Origin: an uncultured Kordiimonas sp.
GTDB taxonomy: Bacteria; Pseudomonadota; Alphaproteobacteria; Sphingomonadales; Kordiimonadaceae
Direction: 5' to 3'
Length of the DNA stretch: 64,000 nucleotides
Assembly (NCBI GenBank): GCA_947492375.1
Contig: CANLMI010000001.1
Span: forward strand, 1 to 64,000
Shown here: in pieces, positions 1 through 64,000 of the stretch
How positions within the stretch are numbered: position 1 is the first letter of the stretch
How the letters are laid out: each line of letters starts with the position of its first letter
Notes under the pieces: generated by a model
Database searches by the model: none
What the model was told of the DNA's origin: nothing
The model's input: the letters and a program-made list of their open reading frames with translations, nothing else
Program-made: the position numbers and the translations under genes

Positions 1-153
1 CCAGTTTCATTGGGCCAGTTTCATTGGGCCAGTTTCATTGGGCCAGTTTCATTGGGCCAGTTTCATTGGGCCAGTTTCATTGGGCCAGTTTGATTAGGCC
101 AGTTTGATTAGGCCAGTTTGATTGGGCCAGACTTATTGGCCAGACTTATTGGG
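1..153. repeat. 14-bp tandem repeat array, about 11 copies
   Basis: The unit CCAGTTTCATTGGG occurs six times without change (1-84), followed by two copies of CCAGTTTGATTAGG, one CCAGTTTGATTGGG, one 13-bp copy and a final CCAGACTTATTGGG (140-153). The array runs off the left edge, so its full length is unknown. The perfect copies have no stop in any plus-strand frame; the first degenerate copies supply TGA and TAG. It could therefore be the repeat-coding end of an upstream gene, or an untranslated array in front of the permease at 245. Confidence 0.95.
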
Positions 154-244
154 CGAGAGAGCTATTATGCATGTGATTATTCAAGGTTGTGTTTATGTGC
201 TATAGGAACAACGCTTTTCTAAGCATTTGCACATTGGGAGGTGT

Positions 245-2713
245 ATGATGTTGTATCGATATATTTTAATCGCTATGCGAAGTTTCATGCAGTCGAAAAC
301 GACGTACCTTATTGGGAATATGGGATTAGCTGTTGGGCTTACGGCTGCGTTGTTGATCATGTATTATGTCAGTAACCAAGCATCTTACGATACATGGCTA
401 GAAAATAGCGACAGCATATACCGTCTTGATACTGTTGAGAGCTATCCTGGCCGAACGCCGCTTGAAATTGCGCGTGCGCCGGGCCCGGTTTCGCAGGTTT
501 TGATGGATCAGATAACCGGTGTGCGGGCAATCAGCAGGGCATACACAAGTGATATAAAGGTCGAGGTTGGTGGGCAAAGGGTAATCGAAGAAGCGCTGGC
601 GGTTGACGATAATTTTCTAAAGCTGATCAGACTTGATATTTTGACCAGCCAGTCAGGTATCAGCCAGTCAGGTATCAGCCAATCAGATACCATGTTAACA
701 CGCCCCGATAGTTTGGTGCTTACTGAAAAAGCAGCGAAAAAATATTTTGGCGCGAATGTTTCCTATGATGATATTGTCGGCCGCGAACTTATGTTGCACC
801 GCCTGCAACCGCGTGGCTATATTGTGCGCGCTATCATTCAGGATATCCCTGAGAACAGCCATTTCCACTTCGACATGCTTGTGCCCATAGAGGGTTTCTT
901 TTCAGACGAGGAAGAGAGGAATATCCTCAACTTCTGGGGCGGGGCTTATTTTCATACGTATTTTGAATTGGCTGAAGGATATAGCCTTTCCGATATTGTA
1001 TCGCTTTTTCCTGATTTGATTGATCGTAATATTCCAGATAGCCTGGCCGCACTCCTCAGTGTAGCGCCGCATGATTTTTTTCAATTCAAACCGGTTAAGG
1101 TAACCGATATTCATTTGCAAGGTGCGCCGCTTGCCAGCATGAAACCAGTTGGTGATGTTACAGCTCTTGTTACACTTTCTGTTGTTGCCCTGCTGATTAT
1201 GATTATTGCAGCGTTCAATTTTTCTATTCTTGCCACATCAAAGGCAACGTTGCGGGCAAAAGAAGTAGCCTTGCGGAAAACATTAGGGGCCAGAGTATCA
1301 CAAGTTATAACGCAGTTTTCGTTAGAGACTTTCCTGCATGCGGGGTTTGCTGGGTTGATTGCGCTTGTTTTATCAGAAGTTTTGATGCCCCTTATTGAAG
1401 AGAGACTTGGCCCTGTTTTTGGACTAAGCCCTTATGAAAGTGGGTGGTTTCTCATATGGTTTGCCGGGTTTGTTGTTTTAAATGCTGTTGTTGCCGGGGC
1501 GTATCCGGCCTTTATATTATCACGCATGCGGCCGTCTTCTATTCTTAGCCCTGACCGTCAAACTATATCGGACGGTAACAGGGTACGCCTTTTTATGGTG
1601 TCTGTTCAGGTATGGATTACAGCGATTTTGATCAGCATTGGTACGATTATGTATTTGCAGCAGAACTTTATTCGAGGCTTTGACCTTGGGTTTGATTCTG
1701 ATCGTTTGTGGGTTATCAAATTACCCGAAACGGATAACCAGAAAGTGGCTGCAACCCAACTTTTGACCCGGCTGCAAAACCTTCCAGCCGTTGAAGGGGC
1801 AGCAATTTCATCGGCTGTGCCTGGCGATCAATCAGAGGATAATTTAGCAATTAATTTACCGGGTGAGGGTAAGCCCGCTATTTTTGGTTTCCATGATGTC
1901 AGCGAAGGCTTTTTTAGAGTTTTTTCTGTAAAGCCAATTACGGGGCGTACATTTGACGGTGCCTTAAGCCAACTAGAGGGCGAAGGTAGCCAGCCAATTG
2001 TGATTAATACCTCAGCCCTTAAGCGAATGGGAATGAAGTCAGATGAAGCTGTTGGCAAAACTATCACGTCTGGTGGTAGTAATGTGTATCATATTATGGG
2101 CGTTATCCCGGATATCAGGTTTCGTTCGCTTAAGGATCAAGTACGCCCGGAGATTTTTCGTTTAAGGGCAAACCCCGGCAATAACATAGTCATTAAGGTA
2201 ACAAATGACTTGTTGCATGCTGATATCGAGCAGATTGGCGATATATTCCACTCGCTCTATGGTAATTCGCCTTTAGATATAAATGCGATGTCGGTTTATC
2301 TGGAAAGCCTGTATGCTGTGCAGAGCCGTAACACGGCGCTTATTTTCATCGCGGCAATTTTAGCAGTTTTGCTGTCGGCTATCGGCCTATTTGCCACATT
2401 CCATTATACGATCATGCGGAAACGTAAAGAGCTTGCAATCAGACGTGTTTTCGGGGCGGATAGTATGCGTTTGCTAATATTGCTGGCGCGGCGATTTGCT
2501 AAGCCTGTCATTCTTGCGAATTGTATTTCATGGCCATTTTCATTTTATTTAATATCAATCTGGCTGGATAGTTTTGTGGAGCGGATTAATATTGGCCCGG
2601 TGCCGTTTTTCGGCGCTTTATTGTTATCACTGTGTATATCCGGTTTTTTACTTATATCCCACATTGCAATCGTCAGAAATACAAGGCCTATCACTGTCTT
2701 ACGGCGTGATTAG
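245..2713 (+). CDS. FtsX/MacB-type ABC transporter permease (duplicated)
   Basis: Inner-membrane permease subunit of a MacB/FtsX-like ABC system, the class that couples cytoplasmic ATP hydrolysis to movement of periplasmic domains in efflux or lipoprotein/peptide handling. The protein is 822 aa. A TM helix at about 20-42 is followed by a MacB-type periplasmic domain, TM helices at about 310-335, 370-390 and 410-440, a TM at about 455-480, a second periplasmic domain, and three more TM helices from about 690 to 808. This is the usual duplicated FtsX layout of about 800 aa. I chose ATG 245 (ATG 248 is equally possible) because GGGAGG at 236-241 sits just upstream; a TTG at 227 would place the SD inside the gene. 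No ATPase partner is in the window; it may lie to the left. The substrate cannot be inferred. Confidence 0.88.
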   Translation: MMLYRYILIAMRSFMQSKTTYLIGNMGLAVGLTAALLIMYYVSNQASYDTWLENSDSIYRLDTVESYPGRTPLEIARAPGPVSQVLMDQITGVRAISRAYTSDIKVEVGGQRVIEEALAVDDNFLKLIRLDILTSQSGISQSGISQSDTMLTRPDSLVLTEKAAKKYFGANVSYDDIVGRELMLHRLQPRGYIVRAIIQDIPENSHFHFDMLVPIEGFFSDEEERNILNFWGGAYFHTYFELAEGYSLSDIVSLFPDLIDRNIPDSLAALLSVAPHDFFQFKPVKVTDIHLQGAPLASMKPVGDVTALVTLSVVALLIMIIAAFNFSILATSKATLRAKEVALRKTLGARVSQVITQFSLETFLHAGFAGLIALVLSEVLMPLIEERLGPVFGLSPYESGWFLIWFAGFVVLNAVVAGAYPAFILSRMRPSSILSPDRQTISDGNRVRLFMVSVQVWITAILISIGTIMYLQQNFIRGFDLGFDSDRLWVIKLPETDNQKVAATQLLTRLQNLPAVEGAAISSAVPGDQSEDNLAINLPGEGKPAIFGFHDVSEGFFRVFSVKPITGRTFDGALSQLEGEGSQPIVINTSALKRMGMKSDEAVGKTITSGGSNVYHIMGVIPDIRFRSLKDQVRPEIFRLRANPGNNIVIKVTNDLLHADIEQIGDIFHSLYGNSPLDINAMSVYLESLYAVQSRNTALIFIAAILAVLLSAIGLFATFHYTIMRKRKELAIRRVFGADSMRLLILLARRFAKPVILANCISWPFSFYLISIWLDSFVERINIGPVPFFGALLLSLCISGFLLISHIAIVRNTRPITVLRRD
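647..691 (+). repeat. In-frame 15-bp triplication inside the permease
   Basis: AGCCAGTCAGGTATC occurs at 647-661 and 662-676, followed by the imperfect AGCCAATCAGATACC at 677-691. It encodes SQSGI-SQSGI-SQSDT at about residues 135-149 of the first periplasmic domain. The 15-bp period keeps the reading frame, so copy number can change without destroying the protein. Confidence 0.95.
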
Positions 2714-2760
2714 GCCTTGATTTATTTGGGTAGTCTATCTGCGGTGCGTAATTATAGTAG

Positions 2761-3405
2761 TTAAAAGACTTGCACTCTCAATGTTCCGGTTACGAATTGA
2801 TTTTCGAATTCGTAATCTTTCATGGGTACACCAACGCCGTTACCATAGTTTGATAATGATATGCCAGAGTGCTGCTGGCTAAAATAAATATCATCGCCGT
2901 TATTACGGAGTATTTGCGGCACGATGGAAGCGAGCGTGTTTATGATTATACCGCCGGGGCCACCTGCTGCTGCCGTAACGGCATTAAGCGCGGTTTTAAC
3001 ATTTGCGTCGCCCAAAACGCCTTCAACCAGCTTGCCCAGCGAACGGGTTCTACTGTCGCTCTCAACCACGAAGAAAGTAAGCGCAAACAGGTCACCAACC
3101 TCAAGCGGTGGATAAAGAATAACACCGTCGCCCGATAAGGGGATAGCCTGACCAGCGATAATCGGTTGAAACGTTGGGGATGCGCCGACAAAGACATGTT
3201 GTAAGAGCGCGTCTGTATTAGTTGCATGATCAGAGAATAAATGCGCGAGCACAGGGTCTGCGGCGTTCATCGATAGCGATTCTGTTGCTGCATCGGGTGT
3301 TTCTGACGCTAATTTGGTGGCGAAGGCGAGAAAGTAGATTTCCTTTTTTCTCTCTCCTGTCTTTTTTGTAACCAACTTTGGAATTGATGCATAAACCCGT
3401 GCCAT
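2761..3405 (-). CDS. Conserved-looking protein of unknown function, 214 aa
   Basis: I do not recognise this protein. It starts MARVYASIPKL at an ATG with AAGGAG seven bases upstream, so the start is secure. It has no signal peptide. A hydrophobic stretch LYPPLEVGDLFALTFFVVE lies at about residues 97-115, followed by a short charged segment and a glycine/alanine-rich helix (AAAGGPGGIIIN, about 145-156). The C-terminus alternates hydrophobic residues as in a beta strand (TGTLRVQVF). A beta-sandwich-like soluble protein is possible, but that is a guess. It converges on the permease with only 47 bp between them and lies downstream of, but 79 bp from, the PepSY gene, so it could be the last gene of that operon; its own good SD does not decide this. 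Confidence 0.75.
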   Translation of the reverse strand: MARVYASIPKLVTKKTGERKKEIYFLAFATKLASETPDAATESLSMNAADPVLAHLFSDHATNTDALLQHVFVGASPTFQPIIAGQAIPLSGDGVILYPPLEVGDLFALTFFVVESDSRTRSLGKLVEGVLGDANVKTALNAVTAAAGGPGGIIINTLASIVPQILRNNGDDIYFSQQHSGISLSNYGNGVGVPMKDYEFENQFVTGTLRVQVF

Positions 3406-3484
3406 ATTGGCGCTCCTTCGATTAACTTGGGTTACGAATATTCAGGCTTATACATCAATTTTGATACGTTGGCTGTGTTTCTAA

Positions 3485-4975
3485 TCACATATTTCTTTTT
3501 TTGCTAATCCATGTCCAGGTTGTTTCAAGAATTAAGACAACTACAAGACTGAGCCCCATTAATGGGAGGAATAAGGCAAAGAAAATAATTAGCCCCCAAA
3601 GCGCCGGTTTGACCTTATGATCAACAGGGCGGTCGGGTGCTGATAGGGTCATGGCTCCTGCGTTTGCTGGGCGGCGTTTCCACCAGATAATTGTGCCTGA
3701 TACCGCGAGTAATATCACCATTACGGCGGTTAACACACCGAGCGCCTTGTTCGCCCAGCCAAACAGAGCGCCTTCGTGATAGGCGATACCGTAAGATACC
3801 AGTTTTTTAACAGGATGATAGTCATCAAACTTGATCCGCATGATCTCTTCACCGGACCATTTGTTATAATGGATCGTCTGGCGGTCATAACGGTTTTGTA
3901 CCATCGAACGTGCCGTCCAAACACCGTCTTCACCGCGTGGCATGCGAAGGTCAACGGGCGGTGCAAGCCTTTCCTTTGTCACTAGATCAACAATTGATTG
4001 GATGCTCATGGGGGTGGTATCGCTCGCATGCTTCGCTGATGTCAGGGTTACTTCACCTTCATCGCGGCCTGTAGACCATAGCTTAAGACCGTCATCAATT
4101 GCTTTGGCTGCTGTGATTGTCTCTGTGATCGCTTCGGTATTTGCCGCCTTATGGTGGGCGTGTGGGTCTGCCGGTGCTGTGCTATCATCAATTTCTTGTT
4201 CTTCGCCGGGCTTTGCTGACTTAAGGGTAACAAACCATTCTTGGCCGGGGCCGTTCCATCCCATTGCCGCCTGAAACTTGCCGAAATTATCACCCCACAC
4301 CCCCGTCCACGGCAGACCGGATAATAGCAAAACCAGAATAAGCGCGCTTGCCCACAGCCCCACGCTCATATGAACTTCTTTCCAAACCTGTCGCTTGCTA
4401 CCTTTTAGGCTTGGGAACAGCATTGCTCGCGCGCTGCCGCCTTTTGGCCACCATAGATAAAGCCCGGTGATAATCAGCACGATCATCCAAGAAGCCGCCA
4501 TTTCAACAACAAGCGATCCGTTTTCACCCGCCAGCAACTGGCCGTGGATATCAACCATCCAGCTCATGAAGCGATCACGCGGCTCAACACTGTCCAGTAT
4601 TTTGCCAGTGGCGGCATCTTGCCAGACCATAAGGCTGGTATTGTTCTTTAGCTTCAGAACCATTTCAATGGTTGGGTCATCAAGGTCTTTTTGCAAGGTA
4701 ATTTTACTGACACTGGAGCCCGGATAAAGCGCTTTCACGGTGCTGATGAGTGTATCTGCGTCAAGCGGCGTACCGCCTTTTGCGCGCTCGTTAATGCCGG
4801 CTTCAACAAAATCCTGAATTTCGGCTTTAAAGAGATACACACTGCCCGATAACGCAAGGACGATCGCAAACGGAATAACAAATAACCCGGCGAAAAAATG
4901 CCAGCGCCAGATGCGTTGATAAAGGGTGCGCGATTTGCGCCCCCTTTGCTTATCGTTGTTGCCTGTCTGCGCCAT
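3485..4975 (-). CDS. PepSY-associated TM-helix membrane protein (PiuB-like)
   Basis: Inner-membrane protein of 496 aa of the PepSY_TM family, commonly paired with TonB-dependent receptors and thought to help reduce or release metal from its chelator in the periplasm. The first TM helix follows the arginine-rich RIWRWHFFAGLFVIPFA (about residues 22-40); further TM helices lie near 160-178, 205-225, 410-435 and 455-485, with a large periplasmic part between. A histidine-rich segment (DPHAHHKA, about 270) could bind metal. The start codon overlaps the stop of the receptor upstream as TAATG (4973-4977), which implies translational coupling and a shared transport role. The metal or siderophore is not visible from sequence. 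Confidence 0.88.
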   Translation of the reverse strand: MAQTGNNDKQRGRKSRTLYQRIWRWHFFAGLFVIPFAIVLALSGSVYLFKAEIQDFVEAGINERAKGGTPLDADTLISTVKALYPGSSVSKITLQKDLDDPTIEMVLKLKNNTSLMVWQDAATGKILDSVEPRDRFMSWMVDIHGQLLAGENGSLVVEMAASWMIVLIITGLYLWWPKGGSARAMLFPSLKGSKRQVWKEVHMSVGLWASALILVLLLSGLPWTGVWGDNFGKFQAAMGWNGPGQEWFVTLKSAKPGEEQEIDDSTAPADPHAHHKAANTEAITETITAAKAIDDGLKLWSTGRDEGEVTLTSAKHASDTTPMSIQSIVDLVTKERLAPPVDLRMPRGEDGVWTARSMVQNRYDRQTIHYNKWSGEEIMRIKFDDYHPVKKLVSYGIAYHEGALFGWANKALGVLTAVMVILLAVSGTIIWWKRRPANAGAMTLSAPDRPVDHKVKPALWGLIIFFALFLPLMGLSLVVVLILETTWTWISKKRNM

Positions 4976-7047
4976 TATGGTGTTCCCCCAAAGCCAATTC
5001 GAATGCCACCAAAGACAGACAAACCATCACCGGGGGAAAAGATGTTGAGGTTGTTTGCTATTTTTGCATCTGCGATGGTTGATGCCTCGCTTACAAAGCC
5101 TTGGTCCTCAAGGTTGCGTGCATCCACATAAAGCGTGATCGTATCATTGACACGGTACGACGCCTCAATCCCCAAGAGCGTGTAACCGGGTGCCTCCAGC
5201 GTGTTGGCAAAATCGACAAAGGTATCAGATTGGAATTGAATATTGGGTGCGATTCTCAACCCTTCCCATTCAAATGCTACCTCAATACGGCCTGCATGGC
5301 GCGGCGCGCCCGCAAGGCGATTATCGCCAAATACCGGATCATTATCAAACGTGAAGTTTTGATAGGTGTAGGAAACACGCGGTGTAAGGGTCACGTCATC
5401 TGTTACATCAAACCGCGCCAGCAGTGATGTTTCAATGCCTTCATGGGTGGTATCACCCGCCGCATTGAAAATAGGTGCTGGCAAAAGCGCGTCTTCGGTA
5501 AAGGCGATAAATTCGTTCTCAAGGTCAGCGTTATAATAGGCAATTTCAAACTGGAAATTGTCGATCGATCCACGGGTGCCGATTTCAAATGTTGTGCCGT
5601 CTTGTGCTTCAAGCGGTACAAAAATTGGTTGGCCACCTTGTGTTAGATCAAGGAATGTTGGTGGCTCGTAAGACGCTGAAAGGTTGGCAAAGACCTGTAT
5701 GTCTTCACTGACTTCATAGAGAATACCAATTTTGGGCGATGCCTGATCAAAATCTGTCTCTGGCGTGCGGGCAGGGTTGAGATTATCCTCAAGGTCGCGG
5801 TCAGTTGTGATGTACGTCAGGCCACCAATAACCGTGAAACCGTCAAATATCTCGCCGCGCAACTCGCCGTAAGCTTCGAATGTTTCCGCACGCTGGGTTG
5901 TGTCGCCGATCACCGGGCCGCGGTTACCGCCGAAGTTCAATGAAATAACACTAAAGTTCCGCCCGTTTCGGTAGCGTGCGCCAAGCGCCCAGCTAACGGG
6001 AATGCCGTCTGCATCACGCTCGCCCTCGTACCGAATGAACGCTGTATAATCATCCACATCATTATCGATGAAAATCGGGATCGGGTGAATAAGCGTGCGG
6101 TCAGTGTAGGCGCCGCCAAATTCGATTGTGTCTTGATCGCTGACATTCACCGTTGTTGTTGTAAACAAGCGGATTGAGTTGATATCGCGGGCGAAATCAC
6201 CTGCCACTGCTTGCGGGTTTGCAAGTTCGGGCGTGTTCAAGGCACTATCGAGTGAAACAGCGCCCGGAATATCCTGATTAACCACATTCAAAATGCCGCC
6301 AAATCGGGTTTTAACGCGCTCGCTCCATTCATAGCCAATGTTTGTGTAAGCGCGGAAGGTATTCTGGTCCGAGTGATCACGGAAGCCATCCTGTCGCTGC
6401 CACGATATGGCCCCTAAAACATCAAGCTTGCCAAAGTCCTCTGCGGCGTGCGCAGTCAAACGGCTGGTGCCGAAGGATCCGCCCTCTAGGGCGAGGGCAA
6501 AACGCTCGCTCACGCTTTCAGCGTTAATGCCAGATAATTCAATTGAACCGCCGAGGGTGGTTGATCCGGTTCGAAAAGCATTTGCCCCGCGGTTCACGGT
6601 GATGTGGGATGTAAAGCTTGGGTCAATTTCCTGAAAATCGCCAAAGCCATCAGCGGCGTTAATCGGTACACCGTCGAACAATAGCTCAATACCGCGCAGG
6701 TGAAAGTTTTGCGCGAGGCCAGAACCGCGAATGGAAAGGCGGCTTTCTTCGCCGTAACGGGGTGCCGCGATAATGCCCGGGGTGAAGGCAAGCGTATCCC
6801 GAAAGGATACTGCATAGCGGGCTTCGAACTCTTCGCGGGCAACCACGCTTACATTACCGGCTTGTGCGCGGGCAAATTCGAGCGCGTTTTGCAGCGCTGC
6901 GCTGCGGCGCTCATCAGTGACCAAAATGGTTTCGATGTCATCAGCGAATTCGGTCTCTGTTGATACATCAATATCGGCTGATACAGTTAAGGGCGCTGTA
7001 ATCACAGCGGCCATGCTGCCACATAGGGCAGTGGTGAACTTGAGCAT
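4975..7047 (-). CDS. TonB-dependent outer-membrane receptor
   Basis: Outer-membrane ligand-gated channel of 690 aa, energised through TonB, probably for a metal chelate. The signal peptide is MLKFTTALCGSMAAVITAPLT with cleavage after about residue 24. A TonB-box-like segment (IETILVTDE) precedes the plug domain, about 60-190, with typical motifs LSIRGSG, LLFDGVPIN and NRGANAFRTG; the 22-strand barrel fills the rest, ending in the aromatic-rich IRIGFGG segment. It is the central gene of a three-gene minus-strand operon (7552 to 3485). The spacing to the small Cys-containing protein upstream is 85 bp. The PepSY partner and that protein point to iron or copper, but no convincing Fur box was found. 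Confidence 0.92.
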   Translation of the reverse strand: MLKFTTALCGSMAAVITAPLTVSADIDVSTETEFADDIETILVTDERRSAALQNALEFARAQAGNVSVVAREEFEARYAVSFRDTLAFTPGIIAAPRYGEESRLSIRGSGLAQNFHLRGIELLFDGVPINAADGFGDFQEIDPSFTSHITVNRGANAFRTGSTTLGGSIELSGINAESVSERFALALEGGSFGTSRLTAHAAEDFGKLDVLGAISWQRQDGFRDHSDQNTFRAYTNIGYEWSERVKTRFGGILNVVNQDIPGAVSLDSALNTPELANPQAVAGDFARDINSIRLFTTTTVNVSDQDTIEFGGAYTDRTLIHPIPIFIDNDVDDYTAFIRYEGERDADGIPVSWALGARYRNGRNFSVISLNFGGNRGPVIGDTTQRAETFEAYGELRGEIFDGFTVIGGLTYITTDRDLEDNLNPARTPETDFDQASPKIGILYEVSEDIQVFANLSASYEPPTFLDLTQGGQPIFVPLEAQDGTTFEIGTRGSIDNFQFEIAYYNADLENEFIAFTEDALLPAPIFNAAGDTTHEGIETSLLARFDVTDDVTLTPRVSYTYQNFTFDNDPVFGDNRLAGAPRHAGRIEVAFEWEGLRIAPNIQFQSDTFVDFANTLEAPGYTLLGIEASYRVNDTITLYVDARNLEDQGFVSEASTIADAKIANNLNIFSPGDGLSVFGGIRIGFGGTP

Positions 7048-7132
7048 ATGTAATACCTGAACTCTAAAAAATGCATTGGTGTGCAGGCGTCAAATGCCAG
7101 CACAAACTATTGTTTTTATTGGAATATAGAGG

Positions 7133-7552
7133 TCAGGCGAGTGGTGGTGCGCGGGTGCCGGTGGGCGGAGTGCTTTGTGAAAGGTAAGTGGTGAAACCAC
7201 GTGCTGCACGCTCAAAGCGTTTTATCGCTGGGCGTGATAACAGGCCGGCATTCGCGTCAATAGCAGGAGTTTCACAGGCAGAAAGGTGGCAAGGCCCGCA
7301 GTGGTTTTTAAGTTGCTCGCTCTCATCCACCTCGCCAACTTCGATCATGAAGGCGCGGATGGCGGCATCCGCCTCTGATGTAATCTGATACGGCGAACAC
7401 CAAAGCGCATTATCGCCCGCGATTGATGCCATAACAGCCGGGTTTGAAAACACGGTTTGCAAGAGGGCAATCATCACTACAAACACACGGATAGCACGCG
7501 CCGTTTGGCTTGCCCCCATGCGGTGATGTGTGTTTCCTTGATGCGTCTGCAT
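7133..7552 (-). CDS. Small exported Cys-rich protein, DUF2946-like
   Basis: Predicted protein of 139 aa with a long polar N-terminus and a hydrophobic segment VFVVMIALLQTVF (about 24-36) that could be a signal anchor. The notable element is HCGPCHLSACE at about residues 83-93, with three Cys and two His, a plausible metal site that recalls the Cys motif of DUF2946 proteins often encoded beside TonB-dependent metal receptors. ATG at 7552 has GGGGAAGAG upstream, supporting the start. As first gene of the operon ahead of the receptor and the PepSY protein, it probably works in the same uptake route. The DUF2946 assignment is tentative. Confidence 0.6.
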   Translation of the reverse strand: MQTHQGNTHHRMGASQTARAIRVFVVMIALLQTVFSNPAVMASIAGDNALWCSPYQITSEADAAIRAFMIEVGEVDESEQLKNHCGPCHLSACETPAIDANAGLLSRPAIKRFERAARGFTTYLSQSTPPTGTRAPPLA

Positions 7553-7710
7553 TACTCTTCCCCGTTCTTAGTGGTGATTTACGGCGAAACGTAATCATAT
7601 GCAACCGCATAATTGCCGCAGGGGGTGTGGCAGATGTATAGCCCGCTTAAAAAGTTGCGAGGAACGTAGGTTTATTGTTACAGTTATGGTTGAAACGAGT
7701 GGGGGATTTC

Positions 7711-8265
7711 ATGAAAAACATATGTTTGCTTGTGATCGTTGGATTTTACGTTTCTGCCTGTGCGTCTATTCCGCCGCTGTGTAATCATAAATTGCCCAAG
7801 GATTTGCAGTCGGATGTTCGCTTCAGCATCACTGATCCGATCCCATCGCGGGTCGCACCAACACCAAATGCATCACCTGATATTCTTTTCCCCTATAATA
7901 AATGCTTGGCTGATAAGGGTAACATGGATGCGCTCTACCGCGCAGGCTTTGCCTATGAGATGGGATATGGTGTAGAACCCGATTTTGACAAGGCGATCAA
8001 ATATTATGAGCAAGCGGCGAGGGGTTTTGCCTTCGCTGATATTAGCCGGATTTCAGCAGCGATTAATAGTGGTTTTGATCAAGTGGTAACAACAAATAGT
8101 GGCAACGGCCGTGGCGGCCATGTTGAGGCGCAGTATCGATTGGCGCTTGTTCATCAAAAACGAAATTCGAAGTCCTTTGACCTCAGCTCTGCAAAACGAT
8201 GGTTCTGTGAAGCTGCTAAGAATGGACATGTAGAAGCACGTAAGCAGTGCTCAGAAATCAAATGA
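7711..8265 (+). CDS. Lipoprotein with Sel1-like repeats
   Basis: Predicted 184-aa lipoprotein. The signal MKNICLLVIVGFYVSAC ends in the lipobox VSAC, so the mature protein would begin at Cys17 and sit on a membrane facing the periplasm. The later part contains Sel1-type helical repeats: ALYRAGFAYEMGYGVEPDF with KAIKYYEQAA (about 80-112) and EAQYRLALVHQK followed by AKRWFCEAAKNGH (about 140-175). Sel1 repeats usually mediate protein contacts. I chose ATG 7711 over upstream codons because GGGGGA lies seven bases ahead and only this start gives a clean signal. The next gene begins 16 bp downstream, so the two may be co-transcribed. Confidence 0.75.
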   Translation: MKNICLLVIVGFYVSACASIPPLCNHKLPKDLQSDVRFSITDPIPSRVAPTPNASPDILFPYNKCLADKGNMDALYRAGFAYEMGYGVEPDFDKAIKYYEQAARGFAFADISRISAAINSGFDQVVTTNSGNGRGGHVEAQYRLALVHQKRNSKSFDLSSAKRWFCEAAKNGHVEARKQCSEIK

Positions 8266-8281
8266 AAGTATAGAGAACTTT

Positions 8282-8761
8282 ATGGCCGATGATTTAGACC
8301 CCGCGAATGAAATTTATCCTGAAATGCTCGATTGGCCTTGGTATCGTGAAAAGCACCGATTGTGTATGAAATGGAAACCAAGTACTCAAGAGTATGATAG
8401 TGGTGGAAGGTTGATGTCAGAGCGATGCCCAACCCCTGTTCGGTTGTTTTTAGAAATGGTTCACGAAAGCCTTTCTTATCCAGAAATATGTGAGGTCTAT
8501 AACGTCAATGCTCCTACTAAGTTAATCCCAAATGGAGATCGTGATCATGTTTGTGGACACTATATTGAGTACGTGAAGCTAAAATATGGCCAGAGAAGTA
8601 TCCCTTTAGACTTTAGTTTTAACAAGGTTTTGTCGGGTATTTGTCGTGGTGATTTTGCTGAAGGTATCAAAGATCCAAAAGTTCGAGATTTGATTGAGAA
8701 GTCTGATTGTATCGATTGTTCCGATTGGGAATGGTCAAGCTATGAATTCGGTAATGAATGA
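8282..8761 (+). CDS. Unknown soluble protein, paralog of the gene at 9021
   Basis: Not recognised. The protein is 159 aa, acidic, Trp- and Cys-rich at both ends, with no signal peptide or TM helix. It shares an ordered set of motifs with the 143-aa product at 9021-9452: PEMLDWPWYREK against PEILEYKWFQEY, SYPEI in both, LIPNGDRDHVCGHYIEY against QIPNRERELLHWFGWYI, and IKDPKVRDLI against LNDPIFRDYL. The two are therefore diverged copies of one family, with the C-terminal CIDCSDWEW only in this copy. The SD is weak (GAGAA). It follows the lipoprotein gene by 16 bp, suggesting one transcription unit. Confidence 0.7.
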   Translation: MADDLDPANEIYPEMLDWPWYREKHRLCMKWKPSTQEYDSGGRLMSERCPTPVRLFLEMVHESLSYPEICEVYNVNAPTKLIPNGDRDHVCGHYIEYVKLKYGQRSIPLDFSFNKVLSGICRGDFAEGIKDPKVRDLIEKSDCIDCSDWEWSSYEFGNE

Positions 8762-8896
8762 CGGTGATGATGGATAGTTTAAGTATAATCCACGGCTGAT
8801 AGTTTTTGTTTCCCGCTAGGCCCTATGGAACTAAGCTTGATATTGTGAATAAGTATGTGTTTTGGCGTCATTTGAAGCACTGTCAAGGAACAAAGA

Positions 8897-8986
8897 GTGA
8901 AAGCTGAATCCATTAACGCTAGAATCGTTAAGCTTGCTAAATACTGGTTCGCCTGCGCTGCGAAGGCAGGGGAAAAGAGGCGATGA
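8897..8986 (+). CDS. Possible 29-aa basic peptide
   Basis: A short frame, GTG to TGA, lies in the 259-bp gap between the two paralogs and encodes MKAESINARIVKLAKYWFAC plus a basic tail (AAKAGEKRR). AAGGA stands seven bases upstream of the GTG. The stop overlaps a further ATG that opens an 11-codon frame reaching the ATG of the gene at 9021, so it may be only a leader that couples translation. The peptide could form a cationic helix. No family is recognised and chance occurrence is a real possibility. The remainder of the gap shows nothing else. Confidence 0.25.
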   Translation: MKAESINARIVKLAKYWFACAAKAGEKRR

Positions 8987-9020
8987 AAATACTCGCAGAT
9001 TTGAATAAAGGTGCATAAAG

Positions 9021-9452
9021 ATGACCACAGATGACGGCAAAGACTTTTATAAAAGAGCGGTGGCTGACCTTAAGGACTATAGGCCCGAGATATTGGAATA
9101 CAAATGGTTTCAAGAGTATGGCAGGGTGATTGGAAATTATGTGCCGCACAATTGGCGCGAGGGTCCCGCGCCAGAAGTGCCAGTCGACAAGGTGCTTACA
9201 GTTCTTGAGGACTGTATGAGTTATCCAGAAATAGTTGAAGCATTTTCTAGTGCGCCGCCTGACGGTCAAATTCCAAATAGGGAACGGGAATTACTGCATT
9301 GGTTTGGTTGGTATATTAATAATAAATATCAGATTCAGTTTAGTGTGATTATTGGCCCGATGCGAGAACTGGCGAATAAAACATACAAAGGATTAAATGA
9401 TCCTATATTTAGAGACTATTTGATAAGTGAGTACGGAATTTCAGATGGTTAA
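9021..9452 (+). CDS. Unknown soluble protein, paralog of the gene at 8282
   Basis: Not recognised. The 143-aa product is acidic and lacks a signal peptide. It repeats the motif order of the 159-aa protein encoded at 8282-8761 (PEILEYKWFQEY, SYPEI, IPNRER, LNDPIFRDYL) but carries none of that protein's extra cysteines. ATG 9021 has AAAGG ten bases upstream, a mediocre SD. The gene stands alone on its 3' side, facing the minus-strand paraoxonase-like gene 93 bp away. Small paralog pairs of this kind are often toxin-immunity, polymorphic-immunity or contact-dependent families, but nothing in the sequence proves that here. Confidence 0.7.
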   Translation: MTTDDGKDFYKRAVADLKDYRPEILEYKWFQEYGRVIGNYVPHNWREGPAPEVPVDKVLTVLEDCMSYPEIVEAFSSAPPDGQIPNRERELLHWFGWYINNKYQIQFSVIIGPMRELANKTYKGLNDPIFRDYLISEYGISDG

Positions 9453-9545
9453 AGATTGGATTAGGTGTCAGTCATACTCACAATTAACTTTAGGGATTCA
9501 ATGCTTATGGCATAGATGTTAAGAGTTAGTGCTGTAACAACGTGA

Positions 9546-10601
9546 TCATCCCCCACACACCAGCACATGCCCGTCGAACACTGCACCGATGACGAGCTTA
9601 TCACCGTAGGGTGCGCCGACGCTGGCGGCGTTGATGAGGCCTGCATTATCCATGAAGACGGTGTCTATGCGTTCGCTGTTCGGGTTGATTTTCAGCACTT
9701 GTGAGGGCGAGATGGCGGTTTCGTCCGATGCGTGTTTAAGAAAATCAAAAATGTAAGGGTGCCCCGCAACATATAAATTTCCACCCGCATCCATTTCAAT
9801 ATTATCGGGGCCAGTATCAAGCTCGATTGATTTCACGAATTTAAGCGCGCCGGTTGCGGGTGTGCGGGCGTAAACGCCAATTTCGCGCCTAAGTACCTCT
9901 GCGATATAGACGGTGTTACCGTCCGCAGACATATTGATACCGTTTGCGTACTTTAATCCCTCAACAGCTGTGAAGCCCGCAAAACCATCGAAATAGACAA
10001 CGCTCGCGAGCGGCAGTGCGAGGTATGCCTCAAGCGATGCCATCAGGCCGCTTTTATATTTCCTGTCGATCGTTGCGTAAAACGAGCTTGGCCCCACGGC
10101 GAGGATATCATTTGGTGATGTTAGGTCCTGAAACTGGATGCTTTCAAAGTAGGTGAGGGTGCCATCATCCGCGACATCAAACAATTCGATATGGTTTTCG
10201 CCGGTTGTCGCGTGATTGATAACAAACAGACGGGTGACGACGGTGCCGTCACCGCGGTCACCAGACCACAGGCTAATGCCGTGGGGCTGGAAATCAACGG
10301 GGCCATTCGTTGATACTTTGCGGATTTGATCAGGGTTATCGATAGGGAAGGCATAGATGCCGCCTTGTGCTGGATTGTCTCCCTCTGGTACGCGGCGATC
10401 AGCGGCAGAGACGAAAACCATGCCGGTACTCGAGTCAATCGTTACGTCCTCAGTACCTGCAAAGACATCAACGGGTTTGCACATGGCGTTATCGGTTGGT
10501 GCGGTGGTGATAAAGGCGCCGGACGCACGGGTGATGTTAACGCCGATATAGACGGTGACAAGAAGGAAAAGGCCGCCCAGTGCAACGAGTATTTTTTTCA
10601 T
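9546..10601 (-). CDS. Paraoxonase/arylesterase-like lactonase
   Basis: Predicted calcium-dependent six-bladed propeller hydrolase of the serum paraoxonase (PON) family, 351 aa, which hydrolyses lactones and aryl esters. The N-terminus MKKILVALGGLFLLVTVYIG is an uncleaved or cleavable signal as in PON1, so the enzyme acts outside the cytoplasm. Calcium ligands of the family are visible in order: Glu-Asp in AGTEDVTID (E51, D52), Asn in SPNDILAVG, Asn in YANGINMS and Asp-Asn in GPDNIEMD; PHGIS and the late AGHPYIF motif also fit. I chose the ATG at 10601 because GGGGGA lies eight bases upstream; the codon at 10619 would bury that SD. It is a single gene between two transcription units. The substrate is not known. 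Confidence 0.82.
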   Translation of the reverse strand: MKKILVALGGLFLLVTVYIGVNITRASGAFITTAPTDNAMCKPVDVFAGTEDVTIDSSTGMVFVSAADRRVPEGDNPAQGGIYAFPIDNPDQIRKVSTNGPVDFQPHGISLWSGDRGDGTVVTRLFVINHATTGENHIELFDVADDGTLTYFESIQFQDLTSPNDILAVGPSSFYATIDRKYKSGLMASLEAYLALPLASVVYFDGFAGFTAVEGLKYANGINMSADGNTVYIAEVLRREIGVYARTPATGALKFVKSIELDTGPDNIEMDAGGNLYVAGHPYIFDFLKHASDETAISPSQVLKINPNSERIDTVFMDNAGLINAASVGAPYGDKLVIGAVFDGHVLVCGG

Positions 10602-10650
10602 GGCTGTTTCCCCCACCATTAATTTGTTAATTTATTGATGTCGGATGATA

Positions 10651-12792
10651 TTACGGTGCTTCGCTGATCGCAAGTCTGCCGGATAAATTAGGGTTGAGCG
10701 TTTCAATAACAGTCATGAAATGCGCTTCACGGTATTCCTGTTTCCAAAGCAGGTTGGCAATTTCCTTGGCGCGCGCCTCGTTTCCCAGAAGCATATGTGC
10801 CTCCATCAAGGCTGATTTGGTGCGCGGGTGGATGACATCGATTTTGTGATCATATAGATCGATCACCTTTTGCCACTGCTTTTTTGCTCGGTCAGTTTGC
10901 TTGTTTTTTTCAAGGGTTTTGCCGTAGAGCACGAGCATTTGTGAACGGAAATTTTTAGCGTCAATCATCGTGAGGTATGCCTCAGGCGATTGTTCTATTG
11001 CGATTAAAATAGATGCCAGATGACTACTAATAGATGCTGGATCAACATCCATTGCGTAATCATACAGCGCTTTGGCAAGGTGTGTATTGTAATAAAAACT
11101 CTTTCTGTATGTTCTTGATGGTTCTTGACTGTAGAGTTCTGCTGAGTCATTCACCGCAATGTCGAGAACTTCTTTGGCACTGTCATATTCATCGGTAGCG
11201 ACATATGTTTGCGCGAGGAAAGCGCGTGCTCGAGCGCTTTGTTCAATGGCGGTGTAGTTCGGATTTATAAGGTCTTTATTTAGATTTTGTGAGCGTATGA
11301 TGGCGCTTTTAAAATGTGTGATTGCCGCATTCGTATCACCTGTTAATACTTCGGTTTCCGCAAGCCATAATGTTGAGCGTGCTTCCATCAATCGCCGGGT
11401 TTCGTTTTTAGGTCCGCGTGACAAAGATGTACGATAGATCGAATGCCCGGTTTTTCTGGAATGTAATGCCTTTGACAATGGATGCAATATTTCTTGGGCT
11501 CTCGATAAATGGTAATAGCCGCCGCCATCACTTGCCGCATATAGATCATTTTTATCGTCTCTTGAACTTAAGATGCTTTGAGCTTTAAGTCTAAGCTCCA
11601 GCCCCTTTGTAAATTCATCTAATGCCTTTACCGGGTCTTGGTTGAACTCCAAATCTTGTTCGGCCGAATATATGTAAGAATTTGATAGTTCGCTTATAAT
11701 GTAAACATTATGCGGATTTTTTTCATGCCCAGATTCTGCAATTTGACGATGTATCAAAAGTATTTCTTGTGCTTTATTATGATCGCCGATTTCCGTATAT
11801 GTATCAGCGTTTAGAAAAATTAAATATGCAATTTGCGCTAATACAATGGGATCAATATTATCTTGCGATTGAAGAAGAGTTATCTGATCATCAATCATTG
11901 GTTCGAGAAAGTCTAAAATTTCATCAAAGCGATTTTGATTCTCATATAGTTGTGCGATCTGTCCAATTGCGTGATTACGTTGAATGAGCAGCTCTGACGA
12001 CATTTCCAGAATGTTATCACCTTTGAGGCTATCAACGAGTTTTTCAGCGATTTTGAGCCGATCAATATTGTAAAATTTACTGCCTAAAACTTCTTCGCCC
12101 ATAAACCAAATGAGTTCATTGGATTGCGTTAACTCTTCTTGAGCTTTGCGCCTAGCTATATCAGCTTCCTTCCGAGCTATATTCGCTTCAATGGCAAGGG
12201 CGCTTATGATGCTGATAATAGCTATCGCGGCAATGCCAGCTAGGGCGTATTTCTTCTGCCGCCTCGCGCTATCGCGGATGATAAGATCGCTGAGTTTTAC
12301 ATTTAATACACCGGCTGCGATTTTGAGCATGGCATTATGCTTGCCATCACCGCCCTTACGAGCGTCTACAGCAAGGGGCTCAATGTACCCTTCTTGATCT
12401 TTACCTATCAAAATTGATGGTGGAAAACACTCAGTGTTATCACTGCTGCCGGGCTCGCCGCTAACAATAAAACATAGTATATTCCGCTTGTTTTTTAATC
12501 GTTTGAATTCTGTGATCTCTTCTTGAACACGTTCTGATTTTGCTGAATGCGGTGAGCAGATAACAATTAGATTGTCACTTGCACGAAGGGCATCGAATAT
12601 TTCCTCTTGAATGCTGTCTGAAGCAGGGAGCTCTTCACGGTCACGGAAGATAGGGCTTAGGCTATCAGGTGTATTGCCCGAGCGCGCCATTAGATATTTG
12701 GGTATTTTATAGCTTTCTAGCGCATTTAAGAGCCATTTGGCCCATTTTGCATCTTGGTGGCTATAACTAATGAACGCTTTGTATTTAGGCAC
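10651..12792 (-). CDS. TIR-TM-TPR protein 1
   Basis: The 713-aa protein has a cytoplasmic TIR_2 domain (about 3-125: YKAFISYSH, IFRDREELPAS, LIVICSPHSAKS), a conserved post-TIR helical element (EPLAVDARKGGDGK to LIIRDSARRQKK, about 138-180), a TM helix (about 181-201), a short coiled coil and then about 500 residues of TPR-like helices. TIR domains bind or hydrolyse NAD or act as adaptors. Here the Trp of the bacterial WxxxE motif is Arg88 while Glu92 remains, so NADase activity is uncertain. Positive residues before the TM helix suggest TIR inside and TPR outside. The start is a GTG with a weak SD. It belongs with the genes at 32612 and 51386, but has no obvious partner gene. Confidence 0.85.
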   Translation of the reverse strand: MPKYKAFISYSHQDAKWAKWLLNALESYKIPKYLMARSGNTPDSLSPIFRDREELPASDSIQEEIFDALRASDNLIVICSPHSAKSERVQEEITEFKRLKNKRNILCFIVSGEPGSSDNTECFPPSILIGKDQEGYIEPLAVDARKGGDGKHNAMLKIAAGVLNVKLSDLIIRDSARRQKKYALAGIAAIAIISIISALAIEANIARKEADIARRKAQEELTQSNELIWFMGEEVLGSKFYNIDRLKIAEKLVDSLKGDNILEMSSELLIQRNHAIGQIAQLYENQNRFDEILDFLEPMIDDQITLLQSQDNIDPIVLAQIAYLIFLNADTYTEIGDHNKAQEILLIHRQIAESGHEKNPHNVYIISELSNSYIYSAEQDLEFNQDPVKALDEFTKGLELRLKAQSILSSRDDKNDLYAASDGGGYYHLSRAQEILHPLSKALHSRKTGHSIYRTSLSRGPKNETRRLMEARSTLWLAETEVLTGDTNAAITHFKSAIIRSQNLNKDLINPNYTAIEQSARARAFLAQTYVATDEYDSAKEVLDIAVNDSAELYSQEPSRTYRKSFYYNTHLAKALYDYAMDVDPASISSHLASILIAIEQSPEAYLTMIDAKNFRSQMLVLYGKTLEKNKQTDRAKKQWQKVIDLYDHKIDVIHPRTKSALMEAHMLLGNEARAKEIANLLWKQEYREAHFMTVIETLNPNLSGRLAISEAP

Positions 12793-12883
12793 AAATTAAC
12801 TCGGTAAATTTAACGCCGCACATAATCATACCATATGACCATATTGCTATTTTACGGGGCTGATTGTTATAGATAATGGTGTG

Positions 12884-13792
12884 TCAAAACCCGTTCAGTG
12901 GCATTGTTTCAGGGCGCTGAAGCCAGTTATTAGCGGGGTAATGCGCTGCGTGGTCTATAACATGTAAGGTAAAGGCATGGCGGGACTTATCAGATGTGTT
13001 TGCGGCCGATAAATGCGGGAACAAACCATTAAAGACTAAAACTGTGCCTTTAGGGGCCTCTAATGCAACTTTGTTCGTTTCATCAAACGGGGCCGGGTCG
13101 AGGGTTTCATGACACCCTTTGTTTGGGTTTTCTTTGCTGCGCATGAAGCGTTCCTTGGGATGTTCAAAACCCTTATGTCCGCCCGGAATACCCCACAAGC
13201 AACCATTTTCAAGCGTTGCATCCTCAATAGCTACCCAAAAGGCGAGGCAGGTTTGTGGCTCGGTCCAGATATAGGTGCTATCCTGGTGGCATTTTACTTC
13301 GCCGCCAATATGCGGTTGCTTGAAGATATACATGCTTTGCAACAATAAGGGATGCTGGTGACCAAGGCCCTCTGCAATTGCACTAAAGGCGGGCTGGCGT
13401 GAAAATTCATTATAAACAGGATCGCTGTCATGCATTGCATGGCCGATTTTATTCAGCGCAAGCTCTTTGGGTTTAGAAAGTGCCCCCTGTTCATCAAATG
13501 CCCCTTCCTCAAAGAAAAAGCGGGTCATGTGGCCCGAAGACATGAAATATTCGTCGCTGGCATGGGCTTCTGATATGCTGGAAAAGACGCTTGAATGATT
13601 ACTGGCATCAAAGTCATCAACCATTGCCATCGTGCGGGCTTTTAATTTGTCACAAAGAGCTGCGGGTACAAGCCCGTCAAGAACTAAAACGCCGTCACGC
13701 TCAAACGCTGTTTGCATTTCTGCGGATAAGGTCTTGAAATTTTGTGCGTCAAAGCGCGGAACAATATTTTGGGTGGCTGATTGAGACATCAT
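12884..13792 (-). CDS. Phytanoyl-CoA dioxygenase (PhyH) family protein
   Basis: Predicted Fe(II)/2-oxoglutarate-dependent oxygenase of 302 aa, closest in character to PHYHD1-like members. The metal triad is visible: His169 and Asp171 in KCHQDSTYIW, and His260 in GLFPHLSAANTS; Arg271 in SRHAFTLH is placed to hold 2-oxoglutarate. FAFW-type strand residues (CLAFWVAIEDATLENGC) are typical of the double-stranded beta-helix core. No signal peptide, so it is cytoplasmic. It starts at tandem ATG codons with a poor SD. It stands alone, 91 bp upstream of the TIR-TPR gene on the same strand and divergent from rmuC, so the substrate cannot be derived from context. Confidence 0.85.
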   Translation of the reverse strand: MMSQSATQNIVPRFDAQNFKTLSAEMQTAFERDGVLVLDGLVPAALCDKLKARTMAMVDDFDASNHSSVFSSISEAHASDEYFMSSGHMTRFFFEEGAFDEQGALSKPKELALNKIGHAMHDSDPVYNEFSRQPAFSAIAEGLGHQHPLLLQSMYIFKQPHIGGEVKCHQDSTYIWTEPQTCLAFWVAIEDATLENGCLWGIPGGHKGFEHPKERFMRSKENPNKGCHETLDPAPFDETNKVALEAPKGTVLVFNGLFPHLSAANTSDKSRHAFTLHVIDHAAHYPANNWLQRPETMPLNGF

Positions 13793-13979
13793 CTATAACT
13801 TACGTGATTTAAGGTGATTAAATTAATACCTAAAGACAATCACAGCCGGTTCGCGGCGTCAAGTTATTCAGAGTATCTGCGGCAATATTGATCTTTTGTT
13901 TAATTGCCTTGAAAGCGCGTAGAACAAAATGCTAACAAAAAGTTCTGTGCTATCATGAATATAAAGCGAGGCCTATTCT

Positions 13980-15362
13980 GTGGATATAACCAATTATATT
14001 GCTGAAATCCTTATCGGGGTTACGATTATTCTGTTGATCGTTACAATGATTGGTATGTCGCGGTTGCATCACATGCTGGCTGAAATGCGTGCCTTGGGTA
14101 CGATTTCTGATGAACAGCAAGCGGAAGAGTTCGCTGCGCGTGAGCGTCAGGAAGCTTATGCCATTAAGCAAGAAGCACATGCCATCAAAATGGAAGAGCG
14201 ACTTGATGGCCTGCGCCGTGAAGGAATGGAGCGCGAGCAAATCACCCGTGATGCCTTTGCCAAGGAAATGCGCCACAACCGCGAAGAACTGAAGCGCGAA
14301 ATGCTCTCGCTTTCAGAAACCGTGCGTAAATTGGGGGCAGAGCAAACAAAAGGGCAGGGTGAGTTCCGTGATAAGCTAGACGAGAAAATGAAAGAGCTGC
14401 GCCTTGAAAACAGCGAAAAGCTGGAGGAAATGCGCAAAACCGTTGATGAAAAATTACAAACAACGCTTGAAAAGCGCTTAAGCGAAAGCTTTAAAACTGT
14501 CTCTGAACGTCTGGAGGCTGTGCACAAGGGCTTGGGCGAGATGCAAAACCTTGCAACCGGCGTTGGTGACCTGAAACGGGTTCTAACTAATGTGAAATCA
14601 CGCGGTACGTTTGGTGAGGTGCAATTAGGGCTGCTGATAGAGGATTTCCTCACGCCGGATCAATTTGTTCCAAATTATGATGCCGGTAAAAAATCAGGCG
14701 GTGAGCGTGTTGAATTTGGTATCCGTGTGCCAGGCGTTGAGGGGGACAGGCCGGTTTACCTGCCTGTTGATGCCAAATTCCCTACCGAGGACTATGAGCG
14801 CCTGCTCGGTGCTGTGGAAACGGGAGATGCGGAAGGTATTGAAGTAGCGTCCAAGTCATTAGAACGTTCCATCAAACGATTTGCGAAAGATATTTCAGAT
14901 AAATATATCAACCCTCCGCACACAACCGACTGGGCGATTTTATTTTTACCAACCGAAGGGCTTTATGCTGAGGTGTTAAGGCGACCGGGCTTGTTTGAAA
15001 GCCTCCAGCGCGATTTGAAGGTAACAGTAGCCGGACCGACAAACTTTCAGGTCTTGCTCTCTACCTTCAGAATGGGCTTTCGTCAGCTTGTTTTGCAAGA
15101 GCGGGCATCAGAGGTTTGGGAAGTATTGGGGGCTGTTAAACTTGAGTTTGGTCGTTTTGGTGACCAGATCGATAAGATGGGTAAAAGCCTGAACGCGGCG
15201 CTTAACCATGTGGAAACACTCGATCGGCGAAAACGTGTTATGCTGCGTGCGCTTAAGGGGGTTGAAGAAATTGATGAAAGTGAAGCGCTTAAATTAATCG
15301 GCGCTGACACACCGCAAAATGGGGAGTTGTTTGATGGGGAAGGACCAGAAGAAAACGAGTAA
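13980..15362 (+). CDS. rmuC: DNA recombination protein RmuC
   Basis: RmuC-family protein of 460 aa, associated with limiting recombination at inverted repeats and with a predicted nuclease-like fold. It has an N-terminal TM helix (about 7-25), a long charged coiled coil (about 45-190), then the RmuC core beginning at RGTFGEVQLGLLIEDFL (about 207-224) with the characteristic VYLPVDAKFP, DWAILFLPTEGLYAEV and GPTNFQVLLSTFRMGF motifs. The length is normal for the family. It starts at GTG 13980 with GCGAGG upstream. The last nine codons overlap the start of the DUF1801 gene, so the two genes are co-translated. Confidence 0.95.
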   Translation: MDITNYIAEILIGVTIILLIVTMIGMSRLHHMLAEMRALGTISDEQQAEEFAARERQEAYAIKQEAHAIKMEERLDGLRREGMEREQITRDAFAKEMRHNREELKREMLSLSETVRKLGAEQTKGQGEFRDKLDEKMKELRLENSEKLEEMRKTVDEKLQTTLEKRLSESFKTVSERLEAVHKGLGEMQNLATGVGDLKRVLTNVKSRGTFGEVQLGLLIEDFLTPDQFVPNYDAGKKSGGERVEFGIRVPGVEGDRPVYLPVDAKFPTEDYERLLGAVETGDAEGIEVASKSLERSIKRFAKDISDKYINPPHTTDWAILFLPTEGLYAEVLRRPGLFESLQRDLKVTVAGPTNFQVLLSTFRMGFRQLVLQERASEVWEVLGAVKLEFGRFGDQIDKMGKSLNAALNHVETLDRRKRVMLRALKGVEEIDESEALKLIGADTPQNGELFDGEGPEENE

Positions 15363-15780
15363 AAATCAGAATAAAACTGTAGCGGGTGACGGCGATGTAA
15401 AGGCCTTTATCGCTGCAGTTGAGCATGACACCCGCCGCCGTGACGCCGAAATATTGCTTGAGATGATGACACGACTGACAGGGCATGCCCCTAAAATGTG
15501 GGGGCCAAGCATTATCGGATTTGGTGACTATCATTATACATATGAAAGCGGGCGCGAGGGCGATATGCTGAGGCATGGCTTTTCACCGCGAAAGGCGAAC
15601 CTTGCCTTATATATCTCTGGTGGTTTTAAAGATAATTTGGAAATCCTTAAGCGCTTAGGTAAGCATAAAGTTGGCAAATCGTGCCTCTATATCAACAAGC
15701 TTGTGGATATAGACCTTCAGGTTTTGGAAGAAATAATAAAGCGCGATATTACATATATGGATGAAAAATATCCTGTTTAG
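15334..15780 (+). CDS. DUF1801 domain protein
   Basis: Small cytoplasmic protein of 148 aa of the DUF1801 (YdhG-like) family, whose function is not established. Family hallmarks are the helical start VKAFIAAVEHDTRRRDAEIL, the segment GHAPKMWGPSIIGFG with Tyr-rich YHYTYESG following, and the C-terminal GKSCLYINKLVDIDLQVLEE. I chose ATG 15334 because GGGGAG is seven bases upstream; the ORF could begin 15 bases earlier but without an SD. It overlaps the 3' end of rmuC by 29 bp, making a two-gene operon. Confidence 0.85.
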   Translation: MGKDQKKTSKNQNKTVAGDGDVKAFIAAVEHDTRRRDAEILLEMMTRLTGHAPKMWGPSIIGFGDYHYTYESGREGDMLRHGFSPRKANLALYISGGFKDNLEILKRLGKHKVGKSCLYINKLVDIDLQVLEEIIKRDITYMDEKYPV

Positions 15781-15831
15781 GTATATATGCTGCTGGATTG
15801 GATAAAATATAGAAAGATACTAAAAGATATA

Positions 15832-16665
15832 ATGAAAAAAACGATAGCGACTTTAACGCTTTTTATCAGCCTTGGTTTTGTAGAAGCTGATGACACTTCT
15901 GATACTATAAAATTCTACGCACTTGATTGCGGTAACATCGCCGTTTCTGATATGGCACCTTTCGATAAGACGGGTCGTTTCAGTGGCCAATCCGCAGACC
16001 TAATTGTTCCCTGTTATCTTATACGCCACCCCAAGGGTGATATGCTTTGGGACACCGGATTAGATCAGGGAATTCTTGACAAACCCGTACCTGCCGCTAG
16101 CGGCTTTCACTCAACCGTATCGATTAAGTTAACGGATCAATTGGCAGCGATCGGGCTTGTGCCGGCTGATATCGATTATGTTGCAATCTCGCATGCGCAT
16201 CCCGATCATGCAGGTAATGTAAATTTGTTCGATAAATCAACGTTTATCATCAATAGCGCAGAGTATGCATTTATGTTCTCAGGTGCGGTTTTAACGGATA
16301 CCGACTGGTCCAACTATTATGATAAGGTAGATGCCTTACCGAAGGTGCAGTTTGATGACCATCACGATGTTTTTGGCGATGGAAAAGTTATCATTCACTC
16401 AACACCTGGTCATACGCCGGGCAGTTCTGCTTTAGAGCTGACGCTAGAGAATTCAGGTACGCTTTTATTAAGCGGTGATCTTTACACGCATGCTGGCGCA
16501 CGTGAATTTAAATCAATCCCTACTTTTACAATGGACGAAGCGGCAGCGCTGGCATCGATGGAAAAGTTTGAAAATATCGCCCGCCGGAAAAACGCACGTG
16601 TTATTGTTGAGCATGACAGCGCGCACTTTAAAAACTTGCCTAAGTTTCCTGCATATCTTGATTGA
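15832..16665 (+). CDS. Exported metallo-beta-lactamase-fold hydrolase, AHL-lactonase-like
   Basis: Predicted periplasmic zinc hydrolase of 277 aa resembling N-acyl-homoserine lactonases of the metallo-beta-lactamase superfamily. The signal peptide MKKTIATLTLFISLGFVEA precedes the core. Zinc ligands are visible: H121, H123, D125 and H126 in SHAHPDHAGN, the His of TPGHTPGSS, Asp in LSGDLYTH and His in VEHDSAHF. The early DTGLDQ motif is also typical. ATG 15832 was chosen because it begins the signal peptide, although the SD is weak; an upstream ATG at 15787 would add a 15-residue hydrophilic leader. Lactonase specificity is inferred from motif spacing only. Confidence 0.82.
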   Translation: MKKTIATLTLFISLGFVEADDTSDTIKFYALDCGNIAVSDMAPFDKTGRFSGQSADLIVPCYLIRHPKGDMLWDTGLDQGILDKPVPAASGFHSTVSIKLTDQLAAIGLVPADIDYVAISHAHPDHAGNVNLFDKSTFIINSAEYAFMFSGAVLTDTDWSNYYDKVDALPKVQFDDHHDVFGDGKVIIHSTPGHTPGSSALELTLENSGTLLLSGDLYTHAGAREFKSIPTFTMDEAAALASMEKFENIARRKNARVIVEHDSAHFKNLPKFPAYLD

Positions 16666-16669
16666 ATGG

Positions 16670-16692
16670 TAAAAAGATCAGGCAAACCTGAT
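16670..16692 (-). terminator. Probable intrinsic terminator of the acyltransferase gene
   Basis: ATCAGG-CAAA-CCTGAT (16677-16692) is followed on the minus strand by CTTTTTA. The stem is only six base pairs, so efficiency is uncertain. It lies between two convergent genes. Confidence 0.5.
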
Positions 16693-16707
16693 GCTTATGA
16701 CCAAAAA

Positions 16708-17745
16708 CTAGCATCCAACTATCAAGCGGCTTCGGCTGCCAGTTATTTTTTTTACGATTAATAATGATAGTATTGATAACACGGTTACAAACAGGGTGAA
16801 AAGCATATAGGCCGGAAGCGAGGCGGTGATAATACCGCCTGATATGCCGAAATATTCCAAGGCAATTTTTGCGGCTGCCAAAAAATATCCATGTACAAAG
16901 AAGATACCAAAACTGAGTTCCGCAGTTTGGTTGATATATAGCGCCTTTGGGAAAGTGATATGTGTCAGCCAATATAATAATAAAAGGGCTGTGATCAGTT
17001 TGAAGGCAAAAATAAAACTTATCAAAGGATAGAGGCCGGCTGTTGTTGCGTAAAGCGCTGCAATGGCGGTGACAATCAGCGGGATGTGAAAGCGTTTTGT
17101 GAAGGTGTTTACCTGATCAGAATAGCGTGAGCAGAACATCCCGAAATAATAGGCTGGGAATAAATACATGGCCTTGCTGATGGCACTGAAATAACCATTC
17201 AGATTTAATTGGATTAGAACGCCGTCTCTTCCAAGATATAGCGATAAGGGGATCAAGATCGCAAGGCTAATATAGGGCCACTTAAGACGATCAAGTTTTA
17301 TCAATAGGGGTGCGAGCAGATATAACAGGGTGATTGTTGGCACAAACCAGAAAGGGGCGAGATGTTGCCCGCTGACCAAGAATAGAGCAACCTGCGTGAG
17401 GATGGATAAATCATCAAAGCCGTTTGGCATGTTTTGATCAACGAATGTAAGGCTTGCAATCAATGCAGGGATTGAGACGATCAGATAGGGAATGATGACA
17501 TTTTTGATTTTGGTTTTGAAATAGCTGCCGGTATTGAATTTGCCGGACAAATGCTGGAATAAATATCCTGCGATGAAGAAAAACCAGACGGATGATTGAT
17601 TGACGATACTGTCAATCAGGTTGAACATCGAAACAGATCGTGCCCAGTCAAAATTATGGAGCGCATGAGCGGCGACAATACAAACTATTGCCAGCCCTCT
17701 AAATTGGTGCACGTTAGTCAGAAAATTTGACTGAGTGGCTGTCAA
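16708..17745 (-). CDS. Acyltransferase family 3 membrane protein
   Basis: Integral membrane O-acyltransferase of 345 aa, a family that transfers acetyl or other acyl groups to surface or secreted sugars. The N-terminal motif QFRGLAIVCIVAAHAL (about 14-29) contains the catalytic-type Arg and His of the family, and about ten hydrophobic helices follow (for example SSVWFFFIAGYLFQHL and the late FGIFFVHGYFLAAA). It starts at TTG 17745, justified by AGGA eight bases upstream. It is monocistronic, convergent with the lactonase-like gene. No polysaccharide genes flank it, so the acceptor is unknown. Confidence 0.85.
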   Translation of the reverse strand: MTATQSNFLTNVHQFRGLAIVCIVAAHALHNFDWARSVSMFNLIDSIVNQSSVWFFFIAGYLFQHLSGKFNTGSYFKTKIKNVIIPYLIVSIPALIASLTFVDQNMPNGFDDLSILTQVALFLVSGQHLAPFWFVPTITLLYLLAPLLIKLDRLKWPYISLAILIPLSLYLGRDGVLIQLNLNGYFSAISKAMYLFPAYYFGMFCSRYSDQVNTFTKRFHIPLIVTAIAALYATTAGLYPLISFIFAFKLITALLLLYWLTHITFPKALYINQTAELSFGIFFVHGYFLAAAKIALEYFGISGGIITASLPAYMLFTLFVTVLSILSLLIVKKITGSRSRLIVGC

Positions 17746-17884
17746 TGATGTTGTCCTGTTCGATTGATATAGTTGGTCTGTCGCTACTGTTGTCCCCTTC
17801 CGATAGGAAGAGTTTATTTGATACTAAAGGCAAGTGCCTAGAATTAAAAGTATTCTTCCATTCGTCTTTTAACCATGCATATTA

Positions 17885-17910
17885 GAAAAAGTGACGGCCA
17901 AGACTGGCCG
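17885..17910 (-). terminator. Intrinsic terminator of the two-module exported protein gene
   Basis: CGGCCA-AGAC-TGGCCG (17895-17910) forms a perfect 6-bp GC-rich stem; on the minus strand it is followed by TCAC and a T-run (17886-17890). Confidence 0.65.
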
Positions 17911-17955
17911 CCAAAAGTTTGGGCTTTCGTTGAAATTTGATTGCTCGCCTTTATA

Positions 17956-18684
17956 TCAGCTGGTGGGGGCAGGTGGCTCAAGGTAAAACTGATTTATCTG
18001 CTTTACACCACTAATATCCATTAGGCGGCTTGATTTCAGGAATGCATCAAACTCTTCCTGTGTGTTCCATTCTGTCAGCGTTGTAAAATCAGGTGTATAG
18101 GTATACCCAAAAGGTGATTGTGGGTTGCTAAGGTTCAATTTGACAGAACCACCATATTGATTGACCTTCTTTAGGAAGGCGGTTTTGAAGGTCGCGAATT
18201 TATCGGTATCATCTTTCCAGTATGATGTCAGAACCTGAATTTTGCCGCGGTCCACTTCAAAAGTGATATCTTCTGTTATCTCATAATTGATCATAAAGAA
18301 TGCTGACCATACATCAAGGCGCTTGGCATATAGTGTTGGGACAGCCGCTAGTAAGTCTTTCAATGCTTGTTGGCGGTCAGCAAAATTACCAGGCCAACTT
18401 CCGAATATTAGTGTTTCAGGATGAATGTTACTTTGGATTGGATTGCGCGGAATATTGAAGCCACCCAACCCTTTATATCCAAGTGCCCGCGCTTCTGCAA
18501 TTGCTGCTCTGGCATACTCATTCAGGGCGGGCCCAGAGTTTGCTTTTCGTTTCAAAAGTAAAAAATCGATTACATGGCCCTTGGGGAAGGTGAATTTTAC
18601 GCTAGTGTTATCCTGAGCCAATATTCGCGGGGTTAGTATAAATGCTGCCAATATTACTATGAGTTTGAGAGTTTGTTTTATCAC
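17956..18684 (-). CDS. Exported protein with two dimeric-alpha/beta-barrel-like modules
   Basis: Predicted secreted or periplasmic protein of 242 aa. The signal MIKQTLKLIVILAAFILTPRILA is cleaved near residue 23. Two halves have similar content: each has a strand, a helix containing an FxxFKxAFLKK or ALKDLLAAVP type pattern, and a closing WxxxEEFDAF-like element (TLTEWNTQEEFDAFLKSS, about 203-220). This recalls DUF1330/EthD-like ferredoxin folds that bind small hydrophobic molecules, but the match is weak. It is divergent from the LysR gene with 125 bp between the starts, so it is the most likely target of that regulator. No enzyme function is proposed. Confidence 0.65.
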   Translation of the reverse strand: MIKQTLKLIVILAAFILTPRILAQDNTSVKFTFPKGHVIDFLLLKRKANSGPALNEYARAAIAEARALGYKGLGGFNIPRNPIQSNIHPETLIFGSWPGNFADRQQALKDLLAAVPTLYAKRLDVWSAFFMINYEITEDITFEVDRGKIQVLTSYWKDDTDKFATFKTAFLKKVNQYGGSVKLNLSNPQSPFGYTYTPDFTTLTEWNTQEEFDAFLKSSRLMDISGVKQINQFYLEPPAPTS

Positions 18685-18782
18685 TGTCTTTGTCTTTCTT
18701 TTGCGTCATTTTATCCAGATTTTTTGGAACTAGAGAGTTTTATGTAAGCCAAAAATATCCACTCATTGAAGGGCTGACAAAG

Positions 18783-18806
18783 CACAACTGTTGTGCAATT
18801 ATGCAC
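18783..18806. promoter_or_regulatory. Two abutting palindromes at the LysR start
   Basis: CACAAC-T-GTTGTG (18783-18795) and GTGCA-ATTA-TGCAC (18793-18806) overlap by three bases and end three bases before the LysR start codon. They lie in the 125-bp divergent promoter region. LysR proteins usually bind T-N11-A dyads here, so these could be operators; an RNA hairpin is an alternative. Confidence 0.4.
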
Positions 18807-18809
18807 ATC

Positions 18810-19712
18810 ATGAATTGGGATGATTTGCGAATTTTAGAAGTGTGCGCCAGAAATGGCTCTTTCCTTAGTGCTGCCGAAGAATTAGGCGTTAGTCATACGT
18901 CTGTATCGAGGCGAATAACCCAGCTTGAGCATGACCTGAATGTAACATTACTGCATAGAACATCTACTGGTGTCAGACTTTCCGAAATAGGGGTGTCTAT
19001 TGTTGCACAGGCAGATAAGATGGCGTTAGCTGCGCTTAATGTAACAAATATGACTGAGGCTTCTGCTGATATGAAAGGTAGGATCTGCTTTGAAACTATT
19101 GATGCTACTGCCTATAATCTCATGGAATATCTTGGTGAGTTTACGCGCCAGTACCCGGAAATTGAACTGGATGTCCGCCTTAATCAACAAATTGTAAGTT
19201 TGGAACGCGGTGACGCTGATGTGGTACTGCGGGCCACCAATCAACCCCCTGAAGATTATGTGGGGCATCATGTAGCAAGCCATGCTTTTGGTATTTTTGG
19301 GTCTGTTAGCCTTCTTAACCGGTTTCCTTCTCAAACTCCTTTGTCACAGTTGCCTTGGGTTATGTTTGGTGATGGTTGGAGTGATGGCTGGCTCGAGGAG
19401 CTTGGCATTGCCCCGCGCACTGTAATGCGTGTTAATACTGCAAATGGCTTGGTTCAGGCTGTTCGTTCGGGCATAGGTGTTGCTCATTTGGCGTGTTATG
19501 GCATTGCGATGGATGAAAATTTCGTATGCTTACGTGCCCCAGAAAAACACTGGCGGCTGCAAATCTGGCTGTTGGCACATCAAAGCATGCGCCGTAACCA
19601 CCGAGTGAAAACATTTGTTAGGTTCTTGAGGCAAAAAATGTCGCAAGATAAAGACCGTATTGAAGGCCGTGTTGGCAGCCCGACCAGATCGTTAAACCGC
19701 GATTTATCTTAG
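18810..19712 (+). CDS. LysR-family transcriptional regulator
   Basis: LysR-type regulator of 300 aa. The winged helix-turn-helix is at about residues 1-60 (MNWDDLRILEVCARNGSF, then AAEELGVSHTSVSRRITQLE), followed by a linker helix and a periplasmic-binding-protein-like effector domain (about 90-285). The start at ATG 18810 gives the canonical N-terminus; ATG 18801 is three codons earlier and cannot be excluded, while a frame-open extension to 18690 would add 40 unlike residues. It is divergent from the exported two-module protein gene. The C-terminal 20 residues are polar and probably disordered. The effector is unknown. Confidence 0.9.
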   Translation: MNWDDLRILEVCARNGSFLSAAEELGVSHTSVSRRITQLEHDLNVTLLHRTSTGVRLSEIGVSIVAQADKMALAALNVTNMTEASADMKGRICFETIDATAYNLMEYLGEFTRQYPEIELDVRLNQQIVSLERGDADVVLRATNQPPEDYVGHHVASHAFGIFGSVSLLNRFPSQTPLSQLPWVMFGDGWSDGWLEELGIAPRTVMRVNTANGLVQAVRSGIGVAHLACYGIAMDENFVCLRAPEKHWRLQIWLLAHQSMRRNHRVKTFVRFLRQKMSQDKDRIEGRVGSPTRSLNRDLS

Positions 19713-19808
19713 GTGTTTTCTCGTTAGTGAGGAATATTTCTGATCTTTCAAAAGAGCACTCATGAGCAATAATAGCGCACACCGCTATATCAGGGGGGAT
19801 GTACCATT

Positions 19809-19836
19809 AAAAAAGGCGGCTTGGAGCCGCCTTTTT
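19809..19836. terminator. Bidirectional intrinsic terminator
   Basis: GGCGGC-TTGGA-GCCGCC (19815-19831) is flanked by an A-run and a T-run, so it works in both directions between the convergent LysR and TonB-receptor genes. The same GGCGGC-N5-GCCGCC core recurs at 26575-26599. Confidence 0.88.
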
Positions 19837-19859
19837 CATGCCGTATAGCCCTCTTCGCG

Positions 19860-22800
19860 TTAGAGGCTGAAATTAACCGCGAGGAAGAACTGGCGACCAG
19901 TATCAAATACTGTCGGGAATGTATTACCATTACCGAGTGGTGGGCCAGAAGACAGGCTCACAGGTGCTTGAACATTAAAGAGGTTCAAGATACCAGCACG
20001 TACGTTGATATTTTCATTGATCGAATAGTTACCTGCCCAATCAATATAATTGATTGTTCTCAGGCGCTGATCAATTTCAGGTGCTGTTGCAGACTGGTTG
20101 TCTGTACCAGCGAAATAACGCCAAGTAACCGTTGTAGAGAAGTCCCACGGTGTATCCCATGAAGTTTGGAATACATGGCGATAGTCCGGGTTAACAGGTT
20201 GCAAGTTGTTACCACAAGCGTTACCGAAGAAACCAGCACACTCGATATCAGCGCCGCCAGGGAACGGAACGAAGTCAAATGTGTCAAGGTACGTAGCAGC
20301 ATAATCAAGTCTAACTTGACCAAGGTCACCAGCACCAACATCAGCAAGGTCAAAGCTGTAGTTTACCTGGAAGTCGATACCAGATGTTGTCAGCTCTGCA
20401 ATGTTGAGGTTTGTTGATGTGAAACCAAAGCCTGGTCCACCTGATGCAAGCGAGCCTGCTGGGCTACGTTGGATCAGGTCACAAAACTGTGCTTCACCAC
20501 TGGCAAGGCAGTTATCAAGAATTACCTGCGCACCAATACCTGGAGAAATAGCTTCGTCAACCGAGATGTCGAAATAGTCAACAGAAACTGTTAAGCCAGG
20601 AATTGCTTCTGGTGTGATCACAACACCAACAGTGTATGTGTCTGATGTTTCTGGAGTAAGAAGCGGGTTACCACCAGTAAGAACCTGTGTCTGACCAGAG
20701 ATCACATCAAGGATTGTACCGAACTGAGCCGCTGAAACGCCAGTGTTTGCACAAGCAGCCGCAGAGGCGATCGGAGCATCAGTCGCACATGGATCAAATA
20801 CACCAATGCCGTTTGTGTTTACGCCAGCCTGATTAAGGTTCGCAAGGTTTTGATTTTGGCCAGTGAAGAGCTCGATAACGTTTGGTGCACGAACCGCACG
20901 CTGATACTGAGCGCGGAAACGGATATCATCAATCGGTGCCCAAGTTACAGAGAAACCATAAGCGTCAGTATCGAAGCTGTTGGAGGTTCCATTGCCACTT
21001 GTGTCGTAATCAGAATAACGATACTCAGCGCTTACTGTAAGTTCTTTGAAGAAGTCTTTGTCTGTTACAAGCGGTACTTGCAACTCACCAAAGAATTCAG
21101 TTACGTCGATAGAACCTGATACAGGCAGTGTTGCACCACCAACACCTGTGAAACCACCGCCAGGTGTCTGGCTGATTTGATCCGGCGTTGCTTCCAGAAT
21201 ATCTTCGCGGTATTCAACACCAACGAGAAGGCCAACATTCGCGTCACTCCAAGGTGACTGGATGCCATATTCACTGAGGTTTGTCTGAATATTACCGCCA
21301 ACAACGATCTGCTCAGTCATACCAGTCGTGATACCGATACCCTGAATGAAATCAAGCGCTTCTTGTGTTACAAGCGATTCGCCGTTCGCACCACGCTGGA
21401 AGATGTTGTAAGGTACACAACCGCTAGATTGGTCACGACATACGATATTTCCATCTGCATCTTCTACAATGAAGAACGCTTGTTGAACATTTGCAGTGAT
21501 AAAGTCGTTTGTTTGTGAGCTTTGGTCGTTTGTTCTCGCAAACTGGCCGAAGACTTCAAAGTCCCAGTTTTCAACAAGCGTACCACGCAGGCCACCAACA
21601 AGGCGCCATGCTGTATTGTCCAGTGATGAATTACGCGCACCGCCTTCAACGTTACGGTGAGACGCGGTAATACCGCTCACGTCGCCCGGTAGAGCGCCGT
21701 CTTCGCCAGGAATATTACATCCGAAAAGGTTAAATAAGGATGTGCCAGTACCATCAGGCCCTGATCCACCTTGAATTAACGGGTTGTCACAGTTTATTGA
21801 GAATGCGCCGCCGCCAAATGTAGCGGTTGGTGCAATTTGTGCGTCAGATGAGTTATTTGTGAAAGAGAAATCAGCAAATGCTGTGATATCTTCCGTGAGG
21901 TCATAGTGACCGCGTGCATAAATCTGGAATCGTTCACTTGGACGCTGGAAGAAGTTAAATGGCCCAAAGTTGAAGGTGTTCGAAGGTGTGCCTGTAAATG
22001 GTGGATCGGTAATAGTGCCGTCTTCTTCCTGGAATGCAGTACCACCAGCACCGCCAAATAGACGGAAGTTACCAGAGCCGACACAACCAAAACCACCAAA
22101 GCTTGTGTCCGGGTCATTGCTTGCACCGAGTGCACAAGCTGATATCGAACGGTTATCTTGTGTGATTGCATCATTAATCTGGTATGAAGCATAGATCACT
22201 GCATTACCACGGCCATCTTCAGTATTTGCACCAATGGTAAGCGCTAGGTTTAATTCTCCGCCGTCAGTTGATGAACCTGGAACTGGCTGACCGCCTGCTG
22301 CAAGAACATTGTCGAAGAAATCAACGCCGTTACCATTTTGAGAGAAACCGCCCTGTGCGTCAAATTCAATACCTTCAAAATCATCACGTAGAATGAAGTT
22401 AGCAACACCGCCAATCGCATCAGAACCATAAACCGCAGATTTACCGCCAGTTACAAGGTCAACACGTTCGATAAGCTGTGGTGGAATAATGTCAAGATTT
22501 GCTGCACTAGTAATAGATGAGCCATATGGTAGACGGCGACCATCAATAAGGACGAGTGTACGCTGTGCGCCCAAACCACGAAGGTTAAGTGTCGCTGTGC
22601 CTGTCGCACCATTTGATACTTCACCGGCCTGACCAGCAAATACCTGCGGGAGTACGTTGATGAAGTCTTCGATACGTGTATTACCACGAATATTGAGTTC
22701 ATCTTTACTAACAGTCAGAACAGGTGCGGCTGCTGTCAGGTTTTTGTTAACGTTAAGACGTGAACCGGTTACAACAACCTCTTCCACTTCTTCATCAGAT

Positions 22801-22913
22801 GAAGCGTCGTCTTGGGCCATTGTCGCTGTAGAAACGGCGCCCATCATACACGCTACAAGAGATGCACTCCTCAATAAGCTGCGTTTGTGATTTTCGAATT
22901 CGTAAAATGACAC
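19860..22913 (-). CDS. Large TonB-dependent receptor
   Basis: Outer-membrane receptor of 1017 aa in the large class common in sphingomonads and caulobacters, often used for oligosaccharides or other bulky nutrients. After an N-terminal signal (hydrophobic LLRSASLVACMMGAVSTATM, mature end near AQDD) comes a TonB-box region EEVVVTGSRL, a plug domain (about 60-180: LNLRGLGAQRTLVLIDGRRL, YGSDAIGGVANFIL) and a barrel ending in a C-terminal Phe-type strand (FFLAVNFSL). Paired cysteines in extracellular loops suggest disulfides. GTG 22913 has AGGGAGG nine bases upstream. It is monocistronic, with its own promoter region and terminator; the ligand is unknown. Confidence 0.93.
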   Translation of the reverse strand: MSFYEFENHKRSLLRSASLVACMMGAVSTATMAQDDASSDEEVEEVVVTGSRLNVNKNLTAAAPVLTVSKDELNIRGNTRIEDFINVLPQVFAGQAGEVSNGATGTATLNLRGLGAQRTLVLIDGRRLPYGSSITSAANLDIIPPQLIERVDLVTGGKSAVYGSDAIGGVANFILRDDFEGIEFDAQGGFSQNGNGVDFFDNVLAAGGQPVPGSSTDGGELNLALTIGANTEDGRGNAVIYASYQINDAITQDNRSISACALGASNDPDTSFGGFGCVGSGNFRLFGGAGGTAFQEEDGTITDPPFTGTPSNTFNFGPFNFFQRPSERFQIYARGHYDLTEDITAFADFSFTNNSSDAQIAPTATFGGGAFSINCDNPLIQGGSGPDGTGTSLFNLFGCNIPGEDGALPGDVSGITASHRNVEGGARNSSLDNTAWRLVGGLRGTLVENWDFEVFGQFARTNDQSSQTNDFITANVQQAFFIVEDADGNIVCRDQSSGCVPYNIFQRGANGESLVTQEALDFIQGIGITTGMTEQIVVGGNIQTNLSEYGIQSPWSDANVGLLVGVEYREDILEATPDQISQTPGGGFTGVGGATLPVSGSIDVTEFFGELQVPLVTDKDFFKELTVSAEYRYSDYDTSGNGTSNSFDTDAYGFSVTWAPIDDIRFRAQYQRAVRAPNVIELFTGQNQNLANLNQAGVNTNGIGVFDPCATDAPIASAAACANTGVSAAQFGTILDVISGQTQVLTGGNPLLTPETSDTYTVGVVITPEAIPGLTVSVDYFDISVDEAISPGIGAQVILDNCLASGEAQFCDLIQRSPAGSLASGGPGFGFTSTNLNIAELTTSGIDFQVNYSFDLADVGAGDLGQVRLDYAATYLDTFDFVPFPGGADIECAGFFGNACGNNLQPVNPDYRHVFQTSWDTPWDFSTTVTWRYFAGTDNQSATAPEIDQRLRTINYIDWAGNYSINENINVRAGILNLFNVQAPVSLSSGPPLGNGNTFPTVFDTGRQFFLAVNFSL

Positions 22914-22947
22914 GAATAATCCTCCCTAGTTTTATGAAATATTATAT

Positions 22948-22994
22948 TGCCTTAAGGCATAGGGGGATTGTTGATGGTGCTGTTGCTTTAAGCA
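22948..22994. promoter_or_regulatory. Pair of similar palindromes upstream of the TonB receptor
   Basis: TGCCTTAAGGCA (22948-22959, perfect) and TGCTTTAAGCA (22984-22994) share the pattern TGCyTTAAGrCA and are about 36 bp apart centre to centre, within 85 bp of the receptor start codon. This spacing and similarity suit a dimeric repressor or activator, which is not identified. Confidence 0.4.
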
Positions 22995-23360
22995 CTGTTA
23001 TAATCATCATTTAAAGCGTTGAATCGTATATATTATGTGGTGTGTGTTGCCTTGGAGATACAAATATTATCGTATGATATAAACTATATTTAAGGGTATA
23101 AATCTAAAGAAATAAGTCTATAGATAAGGTTGTTGTCGTAGTAGTTTTTTGCGCGCGAATCAGTTTCGCATCAATCAAGAGTGTATGTATGCTTTTTATT
23201 ATACTGTTAGAGGCATACAGAGGAAAACGCATAAATGCCAAGGATTGAAGTGTTCGGTTATCAGGGTATTTGCGGATGGGGAAAGAGTAAAAGGTCATTT
23301 CCTTGATAAGTGCTATTTCAGGCACGAGTATTTAGAGTGATAGTGGCTGGCAAATTACCG
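22995..23360. other. Non-coding stretch upstream of the TonB receptor
   Basis: AT-rich DNA of about 365 bp. Short frames on both strands (about 60-73 codons) have no SD and no protein-like character. Beyond promoter sequence for the receptor nothing is seen. Confidence 0.5.
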
Positions 23361-23391
23361 GTATAAACAGGGCTAATAGCCCTGTTTATAC
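23361..23391. terminator. Perfect 14-bp inverted repeat, probable terminator
   Basis: GTATAAACAGGGCT-AAT-AGCCCTGTTTATAC is a 31-bp hairpin with a 3-nt loop, A- and T-rich at its outer ends. It lies 55 bp beyond the stop of the small exported protein gene on the minus strand and probably ends that transcript. Confidence 0.7.
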
Positions 23392-23445
23392 GGAATTATA
23401 GAATATTGGTGCCATAACCCTTCATACGGTGTTTTTGACCGCTTT

Positions 23446-23922
23446 CTACTTAACGAGCTCCACGCCTGTTAAAGATTTTAAGGTTTTTTCACCAAAAAGT
23501 TGTGTTTTTTCTTTTCTGACCAGTTTGTTGTTTTTGATACTGAAACTTGCAAGGTTAAAATATGTCACTTCATTATCAATATTTGGCGTCGGATTATGGT
23601 TGTTAACCCTTATATATGTTTGATTGCTTGAGAATTGTTTGCTTTCTTTCTCTGTGAATAAATCCGTTGTTGGTGATTTAACATCCAGCATTTTAAATTC
23701 CAACCCAGCGAGGCTGCGTGCATTGGGGTCAGTATTGTTGATGCTTTTAATATCAGAGAAACTAAGTAGGGCACTCTGTTTGGGAGCTGCTGAAAATGCC
23801 GTATGATCGACCGATGTATTCAGGCTGTTGTTCGCGGGTTCTGCTGCGTGCAGTGTTGACGCTGCAAATAAGCTTGTTGCTATTGCTATTATTGAACCTA
23901 AAGCTTTAACTGAATACACCAT
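23446..23922 (-). CDS. Small exported protein of unknown function
   Basis: The 158-aa product has a clear signal peptide (MVYSVKALGSIIAIATSLFA, cleavage near HAAEP at about 27). The mature part is polar, Asn/Ser/Lys-rich and probably beta-rich (NEVTYFNLASFSIKNNKL). It has no recognised domain. I chose ATG 23922, preceded by GGAA eight bases upstream; a GTG four codons earlier is possible. It is monocistronic with a strong hairpin downstream. Confidence 0.7.
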   Translation of the reverse strand: MVYSVKALGSIIAIATSLFAASTLHAAEPANNSLNTSVDHTAFSAAPKQSALLSFSDIKSINNTDPNARSLAGLEFKMLDVKSPTTDLFTEKESKQFSSNQTYIRVNNHNPTPNIDNEVTYFNLASFSIKNNKLVRKEKTQLFGEKTLKSLTGVELVK

Positions 23923-24198
23923 TTTATTTTCCACTATTTTTTTGTTCTACATTTTACAAATCATCATGTGGGGATCGACATACAGTTTGTGAAATCAACA
24001 GGTGGTAACGTATTGGTGCGGCCTGTGTGATGAATAACTGTGATGAATATACAACTCATAATAGGTGATGTGGATTGGTGGGCTTTTCATGGTCGCGATA
24101 ATAATTGCTTTATAGTATGAAACAGAATAGTAAGCGCCATCGAAGTTGTCAGTGCAAAGCTGGCACAGGGTATTAGACCGGAAATAAAGGAGGGTCAC

Positions 24199-24297
24199 AT
24201 GCAACATATATCAACTGACATCACCCTACTTAATAATTTCTGGAAGATGGATGATACCCAATGGGCATTTCTCTCTCAGGTAGCACAAGCTACCTAA
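24199..24297 (+). CDS. 32-codon leader ORF upstream of rtcB
   Basis: A short frame encodes a 32-residue peptide beginning MQHISTDITLLNNFWKM and ending SQVAQAT. It is preceded by AAAGGAGGGTCAC, one of the strongest SD sequences in the window, which argues that it is translated. Its last six codons contain a perfect hairpin, GGTAGC-ACAA-GCTACC (24279-24294), directly before the stop. It lies 87 bp ahead of rtcB. It could be a true small protein or a regulatory leader peptide whose translation state controls the repair operon. The rest of 23935-24384 holds no other gene; TCGAATGTG occurs twice, at 24306-24314 and 24352-24360. Confidence 0.5.
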   Translation: MQHISTDITLLNNFWKMDDTQWAFLSQVAQAT

Positions 24298-24384
24298 TCT
24301 CTAAGGTCGAATGTGTATTCGGCTTATTAATTACTAATATATTTCTATTGATCGAATGTGACCCTCATGTTGGGAGGGCTGTAT

Positions 24385-25497
24385 ATGATTGATCAAAACA
24401 AAAAAACACGAATAGTGGCCTCAGCCCATAGTTGGATCGAAGGGGAGGCTATACGACAACTTGAACAAACGGCAACTTTATCTGGCATGATTAGAGCTGT
24501 TGGCATGCCTGACTTGCACCCCGGTAAAGGTACGCCAGTGGGGGCAGCTTTCCAAAGTGATGGTGTTATTTATCCTCATTTGGTTGGGAATGACATCGGC
24601 TGCGGTATGGGCTTGTGGCAAACAGATATACTTAACCGTAAAGTTAAGCTGGATCGTTTCGTTAAAAACCTCTCTGGTTTAGAGCAAGCATGGCAAGGCG
24701 ATGTTAAAGGGCGGCTTAGTGAGGCTGGTTTGGAGTATGACGGCGAATTTTCACCGCTTGGAACAATTGGTGGCGGAAATCACTTTGCTGAATTGCAAAA
24801 GCTTGAAAATATCTATGATGATACTTGCTTCAAAGGTCTGGGTCTTGACGGTGATAGGGCAGCTTTGCTTGTTCATAGCGGCTCAAGAGGTTTGGGTGAG
24901 GCGGTACTGCGCTCTCACGTTGCCAAGCATGGTGGTAATGGCCTGATTGAAGGAACTGATGCCTTCAATAGCTATATTCAACAACATAATCATGCTGTAA
25001 AATGGGGTGTTGTGAACAGGCAGGTTATCGCCGAACGGTTTCTTGATTGTTTGAACGCTCATGGTAAACAGGCATTGGATATATGTCACAACAGCGTCAC
25101 ACCTTATGGTGATACATGGTTGCATCGAAAAGGGGCAGCGCCATCAGATAAGGGCGCTGTTGTTATTCCGGGTTCTCGCGGTGCTATCACATATGTCGTA
25201 AAGCCGATGGCAGGTGCTTGGGATGTATCATTATGTTCGCTTGCACACGGTGCTGGGAGGCGTTGGAAACGCAGTGAAGTCAAGGCGAAATTGTCCAGGC
25301 GATATAAGGTTACTGATCTAACCCAAACAAAACTGGGCGGCCGTGTTATTTGCGAAGATAAAGATCTTATTTTTGAAGAGGCGCCAGAGGCTTATAAAGA
25401 TATCGAGCAGGTTATGACTGACCTTGTGGAAGCTGGGTTGATAACCTTGATTGCGAGCTATCGTCCTATCATTACATATAAAACGAGGCGCATATGA
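24385..25497 (+). CDS. rtcB: RtcB-family RNA ligase (PrfH-associated type)
   Basis: GTP- and Mn-dependent 3'-5' RNA ligase of 370 aa that joins 2',3'-cyclic-phosphate or 3'-phosphate ends to 5'-OH ends. Motifs seen: PDLHPGKGTPVGAAF, the metal-binding Cys in NDIGCGMG, IGGGNHFAE, VHSGSRGLGE and the guanylylated His in LAHGAGRRW. The protein is shorter than the housekeeping RtcB of about 410 aa, as is usual for the form encoded beside PrfH. ATG 24385 has GGGAGGG six bases upstream; an upstream GTG at 24358 would contain that SD. Its end overlaps prfH by four bases (ATGA). The pair is known to rescue and reseal ribosomes cut in the decoding centre of 16S rRNA. Confidence 0.93.
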   Translation: MIDQNKKTRIVASAHSWIEGEAIRQLEQTATLSGMIRAVGMPDLHPGKGTPVGAAFQSDGVIYPHLVGNDIGCGMGLWQTDILNRKVKLDRFVKNLSGLEQAWQGDVKGRLSEAGLEYDGEFSPLGTIGGGNHFAELQKLENIYDDTCFKGLGLDGDRAALLVHSGSRGLGEAVLRSHVAKHGGNGLIEGTDAFNSYIQQHNHAVKWGVVNRQVIAERFLDCLNAHGKQALDICHNSVTPYGDTWLHRKGAAPSDKGAVVIPGSRGAITYVVKPMAGAWDVSLCSLAHGAGRRWKRSEVKAKLSRRYKVTDLTQTKLGGRVICEDKDLIFEEAPEAYKDIEQVMTDLVEAGLITLIASYRPIITYKTRRI

Positions 25498-26120
25498 GCG
25501 AAGTGTGGTTATTAATTTCTGCTGGCGATGGCCCACGCGAATGCGAGTGGGTTGTGCAGGCACTTAATGGCGCGCTCTCTAACGAGGCGCAGGCAAATGG
25601 TTTGAAATGGCATGTAGTTGAAGGCACAGATAAGCCAGAAAAGTCTAAACTTATCAGGGTTGAAGGTGGCGGTGCAGGTAAGTTTGCCCGCTCTGTCTCT
25701 GGTTCTATGAAATGGATTGGCCAAAGCCCTTACCGTCCATATCATAAACGCAAGAACTGGTTTGTAGGCGTTTATGAATTGCCAGCACCTGAGGCTTTTG
25801 CAGATCTTGATGTAAAGGACATCAGCTTTCAAACAATGCGGGCTTCAGGACCGGGCGGTCAGCATGTTAATAAAACTGATAGCGCGGTAAGGGCAACACA
25901 TATGCCAACGGGCTTGCAGGTAACAGCACAGGCTGAACGATCGCAGCATGCGAACAAGCGGTTGGCAATATTAAAACTCATGCTGATTATGGCAGAAAAA
26001 GCGGATGCAAGCCTTGAAGCTGGTAAAATGACAGCATGGCGAAAACATCACCTTTTGGAACGCGGTAATGAAATTCGTACCTATGTCGGCGAGCGGTTTA
26101 AATTGAAGAAAGGGCCATAG
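25494..26120 (+). CDS. prfH: Peptide chain release factor homolog PrfH
   Basis: Release-factor-like peptidyl-tRNA hydrolase of 208 aa. The GGQ motif lies in ASGPGGQHVNKTDSAVRATH (about 116-135), with the family's basic C-terminal tail after LLERGNEIRTYVGERF. The codon-recognition domain of RF1/RF2 is missing and an N-terminal domain of about 95 residues (LLISAGDGPRECEWVVQAL) takes its place, as in PrfH proteins. Reported members act on ribosomes damaged at the decoding centre. It overlaps rtcB by ATGA and is followed directly by the SF0329-type gene, so the three are one translationally coupled operon. Confidence 0.95.
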   Translation: MSEVWLLISAGDGPRECEWVVQALNGALSNEAQANGLKWHVVEGTDKPEKSKLIRVEGGGAGKFARSVSGSMKWIGQSPYRPYHKRKNWFVGVYELPAPEAFADLDVKDISFQTMRASGPGGQHVNKTDSAVRATHMPTGLQVTAQAERSQHANKRLAILKLMLIMAEKADASLEAGKMTAWRKHHLLERGNEIRTYVGERFKLKKGP

Positions 26121-26590
26121 TGCGTTGGTCCAAATTAAAACAAAGGATAGAGAATAAATTTCATGAATGCGTGCGTGGACGGGTTGCTGTCCACAGCACT
26201 GCTTACGGTAATTGTACTTGCGGTCATGCATGGTTAACGCTAGACGGCGTTGTTATTGCAAATTTTTGTACGCGTGCATTTTATGAGAGATACTCTTGCA
26301 ATACTGTCGAGAGTGATCGCGGTTTATCTCATCTCGAAATCAAGCAGTATAATAAGCAGTATGTCGAATATGGGGAGCTTTTCAGACAGGGTGTTTATCT
26401 GTCTTGCTGGGAATATATTCATGACCTGAATTTTGACGAAGCATTGATGTCGGATGATTTTGAAATTCAGGCTTTGGCTATGCTTGATAAACGTTTGGGG
26501 AAACGTAGGCTAGCAAACATAAAGCATAAAAGTTTACACCTGCTTGTTAGAAGGTTTTTGGATTTTAGAATAGAAAAAGGCGGCATATAG
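26120..26590 (+). CDS. SF0329-family-like protein in the repair operon
   Basis: Protein of 156 aa that resembles the SF0329 family by its start (RWSKLKQRIENKF, RGRVAVHSTAYG) and the segment AWLTLDGVVIANFCTRAFYE (about 37-56). The family has no proven activity. Its start overlaps the last base of the prfH stop, so it is almost certainly co-translated with rtcB and prfH and takes part in the same RNA- or ribosome-repair response. The C-terminal half is helical and basic (DKRLGKRRLANIKHKSLH), which would suit RNA or ribosome contact; that is inference. The intrinsic terminator begins before the stop codon. Confidence 0.7.
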   Translation: MRWSKLKQRIENKFHECVRGRVAVHSTAYGNCTCGHAWLTLDGVVIANFCTRAFYERYSCNTVESDRGLSHLEIKQYNKQYVEYGELFRQGVYLSCWEYIHDLNFDEALMSDDFEIQALAMLDKRLGKRRLANIKHKSLHLLVRRFLDFRIEKGGI

Positions 26591-26599
26591 CCGCCTTTT
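26575..26599. terminator. Bidirectional intrinsic terminator of the rtcB operon
   Basis: GGCGGC-ATATA-GCCGCC (26579-26595) with flanking A4 and T4 overlaps the last codons of the SF0329-type gene. It can also end the convergent amidohydrolase transcript. The stem is identical to that at 19815-19831. Confidence 0.88.
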
Positions 26600-26628
26600 G
26601 TATCATTTAGGTGTTCGTAATACTGAGT

Positions 26629-29600
26629 TTACCTGATTTCGCTTTCAGGTTTGCCGTGCCAGTAGAACGGTCTGGTTTTACGCTCGCCCGTGACTTCCTC
26701 ATTTAATGTGTTTGCATCAAACAGGCGGCCGTTGATCATAACTTTCTCAACCTTGTCGCTCTCACGGATATCATTCAGCGGATTGCCGTCGATGATCACT
26801 AGGTCTGCGAGCTTACCAACCTCCAGTGACCCAATATCCTTCGACATGCCAAATTGTTTGGCCGGGTTAATAGTTGCTGTTTTGAGCGCTTCCATTGGGC
26901 TCATGCCGCCGCGTGCAAAGCTCCACATTTCCCAGTGAGAGCCAAGCCCTTCACGCTGGCCGTGGGCACCGATATGAACGCTCACACCTTCGTCCATGAG
27001 CTGTTTCGCAAGGGCTGCGTTCTCATCATCACCGTAATCAGCCTCTGGCGCACGCTGACGGCGCACCGAACGCGGTTGTAGAACGCGCGGTGGTACAAAC
27101 TTGGACAGGATCGGGTGTTTCCAGACCTCGGTATTATCATACCAATAATCTTCCCCGCGCACGCCGCCGTAGGCAACGACGAGGGTAGGAGTGAAACCAA
27201 CATCGGTCTGCGGCCAGAACTCGATCACATCCTCGTAAATATGCTGGTTCGGCAGCGTGTGTTCGATGCTGGTGTTGCCGTCCACAACCATATTCATATC
27301 CATATGGTATAAGGACCCGCCTTCTGCGACCACCATCATACCCTCGCGGCGTGCTGCATCCACAACCTGCTGGCGCTGGTCACGGCGGGGTTGGTTATAG
27401 TTTTTCACACTGATCGCGCCTTGTGCCTTCAGGCGGCGGATGTGGGAAAGCGCGTCATCGATACTGTCAATTGGCGCCCAGATCGTTGTTTTGGCACCGT
27501 ATACAATCTCGGCCGTTGAATAAATCCGGGGGCCAAGCGTGACGCCCGCGCGGGCATATTCGCTCGCGGCAAACACAAGGTTCGCCCGGCTTGATGGATC
27601 ATGCACTGTCGTTACACCAAGTGCTAAGTGCGCAAGTGTTGACCAGTTTTGTTTCGGGATAATATTGCCCGTACCGTATGGCCCGTGGGCATGAATATCA
27701 ATGATACCCGGAATGATGGTTTTACCTGCGGCATCAACGGTTTTGGCGTCAGACGGGATGTTAACATTGTCGGCGCTTCCAATCGCTTCGATCCGGTTAT
27801 CACGGATAAGGATAACGCCGTTTTCAATCACTTGGTCACTATCGTTCATAGTGGCGATACGTGCGCCTGTGATCGCGGTTAAGCCATTTGGCTTATCGGC
27901 GTTTGCAGTGATTGAAATATCAACGCCGGTTTCAGGTTTTTTAAAGTCATCCTTATAGGCATCTGCAACCGCGACAGACTTCATCGTCGGGCCGAGCGAC
28001 CAATGAACGCTTTTACCATCCTCAGACCAGCCCAGATATATCCCGCCGTCTTGGCTGAGGCGCTTAACGGGCAGGTTACCGCCTTTCGGGTTTAGTTTAA
28101 TTGCCTTACCAGTTGTCGGCAGCGGCGAGACGAAAACCTGATAGTTTTCGCGCCATGTTACCCAGTCACCCTTTGGAGAGACGAGCATATCTGTCGCCTG
28201 CGCGCTTGTTGCAATATCCCGCTTATCATTGCCGTTTGCATTGACAGAGAAAAGGGTGGTTTTATTGGGTGCCCGTGTGATCGCATATATGCGTCCGTCT
28301 GCCCCGAAGTGTGGCTGGTTACCGCTTTCAGTCACGAAGGTAGACGTGCCCCCCTTAGCAGGCATCGTATAAATACCCGGTTTTTGACCCCAATCTGGAT
28401 TCAAAAGCCGCCCGCCTGTGCGCTTGCGGTATAAAAGAGTGTCGCCGTCAGCCGATATTGACAGGTCAACATAATGGCCTTTCTCACGCGAGAGAATGGT
28501 TGATTTGCCGCCGCGTACGTTCACCCGTCTGACGGTGCCAAGCGCCTCATCATCCCATGTGGTGTAATAGATGCTGCGCCCGTCCTTTGACCAAACGGGG
28601 AACAGTTCAAAAACGTCATCCTTATCACGAGACGTTAAGCGGCGTGCCTTGCCGTCTTCGCCTTTGACGTAAAGTTTGCCGAGTGCTTCAAAAACAACTG
28701 ATTTGCCGTCCGGTGAAGGGCTTGCGAACCGAATCATCTTGGTTTTGAAGGTATCAGGCGCTACGTCCACATCAAACTTTGGTGGGGCATAGATCGTGCG
28801 GCTGTCCTTAACCGCGAACGGGATATCGGCGACGGTGTTTGACGTGATATCGATACGGTTTAATTTGCCTTTTGCCCAAAATACGATGGATTTGCTGTCT
28901 GGTGTCCAATCCATATTGGGGTACATGCCCTGAACGCCCCATGTTTCCTGCATATCCTGATCAACGCCTTGGTGGATCATGCGTTCTTCGCCTGATTTAA
29001 GGTCCATCAGGAAAAGCTTTGATTGTGCCCGCACGCGTTTGATATAGGCAATATATCGGCCGTCTGGTGAAGGTGTTGGGCGAACAGCGCCGCCGGGACC
29101 ACCAACAACATTATCAATCTCGCCTGTTTTCAGGTCAACTTTTCGGATATGGAAGATTTGTTTGTTACTATCCTGTGCATAAATAAAGGTATTACCCGGT
29201 GTTGCATTCTGGGTGTAATAAATCGCATTGCCGTCTGGTGTGAACATTGGTTCACCCAGCTCTTTTTGGTATTGCTCGTTCGGGCGTTTAACAACCTGCA
29301 CACCGTTGCCGCCGTCGATGTGATACAGCCATATCTCGCCAGTGCCGAGCGACCTTGCGGTGGTGAAATGCTTGCGCGCGGCGATATAATTACCGTCGGG
29401 TGACCATGTTGGGTTATTTAAGAGACGAAAGCTTTCCTTTGTGATCTGTTTGGCATCAGAGCCATCAACATTCATTACCCAGATATTGTCGCCGCCTGCG
29501 CGGTCGGATGTGAAGGCGATTTTAGACCCATCGGGCGAGAACCTTGGCTGCATATCCCATGCAACACCCGATGATATATTCTCGGCCTTACCGCCTGTGA

Positions 29601-29901
29601 TCGGCATACGGTAAATATCACCCAAAAGATCAAACACAATCCATTTGCCGTCAGGGCTGACATCCAAACTCATCCATGTGCCGGATGTAACGTCTATATC
29701 AACAGTGGTGCCTTCAACCGACAAGGGTGGGGTATTCACTGTCCAGGTTTCTTTATCTGCCTTGTCATTATCCAGGGCGTTTATTGCGCCCGATAAACCG
29801 AACAGTGCAGAAGTGCCCAACAGACCTGCGATAGAAACGGATTTTAAAGTGTTTTGGAGTGTCTTTTTATAGTGCTGATTTAATGGTTGTTTATGTGCCA
29901 T
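26629..29901 (-). CDS. Exported amidohydrolase fused to a TolB-like propeller
   Basis: Protein of 1090 aa with an N-terminal signal (about 20-45), a PD40/TolB-type beta-propeller (about 60-650; repeated SPDG motifs such as VSPDGKWIVFDLLGD, FSPDGSKIAFTSDRAGG, TPSPDGRYIAYIK) and a C-terminal amidohydrolase (about 665-1070). Metal-site motifs include DIHAHGPYG, VKNYNQ (possible carboxylated Lys), IEHTLPN and HIGAHGQ; the end motif GSLEVGKLADLVIIDGNPL is typical. Relatives in alphaproteobacteria and bacteroidetes are annotated as exported peptidase-like or imidazolonepropionase-like hydrolases; the substrate is unknown. ATG 29901 has GGGAGGG upstream. It is a single gene with its own terminator at 26575. 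Confidence 0.9.
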   Translation of the reverse strand: MAHKQPLNQHYKKTLQNTLKSVSIAGLLGTSALFGLSGAINALDNDKADKETWTVNTPPLSVEGTTVDIDVTSGTWMSLDVSPDGKWIVFDLLGDIYRMPITGGKAENISSGVAWDMQPRFSPDGSKIAFTSDRAGGDNIWVMNVDGSDAKQITKESFRLLNNPTWSPDGNYIAARKHFTTARSLGTGEIWLYHIDGGNGVQVVKRPNEQYQKELGEPMFTPDGNAIYYTQNATPGNTFIYAQDSNKQIFHIRKVDLKTGEIDNVVGGPGGAVRPTPSPDGRYIAYIKRVRAQSKLFLMDLKSGEERMIHQGVDQDMQETWGVQGMYPNMDWTPDSKSIVFWAKGKLNRIDITSNTVADIPFAVKDSRTIYAPPKFDVDVAPDTFKTKMIRFASPSPDGKSVVFEALGKLYVKGEDGKARRLTSRDKDDVFELFPVWSKDGRSIYYTTWDDEALGTVRRVNVRGGKSTILSREKGHYVDLSISADGDTLLYRKRTGGRLLNPDWGQKPGIYTMPAKGGTSTFVTESGNQPHFGADGRIYAITRAPNKTTLFSVNANGNDKRDIATSAQATDMLVSPKGDWVTWRENYQVFVSPLPTTGKAIKLNPKGGNLPVKRLSQDGGIYLGWSEDGKSVHWSLGPTMKSVAVADAYKDDFKKPETGVDISITANADKPNGLTAITGARIATMNDSDQVIENGVILIRDNRIEAIGSADNVNIPSDAKTVDAAGKTIIPGIIDIHAHGPYGTGNIIPKQNWSTLAHLALGVTTVHDPSSRANLVFAASEYARAGVTLGPRIYSTAEIVYGAKTTIWAPIDSIDDALSHIRRLKAQGAISVKNYNQPRRDQRQQVVDAARREGMMVVAEGGSLYHMDMNMVVDGNTSIEHTLPNQHIYEDVIEFWPQTDVGFTPTLVVAYGGVRGEDYWYDNTEVWKHPILSKFVPPRVLQPRSVRRQRAPEADYGDDENAALAKQLMDEGVSVHIGAHGQREGLGSHWEMWSFARGGMSPMEALKTATINPAKQFGMSKDIGSLEVGKLADLVIIDGNPLNDIRESDKVEKVMINGRLFDANTLNEEVTGERKTRPFYWHGKPESEIR

Positions 29902-30262
29902 GATTTTGCCCTCCCATCATGTGCCATCGTATCAATAAGTATACTTGATCAATATAATCATTGTAATTTGTAAGACCCCATCTCTGAAATATAGAGTAAA
30001 GATGCGCCTGCTTACTCGCAAGTGTTCTTTAAACTTTCGCTGACCCTTAGCAATTGGGGCTGGAATGTGGCGGGCTTTGCGATGAATTGTGCAAAAAATG
30101 AGGTAGACGCTATTGAATAATATTTTCACTGCCCTACATTAGAAGTGTAGCAAGCAGACGGGTAAAAAAACAAATAAAAACCTGCATAAAAATGCCGCTA
30201 CTGCGACGAACTTAGACAGCAAACTGGTTAATAAAATACGCAAAAATGCGAGTGTTAGCCAA
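29902..30262. other. Non-coding stretch with a dispersed-repeat copy
   Basis: Intergenic DNA between the amidohydrolase start and the weak ORF at 30263. It includes AATTGGGGCTGGAATGTGG (30052-30070), which matches 49691-49709 at 18 of 19 bases, and a small hairpin CTACA-TTAGAAG-TGTAG near 30133-30149. No credible gene was found. Confidence 0.5.
30052..30070. repeat. 19-bp dispersed repeat, copy 1
   Basis: AATTGGGGCTGGAATGTGG; copy 2 with one mismatch is at 49691-49709. Both copies lie in non-coding DNA. Confidence 0.6.
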
Positions 30263-30472
30263 ATGAAAATACCATCGGTGAAAATGGAACATCACCAACA
30301 CCAGATGGCTAAAGCGAGGATGAAAAAGATGTTTACGAATTTTATGGCAGCAACCCATCAAACTACACCAACAGCCGTTGTAATGAAGGGTGCAGAAGCT
30401 CAAAGCACAAGTTTCACAGGTAGTACACGCGTAATACGGCGCAACCGCCGATATAACCGACTGAGCAGGTAA
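30263..30472 (+). CDS. Doubtful short basic ORF
   Basis: A 69-codon frame encodes a basic, Met-, His- and Gln-rich product (starting MKIPSVKMEHHQHQMAK, ending RRNRRYNRLSR). The same frame is open upstream as far as 30143, 109 codons in all, but without a standard start codon. The SD is poor. A 6-bp hairpin, CTGAGC-AGGTAA-GCTCAG, covers the stop (30460-30477). It may be a decayed gene, a small basic protein, or chance. No family is recognised. Confidence 0.25.
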   Translation: MKIPSVKMEHHQHQMAKARMKKMFTNFMAATHQTTPTAVVMKGAEAQSTSFTGSTRVIRRNRRYNRLSR

Positions 30473-30479
30473 GCTCAGA

Positions 30480-30837
30480 TATTTGAGGGTGTGTTCCCTG
30501 AAATAAAAGATTTGGATTTGCTTCGATCCTAAAAATAAGAGCCCCCTTACTTTTATTCTATCTTATCAAGCAAATCCCGGCCGGGCCAGTTGTGGTCAAA
30601 TCCCTGACCCTAGCCCCTTATTGATTACAATAGCCCGGCTCCTTTATTTCTCTAGTTCTTTTATTACTAATGTGAATATTTCCCCGAACTGAATTCCCTA
30701 GGCACATCAAGCAGCCAAGTTTTGTGTCTAATAATGATAAGCCTAAGCGAACTCCCAAGGTTGAAAAGGCAAGATGAGTATTCAATTTCTGACCCCACCA
30801 GGTCTTGCACTGCGCTCCCAACGCAGTGCTTTTTTTT
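30480..30837 (+). ncRNA. Candidate non-coding RNA ending in an orphan terminator
   Basis: No protein gene precedes the strong plus-strand terminator at 30807, so some RNA must end there. The 330 bases before it contain the palindrome CCCGGCCGGG (30576-30585), hairpin GGTCA-AATCCC-TGACC (30594-30609) and hairpin GACC-CCACCA-GGTC (30791-30804). No SRP, tmRNA, RNase P or 6S signature is evident. The 5' end is arbitrary. Alternatively the terminator belongs to the weak ORF at 30263. Confidence 0.3.
30807..30837 (+). terminator. Strong intrinsic terminator
   Basis: GCACTGCG-CTCCCAA-CGCAGTGC followed by eight T residues. It acts only on the plus strand and shields pgi from upstream transcription. 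Confidence 0.93.
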
Positions 30838-30915
30838 GTCATTGAAATATAAATTAAGCGCTTTAGTGTAACGACAGTAAAAATAACATTACGGTTGAAG
30901 AAATAAGGCCCTGCA

Positions 30916-32547
30916 ATGACAAAAACACCAATCGAATATGCTGAATGGACCACCCTGAAAACTCATGCACAGGATATGAAAAAGCATACATTGGCGGGGC
31001 ATTTTGCAAATAATCCAGCGCGGCAGGAAGAGCTCACCAAAACTGTTGATATGCTGAGGTTTGATTATTCGAAAAACCATATAACATCTGAAACACTTGC
31101 GCTTTTCAAGACTTACAGTGAAGCGGTTGGCCTAAATGATTTGCGGGGTAAATTGCTGGGCGGCGAGGTTGTGAACCAATCTGAAAACAGGCCTGCACTT
31201 CATACAGCGCTTCGTGCCCGCGATCCTATTGTTTCAAGTGGCGGCGAACCCGTCGCGGAGCGTGTTCGCAGTGAGCGAGCCAAGTTGTTTGATGTTGCAG
31301 GCAAGTTACGTGCTGGTGAAATCGTGGCGGCGGACGGTGCGCCTTTCAAGCATATTATTTTCCTTGGTATTGGTGGCTCTTCACTTGGGCCCGCACTGTT
31401 AATGAAAGCGCTCGGGTATTCCAACACATCGGCTTTCGATGTTCATATCGTCTCGAATATCGATGGGCATGCCTTGATGCCTGTGCTGGATGCTTGTGAA
31501 GCTGCGCGAACGCTTTTGATCGTAGCGTCCAAAACCTTTACAACCACAGAAACACTAACGAACGCTGATACTGTTCGCCGTTGGATGAAGGACGCGGGTG
31601 TTAGTGATTTAAATGCGCACCTGATGGGGGTAACGGCAGCACCTGAAAAGGCGAAAGAATACGGTGTGCCAGCTGATAATGTTTTGCCATTTGCCGAATG
31701 GGTTGGCGGTAGATATTCGCTTTGGTCAGCGATCAGTGCCCCTGTTGTGTTTGCATACGGCGCACAAGTATTTGAAGAGTTTTTAGCAGGCGCTGATGCC
31801 GTTGATCAGCATTTTGCCAAAGCGCCGTTTGAAGATAATATTCCGATCCTGTCTGCATGCCTGGATGTTTGGTATACAAACTTTTGGGATGCACAAACCC
31901 GTGGGCTTTTTGTTTATGATGACCGGTTGGGATTACTGCCTGATTATTTGCAGCAGTTGGAAACCGAGAGCAACGGCAAGGACCGCACACAAGACGGCCA
32001 AGACGTTACATGGCAGACATCACCTATCCTCTGGGGCGGTGTTGGAACTGATTGCCAGCATTCGGTGTTTCAATTGATGCATCAGGGCACGCATTTGGTT
32101 CCGGTTGAATTCATTGGTACCAAGAATGCAGACCATACTGAGAGCCTGCATCACCGTAAACTACTCGCGAATATGTTCGCACAGTCGGCTGCCTTAATGC
32201 GGGGCCGCAGTGTTGAGGAAGCGACAGAAAAACTGATAGCAAAAGGTGTGAACAGTGACACGCTTGATCATCTCGCAGCCTCTAAAAGCTTCCGCGGGGA
32301 CAGACCATCAACAACAATTTTGCTAGAGCGCCTAACACCGCGGGCACTTGGTAATTTGATCGCATTTTATGAGCATAAAACATTTGTTGCCGGCATGCTT
32401 GTGGGTATTAATCCGTATGACCAGATGGGTGTTGAATTGGGTAAAGAATTAGCGACAGAGCTTGAGGGGGTGATCGCGGGTGATACTGCGCTGCCTGAAG
32501 GGTATGACGCTTCGACAAAGGCACTGATAGACTATCTCCAGAGTTGA
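30916..32547 (+). CDS. pgi: Glucose-6-phosphate isomerase
   Basis: Cytoplasmic aldose-ketose isomerase of 543 aa interconverting glucose-6-phosphate and fructose-6-phosphate. Family motifs: LGIGGSSLGP (about 152-161), VASKTFTTTET, the PGI signature VGGRYSLWSAISAP, the catalytic Glu in QLETESNGK and His in DCQHSVFQLMHQGT, and the closing NPYDQMGVELGK. The length is that of the classical bacterial enzyme. ATG 30916 has TAAGG upstream. It is monocistronic between the orphan terminator and the TIR-TPR gene. Confidence 0.97.
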   Translation: MTKTPIEYAEWTTLKTHAQDMKKHTLAGHFANNPARQEELTKTVDMLRFDYSKNHITSETLALFKTYSEAVGLNDLRGKLLGGEVVNQSENRPALHTALRARDPIVSSGGEPVAERVRSERAKLFDVAGKLRAGEIVAADGAPFKHIIFLGIGGSSLGPALLMKALGYSNTSAFDVHIVSNIDGHALMPVLDACEAARTLLIVASKTFTTTETLTNADTVRRWMKDAGVSDLNAHLMGVTAAPEKAKEYGVPADNVLPFAEWVGGRYSLWSAISAPVVFAYGAQVFEEFLAGADAVDQHFAKAPFEDNIPILSACLDVWYTNFWDAQTRGLFVYDDRLGLLPDYLQQLETESNGKDRTQDGQDVTWQTSPILWGGVGTDCQHSVFQLMHQGTHLVPVEFIGTKNADHTESLHHRKLLANMFAQSAALMRGRSVEEATEKLIAKGVNSDTLDHLAASKSFRGDRPSTTILLERLTPRALGNLIAFYEHKTFVAGMLVGINPYDQMGVELGKELATELEGVIAGDTALPEGYDASTKALIDYLQS

Positions 32548-32611
32548 TATATCGAAGTCGTATATCGACGTTTCAGCGAGTTTTGTTTTGAATGAATGAG
32601 TAAAGATTTCG

Positions 32612-34837
32612 GTGCCTGCGGATAAAAATTTTAAGTATAAAGCCTTTATGAGTTACAGCCACAAAGACCGCATCTGGTCCGAATGGCTTCATAAAAAACT
32701 CGAAGGTTACCGCCTGCCGAAAGCCTTGCGTCAAAATCGATTAGATGCGGGGTTGGATGCAGGTAAGCTCAATCCGATTTTTCGTGACCGTGAGGAATTG
32801 CCAGCTCATGAAAATATGACTGATAAAATTTTGGAGGCAATTAAAGCATCTGAGTTTTTGGTGGTTGTGTGTTCGCCTCATGCTGTGAAGTCATTAATGG
32901 TGAATGAGGAAATTCGAGAGTTTCGAAGGCTAAACGGGAATAAAAATATTCTGTGTTTGATCACATCCGGGGAACCGAATGTTTTCAACGTAAATTCGCT
33001 CGATAAAGATGGTGAATTACTGAAACTCTCTGATGATGCATGTTTTCCTTCTGCATTATTTGAAACCAGTGTTCAGCATATTGGATTGCCTGATCAGCCA
33101 TCAGACCCGTTGGCCGCAGACGTAAGACCTGAGGGCGACGGCAAGCGAAACGCATACCTAAAAATTGCTGCCGGGGTGCTCGGCGTAAATCTGGGTGAGT
33201 TGGTGCGCCGTGATTTTGTTAAACGACAACGACAAATAACTGCGGCACTTTTGTTGTCGGTTGGTATTTCCGGGGCAATGGGTTGGCTCGCGTGGACGGC
33301 AATCAATGAGAGTAAACGCGCTGAAGAGCAACAAATACAAGCGGAACAATTCGCTAACTATTTCGCTGAAATTTTATATACTGAAGTGCCAAAGACAGGC
33401 CGGTATGACCTTATGCATGGGGTGGTAAGACGACTCCGTGAATACTACGACAACCTTGAAGTTTCCTCGTTAAACAATTTGTACAGAAAAGGTTGGGCCT
33501 ATAATAGAATTGGACATATTCTTAACACTCATGATCAACGTCAGGATTATACAGCATTACAACTCGAAGCAATTAACATTGCTAATGTGTTGGTGGAAGA
33601 CGATCCAGATAACATTGATTATCTCTATTTAAAGGCAAAATCTCATGGTTCGATGGCGCAGACGATTACTTGGCGAGGGCAACCTGAGCAGGCAATTGAG
33701 CATGGATTAATAGAAAAGAGAGTGTTGCATCAGTTACTCCAGAAAGAACCTGTCAATGTTGAGTGGTTAGAAAGTTTAGGGACATCGTATACTATCTCTG
33801 GTCTGTCTTATTTGCGAAATTTGGAGAATGTGGAAGCTGCGGAACAAGATTATCGTAAGGCATTAGAAATAAGATCGCGTGTGGCTAAGTTGCCAAACAA
33901 AACTATAATGGCGAATAATTTGCTGGGTGCTGCTTATGGAAATATATCGAAAGTGTACGGTGTAAAAGGACCTCAGCAGAGTATGGAGAAATATGCTATC
34001 TTTTCTGTCGATACGTTTCAAAAAAATTTCAATAATGATACCGCAAACCAAAATGCACGTTTTGTTCTTGCTAGAAGCGTAGAAGGTTTAGCTCATGCTA
34101 AGAACTTTGGCGGAGATATTGAAGCTACTTTTGAACATTATCTAATTTCGTATAATAGTTTAAAGTCTTTATTAAAGTTAAAACTTGGTAGCTCTCTTTG
34201 GGAGCACACATGTAATATAGTTGCTGTTGAATTTTCAAATGCTTTGATTTCAAATGGTCAGTACGATATCGCCCAAAATATATTGAAAGATCATGATACT
34301 TCCATCACTGCATATTATAATGGTGATGATGCAAAGAATTATCATATTTCTACTTTTTATTTTGCACGTCGCCTAGAAGCTTTGATGGCCTTCAAGAGGC
34401 GTAATTATATAGATGCTAAAGATAATTTGTTATTGATTCTGAATAAGTATGAAACAGATTTGACAGCTAACCTCTTGACTGTAAGTCGAATTGTTAATGC
34501 ATATACGTCAGCGTTTTTACTGTACGGCAAAATTCTGAGTACAGAGGGCGCACATGAGGAGGCGCGATCAGCTTGGCAAAAGGCTATCGATGTTTTTGGC
34601 AGTAATCTGCAATCCAAACGTATGGATATCCGTGCCAATATTGCGCAGATTTATATGGGGCTTGAAAATTATGAAAAGACACAAATGATTGTTGATGATT
34701 TACACGCACGTGGATACCGTGAAGTTAGTTATGTTCGCGCAATTGATGAAGCTATTAAAGCTGGGATAATTGTTGCCCCAAAAGGTTGGGTACGGGCGCC
34801 TGATCCTGTTGCAATTGACGTTGATTTAATATCATAA
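32612..34837 (+). CDS. TIR-TM-TPR protein 2
   Basis: The 741-aa protein has the same plan as those at 10651 and 51386: TIR_2 domain (about 8-130: YKAFMSYSHKD, IFRDREELPAH, LVVVCSPHAVKS), the post-TIR element DPLAADVRPEGDGKRN to LGELVRRDFVKRQ (about 165-206), a TM helix (about 209-230), a juxtamembrane helix ending GRYDLMHGVVRRLREYY and about 480 residues of TPR-like helices. In the WxxxE position Met96 replaces Trp and Glu100 is kept. It starts at GTG 32612 with only GAG as SD. G+C falls from 34/60 at 33121-33180 to 15/60 at 34141-34200, so the TPR half is far more AT-rich. It follows pgi by 64 bp, but functional linkage is unlikely. Role unknown; signalling or NAD hydrolysis possible. Confidence 0.87.
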   Translation: MPADKNFKYKAFMSYSHKDRIWSEWLHKKLEGYRLPKALRQNRLDAGLDAGKLNPIFRDREELPAHENMTDKILEAIKASEFLVVVCSPHAVKSLMVNEEIREFRRLNGNKNILCLITSGEPNVFNVNSLDKDGELLKLSDDACFPSALFETSVQHIGLPDQPSDPLAADVRPEGDGKRNAYLKIAAGVLGVNLGELVRRDFVKRQRQITAALLLSVGISGAMGWLAWTAINESKRAEEQQIQAEQFANYFAEILYTEVPKTGRYDLMHGVVRRLREYYDNLEVSSLNNLYRKGWAYNRIGHILNTHDQRQDYTALQLEAINIANVLVEDDPDNIDYLYLKAKSHGSMAQTITWRGQPEQAIEHGLIEKRVLHQLLQKEPVNVEWLESLGTSYTISGLSYLRNLENVEAAEQDYRKALEIRSRVAKLPNKTIMANNLLGAAYGNISKVYGVKGPQQSMEKYAIFSVDTFQKNFNNDTANQNARFVLARSVEGLAHAKNFGGDIEATFEHYLISYNSLKSLLKLKLGSSLWEHTCNIVAVEFSNALISNGQYDIAQNILKDHDTSITAYYNGDDAKNYHISTFYFARRLEALMAFKRRNYIDAKDNLLLILNKYETDLTANLLTVSRIVNAYTSAFLLYGKILSTEGAHEEARSAWQKAIDVFGSNLQSKRMDIRANIAQIYMGLENYEKTQMIVDDLHARGYREVSYVRAIDEAIKAGIIVAPKGWVRAPDPVAIDVDLIS

Positions 34838-34880
34838 CCATAGAGTAATTCGGGTTACTAAGTTTTCGGTTTTCTTGATA

Positions 34881-35354
34881 TTAAAACGCTAATCCTTCAT
34901 TTCGCTTCACTTCTTCCATCACCATATAGGTGTGGGTGCGGTCAACGCCTGGTAATGTGGAAATGGTTTCCCCCAAAAAACGTCGGTAATTTGACATGTT
35001 TTTTACGCGCACTTTCAAAAGATAGTCAAAGCCACCTGCAACCATATGGCATTCCTGAATCTCGGGCACGCGCCGGGTTGCTCGTTTAAACTCATCAAAC
35101 GTATCAGGATTGGTTTTAATGAGAGATACTTCAATAAAGGCGAGGATGGTTACGCCGAGTTTTTCAGGGTTCAAACGCGCCCTGTACCCCTCTATATAGC
35201 CTGTTGCCTCAAGCCGTTTTACGCGCTCCAGGCAAGGGGTGGGTGAAAGGCCAACAAGTTCGGAGAGTTCCACATTTGATATTCGACCCGAATTTTGAAG
35301 CGTGCTCAGGATCTTGCGGTCGATACTATCAAGTTTTGGTTCTTTTTCTTTCAT
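34881..35354 (-). CDS. Lrp/AsnC-family regulator, probably of putA
   Basis: Transcription factor of 157 aa: helix-turn-helix at about 10-60 (DSIDRKILSTLQNSGRIS, then VELSELVGLSPTPCLERVKR) and a RAM ligand-binding domain (about 70-150) with the VAGGFDYLLKVRVKN motif. It is divergent from putA with 130 bp between starts, the arrangement of PutR-type activators that respond to proline in alphaproteobacteria. Its length and sequence are normal for Lrp proteins. Proline response is inferred from position. Confidence 0.9.
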   Translation of the reverse strand: MKEKEPKLDSIDRKILSTLQNSGRISNVELSELVGLSPTPCLERVKRLEATGYIEGYRARLNPEKLGVTILAFIEVSLIKTNPDTFDEFKRATRRVPEIQECHMVAGGFDYLLKVRVKNMSNYRRFLGETISTLPGVDRTHTYMVMEEVKRNEGLAF

Positions 35355-35385
35355 TATAATATTCTGTTTATGTAAAAAAATCAGG

Positions 35386-35399
35386 ATAAAAGCTTTTAT
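35386..35399. promoter_or_regulatory. Perfect palindrome in the putA-regulator promoter region
   Basis: ATAAAAGCTTTTAT is a 14-bp perfect palindrome lying between the divergent start codons, in an AT-rich stretch typical of Lrp-type binding. It is a plausible operator for the Lrp-family protein. Confidence 0.45.
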
Positions 35400-35484
35400 A
35401 TTTTATAAATATAGCAACAAATATCCTGTTTAATCAAATATATTGGCTAAATATAAAATATTTGTTTTCAGGAGTGCTCGCAAA

Positions 35485-38400
35485 ATGGCCGATGATTTTT
35501 CTGTCACAACTACCGCGTTTGATGATGATCGTTCTCGTATTAATAAAGCCTATGAGCAGAATGAGAATAGTCTGGTTAAGTTTTTAATAGATGCCTATCC
35601 ATTTGCAAATAATAGCGAGCGTAATACGGTTAAAAGCCGTGCAAGCAAATATGTAAGCGTCGCGCGCGCGCGGGAAGGCGAGCGCGGTCTTTTGGATACA
35701 TTCCTTCAGGAATTTGGCCTTTCCAATCAAGAGGGGGTGGCATTAATGTGCCTTGCGGAAGCGCTCCTTAGGGTACCAGATGCGGAAACGGCAGATAAAT
35801 TGATCGCTGAAAAGATCGCTGTTGGTGATTGGGGTTCTCATAAAGGGCGGTCCTCCTCAACCTTTGTAAACGCTGCAACCTGGGGGCTTATGTTAACAGG
35901 GCAGGTTGTTGGCCTTGATAGCGAGGTAACAGGAAACACCAAATCCTGGATGAAAGGGCTTGTTGGCCGGGTTGGTGAACCTGTGGTTAGAACTGCAATT
36001 AACCAAGCCATGAAAATTATGGGCGGCGAATTTGTGCTTGGCCGCACGATAAAGGAAGCGATCAAGCGTGACGCCAGCCTTTCAAAAAAGGCGAAGCGGC
36101 CACCACTTTGCTCGTTTGATATGCTGGGCGAGGGAGCCCGTACTGATAAAGACGCTGATGATTATTATAAAACATATGCAGCAGCGATTAAGGCAATTGC
36201 AAAGACGGATATTGAAAATCCATATAGCGGGCACGGAATTTCGGTGAAGCTGTCTGCGCTTCATGCGAGGTATGAAGATATTCAACAGGAACGAGTTATA
36301 GCGGAACTGTATCCGCGCATTAAATCGCTTGCGTTGGATGCAAAAGCAGCGAACATGCATCTGACAATTGATGCAGAGGAAGCTAATCGTTTGCATATCT
36401 CGCTTGATATCATCCGTAATCTAGCGCTTGATCCTGATCTTGATGGTTGGAATGGCTTGGGCCTTGCCCTTCAATGCTATTCAAAGCGGGCGCTTAGTGT
36501 TCTGGATTGGGTAATTGCGCTTTCAAGGGCGGCAGAGCGGCGTATGATGGTTCGCCTTGTTAAGGGGGCTTACTGGGATAGCGAGATCAAGTATGCACAG
36601 GAAATGGGCCTTGAGGGGTATCCGGTGTTTACACGCAAGGCATCAACCGACCTCTCTTATATTACCACAGCAAAACGGGCGCTTGAAAACCGGGATGTGG
36701 TTTATCCACAGTTTGCAACGCATAATGCCCATACGATCGCGGCTGTGATGGAAATCGCTGAAAATACGAATGATAAAAGCGGTGACCGGCCAAGCTTTGA
36801 ATTTCAGCGCTTGCACGGTATGGGCGACCTTCTTTATAGCGCTGTAAGGGATGTGGACCCTATCCCGAATGTGCGTACTTATGCGCCGGTTGGTAATCAT
36901 AAAGACTTGCTCGCATATTTAGTGCGCCGCCTTTTGGAAAATGGCGCGAATACCTCGTTCGTAAATCGTTTCATGGATGACAAGGTTGCGGTGGGCGAGC
37001 TTGTCGAAGATCCTGTTACCATCCTCAGTGGGTTTAAGGAGTTCGCGCATCCTGCGATCGCGCTGCCGAAGGATATGTTCGGTGAAAATCGATTGAATGC
37101 AAAAGGGTTGGATATTACCGACCGTGTGCTGGCCGGGCCTCTGGTATCTGCACTTGATGACCTGAAGCAAAAGAAATGGAATTTTGTTCATACGTCTGTT
37201 GATACGACAACCATTATAAATCCTGCAATTCGCACTGATGAAGTGGGCACACTTACCGAAGCGACACCAGAAGATGCCGCTCAGGCGGTTAGTCAAGCTG
37301 TTGCGGCCCAGAAGGCGTGGGATGCCAAGGGCGGTGCATACCGCAGCATTATCATGGGGAAAGTGGCTGACGCGCTTGAGGCCAGTTTTGACCCGCTTAT
37401 GAGTTTACTTATTCGTGAAGCGGGTAAAACATATGCGGACGGTGTGGCTGAAATCCGTGAAGCAGTAGATTTTTGCCGGTACTATGCGGAACAGGCAAAA
37501 CGTGAATTTGAAGGCGCCAAAAAGCTGCCTGGACCAACGGGGGAAGATAACTTGTATTCGTTGCATGGGCGCGGTGTTTTTGTTTGTATTAGCCCGTGGA
37601 ATTTCCCGCTTGCGATCTTTATGGGGCAGGTTGCGGCCGCGCTGTCAGCAGGCAATAGTGTGATTGCGAAACCCGCAGAACAAACACCGCTGATTGCGGC
37701 AGAAGCGGTTCGTATTATGCATGAATGCGGTGTGCCAAACGATGTTTTGCATCTTGTTCCCGGGCGCGGTGAAACTGTCGGTGCTGCGCTTACGTCTGAT
37801 CCACGGATCGGCGGCGTTGCGATGACTGGCTCAACTGTAACTGCGAAAATTATCGCCCGCGTTTTAGCAGAACGTGATGGCCCCATCATTCCATTCATTG
37901 CAGAAACGGGTGGTCAGAATGCGATGTTTGTCGATTCAACAGCACTGCCTGAACAAGTGGTAGATGACGTTATTCGCTCGGCCTTTCATTCGGCTGGTCA
38001 GCGGTGCTCTGCGCTACGTGTTTTGTATGTACAGCGTGATATCGCAGACGGTGTCATCACGATGATAAAGGGGGCAATGGATGAATTATCGATTGGTAAT
38101 CCTGCTAAAATCAATACCGATGTTGGTCCAGTAATTGATGAGGAGGCGAGAGATAGCCTGCAAGCGCACTGTGATAAACTCATGAGTGAAGGCAAGCTGT
38201 TGTACCGCCTGAACGAAGGTGAGGAATGTGCAGACGGCAGTTTCATAACACCGCATATGTTTGAAATTGATAGTATAAATGAGCTTGCTGATGAGCAGTT
38301 TGGCCCCATCCTGCATGTAATTAAATATGATGCTGCTGATCTTGATAAACATTTGGATGAACTTAGGGAAACCGGGTACGGTCTAACACTTGGGGTTCAT

Positions 38401-38640
38401 AGCCGGATTGCTGCTGTCGCTGATTATATTTTCAAACGGTCCCTTGCCGGGAATACATATATCAATCGGAACATGATCGGCGCTGTTGTGGGTGTACAGC
38501 CCTTTGGCGGTAAGGGATTGTCTGGCACAGGACCTAAAGCAGGTGGCCCGTTATATATGCATCGATTTGCAGGTGAACGCGTACAAACAATTAACACAGT
38601 TGCAACAGGTGGTAATGCAGACCTGCTGAGCCTTGGATAA
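35485..38640 (+). CDS. putA: Bifunctional proline dehydrogenase / pyrroline-5-carboxylate dehydrogenase
   Basis: Proline catabolic enzyme of 1051 aa converting proline to glutamate with FAD and NAD. Order: N-terminal helical domain, PRODH barrel (about 170-480: GISVKLSALHARY, LTIDAEEANRLH, MVRLVKGAYWDSEIK, YPQFATHNAHT, RTYAPVGNHKDLLAYL), linker, then the aldehyde dehydrogenase domain (about 570-1035) with ISPWNFPLAIFMGQ, MTGSTVTAK, ETGGQNAMFVDSTA and the catalytic Cys in SAGQRCSALR. It lacks the N-terminal ribbon-helix-helix of the E. coli protein, so it is not self-regulating; the Lrp gene opposite fills that role. ATG 35485 has AGGAG ten bases upstream; an ATG-like start at 35443 would bury it. 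Confidence 0.96.
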   Translation: MADDFSVTTTAFDDDRSRINKAYEQNENSLVKFLIDAYPFANNSERNTVKSRASKYVSVARAREGERGLLDTFLQEFGLSNQEGVALMCLAEALLRVPDAETADKLIAEKIAVGDWGSHKGRSSSTFVNAATWGLMLTGQVVGLDSEVTGNTKSWMKGLVGRVGEPVVRTAINQAMKIMGGEFVLGRTIKEAIKRDASLSKKAKRPPLCSFDMLGEGARTDKDADDYYKTYAAAIKAIAKTDIENPYSGHGISVKLSALHARYEDIQQERVIAELYPRIKSLALDAKAANMHLTIDAEEANRLHISLDIIRNLALDPDLDGWNGLGLALQCYSKRALSVLDWVIALSRAAERRMMVRLVKGAYWDSEIKYAQEMGLEGYPVFTRKASTDLSYITTAKRALENRDVVYPQFATHNAHTIAAVMEIAENTNDKSGDRPSFEFQRLHGMGDLLYSAVRDVDPIPNVRTYAPVGNHKDLLAYLVRRLLENGANTSFVNRFMDDKVAVGELVEDPVTILSGFKEFAHPAIALPKDMFGENRLNAKGLDITDRVLAGPLVSALDDLKQKKWNFVHTSVDTTTIINPAIRTDEVGTLTEATPEDAAQAVSQAVAAQKAWDAKGGAYRSIIMGKVADALEASFDPLMSLLIREAGKTYADGVAEIREAVDFCRYYAEQAKREFEGAKKLPGPTGEDNLYSLHGRGVFVCISPWNFPLAIFMGQVAAALSAGNSVIAKPAEQTPLIAAEAVRIMHECGVPNDVLHLVPGRGETVGAALTSDPRIGGVAMTGSTVTAKIIARVLAERDGPIIPFIAETGGQNAMFVDSTALPEQVVDDVIRSAFHSAGQRCSALRVLYVQRDIADGVITMIKGAMDELSIGNPAKINTDVGPVIDEEARDSLQAHCDKLMSEGKLLYRLNEGEECADGSFITPHMFEIDSINELADEQFGPILHVIKYDAADLDKHLDELRETGYGLTLGVHSRIAAVADYIFKRSLAGNTYINRNMIGAVVGVQPFGGKGLSGTGPKAGGPLYMHRFAGERVQTINTVATGGNADLLSLG

Positions 38641-38715
38641 GTCATTCATAAGGTGTTAAATACCAACTTATGAGCTTGCAATCTCCCCTTAAATGCGACT
38701 ATGTTTTAGTGGCTT

Positions 38716-38769
38716 AGGGGGAGCAATTGGGTCATTTCCCCCTGGAAAATGTACGATTTAGAGGGGAAA
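38716..38769 (+). promoter_or_regulatory. Leader with mutually exclusive hairpins over an SD
   Basis: TCCCCCT (38737-38743) can pair with upstream AGGGGGA (38716-38722), while the overlapping ATTTCCCC (38734-38741) can pair with GGGGAAAT (38763-38770), which contains the SD of the gene at 38774. Only one pairing can form at a time, so translation could be switched. Both stems are seven to eight base pairs. No known riboswitch class is recognised. Confidence 0.35.
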
Positions 38770-38773
38770 TACA

Positions 38774-39517
38774 ATGAGTGATGCTCGAGAAATAGGTGAT
38801 TTTGGGGTTGGTGATATTATCTCCGATACATTTAACGTATTGGGTAAGAATTTTTTTAAATTTTTCATAACAGCAGTGATTATCTACGTTCCGGCAATGA
38901 TTTTTGTTAGCGTCATATTTGGTGTTGACTCGCTTACGGTTTCTGCGGGGGCTTATAATTCTGATCTGACATCGCTTCCTGACTTAATTTTAAGCATTAT
39001 CGGATATGTAGCGACTGTATCGATTTCGTATTTATCACTGGAACACATGGCAGGAAGAGAACGTGATGTTTTTAAAGGCGTGTCAGTAGGTCTTAAGTAT
39101 GCGTTATTTGCGTTTTTAATTGGCTTAATCATTACGTTTTTTGGAATTATTGGAATACTTTTATTGGTTATCCCTGGGATACTTGTTTTTGTATTTACAA
39201 GTGTTGCTATACCCGTTTTGGTCGCAGAAGACAAAGGGATTTGGGGTTCGTTAAAACGTAGTATAGAGTTAACAAAAGGGTTTCGTATCAAGATATTTGC
39301 TCTTTTCCTTGTAACTTTGATAATGGCTTTTATTTTCTTTCTTGTTATTGGACTTGTGATGGCTTTTGGCGGTGTGATTAGCCTTCTTGTCGGTGCGTTG
39401 GTTGTTTACACAGTTATGGTGTCATTCTTTTCGGTATTAAGTACGAGTTTATATGTACATCTAAGAACTGCGAAAGAAGGCGTAGATACATCCGAGATCG
39501 CTAAGGTTTTTGAATAA
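38774..39517 (+). CDS. Tandem membrane paralog A (glycerophosphodiesterase-membrane-domain-like)
   Basis: Integral membrane protein of 247 aa with about six hydrophobic helices and a cytosolic N-terminus starting DFGVGDIISDTFNVLGKNFF. It looks like the YciC/GlpQ-membrane-domain-type families whose role is unclear. A conserved segment SLKRSIELTKGFRIKIFALF (about 158-177) and the C-terminus TAKEGVDTSEIAKVFE recur in the next two genes. GAGGGG lies seven bases upstream of ATG 38774. It begins a run of three plus-strand paralogs ending at 41297 that probably form one operon. Confidence 0.8.
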   Translation: MSDAREIGDFGVGDIISDTFNVLGKNFFKFFITAVIIYVPAMIFVSVIFGVDSLTVSAGAYNSDLTSLPDLILSIIGYVATVSISYLSLEHMAGRERDVFKGVSVGLKYALFAFLIGLIITFFGIIGILLLVIPGILVFVFTSVAIPVLVAEDKGIWGSLKRSIELTKGFRIKIFALFLVTLIMAFIFFLVIGLVMAFGGVISLLVGALVVYTVMVSFFSVLSTSLYVHLRTAKEGVDTSEIAKVFE

Positions 39518-39535
39518 TTATAGCTTTGTATACGT

Positions 39536-39562
39536 ATCAGGCAGGTAGTTCACCTGCCTGAT
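39536..39562 (+). promoter_or_regulatory. Perfect 11-bp intergenic hairpin
   Basis: ATCAGGCAGGT-AGTTC-ACCTGCCTGAT lies between paralogs A and B with no T-run, so it is more likely an mRNA-stability or attenuation element than a full terminator. Confidence 0.6.
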
Positions 39563-39597
39563 GCTGTAATGTACGAATGCACATCTTAGGGGGGATT

Positions 39598-40449
39598 ATG
39601 GCCGATAATAATAGTATTCCTATCGATAGTATCAATAAAACATTTCGGATAGGAAGTGTTCTTAGTGAGAGTTTTGATGCATATTTTGGCAATTTTATAA
39701 AATTCTTTGTTTTTACGCTGATACTTTTTATTCCTGTTACTGGCATTGTGGGGGGCTTGATATATGCGGGCCTTTTTGAGAGGGGGAATAGTGGTAGCCT
39801 TGGTATTTCCCCAGTCATAGTGGCCGCAGGCTTTATTATTGCCTTTCTTTATATGCTGACTGCTTATCTGATCCAGATCGGTGTTGTTTCGGCAACAATC
39901 GAATATAACTCGGGTAGGGCCATTAGCTTTTCAACCATGTTTGAGCGAGGGGTCGAGAATATAGCAGGCGCTCTGGGTATCACTATTATACTCGTTGTTG
40001 CCATGGTTGGCGTTCTTGTGGGGGCAAGCTTGGTTACTAATGTTATTGTTAGTTCAATGGGCATTGGCCTTGTCGGGATTTTTACAGGTGTTTTAGCTTT
40101 TATTATTATGGTCGCGATTATGATCGGCGCCAGTATTGCTATCCCGGTTTTTATTACAGAACAAAAAGGTGTGTTTAAATCGCTCAAGCGCAGTTTCCAC
40201 CTCAGCAAGGGGCGTAAGTGGGAAATGTTGGCAATCTTTATGGTGGCGGGTATTCTGTATACTATTGTCGCTGTTATTCTACAGCTTCTTAGTGGCTTTG
40301 GCGGTGCTATTGCTGTTTTTGTTTCTCAGATGCTGACTTATGTATTTTCAACCTCCTTTTCTGCCGTAGTTGTCGCGGTTGTTTATACAAATTTAAGAGC
40401 CTCTAAAGAAGGCGTAGGTACATCTGAAATCGCGAAGGTTTTTGAATAG
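39598..40449 (+). CDS. Tandem membrane paralog B
   Basis: Membrane protein of 283 aa, second of three tandem paralogs. It begins MADNNSIPIDSINKTFRIGS followed by SESFDAYFGNFIKFFV, matching the N-terminus of paralog A, has about six TM helices, the segment SLKRSFHLSKGRKWEMLAIF and the C-terminus ASKEGVGTSEIAKVFE, nearly identical to that of A. I chose ATG 39598 because AGGGGGG is three to four bases upstream. Function unknown. Confidence 0.8.
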   Translation: MADNNSIPIDSINKTFRIGSVLSESFDAYFGNFIKFFVFTLILFIPVTGIVGGLIYAGLFERGNSGSLGISPVIVAAGFIIAFLYMLTAYLIQIGVVSATIEYNSGRAISFSTMFERGVENIAGALGITIILVVAMVGVLVGASLVTNVIVSSMGIGLVGIFTGVLAFIIMVAIMIGASIAIPVFITEQKGVFKSLKRSFHLSKGRKWEMLAIFMVAGILYTIVAVILQLLSGFGGAIAVFVSQMLTYVFSTSFSAVVVAVVYTNLRASKEGVGTSEIAKVFE

Positions 40450-40487
40450 CTATTATTTCTTTAAGGATAAAAACTATAGGGGGGCGT

Positions 40488-41297
40488 ATGCGACAAGCTA
40501 AGTTTAGTGACATTGATGGTAGCCAAGATCAATATCAAGGTAGCCTTGGGTATGTTGAAGATGAATTGCGTGTTGGCACAATTCTGGTTGATACAGGGCG
40601 CTGCATATTTGCAAACTTTTTTAGTCTGTTCTTATTCATGTCAATTTATATGATCCCGGTTTTGGTACTAACTTTTTTACCGGCTGACTTTTATATGTTT
40701 ATGCCAGATAGTTGGTTTGATGGTGAAGGTGGTTTTATTGTTCCACTGCTTTTAGTGTGTCTATTGATTGTGTTATGTTTTGGTGTTGTCGGAACAATTG
40801 CTGTCTTGGTGAAAACTGAGGCAATAATTGATGGTAGAGAATGTCAATTGTCTGATGCATTTGCAGCCATTTACCAGCATCTATTTCCAATTATAGGCAT
40901 TAGTATATTACTGATACTTGCTATGGCTGTTGGGGCTTTCTTGCTTTTAATTCCATTTTTTATGGTTCTTTGTTCCACTTATGTAGCCTTTTTTGCAAGG
41001 GTTTCAGAAGACCTATCAATTTTACAGTCGATCGAGCGGAGTGTGCAACTAACCAGGGAGTATCGTTGGCAAATATTTGGTGTATATCTAGTTATTAATA
41101 TTATTAGTTCAATTTTTGACTGGGTACTTTCACTATTTCAGCAGGTTTTAGGAACCGAAATACTCACTATTGTAGAATTGTTAGCAATGAATATAAATGT
41201 GCTATTTATGATTGTGTCCGCGGGCCTCATTTTTCACACATTGCGCTACGTAAAAGAAGGCCACAACACCAAAGATATTGAAACAGTTTTTGAGTGA
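40488..41297 (+). CDS. Tandem membrane paralog C
   Basis: Membrane protein of 269 aa, third and most diverged of the tandem set. It carries a longer polar N-terminus (to about residue 25), then RVGTILVDTGRCIFANFFSL, about six TM helices, the shared segment SIERSVQLTREYRWQIFGVY and the C-terminus YVKEGHNTKDIETVFE. AGGGGGG precedes ATG 40488. The shared C-terminal tail, exposed to the cytoplasm if six helices are correct, is the most conserved part of the set and may bind a common partner. Confidence 0.8.
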   Translation: MRQAKFSDIDGSQDQYQGSLGYVEDELRVGTILVDTGRCIFANFFSLFLFMSIYMIPVLVLTFLPADFYMFMPDSWFDGEGGFIVPLLLVCLLIVLCFGVVGTIAVLVKTEAIIDGRECQLSDAFAAIYQHLFPIIGISILLILAMAVGAFLLLIPFFMVLCSTYVAFFARVSEDLSILQSIERSVQLTREYRWQIFGVYLVINIISSIFDWVLSLFQQVLGTEILTIVELLAMNINVLFMIVSAGLIFHTLRYVKEGHNTKDIETVFE

Positions 41298-41373
41298 CTT
41301 TTTCGGATTATTTTAATTGTTAGTATTCCTGGAGTAGGTTGCTTGTAAATATGTTGCAAGGCTTTGCGAGTAT

Positions 41374-42300
41374 ATGAGTATGGTTTATAGTTTTTTTATA
41401 GTATTACGAATTTTATCTCATCACACAGAAAATACTGAAGTATGTGCATTTGTTGATAAAAATTTAAATTATGCAGAAACTGTTATTGCTATGCGTAATG
41501 CAAGTGAAGCTGATTTAATTGAGTGTGTCAGTGTACGCCAAAAAGAAGCTTTTGAAGCTGTAGTCAATAACGTTAAAGTAGTACATAAAAAGCAAATAGT
41601 CAACCGCGATTGGTTGAAAGCATCATATAGCCATAGTTGTTTTGATGACCTCGTGTGTCAAGCTGCGTTATATGTTGGTAATCTTTCCGATATAGAAAAA
41701 ACAAAGATAGCGAAAACGAGCAATACTTTAATTAAAAGGTGTCATCATATCATTGGCTTAAAGCTTGATAACGCAAGCCTTGATAGAAAAAATGACGACT
41801 TAAATCAAATATTGTCAGTATATAATAAAGCGCGAAATAGATATTCGAGTACACAGCTTTCTACGGCTGAGCAATGGATGATACCCATATTACTTGGTTG
41901 TGTCGCTCAAGCAGATATTACAGCTTCGAAGCTATTAAGTAGCCTTGATAATGGCTATTTTGAGAGAGTGTTCTCACAAGATGAAAATGTGCTGGCATTA
42001 GAGATTTTTCTTGTAGCACAACATGCCGACCGCCGGCCTTCTGAGCAGGTTAGAATTGCTTATACCTTGGGGTTTCCCGAGTGTACCAAATACTTTGAAA
42101 AGGCAAAAAAATATTGTGCTTATATAAGCGACCGTGTGGGACTTAAGCTAGAGAATACACAATATTACGGTACTCAACTCGATTGTTCTAATGAGCTCAA
42201 ACTTAAAGGTAAAAAATTGAACTTAGTAGCTATTGAACAAAACCGTGAGCGAATAGGTTTAGATAGCCTTAAAAATTATATTTCCATATGTAATAGTTGA
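41374..42300 (+). CDS. DUF6624-like protein
   Basis: Protein of 308 aa with low G+C and poor SD (GCGAG). The C-terminal third has the pattern of DUF6624: LEIFLVAQHADRRPSEQ (about 207-223), then AYISDRVGLKLENTQYYGTQ (about 249-268). The first 90 residues are unlike this family and contain many Cys and Lys. DUF6624 has no established function. The gene follows the membrane paralogs by 76 bp on the same strand, but its composition differs and it may be separately transcribed or acquired. Confidence 0.65.
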   Translation: MSMVYSFFIVLRILSHHTENTEVCAFVDKNLNYAETVIAMRNASEADLIECVSVRQKEAFEAVVNNVKVVHKKQIVNRDWLKASYSHSCFDDLVCQAALYVGNLSDIEKTKIAKTSNTLIKRCHHIIGLKLDNASLDRKNDDLNQILSVYNKARNRYSSTQLSTAEQWMIPILLGCVAQADITASKLLSSLDNGYFERVFSQDENVLALEIFLVAQHADRRPSEQVRIAYTLGFPECTKYFEKAKKYCAYISDRVGLKLENTQYYGTQLDCSNELKLKGKKLNLVAIEQNRERIGLDSLKNYISICNS

Positions 42301-42403
42301 TCGTTTTGGATATTGCTTTTTTCGTTGCTTAAATGTGTAATGTCAAAAGTTGTATTGCTGTTAGTTCTAATTTTGTGAAACCAATAACCTTTGAATGACA
42401 AAC

Positions 42404-43336
42404 TTATTTCTCAAACTTGTTTTCTTTGCGTTTGCCCATCAATAGGCCACCTTCCAGGTGTTTTCTGAGCGCGTTATAATAGGCTGATAAAAATGCATCT
42501 ATTTCATGATTGGGCACGCTGTCAGGCCACTTGATTTTTTTGATGATTGCACGCCCGGCTGTTTGGCGTTTTTCGTTGTTTGTGTTGGTGGTGTCGCGCA
42601 TTAACTCTTCCAGAGTTTGCAGTTCATAGACGCCGTAAACCCCGAGCTGTTCAGCAGTGAAAATATAGGTGGCTTCATCTGCTGTGTTGTCATGCATGTT
42701 TTGGCTAACGTCCTCAAGAAGAGTTATTTTGGGTTCCTTGATAACAAGCGTGCCAGCGATCAGGTCACCTGCCCGAAGATTATCCCGGTTAAATAGCGGC
42801 AGGCATACAAGGGTGGCTGCCCAGATAAAGGCAAACAACCGAATAAGGCCATCCGCCCCACCAGTGCCGGAGCCTGAAAGCAATATAACCATAGGGATGA
42901 AAATCTCTATTTCGCGGATCATATTACGGGCAAAAATCGCTTGGGATGTCAAAGGTTTGCCAAAACGGTCAATCACCCTGATGCCTAACTTTTTTTTGCC
43001 GGGCGTTCGCCCTTGCCAGCGCAGTTCGAAAAACATGAAGTAAAAGTTTCTAAAGAAAAAGGAGATTAGCAATATGGCAATCAATGCTGCGCCGCCAAAT
43101 TTGAATGATCCTAATAAAATAGCGACCCCTATTACAGTAATGATCATGCTAAAAAATAAGATCAGCAAGTCGATCAAGACTGCTCCGGCGCGGTCCCCCC
43201 GTTCGGCTAGTTCTACCCTGATGGGGACACCTTCCAGTGTATCGATTTCACGAATTTTACGACTATGATTACCTTTGTTAATATAGCGATCGATTTTGCT
43301 ATCTGACGAAGGGCTTGTGTGCTTTGGGGCGCTCAT
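42404..43336 (-). CDS. RDD-family membrane protein
   Basis: Inner-membrane protein of 310 aa, last gene of the MoxR cluster. The RDD signature is ELAERGDRAGAVLIDLLILF (about 38-57). TM helices lie near 50-75, 80-100 and 150-180, with RWQGRTPGKKKLGIRVID (about 107-124) typical of the family. The C-terminal 110 residues are cytoplasmic and helical. The start overlaps the SpoIIM-domain stop as ATGA, so it is translationally coupled. RDD proteins have been linked to ion exchange in other bacteria, but the role here is unknown. Confidence 0.87.
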   Translation of the reverse strand: MSAPKHTSPSSDSKIDRYINKGNHSRKIREIDTLEGVPIRVELAERGDRAGAVLIDLLILFFSMIITVIGVAILLGSFKFGGAALIAILLISFFFRNFYFMFFELRWQGRTPGKKKLGIRVIDRFGKPLTSQAIFARNMIREIEIFIPMVILLSGSGTGGADGLIRLFAFIWAATLVCLPLFNRDNLRAGDLIAGTLVIKEPKITLLEDVSQNMHDNTADEATYIFTAEQLGVYGVYELQTLEELMRDTTNTNNEKRQTAGRAIIKKIKWPDSVPNHEIDAFLSAYYNALRKHLEGGLLMGKRKENKFEK

Positions 43337-44397
43337 GAAAACGGCCCCTTATGCTGTGATTGATTGGCGTTATGAGGTAAGTCAGTTGGTGTTTGGGTAC
43401 GGCCCCCCAGTGAAAAATATAAAACCCATAAGACAAAAATACCAAGGCCAATAATGTATCTGGTTAGGTCATCATTGACCAGTTGGCGGGCAAACCCTTC
43501 TAAAAGGCCGGCAGCAAAAAACATCATCACACAACCAAAGGCAACAATGGCTGCTTGTTTACCGTGCTTGGCCAAGGCTTCCATTCTGGATAGTTTACCG
43601 GGAAAGACATAATGGCGTGAAATAGCAAGCCCTGCTGCCCCGCAGATAACAATGGCACTGATTTCGGTGGAACCATGAATGATTAACCACCCACCAAGTT
43701 CGTACAAAAGGCCTTTTGATGCGAACAATGACAGAAAGGCACCTAACATGGCACCGTTGGTGAACAATAGCCAAAGCGTTGGCAAGCCAAGGGCAAACCC
43801 GAGCGCAAAGGCCATAATTCCGATGCGCGCATTATGCGTGAATAATTGTGCTGCAAACACGTCTAAATTACTGGTTTCTGTCTTATCTGCATATAATGTC
43901 CCTCTAAGGTATTCAACATCTGCACCTGGTTGCCTGCCACCGGCAAGGTCTTGGATTACAAAAGAGAAATACCAATCCGGATCGGCGGCAACCAGAAAAT
44001 AGGCAGCGATTAAGCCCAGTATGAAGACGGTTGTTGCAACAACTAGCTCTTGCCAAATTGATCGCATGGCGCGCGGCCAAGTTGTTGTGAAAAGTTCAAT
44101 AAAGGCGCGTGATGTTGTCTGGTGTTGCCCGTAAAGCAAAAAATAAGCTCTGGCGGTTAATGCCTCAAGATATACAACAACATTACGATCAAGGGATATT
44201 GAACGGGCAACCGATAGCGATGAGAACGCACCCCGGTATAAGTGTGGTAACGATAAGACTTCGTCAGCTTCCAGAGATTTAAGCCCGCTTTTTTCAGCCT
44301 TGTTGATCATCGCTTCCAGCTTGGTCCAGCCTTCTTGTCTTTCAGCGCGAAAGCTGTAGCTTTTACTGTTGGAAAAATTGTGGGTAGTTGCTGGCAT
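43333..44397 (-). CDS. SpoIIM-domain (stage II sporulation protein M-like) membrane protein
   Basis: Membrane protein of 354 aa. The N-terminus is cytoplasmic and helical (about 1-105), followed by about six TM helices with the conserved GIMAFALGFALGLPTLWLLF and GGWLIIHGSTEISAIVICG segments of the SpoIIM/DUF95 family. ATG 44397 directly follows the DUF58 stop and has GGGAG upstream; a TTG three codons earlier is possible. It belongs to the MoxR-DUF58 cluster; the family name does not imply sporulation here. Confidence 0.88.
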   Translation of the reverse strand: MPATTHNFSNSKSYSFRAERQEGWTKLEAMINKAEKSGLKSLEADEVLSLPHLYRGAFSSLSVARSISLDRNVVVYLEALTARAYFLLYGQHQTTSRAFIELFTTTWPRAMRSIWQELVVATTVFILGLIAAYFLVAADPDWYFSFVIQDLAGGRQPGADVEYLRGTLYADKTETSNLDVFAAQLFTHNARIGIMAFALGFALGLPTLWLLFTNGAMLGAFLSLFASKGLLYELGGWLIIHGSTEISAIVICGAAGLAISRHYVFPGKLSRMEALAKHGKQAAIVAFGCVMMFFAAGLLEGFARQLVNDDLTRYIIGLGIFVLWVLYFSLGGRTQTPTDLPHNANQSQHKGPFS

Positions 44398-44398
44398 A

Positions 44399-45709
44399 TT
44401 AAACAAGCTCCCGCATCATAATGCTACGATATTCGCGCAGTAATTCATTGATCATCATAGCGCTCTTTGGCTCCAGGCATAAAACACCGTGCCGTCTGAG
44501 GTGTTTGAATAATATGCGCCTTTCTTTCAATAATTCTCCGGCGGTCATTGCTTTTGAAATATCGTCGGTACTGTCGATGTTTTGCATTGTTTGTGAATGC
44601 AGGAAAGGGTCTTGAGCAGCGATGAAAACCACAAGGTGATGCCGCGCTAGATGAATGATATTTTCCTGCATTAATTCAGCAGTTGTTGTATCTACAAAAT
44701 CGGTAAAAAGAACAACAAGGGTTCGTCTGTTCAACCCTTCTGCCAAGCGGGTCATGGCAAGGGTGAAATTAGTCTCACTGTTTGTTGCTCTCATACTTGC
44801 CATATGATGCTGGAGAGTTGGGAAAGAGCGAATACCCCCGATTGGTTTGATTAGGCTTTTAACCTCTGCATCAAAAGCAAAGAGTCCGATCCTATCGCCG
44901 CTTTTAAGGGCTGCGTGGGCCAGGGCAAGGCCTGCATCAATATTGTGATCAAGTCTGGTAATACCGTCTAAATGTTCCCGCATCAAATGGCCGGTGTCAA
45001 AGGCGAGAATAATTTGATGGTTTCGTTCTGCCTCAAATTCTTTGGTCAATAGCCCTCGGTAACGGGCAGAACGTTTCCAGTCTACGGTTCTGGGGTCCAT
45101 ACCGGGCATATAATCGCGGAGGCTCATAAACTCTGAACCTGTGCCTTGTTGTGGGTGAGGGCGTTCACCAAATTCACTGCCTGCTGCGCCTTTAATCGCA
45201 TCAATATTAGCAAAAATTCGTTTAAGGTTGGGAATGACGGGAATTTTCAGATCAGGTGTTTCTTCAACCTGCCTGATTAATAATTGTAAGGGACTATGCC
45301 ACCGAAACCATAAAGTTTGTATTTCTGCTATGCCGCGCGATTTTGGAACCAGTTCAATAAATGCTTCGCCGTTTCTGGCTGATAGAAGAACCGGTTTTTG
45401 CGCCGCTTGATCAAGGATATCATTTACCTGAATACACACTTCAACGTCAGGGATAGCTTGGCCTGCGGCACTTGCCATTGATATCTTGAGCGTGCCTTTG
45501 TCGGATAGGGGAATTTGAGCTGGCTCTTCAATGCGGAAAATAATTTCATTTGCCCGTGTGCATTTAAGCCAATCGATAAACAGGAGGCAGAATAATAAAA
45601 TTCCATAAAGGCCGATCAGGAACAGAAATTGTGGCATAAGTGCCAGCAAAAGCACTGACACAGGAACCGCCCCTAAAAATAACCAAAATGCCCGCATGGA
45701 AGGCCGCAT
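44399..45709 (-). CDS. DUF58 domain protein
   Basis: Protein of 436 aa with two N-terminal TM helices (about 6-45), a beta-rich extracytoplasmic or membrane-proximal part and the DUF58 core with DYMPGMDPRTVDWKRSARYR (about 196-215), LTKEFEAERNHQIILAFDTG and a VWA-like fold. DUF58 proteins are encoded next to MoxR AAA ATPases, which are thought to act as chaperones on VWA proteins. ATG 45709 has AAAGGG five bases upstream. It is the fourth gene of the cluster. Confidence 0.92.
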   Translation of the reverse strand: MRPSMRAFWLFLGAVPVSVLLLALMPQFLFLIGLYGILLFCLLFIDWLKCTRANEIIFRIEEPAQIPLSDKGTLKISMASAAGQAIPDVEVCIQVNDILDQAAQKPVLLSARNGEAFIELVPKSRGIAEIQTLWFRWHSPLQLLIRQVEETPDLKIPVIPNLKRIFANIDAIKGAAGSEFGERPHPQQGTGSEFMSLRDYMPGMDPRTVDWKRSARYRGLLTKEFEAERNHQIILAFDTGHLMREHLDGITRLDHNIDAGLALAHAALKSGDRIGLFAFDAEVKSLIKPIGGIRSFPTLQHHMASMRATNSETNFTLAMTRLAEGLNRRTLVVLFTDFVDTTTAELMQENIIHLARHHLVVFIAAQDPFLHSQTMQNIDSTDDISKAMTAGELLKERRILFKHLRRHGVLCLEPKSAMMINELLREYRSIMMRELV

Positions 45710-45755
45710 ATTTACCCTTTCTTTTCCCTTATTTTGTTACCTGATTTTCGGTTGA

Positions 45756-46712
45756 CTATCTTGGCGCTTTCACTTGTTCAATCAGTTGAGCGACCACATC
45801 ATTTGCCCGAACACCTTCAATTTCTGCGGTTGGGTTTAAAACAAGCCTGTGTCGCAGGGCAGGTAGAACGATACGTTTAATATCATCCGGTACAACATAA
45901 TCGCGCCCTTCGATTGCTGCGCATGCCCGCGCGGCTCTGGCGATCATGGCGCCGCAGCGTGGGGATGCTCCCACACGAACGGATGGGTGTTCACGTGAAC
46001 CACGAACAAGGTCAACGATATAATCGAGGTTTTCCGGTGAAATTTGAATCTCGCTAACAAATTTGCGCATATCAATGAGTGTTTCGAGTGTAATAACAGA
46101 TTGTAGGCCCATATCAGTTACATCAGGCATGGTTGCACGGTGGCCGTGAAGCCCTAAAATCCGCCGTTCTTCCTCGCGGGATGGATAGTCCAGAATATGC
46201 TGAAACAAAAACCGGTCCAGTTGTGCTTCAGGTAACGGATAGGTGCCTTGTTGTTCGATTGGATTTTGTGTTGCTATCACCATGAAACCATCTCCGAGGT
46301 CATAGTGCTTTCCATCGATTGTTACTTCACGTTCATGCATGGCCTGCAAGAGCGCCGCCTGTGTTTTGGGCGGTGTGCGGTTCACTTCATCTGCGAGTAG
46401 AATATCGGTAAAAATAGGGCCTTCTGTTAAAGCGAATTCACTGGTTTCAAACCGATAGATATTAGTGCCCAAGACATCACCCGGCATAAGGTCTGGTGTG
46501 AACTGAATTCGACCAAATCGCATATCAATGCTGGATGCAAACGACTGTGCCAAAAGAGTTTTGGCAACACCGGGAACACCTTCAAAAAGTATATGCCCTT
46601 CTGATAGTAAGCTAATCAATAGAAGGTCAATCGCTTCGCTCTGTCCAATGATTGCCCGTGCAATATTGGCTTGTAGGCGAGCCGAAAGGTCTTTGATTTC
46701 AAGGCTATTCAT
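45756..46712 (-). CDS. MoxR-family AAA+ ATPase
   Basis: AAA+ chaperone-like ATPase of 318 aa. Walker A is GVPGVAKT (about 44-51), Walker B is ILLADEVNR, and the sensor region includes [20 protein letters not shown]. The C-terminal lid begins near residue 240 ([19 protein letters not shown]). ATG 46712 is preferred because AGGA is seven bases upstream and it forms an ATGA overlap with the DUF4350 gene; a longer N-terminus to 46760 would lie inside that gene. It probably remodels the DUF58 protein. Confidence 0.94.
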
Positions 46713-47974
46713 TCTTTTTCCTTTTTGATGGCACTTCCTGAAAGGATGGTTTTTCGCCAATGATGAAATTGTTGGGCAATTATGATAATTCGCCCCCGTT
46801 GATCCGGGTCATCAACCGGCACATTGTGCGCGCGTTTACGGATTGTGCTGAACGCAACAGAGCAATCCCTTGCATGGCCTTGAGCGTCTAACCATGTTGT
46901 CAAACTTGCCTGACCGATATTTTCAGGGGCATGCAGGATTTCTGAAACCTGAAGGCCGCCATCATCGATCAATTTGATCAAGGCTGCTCGCTCGTGCTCG
47001 GCCAGCCTCAGAATGCGGGCGGTATTATCCAGAAAAACAGATTTTGAATCTTGTAGCGAGGTTGTTTTATGTGCTGGCGCACCGAAACGACGGGTAGTGG
47101 CTGCCATAAAGACGATAATTGTGAGCAAGCTGGCAAGCGTAGCATAGATGAAAGGGGTGGAAAACATTGCGCGTGCAAGCGAAGGGTCCATCGTGAAGCC
47201 GTGAATAATTTCATCCACAATAATAGTGTTTGCGCCATCTGTTACATTGCTAATGATTGCCACTGTGAAATCAAGATTCCAGCCTTCATCAAGGGCATGA
47301 TTTTGAAGGATATCAGGGTCAGAGAGAATCCAGATTGGCCAATCGTCATAATCATCGCTATCGATAATATACTTTCCAAGTAAAATACCGGCTTCGTTCC
47401 AAATCACAGGTTCCAAACGTTCGCTTTTTATGAGTTGAACGCCATCAATCCTTGGGGAGCCTTCTAAGGCTATGGTATTGTGCCATTCTTGCGGGGGCGT
47501 TTCGGGGCGTATCAGTTCAGTATCTGGAAGGATCTGGCGGGCAATCTTTTGAACTTTTCCCTGTTTTATCAAGCTACTGTTGATGATCCATGAAGGATTG
47601 GTTGGATCAGGAATGCCAAGGCGCTTTGGTAACACGAACAGCGTCGGCGAATAATAGCTAACAGCCTCGATATGCTCTTGTATTGTCTGTGTATCTTTTG
47701 GCTCCAACAGAAATAATGAAGTTTCTGCGCCTAATAATTTCCGTTCTGTGTTGGCCTGACTTTTAATGATATCATAGCCGACTTCGCTCAAAACTTCGGT
47801 TAGTGCCGCGTGCCCGATAGCTGACTTTGAAAAACTATTCGCGCCTGACGTGATGCTATATTTTGCATCATCCAACAAAACACTGGTTACAGCCATGCCT
47901 ATTGTGGCGGTTAGGCCTACAAGAATGAGCCAAAATAAAGTTTTACTCTTGAATAATGGTTCGTTGCTAGTGAT
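46709..47974 (-). CDS. DUF4350 domain protein, possible ATC start
   Basis: Membrane-anchored protein of about 421 aa with a DUF4350 domain (about 60-250), a second TM helix (about 280-300) and a cytoplasmic tail. The first in-frame ATG is at 47896, but the frame is open upstream to a TGA at 47978-47980 and encodes the N-terminal TM helix ([20 protein letters not shown]) that such proteins normally have. No ATG, GTG or TTG exists there. ATC at 47972-47974 has AAGGGG seven bases upstream and overlaps the DUF4129 stop, so I take it as the likely start. A sequencing error or a shorter protein from 47896 are alternatives. The gene sits between DUF4129 and moxR in the operon. Confidence 0.75.
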
Positions 47975-48782
47975 CGGTCAGCCCCTTTTTATTGTTGGGG
48001 TTTTTCGTGGTTGATTTCACTTCGCTGAGCAAAATATCATATTTACTGCGGCAAATATTATAGGTGCTTGCATCGATTGTTGTTTTAGCAAAGAGATAAC
48101 TCTCAACCGCGCCGACAAGAAATTGAAAAGCTTCTGTTGCAGAGGTGTTAAATTGGGCTTTTTGCAGGATTTCACGGCTAGTGTGTGAAGGCCTGAGGCT
48201 TAACAAATCCAGTTTGGACAAATGTTGAAGAAGCGCGAGGAGTAAAAAATGAATGGCCTCACCAAAATCGCCCTTTTGTGCCATAGCTTCGGCATCCTGA
48301 AGGTTGACAGGTGATGAGACTGGCTCTGTGTCGTCCGTTTTAGAAAAGGCTGGGCGTACAACGTTTTTCTTGTTTGGGGCTGTGGGTGTACCGCCGCCTG
48401 TCATACTTGATACAAGCAACCAAATGAATGTTGCAATTGCTGCAATACCACCTGCTATAAAAAGCCATTTTAATAAGACTGCGAGCCAATTCGGGAAATC
48501 AATGGGTTTTTGTTCGGGTATTTTGGGATTCGGCAAGTCGGTTTGATACTGGCTATTTGATAAAATCTTTTCTAGTGTTTTGCGTGTTTCGGTGTCTGGC
48601 GGCGGCTGTGTTGACGCATTACCTTGTTTGTTTGCAAGGGTTTGCGGTTCTGATTGTTTTTCCGTAGACGAGTTTTCTTGTGGGCTCTTAAAGTCCAGTT
48701 CCAGAGCAGCATAAAATAATACGCCAGCGAGTAAAAGTAGCGCTAATGTTTTATGCCAATTGTTTTTTATAAACTCGATCAC
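47967..48782 (-). CDS. DUF4129 domain protein
   Basis: Membrane protein of 271 aa, first gene of the MoxR cluster. TM helices lie at about 12-28 and 106-130, separated by a Gln/Pro/Ser-rich linker. The DUF4129 domain is C-terminal (about 165-255) with LSLRPSHTSREILQ and FQFLVGAVESYLFA. It starts at GTG 48782 with GGGGG four bases upstream. The cluster order DUF4129-DUF4350-MoxR-DUF58-SpoIIM-RDD is a common set in several bacterial phyla. Confidence 0.88.
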   Translation of the reverse strand: MIEFIKNNWHKTLALLLLAGVLFYAALELDFKSPQENSSTEKQSEPQTLANKQGNASTQPPPDTETRKTLEKILSNSQYQTDLPNPKIPEQKPIDFPNWLAVLLKWLFIAGGIAAIATFIWLLVSSMTGGGTPTAPNKKNVVRPAFSKTDDTEPVSSPVNLQDAEAMAQKGDFGEAIHFLLLALLQHLSKLDLLSLRPSHTSREILQKAQFNTSATEAFQFLVGAVESYLFAKTTIDASTYNICRSKYDILLSEVKSTTKNPNNKKGLTDH

Positions 48783-48881
48783 TTAACCCCCTAAATGCCG
48801 ATTATGACTGTAAAGCCTATGGTGTACGCCGTAAAGTACGAAAATATGTAAATTTAACTAATGACGTGTGAGCCTTTTCTA

Positions 48882-49547
48882 TCAAAAAATATCGACGCTA
48901 TTCGGGTCCTTGAGGCGATAAAGCATGGCGGGGCGCTGCGGGCCATCAGAAAATTTTTCGCCTGTTTCCTCGAGTAAATCAAGAGAGAGTATCCATTTAC
49001 GAAAATTTCGTTTGTCGAGCGGTTTGTTGGCTGTTGCCTCATAAACATTTTGCAGGTTTGATAAGGTGAACTTTGCCGGCATAAACTGAAGCCCAATAGT
49101 GGAGTATGTCATTTTTGCACTTAGTCGCTCTGTCGCCATTTCGAGAATTTCGCCGTGATCAAATGCCAGATTGGGTAAATCCTGCATGTCGAACCATGCG
49201 GCTTCTGCTGCATCTGTATCTGGTTTGAGGGTAATGGCCTCAGATGGTGTCAGGGTAAAATACGCAATGCTAATAACACGTTCTCGTGGGTCACGGTTAA
49301 CGGTACTGAAAGTATAGAGTTGCTCTAAATATACGTCTTTAAGGCCGGTTTCTTCCTCAAGTTCACGAAGGGCACAGTCACACGCGTCTTCATCCATTTT
49401 CATAAAGCCACCCGGCAGTGCCCATGTATCTTTAAAGGGTTCACGGGCTCGTTTGATTAATAATATTTTGAGCCGGCCCTTTTGGACAGTGAATACAATT
49501 ATGTCTGTCGTGACAGCGGGATGTGGATATTCGTAACAATATGTCAT
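48882..49547 (-). CDS. NrtR-like Nudix protein (hydrolase and/or regulator)
   Basis: Protein of 221 aa with an N-terminal Nudix domain (about 10-140) and a C-terminal winged helix (about 155-215), the layout of NrtR regulators of NAD metabolism. The Nudix box is intact from Gly47 to Leu69 (GFMKMDEDACDCALRELEEE within it), so it may still hydrolyse ADP-ribose-type substrates. The tail KWILSLDLLEETGEKFSDGP fits the winged helix. Two copies of an operator-like dyad lie 10-52 bp upstream of the start, suggesting autoregulation. No NAD biosynthesis gene is in the window, but the TIR proteins are potential NAD consumers. Confidence 0.85.
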   Translation of the reverse strand: MTYCYEYPHPAVTTDIIVFTVQKGRLKILLIKRAREPFKDTWALPGGFMKMDEDACDCALRELEEETGLKDVYLEQLYTFSTVNRDPRERVISIAYFTLTPSEAITLKPDTDAAEAAWFDMQDLPNLAFDHGEILEMATERLSAKMTYSTIGLQFMPAKFTLSNLQNVYEATANKPLDKRNFRKWILSLDLLEETGEKFSDGPQRPAMLYRLKDPNSVDIF

Positions 49548-49556
49548 TTTATTTAC

Positions 49557-49599
49557 TTTGTGTATTTACAACACTTATTATTTGTGTATATTCGACACT
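49557..49599. promoter_or_regulatory. Two direct-repeat operators, GTGT-N7-ACAC
   Basis: TTTGTGTATTTACAACACT (49557-49575) and TTTGTGTATATTCGACACT (49581-49599) match at 16 of 19 bases, stand 24 bp apart (near two helical turns) and each contains GTGT-N7-ACAC. They lie immediately upstream of the NrtR-like gene. Confidence 0.6.
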
Positions 49600-49690
49600 A
49601 TATTAAGTGTATTGATTACGTTAAGTCTGCTTATCATGTGTTTTATCAGGCTGACAAGTAGTATTATGCTTGATGTATGACAGAAGCATG

Positions 49691-49709
49691 AATTGGGGCT
49701 GGAAGGTGG
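49691..49709. repeat. 19-bp dispersed repeat, copy 2
   Basis: AATTGGGGCTGGAAGGTGG; copy 1 with one mismatch is at 30052-30070. Here it overlaps the left arm of the first stem-loop of the cluster that follows. Confidence 0.6.
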
Positions 49710-49865
49710 GTCTGCTGGATTTACCTTTCCAGAAGCCGCGGAAACTTTTCCCGAAGTTTCTGAGGATAGTTGATTGGGGGATGTTTCCCGCGGGGCAGTC
49801 GCACTTTTTTACTTGGTTGCATAAGAGTAAAAAATTGCCCCGCGGGAGCATATGCCCCGAAGGGC
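49699..49865. repeat. Cluster of four stem-loops in a 430-bp intergenic region
   Basis: Hairpins: CTGGAAGGT against ACCTTTCCAG (49699-49732, one bulge); GAAACTT-TTCCCG-AAGTTTC (49741-49760); a long one with outer arms TCCCGCGGGGCA (49786-49797) and TGCCCCGCGGGA (49836-49847) and an inner 9-bp stem TTTTTTACT/AGTAAAAAA (49805-49834); and GCCC-CGAA-GGGC (about 49854-49864). No credible gene exists in 49600-49981. The element could be an ncRNA, a REP/MITE-like repeat, or part of the CoA-transferase 3' end. Confidence 0.55.
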
Positions 49866-49981
49866 TGCGTGTTCTGTAAGGTGACGGCAGTAGTATTATA
49901 TCCAATAGTGAGTTTTAAATTGAATATCGGCCTTAGGGACGCATCAGGCTGTTCGTTAGGGCCTGGACTGCAAGATTTTGA

Positions 49982-51196
49982 TTATAAGTTCTTAATCTTC
50001 ACAGCGCCGCTTTGATGAAGTTCCTTTATGTGGTTTTGATCCATTCCAAGTATATCACTCAAAATGATTTCGGTATGCTCACCTACCATAGGAGGGGCAG
50101 AATATTCAGGTGTGTCATCCCCGGCAAACCTTATCGGGCTTCTAACCGTTTTGATCGAGCCAACATCAGGGTGGTCGGATGTAATAACGGTATCCCGTGC
50201 CTCCACCGTCGGGGCGTTAAAGGCTTCTCCAACGCTTCGTACTTGCCCAACAGGCACAGCCGCTTTGTTCAGAGCGTCAAGTAGTTTGTCTGTTTCCCAA
50301 GTGGCAAAATTGCTTTCCAGTATCTCTGCAAGCGCTAGTCGGTTGACTGAGCGGTTATGATTTGTTGCAAAACGATCGTCATTGCCCAGCTTTTCATCAT
50401 TCAGAACATTGATACACATGCTTTTAAATTGCTTGTCATTACCAACGGCGAGAGCAACCTGACCGTCTTTTGTTTCAAAAAGCTGATAGGGCACCACGGT
50501 TGGATGGGCATTGCCATATCGTTTGGCATCAACACCTGTATTCAGATATCCTGATGCAACATTTGCAAGTAAATGAAGGGCGCTGTCATAAAGTGCAATA
50601 TCCAGATGGGCGCCTTCTCCAAACCTGTCGCGGTTAATAAGGGCCGCCAGAATTGCCTGCGTTGCGTTTTGCCCGGTGACCAAATCAATAAAGGCCACAC
50701 CAAGCCGGGTGGGTGGACCATCAAGCTGGCCGGTGATTGCCATAAAGCCCGATTCTGCCTGTAAGACAAAATCATATCCGGGCCGTCCGGCTTCAGGGCC
50801 GGTCATGCCATAGCCTGATATGGTGCAATAGATGATATTCGGGTTGATTTCTTTTATATCATCAAAGGAAAGGCCCATGCGCTTTAAGCTGCCGGGTAGA
50901 AAATTTTCAACAATGATATCAGCTTTTTTAGCAAGTTCTTTAATGATGTGTTGGCCGTCTGTTGTTTTCATATCAACGGCAATGCTTTTTTTGTTGCGGT
51001 TTGCGCACATATAATATGTGGATACACCGTTTTTAGAGGGGGGCGTCCATGCGCGGGTGTCATCACCGCGTACCGGATGCTCAACCTTCCATATTTCTGC
51101 CCCCAAATCCCCTAGTGTCATTGTTGACCAAGGCCCAGCCAGAACTTTCGATAGGTCTAAAACCTTTATTCCCTTCAGCGGAAGCGTGGTGGCCAT
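49982..51196 (-). CDS. Class III CoA-transferase (CaiB/BaiF family)
   Basis: Cytoplasmic CoA-transferase of 404 aa that moves CoA between carboxylic acids through a covalent aspartyl-CoA step. Motifs: the N-terminal LKGIKVLDLSKVLAGPWSTM, VENFLPGSLKRMGL, ISGYGMTGP, and Asp171 in GVAFIDLVTG, placed as the catalytic Asp. The C-terminal VGEHTEIILSDILGMD is also typical. The SD is weak (GAGAAAG). It is divergent from the TIR-TPR 3 operon and 6 kb from the acyl-CoA dehydrogenase pair, with which it might share a CoA-ester pathway. The substrate is unknown. Confidence 0.93.
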   Translation of the reverse strand: MATTLPLKGIKVLDLSKVLAGPWSTMTLGDLGAEIWKVEHPVRGDDTRAWTPPSKNGVSTYYMCANRNKKSIAVDMKTTDGQHIIKELAKKADIIVENFLPGSLKRMGLSFDDIKEINPNIIYCTISGYGMTGPEAGRPGYDFVLQAESGFMAITGQLDGPPTRLGVAFIDLVTGQNATQAILAALINRDRFGEGAHLDIALYDSALHLLANVASGYLNTGVDAKRYGNAHPTVVPYQLFETKDGQVALAVGNDKQFKSMCINVLNDEKLGNDDRFATNHNRSVNRLALAEILESNFATWETDKLLDALNKAAVPVGQVRSVGEAFNAPTVEARDTVITSDHPDVGSIKTVRSPIRFAGDDTPEYSAPPMVGEHTEIILSDILGMDQNHIKELHQSGAVKIKNL

Positions 51197-51385
51197 AGTG
51201 TGTCTTTCTCATAGGTGGTTTGGGCTTTAAAGCCAGAAATATGGCCATGTTCTATCAGGTGAATGTAAATTTGATAAGCGGTTATTTAATTATCACCTTG
51301 ATTAAAATTAGAAAAAAATACACTTTATTCGCTGTGGGGTTGTGGTTGAATACTTGGGCTATGTCAGGGCAGTAAAGGGCTTACG

Positions 51386-53530
51386 GTGGGGCATAAATAT
51401 CATTACAAGGCTTTTATCAGCTATAGCCACCGCGATAAAAAGCATGGTGAATGGCTTCATAAACGATTGGAGCGTTATCGATTTCCAAAGGGGTTGATCG
51501 GTCAGCAAACCAAATTGGGGGTGGTGCCGGATAGGCTGGGCCGGATTTTCCGTGACCGGGATGAACTTCCTGCCTCTGATGATCTGACGAAGGAGGTGCG
51601 TAAAGCATTAGAACAATCAGAGTTTATGATTGTGCTTTGTTCGCCCAATGCTGCTTCGTCGCGCTGGGTTAACCGTGAAATTATCGATTTTAAGCGCGTA
51701 CGCGGCGATAAATATGTATTGCCAATCATTATTGACGGCGAACCTTTTGCCTCTGATCGCGGGGAACCAGAGGCCGAATGCTTTCCGCCTGCACTTCGCT
51801 TTAAGATTGGATCTGACGGGATGCTGTCTACCCAGCGTGCAGAGCCAATCGCAGCCGATATCAGGAAATTTGCTGATGGTGAAAAGCGCGCATTTATTAA
51901 ACTGGTTGCGGGGCTTGTCGGGGTTGGGCTTGATGAAATTATTGAGCGCGATTTAAGAAGAAAACATCAGATCGTGATGGGGGTCACAGCTTTGAGTATA
52001 CTCGCTGTGATAGTGATGGGATCATTAACGTATGAGGCTGTTATTGCCCGCCGTGAGGCTGAAGAGCAGCGAGCGCTTGCAGATGTTGCCCGCTCGCACG
52101 CAGAATTTCAGCGCGGTGAAGCGGAGGGCCTTATCGAATTTATGCTGACAGAGCTTAGGGACAAGCTCAAGTCGGTTGGACGACTGGACGCACTGGGAGC
52201 AGTGGGGGAGCGAGCCGTGGGCTACTACGGGGGCCAAATTCTGGAAACTATGCCGGACGCATCCGTTGGACGCAGCGCCCGCGCGTTTTTGATGCTGGGC
52301 GAGGTTCAAAATAGCCTTGGTAACAGCGAAGAAGCGCTCAAGATGTTCGAGCGCGCCGCCAAAGCAACCGGTGCCGCACTGGAGCGTGATCCTGAGAATT
52401 TTGACCGTTTGTTTGAACATATTCAGTCTGTTTTCTGGGTTGGTGAGATTTTTTATCTGCGAGGCGAGTTTGATAAGTCCCTACCTTATCGTGAGGTATA
52501 TTATGATTTAGCTGAGAGGCTGGAAAAGGTATCGTCTACTACTGCAAATGAGATTGTTGCAAAAGAAGAAATAGGTTTTGCTTTAAGTAATTTAGGGTCG
52601 TTATACATGGTTGGTTTTGAGGCCCCGGAACAAGCTCTTAAATATTTTCAGAAGGCTCAAAAATATTTTGAGGAGCTTTATTCAACCGATATACGTAATA
52701 CTAATTACTTATGGAATGTATCCGATGGCTTCGCTTGGATTGCAGATGCTTCTTTAAAAATGGGTGAGGTACAAGCGGCATATGAAAATCGATTGGCAGA
52801 GAATGATATTCTTAATCGGTTTTTAGAAAAAAATCCGCTTAATAAACGCATCGAGGCTGATTCTATTTTTGCTCGGTTTATGGTTGCTCGATTACGTCAT
52901 TGTATTTTGTTTACTGATGTGATCTCAGATGTGAAACAGATTGAAAAAGTTGCACTTAAACTCGTCGCATATGATGAAAGTAATCAAATTTGGAATGAGG
53001 ACTTGTTGTCTTTACAGTTGTTTTTAGTTTCACAGCTATTGGAGGAAAGCAAAGAACAAGAAGCTTCTATTTTATTTGATAAGTTATCAAAATTAATCCT
53101 CTCTAATAATAAATTTAATGCTAATAACAGTTCAATATCAAAGAGTATAGAAATTGCTAGAAGTCTTTTGCAGCTGAGGTTTGATTACACTAATCTAACA
53201 AATGCAGCCAATTTACGAAAATATATTAAGTATGTTCGAACAATTCTTGACGATTATAAAGATCAGTTGAGCGATAGAGAGCTTAGTAGGATTGTACAAT
53301 CTATAGTGTATTTTTCGGATGCATTGGTAACTCAAAATAAATCAAGCGAAGGTTATGAGTTGGTGGAATGGGCCATAGAGGCGGCCGATGATTTGGGGTA
53401 TTTTGAGCCGGAATTTCCGTTAATGAAATATCGACTTCTAACAAAATTAGATGAAATAGATAAGGCAAGAAAAATTGCTCAAGAACTGATTAGAGCAGGT
53501 TATTCCAATAAACATTTTATAGTAAATTAA
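51386..53530 (+). CDS. TIR-TM-TPR protein 3, first gene of the cyclase operon
   Basis: The 714-aa protein has a TIR_2 domain (about 6-125: YKAFISYSHRD, IFRDRDELPAS, MIVLCSPNAASSRW), the post-TIR element EPIAADIRKFADGEKR to LDEIIERDLRRKHQ (about 153-195), a TM helix (about 196-218), a coiled coil, the juxtamembrane helix EFMLTELRDKLKSVGRLDAL (about 251-270) and TPR-like repeats (about 295-700). It alone keeps the full WxxxE motif (Trp94, Glu98), so it is the best NADase candidate of the three. GTG 51386 has AAGGG seven bases upstream. G+C falls from 72/120 at 52141-52260 to 31/120 at 53041-53160. The next gene starts 15 bp downstream, so it is operonic with the unknown protein and the cyclase. 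Confidence 0.9.
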   Translation: MGHKYHYKAFISYSHRDKKHGEWLHKRLERYRFPKGLIGQQTKLGVVPDRLGRIFRDRDELPASDDLTKEVRKALEQSEFMIVLCSPNAASSRWVNREIIDFKRVRGDKYVLPIIIDGEPFASDRGEPEAECFPPALRFKIGSDGMLSTQRAEPIAADIRKFADGEKRAFIKLVAGLVGVGLDEIIERDLRRKHQIVMGVTALSILAVIVMGSLTYEAVIARREAEEQRALADVARSHAEFQRGEAEGLIEFMLTELRDKLKSVGRLDALGAVGERAVGYYGGQILETMPDASVGRSARAFLMLGEVQNSLGNSEEALKMFERAAKATGAALERDPENFDRLFEHIQSVFWVGEIFYLRGEFDKSLPYREVYYDLAERLEKVSSTTANEIVAKEEIGFALSNLGSLYMVGFEAPEQALKYFQKAQKYFEELYSTDIRNTNYLWNVSDGFAWIADASLKMGEVQAAYENRLAENDILNRFLEKNPLNKRIEADSIFARFMVARLRHCILFTDVISDVKQIEKVALKLVAYDESNQIWNEDLLSLQLFLVSQLLEESKEQEASILFDKLSKLILSNNKFNANNSSISKSIEIARSLLQLRFDYTNLTNAANLRKYIKYVRTILDDYKDQLSDRELSRIVQSIVYFSDALVTQNKSSEGYELVEWAIEAADDLGYFEPEFPLMKYRLLTKLDEIDKARKIAQELIRAGYSNKHFIVN

Positions 53531-53545
53531 ATTTAGGAGATATCA

Positions 53546-54112
53546 GTGGCTGGAAATATTCAATTAAGTACAGTTTTGGTTGGGCTTGAGGCACACGCAA
53601 ACGGCGTTGATTTTAATATCAATGTTAATACAATGCCTGTTTCGACTTTCGAAGGCATATTAAAGCCTGTTTTAGAAAGTGAATTCGGAGAGGACGCTGC
53701 AGCTTCGATGCTGGCTAATTATAGTCCAGGTGGTATGCCAAAACCAGCTTCAGGTTCTCCTTTTGACGTCGTGGCCTATGGCCCTACATATTTTTTATAT
53801 GCTATCGATAAGACCACTGCTGCCAACTGGCGTTTTCGAGAAGGTGGCGCGGATTATGTAACAATGTGTCGGAAATCTGATTCTAAAATACCTTCAAATA
53901 TGTTTAAGAAGAACTTTAACGCTCCAGAAGTCATAGACCGCGATGGTTTAGGTGTGTTGATGTTTGGTGTCTACGATTGTTGTGCAAGTTACGACAAACC
54001 ACCATATACTAATCCTAAATTCTCGTTTGATTTCGATATTTTCATGTCTGTGAGTCAAAAGGGATTGGTAACAGAAATCACTATAGACCCTAAGACTGAT
54101 AATCGTGGATAA
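53546..54112 (+). CDS. Unknown protein between the TIR and cyclase genes
   Basis: Protein of 188 aa that I do not recognise. It is soluble, with no signal peptide, moderately Cys- and Tyr-rich, and appears to be mixed alpha/beta: a helix with FEGILKPVLESEFGEDAAAS (about 35-54), the strand-rich VAYGPTYFLYAIDKTTAANW (about 74-93), GVLMFGVYDCCASYDKPPY (about 135-153) and a hydrophobic FSFDFDIFMSV strand near 158-168. GTG 53546 has TAGGAG six to seven bases upstream. Its place between a TIR protein and a nucleotidyl cyclase, with short gaps on both sides, suggests it belongs to the same system as sensor, inhibitor or effector. None of these roles is demonstrated. Confidence 0.75.
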   Translation: MAGNIQLSTVLVGLEAHANGVDFNINVNTMPVSTFEGILKPVLESEFGEDAAASMLANYSPGGMPKPASGSPFDVVAYGPTYFLYAIDKTTAANWRFREGGADYVTMCRKSDSKIPSNMFKKNFNAPEVIDRDGLGVLMFGVYDCCASYDKPPYTNPKFSFDFDIFMSVSQKGLVTEITIDPKTDNRG

Positions 54113-54158
54113 ACACTCTATTTGAGATAGTTCCCTTAGCGAAAACAGGAAATAATCT

Positions 54159-55928
54159 TTGAAAAACACAATTCTGTCCCTGTTGCGTGCGGGAGCGCTG
54201 AATGAGGCCGAGAAGGAATATATCCGCCTCGGCCTTGACCGTGTCACGGATGACGAAGACACGATCGCGCTTGGGGGCAGAATTTTAAAAAGCCGGGCGC
54301 TTGAGCAAACAGGCGCTGCACAGCGTGATCTTGCCCTGAAATCCGCCGAAAAATATTATCAGGCTTACCGGGCAACGGATGGCACATATTCAGGCATTAA
54401 TACGGCTGCTATGTTCGCGCTGGCGGGGGATATGGTGGCAGCGCGTAATATTGCGCAAACTATTTTGGATAAAACTGGCAACTATAGCCCCAAACCGGGT
54501 GAAGATGCCTATTATCATATGGCAACGGTGGCAGAGGCGCATCTGATCCTTGGTGATCTGGTGATGGCAAAGGCAGCGCTCCGGGACGCGATTGACCTTG
54601 ATCCCGGCAATTATGATGCGCGTGCAACGACAGTGCGCCAGTTCGAGATGTTATCACTGGCAATAGGTGGCAGTGTTACAGAGGAACAGCCAAATAATAC
54701 ATTTGGTAATGTTTCCGGTAATAAACCTAATAATATATCCGATGGTAAAAAAGTAACTGAAGGCTTTTCACTTGAGTGGCTTGATGCATACCGCCCACCC
54801 AAGGCGATCCATTTTGCCGGGCATATGTTTCATGATCGTGCCGGCAATGTGGGCGAGCGCCGTGACATCGAAGAGGCGGTGGACGTTTTCATTGCAGATC
54901 ATAAAGTAGGGTGCGCCTTTGGCTGTTTGGCTGCTGGGTCAGATATTATAATTGCGGAAAAAATTCTGGCCTATGGTGCTGAGCTACATGTGGTGTTGCC
55001 ATGCCCTGAGACGTATTTTGTCGAGACCTCGATCTTACCTTTCGGGGATGAGTGGCTTGATCGGTTTTATGCCTGTTTGGCGGCGGCTAAGTCTGTTCGC
55101 TACACATCATATGATACAGAGTTGCCTGATGATTTGGGCTTGTCATTTGCAAGCGAAGTGGCGATGGGGTTGGCGGTTCTTAAAAGCGAGCGGTTAGCCA
55201 CCTCGGTAGTGCAGTTATTGATATGGGACGGTAAGCCCGCGCGTGGATTGGCTGGCACTGCAAGAGACGCTGCGATTTGGCATAAAACCAACCGTGATCA
55301 GGTTATTATTCCTTTTCCGCTTGAGCGGCCTGTACATCAAAAGGCAGTTGCAAGCGAAGGGGGTGCTGATACGCGCGCACGTACCATGCAGGCCATGTTA
55401 TTCACTGATGTCAGGGGGTTCAGTGGCCTGATGGATAGTGAAATTCCCGCCTTTATGCAGCATGTGCTTAAGCCGCTTGCAGATGCGTGTAAAAAAGAAG
55501 AGCAGGGTATTAATTTTCTGAATACTTGGGGTGATGGGCTTTTTATTACATTTAATAGTGTCGTAGAGGCCGCGAAAGTGGCGCTTGAATTACAAAAAGT
55601 CTTTCAGGCGATTGATTTTGAGCGCGCTGGCTTGCCCGACAGGTTAGCAATTCGGATTGGTGGCCATTACGGCCCTGTGCATGAACTTGAAGATCCTTTT
55701 TCGGGGCAGCGCGGTGTTTTGGGGGCGCAGGTAACTATCGCCGCCAAAATAGAGCCGGTTACAGCGCCGGGTTCGGTTTATGTGAGCGAACCTTTTGCCT
55801 GTGTATTAGCCGTGCAGGCATCAGGTGACTATATTGCGGAACAGATGCAGCATACTGTTCGCTTGCATAAAAGCGCACAGGCAGTTGCCTTGTTTAATCT
55901 CAGGGCAAAGGGCGTGAGGGGTTCCTGA
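54159..55928 (+). CDS. TPR-SLOG-class III nucleotidyl cyclase
   Basis: Protein of 589 aa. TPR-like helices (about 20-165) resemble the TRAFs-binding type; a SLOG/Rossmann-like nucleotide-binding domain follows (about 213-385; HFAGHMFHDRA, LAAGSDIIIAEKILAYGAEL, VVLPCPET), then a class III cyclase domain (about 408-585). Metal-binding Asp417 (LFTDVRGFS) and Asp459 (TWGDGLF) are present. The usual adenine-selecting Lys is Asn455, and the transition-state Asn/Arg pair aligns with Thr526 and Lys530, so the product may not be cAMP. TTG 54159 has AGGAA seven bases upstream. It is the last gene of the TIR operon and faces a Crp/Fnr gene. The fold assignments are from motif reading only. Confidence 0.85.
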   Translation: MKNTILSLLRAGALNEAEKEYIRLGLDRVTDDEDTIALGGRILKSRALEQTGAAQRDLALKSAEKYYQAYRATDGTYSGINTAAMFALAGDMVAARNIAQTILDKTGNYSPKPGEDAYYHMATVAEAHLILGDLVMAKAALRDAIDLDPGNYDARATTVRQFEMLSLAIGGSVTEEQPNNTFGNVSGNKPNNISDGKKVTEGFSLEWLDAYRPPKAIHFAGHMFHDRAGNVGERRDIEEAVDVFIADHKVGCAFGCLAAGSDIIIAEKILAYGAELHVVLPCPETYFVETSILPFGDEWLDRFYACLAAAKSVRYTSYDTELPDDLGLSFASEVAMGLAVLKSERLATSVVQLLIWDGKPARGLAGTARDAAIWHKTNRDQVIIPFPLERPVHQKAVASEGGADTRARTMQAMLFTDVRGFSGLMDSEIPAFMQHVLKPLADACKKEEQGINFLNTWGDGLFITFNSVVEAAKVALELQKVFQAIDFERAGLPDRLAIRIGGHYGPVHELEDPFSGQRGVLGAQVTIAAKIEPVTAPGSVYVSEPFACVLAVQASGDYIAEQMQHTVRLHKSAQAVALFNLRAKGVRGS

Positions 55929-56001
55929 TCAAATTAGCGGAACCACAGCCACAGCCCGTTATATAATACAAAGCCTTTTAAATGCTGTTTTAAACACTGG
56001 T

Positions 56002-56715
56002 TTACAGCAGCAATTCTTTGAGGCGTTCAGGCGCGATAATCTGAATTTGTTTACCATCCACCTTAACTATGCCCCTGTGTTGCAGGTCACTGATTGCCCG
56101 GGATACAGTCTCTCGGGTACTATGGATTTTTTGGGCAATGCGTGTTTTATGCGGCATTTTTTCAATTGTCAGTGTTTTGAGTGAATTGCTTGATTGCGCC
56201 ATTCGAAGCAGCTCTGCATAAACGCGGCCATTTGCCGACATTGCTGACAGTTCATACATTCGCATTGTCGTATGTTTGACCCGGCTGGTCAGAACTTGGG
56301 CCATCTTGATCCCAAGCATACCAAACTCGGCCATGATGGCCTTGTAAGTTTCCGCCGAGAAACTGGCAACTGTTACCTTGGTTGATGAATAAATACTGGC
56401 GCTACGCTCATTCAGGCCAAATGCTGCCATTTCACCGAATATTGTACCACCCGAAAAACCATCTAACCATATTTCATGGCCATCTGACGACATAAGGGCT
56501 GCATGTGCCCTGCCTTTCAATAGATAATAGATATCATTACCTGTATCATCTTGTGACAGGATCATGGTTTTTGATGGAATATTTCTGATAGTTGCGGCGG
56601 CTTCGATTCTTTCTAATAGTGCTGGATCAGAGCCGAAAAAAAGTTCAAATTCTGACCGGAAAGCCTCATTTGATTTTTGTGATGGTGTCCCCAATAGTGA
56701 TATAGTGTCATGCAT
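56002..56715 (-). CDS. Crp/Fnr-family regulator with intact cyclic-nucleotide motif
   Basis: Transcription factor of 237 aa: cyclic-nucleotide-binding domain (about 25-145) and winged helix (about 160-230). The phosphate-binding cassette FGEMAAFGLNERSAS (about 92-106) keeps the Gly-Glu and Arg-Ser pattern of cNMP-binding Crp proteins, and no Fe-S Cys cluster as in Fnr is present. The recognition helix is HSTRETVSRAISDLQHRG. It converges on the cyclase gene with 73 bp between stops. It is the natural candidate receptor for the neighbour's product, although that pairing is inferred from position. Confidence 0.9.
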   Translation of the reverse strand: MHDTISLLGTPSQKSNEAFRSEFELFFGSDPALLERIEAAATIRNIPSKTMILSQDDTGNDIYYLLKGRAHAALMSSDGHEIWLDGFSGGTIFGEMAAFGLNERSASIYSSTKVTVASFSAETYKAIMAEFGMLGIKMAQVLTSRVKHTTMRMYELSAMSANGRVYAELLRMAQSSNSLKTLTIEKMPHKTRIAQKIHSTRETVSRAISDLQHRGIVKVDGKQIQIIAPERLKELLL

Positions 56716-57141
56716 AGGTTGCTCCCTAAACCAATAGCAAATCTAACTATAGCAAGAATCCATATAGTATTATTTATATATTGTGCCCCACTAATCACCA
56801 AGTACCCCCTAAGTACAAGTTGAATTAGAATATGGATGTATTGCCAATTATTCCCCCAATACTTAAAACATAAAAATAATACACTATTTATTACATAAAT
56901 CGCAATAAAACGCAATTATTATAAATTTATTACTAAGTTTAATATTTATTTTTCTTCAAATTTATAAAGCATTTTGAAGAAATAGCCGTGTTTTTAATGG
57001 AGCGTGGCTTAATGAAAAAAATAATGGAATTCATTATAACTATTCACTAAAGTACCATCTAACTAATAAGGCAATGCGTAGAAATGCCATCTGAAAGTCA
57101 ATTTTTATAGCGTATCATCATGCCAAAGTGAGAGAAATGAT
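56716..57141. other. 426-bp AT-rich divergent promoter region
   Basis: Lies between the Crp and acyl-CoA dehydrogenase starts. It contains an inverted repeat TCTTCAAA...TTTGAAGA (about 56951-56978) and a 17-codon frame at 56998 without an SD. No gene and no Crp-consensus dyad were seen. Confidence 0.5.
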
Positions 57142-58338
57142 ATGGATTTAAACTATAGTGAAGAAGAATATGCTTTTGAAGCAAAGGTCAAACAGTTCCT
57201 TGGCGATAAGCTGCCAAAACGCCTGAGCGACAAGGTAAAGGGTAATATTCGCCTGACGAAGGCGGATATGGAGGAATGGCACAGTATTTTGAATGCTGAG
57301 GGATGGCTCGCGACCCATTGGCCTGCTATATATGGAGGCACTGGTTGGACACCTGTGCAAATGCATATTTTTGAAGAAGCGTGCAGTGCTGCAAACGCGC
57401 CGCGCACAGTTCCGTTTGGTCTTGGTATGCTTGGCCCTGTATTGATCAAATATGGTACAGAAGAGCAGAAAGAGCATTATTTACCGCGTATTCTTGATGG
57501 CACCGATTGGTGGTGTCAGGGGTATTCTGAGCCTGGTTCCGGTTCGGATCTGGCATCTTTGAAAACGCGTGCCGTGCGTGAGGGTGATCACTATGTGGTT
57601 AATGGCCAGAAAACATGGACAACCCTTGGTCAATATGCGGACTGGATTTTTTGCCTGGTCAGAACCGACACTGAATGCAAGCCACAGGAGGGTATTTCCT
57701 TTCTGTTGATTGATATGAACACGCCCGGCATTGAAGTGCGCCCGATCATTACCCTTGACGGTGAACACGAAGTCAACGAGGTGTTCTTTGATAATGTTAA
57801 AGTGCCAGTTGCAAACCTTGTTGGTGAAGAAAATAAAGGTTGGACCTATGCCAAGTATCTTTTGACATATGAACGCACAAATATTGCGGGCGTAGGGGCT
57901 TCTTTAAATGGTCTTGAGCATTTGAAAGTGATTGCACGAGAGCAACAGAAAGACGGCAAACCACTTATCGAAGACCCGTATTTTGCGCGCCGTATGGCCG
58001 AAGTTGAGATTGATCTGGATGCCATGAAAACAACGAACCTTCGTGTTCTGGCCGCTGTTCAAGGGGGCGGGGCACCGGGTGCTGAAAGCTCTATGCTAAA
58101 GATAAAAGGGACTGTGATCAGGCAGGAACTTAATGATCTTACGCGCCGTGCGCTTGGTCCATACGCGATGCCATATGTGCATGAGGCACTCGATGAGGGC
58201 TATAATGAACCACCGATTGGCCCTGAATATGCCAATCCTGTTTCATCTGATTATTTCAATAACAGAAAGCTTTCAATTTTTGGTGGATCGAACGAGATTC
58301 AACGTAACATCATTTCCAAAATGATCCTTGGGCTATAA
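57142..58338 (+). CDS. Acyl-CoA dehydrogenase, large-subunit type
   Basis: FAD-dependent acyl-CoA dehydrogenase of 398 aa. Motifs: PFGLGMLGPVLIKYGTEEQK, the substrate/FAD motif QGYSEPGSGSDLASLKTRA (about 130-148), NGQKTWTTLGQYADW, and the C-terminal GGSNEIQRNIISKMILG, whose Glu is placed as catalytic base in many relatives. It resembles the large subunit of pimeloyl-CoA-type dehydrogenases that pair with a second dehydrogenase-like protein. ATG 57142 has GAGAGA upstream. The partner gene starts 16 bp downstream. Confidence 0.93.
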   Translation: MDLNYSEEEYAFEAKVKQFLGDKLPKRLSDKVKGNIRLTKADMEEWHSILNAEGWLATHWPAIYGGTGWTPVQMHIFEEACSAANAPRTVPFGLGMLGPVLIKYGTEEQKEHYLPRILDGTDWWCQGYSEPGSGSDLASLKTRAVREGDHYVVNGQKTWTTLGQYADWIFCLVRTDTECKPQEGISFLLIDMNTPGIEVRPIITLDGEHEVNEVFFDNVKVPVANLVGEENKGWTYAKYLLTYERTNIAGVGASLNGLEHLKVIAREQQKDGKPLIEDPYFARRMAEVEIDLDAMKTTNLRVLAAVQGGGAPGAESSMLKIKGTVIRQELNDLTRRALGPYAMPYVHEALDEGYNEPPIGPEYANPVSSDYFNNRKLSIFGGSNEIQRNIISKMILGL

Positions 58339-58354
58339 GGCGGGAGTATAAAAT

Positions 58355-59491
58355 ATGGATTTTAATCATAATGAAGACCGCCGGATGTTGGAAAACACTC
58401 TGTCGCGCTATGTACGTGAGCAATATGACTTCGAGACACGTATGGAGATTGCGGGTACTGATTTGGGGTACAGTGCTCAAAAGTGGGCTGAAATGGCTGA
58501 ACTTGGTATTATCGGCGCCTTATTCAGGGAAGAAGACGGCGGTTTTGGCGGCCACGGCTTTGATCTGATGGTTGTTTTTGAGCAATTAGGCCGTGGTATT
58601 GTTGTGGAGCCATTCCTGTCATCCGCCATCTTAGCGGGTGGTTTGATTGCCGAGCTTGGTAACGAAACACAAAAAGCCATGATTGACGATGTTATTGCAG
58701 GCGGCAAGCTGCTTGCCTTTGCCCACGGTGAGCCAACAAGCCGCTACACTCTTTCTGACGTAACAACAACGGCGACAAAGTCTGGCGATGGTTGGGTATT
58801 GAACGGCCATAAATCGGTAGTTGCTGGCGGTGATAATGCTGATAGCTTTATTATTTCGGCGCGGGTTTCTGGTGACCGGATGGATGAAACTGGTATTGCA
58901 CTTTTTATTATAGACGCGGGTACTGACGGCGTTGAACGTAGGCAATATGGTACGGTTGATGGTTACGGTGCTGCTGATGTATTCCTGCGTGATGTAACGG
59001 TGAAGGCTGATGCTTTGCTTGGGGAAGATGGCGGCGCTTTCGCGGCCATTGAAAAAGCAACGGCGCGCGCTGTACTTGCGCTTTCCGCCGAAGCACTTGG
59101 TGCAATGGAAGTTGTGAAGGATATGACGCTTGAGTATTTGCGCACGCGTAATCAGTTTGGTGTGCCGATTGGACGTTTTCAGGCGCTTCAACACCGAATG
59201 GCTGACCTGTTGATGGAGGTTGAGCAAGCGCGTTCAATCGTGATTAATGCAGCAGGCGCATTGGACGGTGACCGTTTGGCGCGCGAGAAAGCTGTATCGG
59301 CTGCTAAAAACCTGATTGGACGGGTTGGTCGCTTGGTTGCGGAGGAAGCTATCCAGATGCATGGTGGTATCGGTATGACATGGGAATTCAGCATGCCGCA
59401 CTATGCTAAAAGGATTATTATGCTTGATCATATGTTTGGTGATACTGATCATCACATGGAACGGTTTATTGCCCTTTCAAGCGCTGCTTAA
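58355..59491 (+). CDS. Acyl-CoA dehydrogenase, small-subunit type
   Basis: Acyl-CoA dehydrogenase-like protein of 378 aa. Motifs: LGIIGALFREEDGGFGGHGF, ARAVLALSAEALGAMEVV, LEYLRTRNQFGVPIGRFQAL (about 245-264) and QMHGGIGMTWEFSMPHYAKR (about 330-349). It lies in a two-gene operon with the dehydrogenase at 57142 and is of the kind that forms heteromers with it (pimeloyl-CoA or steroid/CoA-ester type). The middle domain is less conserved than in its partner, as common in such pairs. A good terminator follows at 59516. The substrate is unknown. Confidence 0.92.
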   Translation: MDFNHNEDRRMLENTLSRYVREQYDFETRMEIAGTDLGYSAQKWAEMAELGIIGALFREEDGGFGGHGFDLMVVFEQLGRGIVVEPFLSSAILAGGLIAELGNETQKAMIDDVIAGGKLLAFAHGEPTSRYTLSDVTTTATKSGDGWVLNGHKSVVAGGDNADSFIISARVSGDRMDETGIALFIIDAGTDGVERRQYGTVDGYGAADVFLRDVTVKADALLGEDGGAFAAIEKATARAVLALSAEALGAMEVVKDMTLEYLRTRNQFGVPIGRFQALQHRMADLLMEVEQARSIVINAAGALDGDRLAREKAVSAAKNLIGRVGRLVAEEAIQMHGGIGMTWEFSMPHYAKRIIMLDHMFGDTDHHMERFIALSSAA

Positions 59492-59515
59492 CTACAATAG
59501 AAATATAAATACATG

Positions 59516-59547
59516 CCGGGGGAATATTGTTGCCCCGGTTTTCTTTT
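59516..59547 (+). terminator. Intrinsic terminator of the acyl-CoA dehydrogenase operon
   Basis: CCGGGG (59516-59521) and CCCCGG (59533-59538) form a stem with an 11-nt loop, followed by TTTTCTTTT. Confidence 0.85.
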
Positions 59548-59623
59548 GATCTTTTCCAAGATTCTTATTACTCTAGTTTAGTAATCGGATAGCATCCGTT
59601 TAAATCAGAAGGCGTGGTTAAAG

Positions 59624-60019
59624 ATGACGAAGCTGGGTTTCGTGATTATTGGGATATTGGCGTATATCATTGATATCGCGCTTTACGCTTTGGTTCACCC
59701 TGACTACATCGATTATTATCTTGCTGTTAATTTGGTAGGGAAATCAATTGCATTTTTGGTGATTTTCTTTGCGATTAAATTCGTTTTCAAAGCGATTGAT
59801 ATGGCTGCGTTCAAGGGGCGGGTACTTAATGCTGTGTTGGTTATGAATATATTTTTGGCAACATGCTTTTTATATGTCACGGTCGATCTGATGAAAATGC
59901 CGGCCCTTCATGCCAAACTGGGGGCTGATGCTATTGTGATTGTTATGAGCATTGTGACTGGCCGTTATTTATTAAAAGCTGCTGGCGCTAAACAGACTGA
60001 ACTACCATATGAAGCTTGA
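59624..60019 (+). CDS. Small four-helix membrane protein (possibly GtrA-like)
   Basis: Membrane protein of 131 aa with about four TM helices (about 4-24, 33-55, 66-88, 98-116). The pattern VNLVGKSIAFLVIFFAIKFV (about 35-54) recalls GtrA-type proteins that help flip lipid-linked sugars, which would fit the GT-C glycosyltransferase that follows with an 11-bp overlap. The similarity is weak and the assignment is an inference from topology and context. ATG 59624 has no strong SD. Confidence 0.6.
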   Translation: MTKLGFVIIGILAYIIDIALYALVHPDYIDYYLAVNLVGKSIAFLVIFFAIKFVFKAIDMAAFKGRVLNAVLVMNIFLATCFLYVTVDLMKMPALHAKLGADAIVIVMSIVTGRYLLKAAGAKQTELPYEA

Positions 60020-61538
60020 TAGCTTTGGGGCTTCTGTATCTGATAAACTGGTCGGTTGGGCTTTTTTTACCCCTGTTTTTCTATTTTTTCTTGCCCTTGT
60101 TTATCTAAACTGGGTCGGGTTTATCTCTTCTGATGATGCTGTTTATGTTAAAGGGGCTTATGGCCTTTTGAACGAGTTCCCGTTTTTGGGTGAGCACGGT
60201 ACTTTTCGGTTTATTATCACGGTGCCCGTTGCAATATTTATGTCGATTTTTGGTGAGAACGAAATCGCTATTGCGCTGATATCGATTATATATTCGCTTG
60301 CGTTTATTGCTTTGCTCACCCGCTTTGTTGATAAGGCTGCGGGCCGAAGGGCTGTTTTAATCATAGCGCCGATGTTGATTACCAGCCCGATACTGGTGAT
60401 TAACGCTTCAATCGCATCAATTGATGTGATCGAAGCATTTTTTGTTTTTGCCTCACTCATCTATTTTATTCAGGCATCAAAATCACTTGAAAATACTGGA
60501 AAAACCTTGGTTTTGTCCGGGGCTATGGCTGGGCTTGCTTTTTTAACGCGTGAAACTACGGTTTTTTTATTGGTGTTTTACGGCATTTTATTTCTGCTGG
60601 GGATTGGCATAAAGCGTATACAGTATTTTACTATGGCTTTTGGTTTCTTTTTTGTTTGGGGATTGGAGGCGCTATATTTCTGGGTTTTCTCGGGCGACCC
60701 CTTCTACCGTATTTCGCGTTCATTCGGGCATGATAGTACCATCGACCGGACAATTGATTTGGCGGGTAATCTAATCATCCATCCGGTCATTGATCCCTTA
60801 TTGGTATTACTGTTTAATCAGGAATTTGGATTGCTGTTTTGGGCTTTGGCAGGTCTTGTATTATGGTGGTTTTTGCGCGGTAAAAAACAAGAAGAAATTG
60901 CTCTGGAAGCGGGCAAAGATAAACATGTTTATGCCTGTAAGCTGGTCGCAGGTTTAGGGCTGGTTTGGTTTTTATGTGCAGGTGGTGTTGGTAATTTACT
61001 GCCGCTTAATCCGCGTTATTTTTTGGTGACTAATATTGCAGCGATTATCGTAACAGGTTTGTTTATCAATGATATGGCAGCGCGCAGTGGCGCAACTGCC
61101 CGAGTTTCCTTCACTATTGTGTTTTGCATATTGGTTGGTAACCTTGTTGGCCTATGGGCAGAAAATAAAAACTTCCTGTTTGCAGAAAAACAGCTTGCAG
61201 GTCTCGCAGCTCTGGAAAAACAGACAATTTATACTGATGGGGAAACATTCCACCGGGCCAGATATCTGCTTAAATGGAATGATGCCTTAGAGAAGGTGGA
61301 GCAGCGCGATGCTGATAATGTTTGCGGTCTATATTTCCAGAACAGGAAATACGCAAAATATGCACCTGTTGGTGCCAAAGTTATCAGTGAATATTACCCC
61401 GATGATAGTTTCTTGAAGGTGCATTTAAAACAGATTGGTGTCTTTCATTTGTTACCGAAACCGTTGACCTTCCGGTTGAACGGCGGCCATGAAGGGGCAG
61501 TGTTGTATTTGATCAATACGCCGGATGGAGAGTGTTAG
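60009..61538 (+). CDS. GT-C family membrane glycosyltransferase (GT39/ArnT-like)
   Basis: Polytopic membrane protein of 509 aa with about ten TM helices. The early periplasmic loop has the acidic pair of GT-C enzymes in FISSDDAVYVKGAYGLL (about 37-53), and the loop FLTRETTVFLLVFYGI fits the family. Such enzymes transfer a sugar or polyprenyl-linked residue to lipid or protein on the outer face of the membrane. The C-terminal 130 residues form a soluble domain. It overlaps the four-helix gene and precedes the YdjM-like gene by three bases, so all three appear co-transcribed. The acceptor is unknown. Confidence 0.8.
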   Translation: MKLDSFGASVSDKLVGWAFFTPVFLFFLALVYLNWVGFISSDDAVYVKGAYGLLNEFPFLGEHGTFRFIITVPVAIFMSIFGENEIAIALISIIYSLAFIALLTRFVDKAAGRRAVLIIAPMLITSPILVINASIASIDVIEAFFVFASLIYFIQASKSLENTGKTLVLSGAMAGLAFLTRETTVFLLVFYGILFLLGIGIKRIQYFTMAFGFFFVWGLEALYFWVFSGDPFYRISRSFGHDSTIDRTIDLAGNLIIHPVIDPLLVLLFNQEFGLLFWALAGLVLWWFLRGKKQEEIALEAGKDKHVYACKLVAGLGLVWFLCAGGVGNLLPLNPRYFLVTNIAAIIVTGLFINDMAARSGATARVSFTIVFCILVGNLVGLWAENKNFLFAEKQLAGLAALEKQTIYTDGETFHRARYLLKWNDALEKVEQRDADNVCGLYFQNRKYAKYAPVGAKVISEYYPDDSFLKVHLKQIGVFHLLPKPLTFRLNGGHEGAVLYLINTPDGEC

Positions 61539-61541
61539 AAA

Positions 61542-62069
61542 ATGGCCACTATATTTACACATCCTGTTATTCCTGTCGTTGCGGGGCTTTTGGCTGGTAA
61601 GGAGCGAGTTTCCCGGCGCTTGATCATTTGGTCATCAATTGCCTCTGTTTTGCCAGACGCTGATGTGATTGCGTTTAGGTTTGGCATTTCTTATGCGTCA
61701 GAATTTGGCCATAGAGGTTTTACCCACTCTATTGTTTTTGCGGCCTTTCTTGGTTTGATTGCCGTATTGTGTTCAAATTATTTTAAGGCAAAACGGCATA
61801 TTGCTTTTTTAATGGTTTTTATCGGTGCCCTTAGTCATCCATTTCTTGATGCCTTTACCAATGGTGGGCTCGGCGTTGCAATTTTTTGGCCGCTTGATAT
61901 TGCCAGATATTTCTGGCCCTTAACGCCGATCGAAGTATCACCCATTGGAGCAGGGTTTTTCTCAAGCCGCGGGGCGGATGTTTTATTGTCTGAACTATTC
62001 TGGGTTTGGTTGCCTGCTTTGATTATTCTTTTGCTTGCGAAATTTTTAATGCCTATAATTAAAAAATAA
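61542..62069 (+). CDS. YdjM/DUF457-type membrane metal-dependent hydrolase
   Basis: Membrane protein of 175 aa of the DUF457 (YdjM-like) family, annotated as a putative metal-dependent hydrolase. The hallmark is FGHRGFTHSIVFAAFLG (about 55-71), with upstream SVLPDADVIAF and downstream GALSHPFLDAFTNGG, giving His/Asp ligands on the membrane surface. It starts three bases after the glycosyltransferase stop. Enzymatic activity is unproven for most members. Confidence 0.85.
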   Translation: MATIFTHPVIPVVAGLLAGKERVSRRLIIWSSIASVLPDADVIAFRFGISYASEFGHRGFTHSIVFAAFLGLIAVLCSNYFKAKRHIAFLMVFIGALSHPFLDAFTNGGLGVAIFWPLDIARYFWPLTPIEVSPIGAGFFSSRGADVLLSELFWVWLPALIILLLAKFLMPIIKK

Positions 62070-62099
62070 TCAATATTTGGCATTCATGGGGTGGAAATT

Positions 62100-62519
62100 A
62101 TGGCAGCTAATAATAGGGTTAATGTGCGGGCGAATTTAGATCAATGGTACGCGCATGTAGAAACCCATAATCCAGCGCAGTTAGATCATATGTTGGATGA
62201 CGATGTTGTTTTCCTCTCACCAGTTGTTCACACGCCGCAAGAAGGTAAAATGATCACAACAGCATACCTTGCCTCCGCAGGGGATGTGCTCGGCAGTGAT
62301 GATTTTAAATATACTGGAGAATTTACCTCTGACACGGGGGCTGTTCTACAGTTTCAGACGAAAATCGATGGTATCTTTATTGAAGGCATTGATATGATTA
62401 CGTGGAACGAGGCTGGAAAGATTGTGGAATTTAAGGTGATGCTGCGTCCTTTGAAGGCTGTGAATATGGTTCACGCAAAAATGGGTGAAATGCTTGCGAA
62501 GATGCAGGCGCAGTCTTAA
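62100..62519 (+). CDS. SnoaL/NTF2-like protein
   Basis: Small cytoplasmic alpha+beta cone protein of 139 aa. The pattern ANLDQWYAHVETHNPAQLDH, then MLDDDVVFLSPVV and DMITWNEAGKIVEFKVMLRP near the end is typical of SnoaL-like NTF2 domains, which bind small hydrophobic ligands or act as isomerases. ATG 62100 is preferred: GGGGTGG lies five bases ahead; a GTG at 62091 would be inside it. Ligand unknown. Confidence 0.85.
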   Translation: MAANNRVNVRANLDQWYAHVETHNPAQLDHMLDDDVVFLSPVVHTPQEGKMITTAYLASAGDVLGSDDFKYTGEFTSDTGAVLQFQTKIDGIFIEGIDMITWNEAGKIVEFKVMLRPLKAVNMVHAKMGEMLAKMQAQS

Positions 62520-62556
62520 TACCTGTTTATTCTATTTTATATCGAGTGATAAACAG

Positions 62557-63240
62557 ATGCAGGTAACGCCCAAAAATATTGAGAGCAATCAATCCGATAT
62601 TCATGAAAATCTGGATGTTGTCGTGCGTAAGCACCTGAAGACGTTGTTTCAAAAGCCCTATGCTGATCATAGCAAACGCGCATTTGATGAAGTTATCCGC
62701 AGACTAGACGATTTTAAGGGATGCCCGATTGTTTTTGATAGTTGCTGTGGTGTCGGTGATAGCGCCCGCGCACTTGCAAAAAAATTCCCCGGTCATGTTA
62801 TCATTGGGGCGGATAAATCAGAAAAACGCCTTTCGACTGAACGTACTGATGCCGTGCCAGACAATCTTATTTTTGTTCGCACTGATTTGAATGATTTTTA
62901 CCGAATGGCGGTGGATGCCGGATGGCAGTTTGACCGCCATTATATCCTGTATCCTAACCCTTGGCCCAAGTCTGAACACTTGAAGCGTCGCTGGCACGGT
63001 GCACCGGTGTTTCCGAGTATTCTAAAGCTTGGTGGGCGGCTGGAATTACGTTCAAATTGGCTGATATATCTTCTGGAGTTTCAGGCGGCGCTTAAAGTTG
63101 CTGGTATTGATGCTGACTTAACGAGGCTGGAAGTTAGTGAACCTATGACAGCCTTTGAAGCTAAATATGCATCTAGCGGCCAGTCGCTTTGGCAACTGAC
63201 CGCGATGGTTAATAATTGGGGCAAGAGTTTAGCTATCTAA
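62557..63240 (+). CDS. TrmB-like tRNA (guanine-N7) methyltransferase
   Basis: SAM-dependent methyltransferase of 227 aa. The SAM site is FDSCCGVGDSARALAKKFPG (about 62-81) followed by IIGADKSEKRL, and the TrmB signature YPNPWPKSEHLKRRWHG (about 130-146) marks it as related to the enzyme that makes m7G46 in tRNA. It is somewhat unusual in the Cys-rich SAM loop and a longer N-terminal region, so a paralogous substrate is possible. ATG 62557 was chosen as the start of the conserved region; the SD is GAG only. It follows the NTF2-like gene by 37 bp. Confidence 0.8.
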   Translation: MQVTPKNIESNQSDIHENLDVVVRKHLKTLFQKPYADHSKRAFDEVIRRLDDFKGCPIVFDSCCGVGDSARALAKKFPGHVIIGADKSEKRLSTERTDAVPDNLIFVRTDLNDFYRMAVDAGWQFDRHYILYPNPWPKSEHLKRRWHGAPVFPSILKLGGRLELRSNWLIYLLEFQAALKVAGIDADLTRLEVSEPMTAFEAKYASSGQSLWQLTAMVNNWGKSLAI

Positions 63241-63256
63241 GTTCAGTTATCTGGCT

Positions 63257-63631
63257 TTAGCTATCTGGGCTAACGTCTACTCTCCTGAGAGGCGTTAAAT
63301 TTTCTCTGTTTTCGTTGAAATATGCTGCGCCGCTCCACATTTCTTCATAAGAGTTCCAGTGTCCGATATATTTTAGATTTTCATTAAAAATAACGGTGAG
63401 TTCATTGTTTTCGAGCGTTGCTGATTGGCTTGGAAAAGTAAAGGTTTTGTCCTGCGCTTCTTCACTGTTCTCATCTTCTCCATTGATAATGGCATTCTGA
63501 TCAGCGGTCAGTGTGACTAAGCCATCTATTACATATGTCTGTTCGCTGGCATCGCGTGTAATATTGACGGTGAGGCTACCAACTCGGCTTTTCCATTGAC
63601 CTGAGGGTGAAGCAGAATATTGTTGGTTTCT
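63257..63631 (-). pseudogene. 5'-truncated gene of unknown product
   Basis: A 124-codon frame on the minus strand is open from a TAA at 63632-63634 down to a TAA at 63257-63259, but its first 90 codons contain no ATG, GTG or TTG. The encoded protein is acidic and protein-like (for example VGSLTVNITRDASEQTYVID, YIGHWNSYEEMWSGAAYFN, ending RRVDVSPDS). It looks like the C-terminal part of a beta-rich protein whose 5' end has been lost or frameshifted. No family is recognised. It overlaps the truncated 5' end of the plus-strand DUF2975 gene. Confidence 0.5.
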
Positions 63632-63635
63632 TTAT

Positions 63636-63959
63636 ATGCTTACCTTTATCAGTCGTGTTATATATTTGTATGGTTTTTATCGTTTGGGGCAGCTTTTTAG
63701 TGCCTTTGAACAGAAACAGTATTTTGCGAGCAAAACGATCCAGCATTTGACATTTTTTTCTGGCTGTTTTCTGGCATTTACGGTGCTTAGAAAAATTGTG
63801 GAAACAATATATCTTAATTTTTATGTCCTTGAACCCGGTAAGACCGAAATTACTGGTGAACATTTAGGGAGTTTGTTTGTGCCTGTACTTTTTTTCATCG
63901 TTGCTCATGTTCTCAATGAAGCGCGCAAAAATGAGGAAGAAATGGGAAACTATTTCTGA
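63636..63959 (+). CDS. DUF2975 membrane protein, probably 5'-truncated
   Basis: 107-aa product matching the C-terminal two-thirds of DUF2975 proteins: YLYGFYRLGQLFSAFEQKQYF (first 20 residues of the core), two TM helices, then VLFFIVAHVLNEARKNEEE. Usual members have about 60 more N-terminal residues with a first TM helix; here the frame is open only back to a TGA at 63597 and there is no SD before ATG 63636. The next gene overlaps it by TGATG, the normal DUF2975-XRE pairing. It is either a remnant or translated from an unusual start. Confidence 0.6.
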   Translation: MLTFISRVIYLYGFYRLGQLFSAFEQKQYFASKTIQHLTFFSGCFLAFTVLRKIVETIYLNFYVLEPGKTEITGEHLGSLFVPVLFFIVAHVLNEARKNEEEMGNYF

Positions 63960-64000
63960 TGGCAATTATCATGCGCATAGATGTTCTTCTGGCGGAGCGA
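63959..64000 (+). CDS. Small XRE-type regulator, start only (cut by window edge)
   Basis: Fourteen codons, MAIIMRIDVLLAER, match the start of the short YozG-like helix-turn-helix regulators that commonly follow DUF2975 genes. The ATG overlaps the DUF2975 stop (TGATG at 63957-63961). The rest lies outside the window. Confidence 0.65.
   Translation, partial: MAIIMRIDVLLAER

Follow-up and report, generated by a model that had tools for sequence, protein, structure and literature searches.

The question raised by this locus is whether a class III nucleotidyl cyclase domain with unusual residues at several active-site positions is a working enzyme and, if so, what it makes. A sequence-only reading of the window (the whole 64,000-nucleotide stretch analyzed here) had held that the domain keeps both metal-binding Asp residues and lacks the residues that usually select adenine and stabilize the transition state. 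It had suggested that the product could be another cyclic nucleotide or that the domain could be a receptor, and had proposed a family-wide alignment as a check. Comparison with relatives, solved cyclases and neighboring genes bears this reading out in part. The protein is probably a working class III cyclase of a TPR-S/SLOG/cyclase family, making the ligand of the convergent CRP-type regulator encoded next to it, with cAMP as the most likely identity of that ligand. The changes in the base pocket would then be mostly family traits, and the replacement of Arg530 by Lys would be a tolerated, genus-level variant.

Architecture of the Cyclase Protein

The features of the locus are collected in Table 1. 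An AlphaFold model of the cyclase protein, built on 55 family sequences, has a pLDDT of 91, and a fold search with its cyclase domain returned CyaB (3r5g, Z 22.3), Cya2 (2w01, Z 21.3) and Ma1120 (4wp9, Z 20.9). The catalytic-domain profile, the fold and both metal Asp residues (D417 and D459) are all found, and the transition-state Arg is replaced by K530. The protein is thus a variant within the class III cyclase fold family, a membership that in itself implies no activity. It has neither the Lys/Asp base pair of adenylyl cyclases (N455 and G519 stand there) nor, at N455, the Glu of guanylyl cyclases, which occurs at this position in 6 of 110 relatives.

Table 1. Coordinates of the cassette, of the domains of the cyclase protein and of its active-site codons.
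Feature	Position	Strand	Remarks
TIR, hydrophobic (membrane-like) segment and TPR protein, 714 aa, Glu98	51386..53530	+	PF13676 1.8e-14 plus TPR matches; segment read by eye
Small protein, 188 aa, IDP motif near C-terminus	53546..54112	+	motif common to most small genes here in relatives
TPR-S/SLOG/class III cyclase protein, 589 aa, TTG start	54159..55928	+	in-frame stop 54153-54155
TPR-S domain (PF20308), aa 5-85	54171..54413	+	37.2 bits vs cut-off 27.6; profile positions 25-101 only
SLOG domain, aa 205-385, GxD signature G260-S261-D262	54771..55313	+	fold match YpsA 2nx2, DprA 3uqz
Class III nucleotidyl cyclase domain, aa 405-585	55371..55913	+	PF00211 29.3 bits vs cut-off 21.9
D417, first metal Asp	55407..55409	+	D in 94/94 readable domains, a set not chosen by this residue
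N455, canonical adenine-binding Lys position	55521..55523	+	family N 97/110 (E 6, D 3, K 2, R 1, A 1)
W457, near-invariant, two before second metal Asp	55527..55529	+	109/110
D459, second metal Asp	55533..55535	+	D in 94/94 readable domains
G519, canonical adenine-binding Asp position	55713..55715	+	family column variable (counts in text)
T526, canonical Asn position	55734..55736	+	family S 47, T 35, N 13, A 7, V 6, I 1, gap 1
K530, transition-state Arg position	55746..55748	+	family R 107, K 2, gap 1
K571, conserved C-terminal Lys	55869..55871	+	K in 101/110
CRP-type regulator (cNMP_binding + HTH_Crp_2), G71 E72 R82 S83 T127 T128	56002..56715	-	residues at E. coli pocket positions

The N-terminal domain belongs to TPR-S by a profile match over the cut-off, a match that begins at profile position 25. 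The frame of the gene opens right after a stop (54153-54161), and the open frames of several relatives extend about 55-70 residues farther upstream. The middle domain of the window copy matched no family in a Pfam search, and a link by sequence to solved structures was rejected, only two chance-level matches having been obtained; a fold search was therefore needed. Modeled alone (pLDDT 93.8), this domain has the SLOG fold, with YpsA (2nx2, Z 18.4) as its best match, followed by DprA (3uqz, Z 13.0), the TRPM2 chanzyme (Z 10.4) and LOG (Z 10.3). The fold and the GxD/E motif together place it among YpsA-like SLOG domains; G260 and D262 are invariant in 55 aligned family rows, and residues 260-262 (G-S-D) agree with the motif of the YpsA clade as published (PMC6459960).

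Gene Neighborhood and Genome Context

The TIR-TPR gene and the small gene lie upstream of the cyclase gene, and the CRP-type gene lies downstream in convergent orientation. The locus is syntenic in a same-genus genome, with the same order between relatives of the same flanking genes. A mobile or phage origin was considered and rejected, given this synteny in the sister species and the lack of any match in 50,697 phage records. Matches to the cyclase protein were found in 56 plasmid records; in only 2 of them is 80% or more of the query covered, the identity then being 30%. Of the 49 distinct family genes from a pattern scan with 3.5 kb available on both sides, 21 have a TIR ORF within 3 kb and 14 have a CRP ORF no more than 250 bp away; both counts include two cyclase-decayed Hellea loci, and the CRP count also includes the split gene L091.

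The column of Glu98 in the TIR protein, presumably that of the TIR catalytic Glu, is Glu in all 29 TIR ORFs aligned there (30 were found). The window holds three TIR-TPR genes (10657-12795 on the minus strand, 32600-34834 and 51386-53530 on the plus strand), which are 17 to 20 kb apart, 27-39% alike over their aligned parts, and the only TIR_2 matches in the 3.94-Mb genome. The small protein belongs to no known family in the domain and defense-system searches. An IDP motif near the C-terminus is shared by 12 of the 14 small proteins encoded between TIR and cyclase genes (those of the window, L028, L029, L031, L033, L034, L043, L049, L057, L061 with two, and L064, with L030 and L032 as the exceptions). 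It is also present in the frames of L137 and L138.

The genome (rated 100% complete, in 23 contigs) has the window cyclase as its only PF00211 match. It also has one CYTH gene and four CNBD genes, and no match to a class I adenylate cyclase. It belongs to the family of Kordiimonas: in G395, a genome of the same family, the CRP is identical to that of Kordiimonas laminariae throughout its final 200 residues.

Active-Site Residues across the Family

The family was assembled from whole-genome searches and one pattern scan (473 relatives, 80 kept), and the merging of identical SLOG sequences gave 147 family genes. Both metal Asp residues are present in 110 of these, the set used for the column counts. 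The other 37 are without one or both and comprise 31 genes of the CRP comparison described below, together with L091, L015, L150, L160, L163 and one L196 ORF.

In the alignment to the solved cyclase 3mr7, Lys, Asp, Asn and Arg are the partners of N455, G519, T526 and K530, respectively, and the family profile compared with 3mr7 and with adenylyl cyclase 5 (8sl3) gave the same register of active-site columns. These alignments confirm the positions that the sequence-only reading had given to the same residues. Its suggestion that Asn at the Lys position may be a family trait was also confirmed by the counts at column 455. The pattern scan used NTWGD and so is biased toward Asn455; among the 40 intact rows from outside it, N455 occurs in 36 and R530 in 38. 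Column 519 is variable (of 110 rows, N 44, T 28, G 12, L 8, S 7, A 6, E 2, I 1, V 1 and gap 1), and 82 of the 110 intact relatives carry Ser or Thr at column 526. Judged from these columns, Gly519 and Thr526 lie within the range of the family, and Lys530 is the single odd residue. K571 is conserved as well and may be the equivalent of the triphosphate Lys of class III cyclases.

Lys530 is confined to the window and to L109, a same-genus orthologue of 73% identity, Arg being present in 107 of the 109 readable intact rows. The L109 protein, from the one same-genus genome compared, also has Gly519 and Thr526, while Kordiimonas orthologues at about 50% identity have Arg530. A sequencing error as the source of K530 is ruled out by the Lys in L109. 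No natural Lys at the transition-state Arg position was found among the literature matches listed.

In the enzyme Rv0386, different residues occupy the base positions. The window domain is like CyaB, Cya2 and Ma1120 in fold, in both metal Asp residues and in the register of its active-site columns, but its first base position holds Asn in place of their Lys or Glu, its second holds Gly (a residue that Cya2 shares), and Lys replaces the transition-state Arg. The claim that the site lacks its usual residues was sound in that the residues truly differ, and overstated otherwise, since column 526 is mostly Ser or Thr, Ma1120 is an active adenylyl cyclase with Ala in place of the canonical Asn, and the guanylyl cyclase Cya2 has Gly at the place of Gly519 (PMC4215837). 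Among the residues flagged, only the change of Arg530 to Lys is odd, and both of the examined genomes of the genus carry it.

State of the Cyclase and of the Adjoining CRP Pocket

The regulator encoded downstream is a CRP by its PF00027 and PF13545 matches, both over cut-off, and by the residues G E R S T T at the pocket positions of E. coli CRP. It is the only one of the four CNBD genes of the genome with the whole pocket (GERSTT, versus GDYNQL, GERSKR and GERTAL), and this pocket is intact beside the cyclase in both the window and L109.

Relatives with a CRP close to the cyclase gene offer a wider comparison. Of the 147 family genes, 94 have no CRP within 250 bp, some of them lying near contig ends; L091 was dropped from the other 53 for its split reading frame, leaving a set of 52 in which the near-copies L028/L111, L141/L142 and L010/L013/L014 were kept. 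Where the cyclase is intact, every one of the 21 CRPs keeps Glu72, Arg82 and Thr127, and residue 128 is Thr in 17 and Ser in 4. Where the cyclase is decayed, all three are kept in 0 of 31: Arg82 is found in none, Glu72 in 4 and Thr127 in 1. In 8 of these 31 an Arg stands one column after 82, and the loop is shortened in 7 of the 8; the loss of Arg is alignment-dependent in those cases, which might instead represent a shifted Arg. The same 8 keep neither Glu72 nor Thr127. Decay of the cyclase domain in the same TPR-S/SLOG gene, in some cases with weak C-terminal traces left, was seen in two Hellea genomes and in f2, a family of the order to which the window belongs. A half-decayed cyclase was seen at L158 (G612), with the first metal Asp kept, the second changed to Gln and Arg at 455; the CRP beside it has Ser at 82.

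The output cyclase and the receptor pocket have decayed together in other lineages. The number of independent events behind the pattern is small. On a tree of the TPR-S and SLOG domains, cyclase state and Arg82 change twice each, and the starred branches force one change only; with only two joint changes, one of them on starred branches, a sign test of independent losses is unusable. A total of 49 CRPs from decayed and intact loci group apart from E. coli CRP and the other CNBD proteins of the window genome (SH-aLRT 83, with long outsider branches). Three f43 genomes (L010, L013 and L014) have a separate CRP, upstream and on the same strand, which also carries the full pocket, and this arrangement suggests a second coupling.

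Among genes with an adjoining CRP, the pocket may act as a reporter of cyclase activity: beside an intact cyclase, the regulator would be able to bind a cyclic nucleotide. Since the pocket is intact beside the window cyclase, we infer that this cyclase works despite Lys530. Further support comes from the fold match to adenylyl and guanylyl cyclases, from the window cyclase being the one PF00211 match in a genome that has no class I match, and from the synteny of the locus in the same-genus genome. Observations that count against that reading include the rarity of Lys530 (2 of 109), the two changes on the tree behind the joint loss, the presence of the CYTH gene in the genome, and the small number of intact cyclase genes that are paired with a CRP (21 of 110). 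The remaining 89 have none within 250 bp, some of their loci being near contig ends, and 15 such genes occur in f2 itself.

The same material bears on the idea that the domain is dead or nearly so and serves as a nucleotide-binding receptor, with K530 marking the onset of the decay that relatives show. Cyclase decay is real in the 31 CRP-adjoining genes, Arg530 is replaced only in the window and its sister species, and inactive cNMP-cyclase domains, proposed to bind nucleotides, have been described in other conflict systems (PMC7159879). Against this, the metal Asps, W457 and K571 are all kept, and both species have an intact CRP pocket, which none of the 31 decayed cases has. Moreover, between the window and L109, dN is 0.182 in the cyclase domain, 0.189 in TPR-S and 0.215 in SLOG (synonymous sites being saturated in the cyclase domain), values that show no weaker constraint on the cyclase domain than on the other two. 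The receptor proposed in the sequence-only reading is disfavored on these grounds, and we regard a dead domain as improbable, while giving it some weight in view of the inactive domains of other systems.

The Probable Product

For a working cyclase, the adjoining pocket is also a guide to the product. Thr or Ser at position 128 has been tied to cAMP recognition, with Glu serving for cGMP and Asn for cUMP (PMC11224242), and by this analogy the Thr-Thr pair of the neighboring CRP fits cAMP better than cGMP or cUMP. On the residues compared, cAMP is the likely product.

An active cyclase that makes cGMP, cCMP or cUMP could nonetheless be proposed, since neither canonical adenine-binding residue is present, N455 and G519 replacing Lys and Asp. 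Solved PycC enzymes select their base at the same places, D2-4 and D2-2 (R142/Q144 in EaPycC, K104 in AnPycC) (PMC11224242), and Cya2 shows that a guanylyl cyclase can have Gly at the second position. Guanylyl cyclases, though, have Glu at the Lys position (PMC4215837), where the window has Asn, and the Thr-Thr of the neighboring CRP is not the Glu of XC_0249 nor the Asn of PycTIR (PMC11224242). A CRP-type effector of R. centenum is reported to bind cGMP without the guanine diad, however, which makes a Thr/Ser pocket compatible with cGMP (PMC3770947). We consider a product other than cAMP unlikely; the earlier suggestion of another cyclic nucleotide is disfavored as regards a pyrimidine cyclase and leaves cGMP in particular as a possibility.

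A likeness to XC_0250/XC_0249 of Xanthomonas campestris can be drawn by description only: there too the gene of a TPR-bearing class III cyclase is linked to that of its CNBD receptor, but the product is cGMP and the receptor is a CNBD-GGDEF protein with Glu146 (PMC3770947).

Comparison with Pycsar

Pycsar systems, which pair PycC with PycTIR or PycTM, resemble the window locus in the class III cyclase fold, the non-canonical base residues and the nearby TIR gene. Could the cyclase then be a defense enzyme of the Pycsar type, with the adjacent TIR gene encoding its effector? The TIR protein at 51386-53530 has TIR and TPR matches and no Pfam cNMP-binding match, whereas a Pycsar effector carries a CNBD fused to TIR or TM, and the neighbor that does have a CNBD is a DNA-binding CRP. 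The cyclase protein also has no PADLOC match. Its base residues are different ones: N455 and W457, placed by their offset from the metal Asp, differ from the pyrimidine-selecting residues of EaPycC and AnPycC, and from those published for clades B, D and E in the available part of the same source (PMC11224242). W457, two residues before the second metal Asp, occupies the offset of the base-selecting Lys of AnPycC and Gln of EaPycC. No chain named PycC appeared among 60 of the 77 PDB matches of the cyclase profile or among 50 each in two further lists, an absence that proves nothing. Membership in Pycsar is, overall, highly improbable.

A Possible Relay from TIR to CRP

In the mechanism that we favor, the TPR-S and SLOG domains would sense a signal, which may be a product that the adjacent TIR protein derives from NAD; the sensed signal would turn on the cyclase; and the cyclic nucleotide would then bind the CRP at 56002-56715 and change transcription.

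A parallel to the first step is Thoeris, where the product of the TIR protein ThsB binds the SLOG domain of ThsA, a SIR2-SLOG protein (PMC10022894). Like Thoeris, the window has a TIR gene beside a gene for a SLOG-bearing protein, but its output domain is a cyclase, and the step from TIR to SLOG is a guess here. The window cyclase protein has no match to a SIR2-type NADase, the mark of ThsA, and so falls outside Thoeris. Longer flanks were read for three of the decayed loci (L089 and L106 of Hellea, and G244), and in each the SLOG gene still has a TIR gene next to it.

The SLOG domain itself is closest to the YpsA clade in fold and keeps the GxD/E motif. An A/G_cyclase is abbreviated among the YpsA contexts in the legend to Fig. 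1 of the paper on that clade, so a link between SLOG and cyclase is partly in print already; the available part of its text differs from the present work in giving no analysis of the cyclase active site and no CRP or TIR gene (PMC6459960). The literature matches listed (titles and the starts of abstracts, and without the 2015 SLOG survey cited in PMC6459960) held no description of a TIR / TPR-S-SLOG-cyclase / CRP cassette.

A relay from TIR through SLOG and cyclase to CRP seems reasonable on this arrangement. Its full two-messenger form, in which the TIR protein would turn an NAD-derived signal into a SLOG ligand, the cyclase, with Asn, Gly and Lys in its active site, would be activated by that ligand, and the CRP would be driven by the cyclic nucleotide, is put forward tentatively, with the doubt that attaches to such a chain.

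Significance

The concern over an odd active site is mostly answered by comparison with the family. Two points are still of interest: a Lys530 that is specific to the genus although the cyclase is otherwise constrained, and, in a cassette associated with TIR genes, the way in which the state of the cyclase goes with that of the CRP pocket. The family presents a cyclase with an Asn-based base pocket and one natural change from Arg to Lys at the transition-state position, and the state of the adjoining CRP pocket may provide a built-in reporter of its activity. If the relay is true, signaling by TIR and SLOG proteins would be joined to classical transcription control by a cyclic nucleotide within one cassette.
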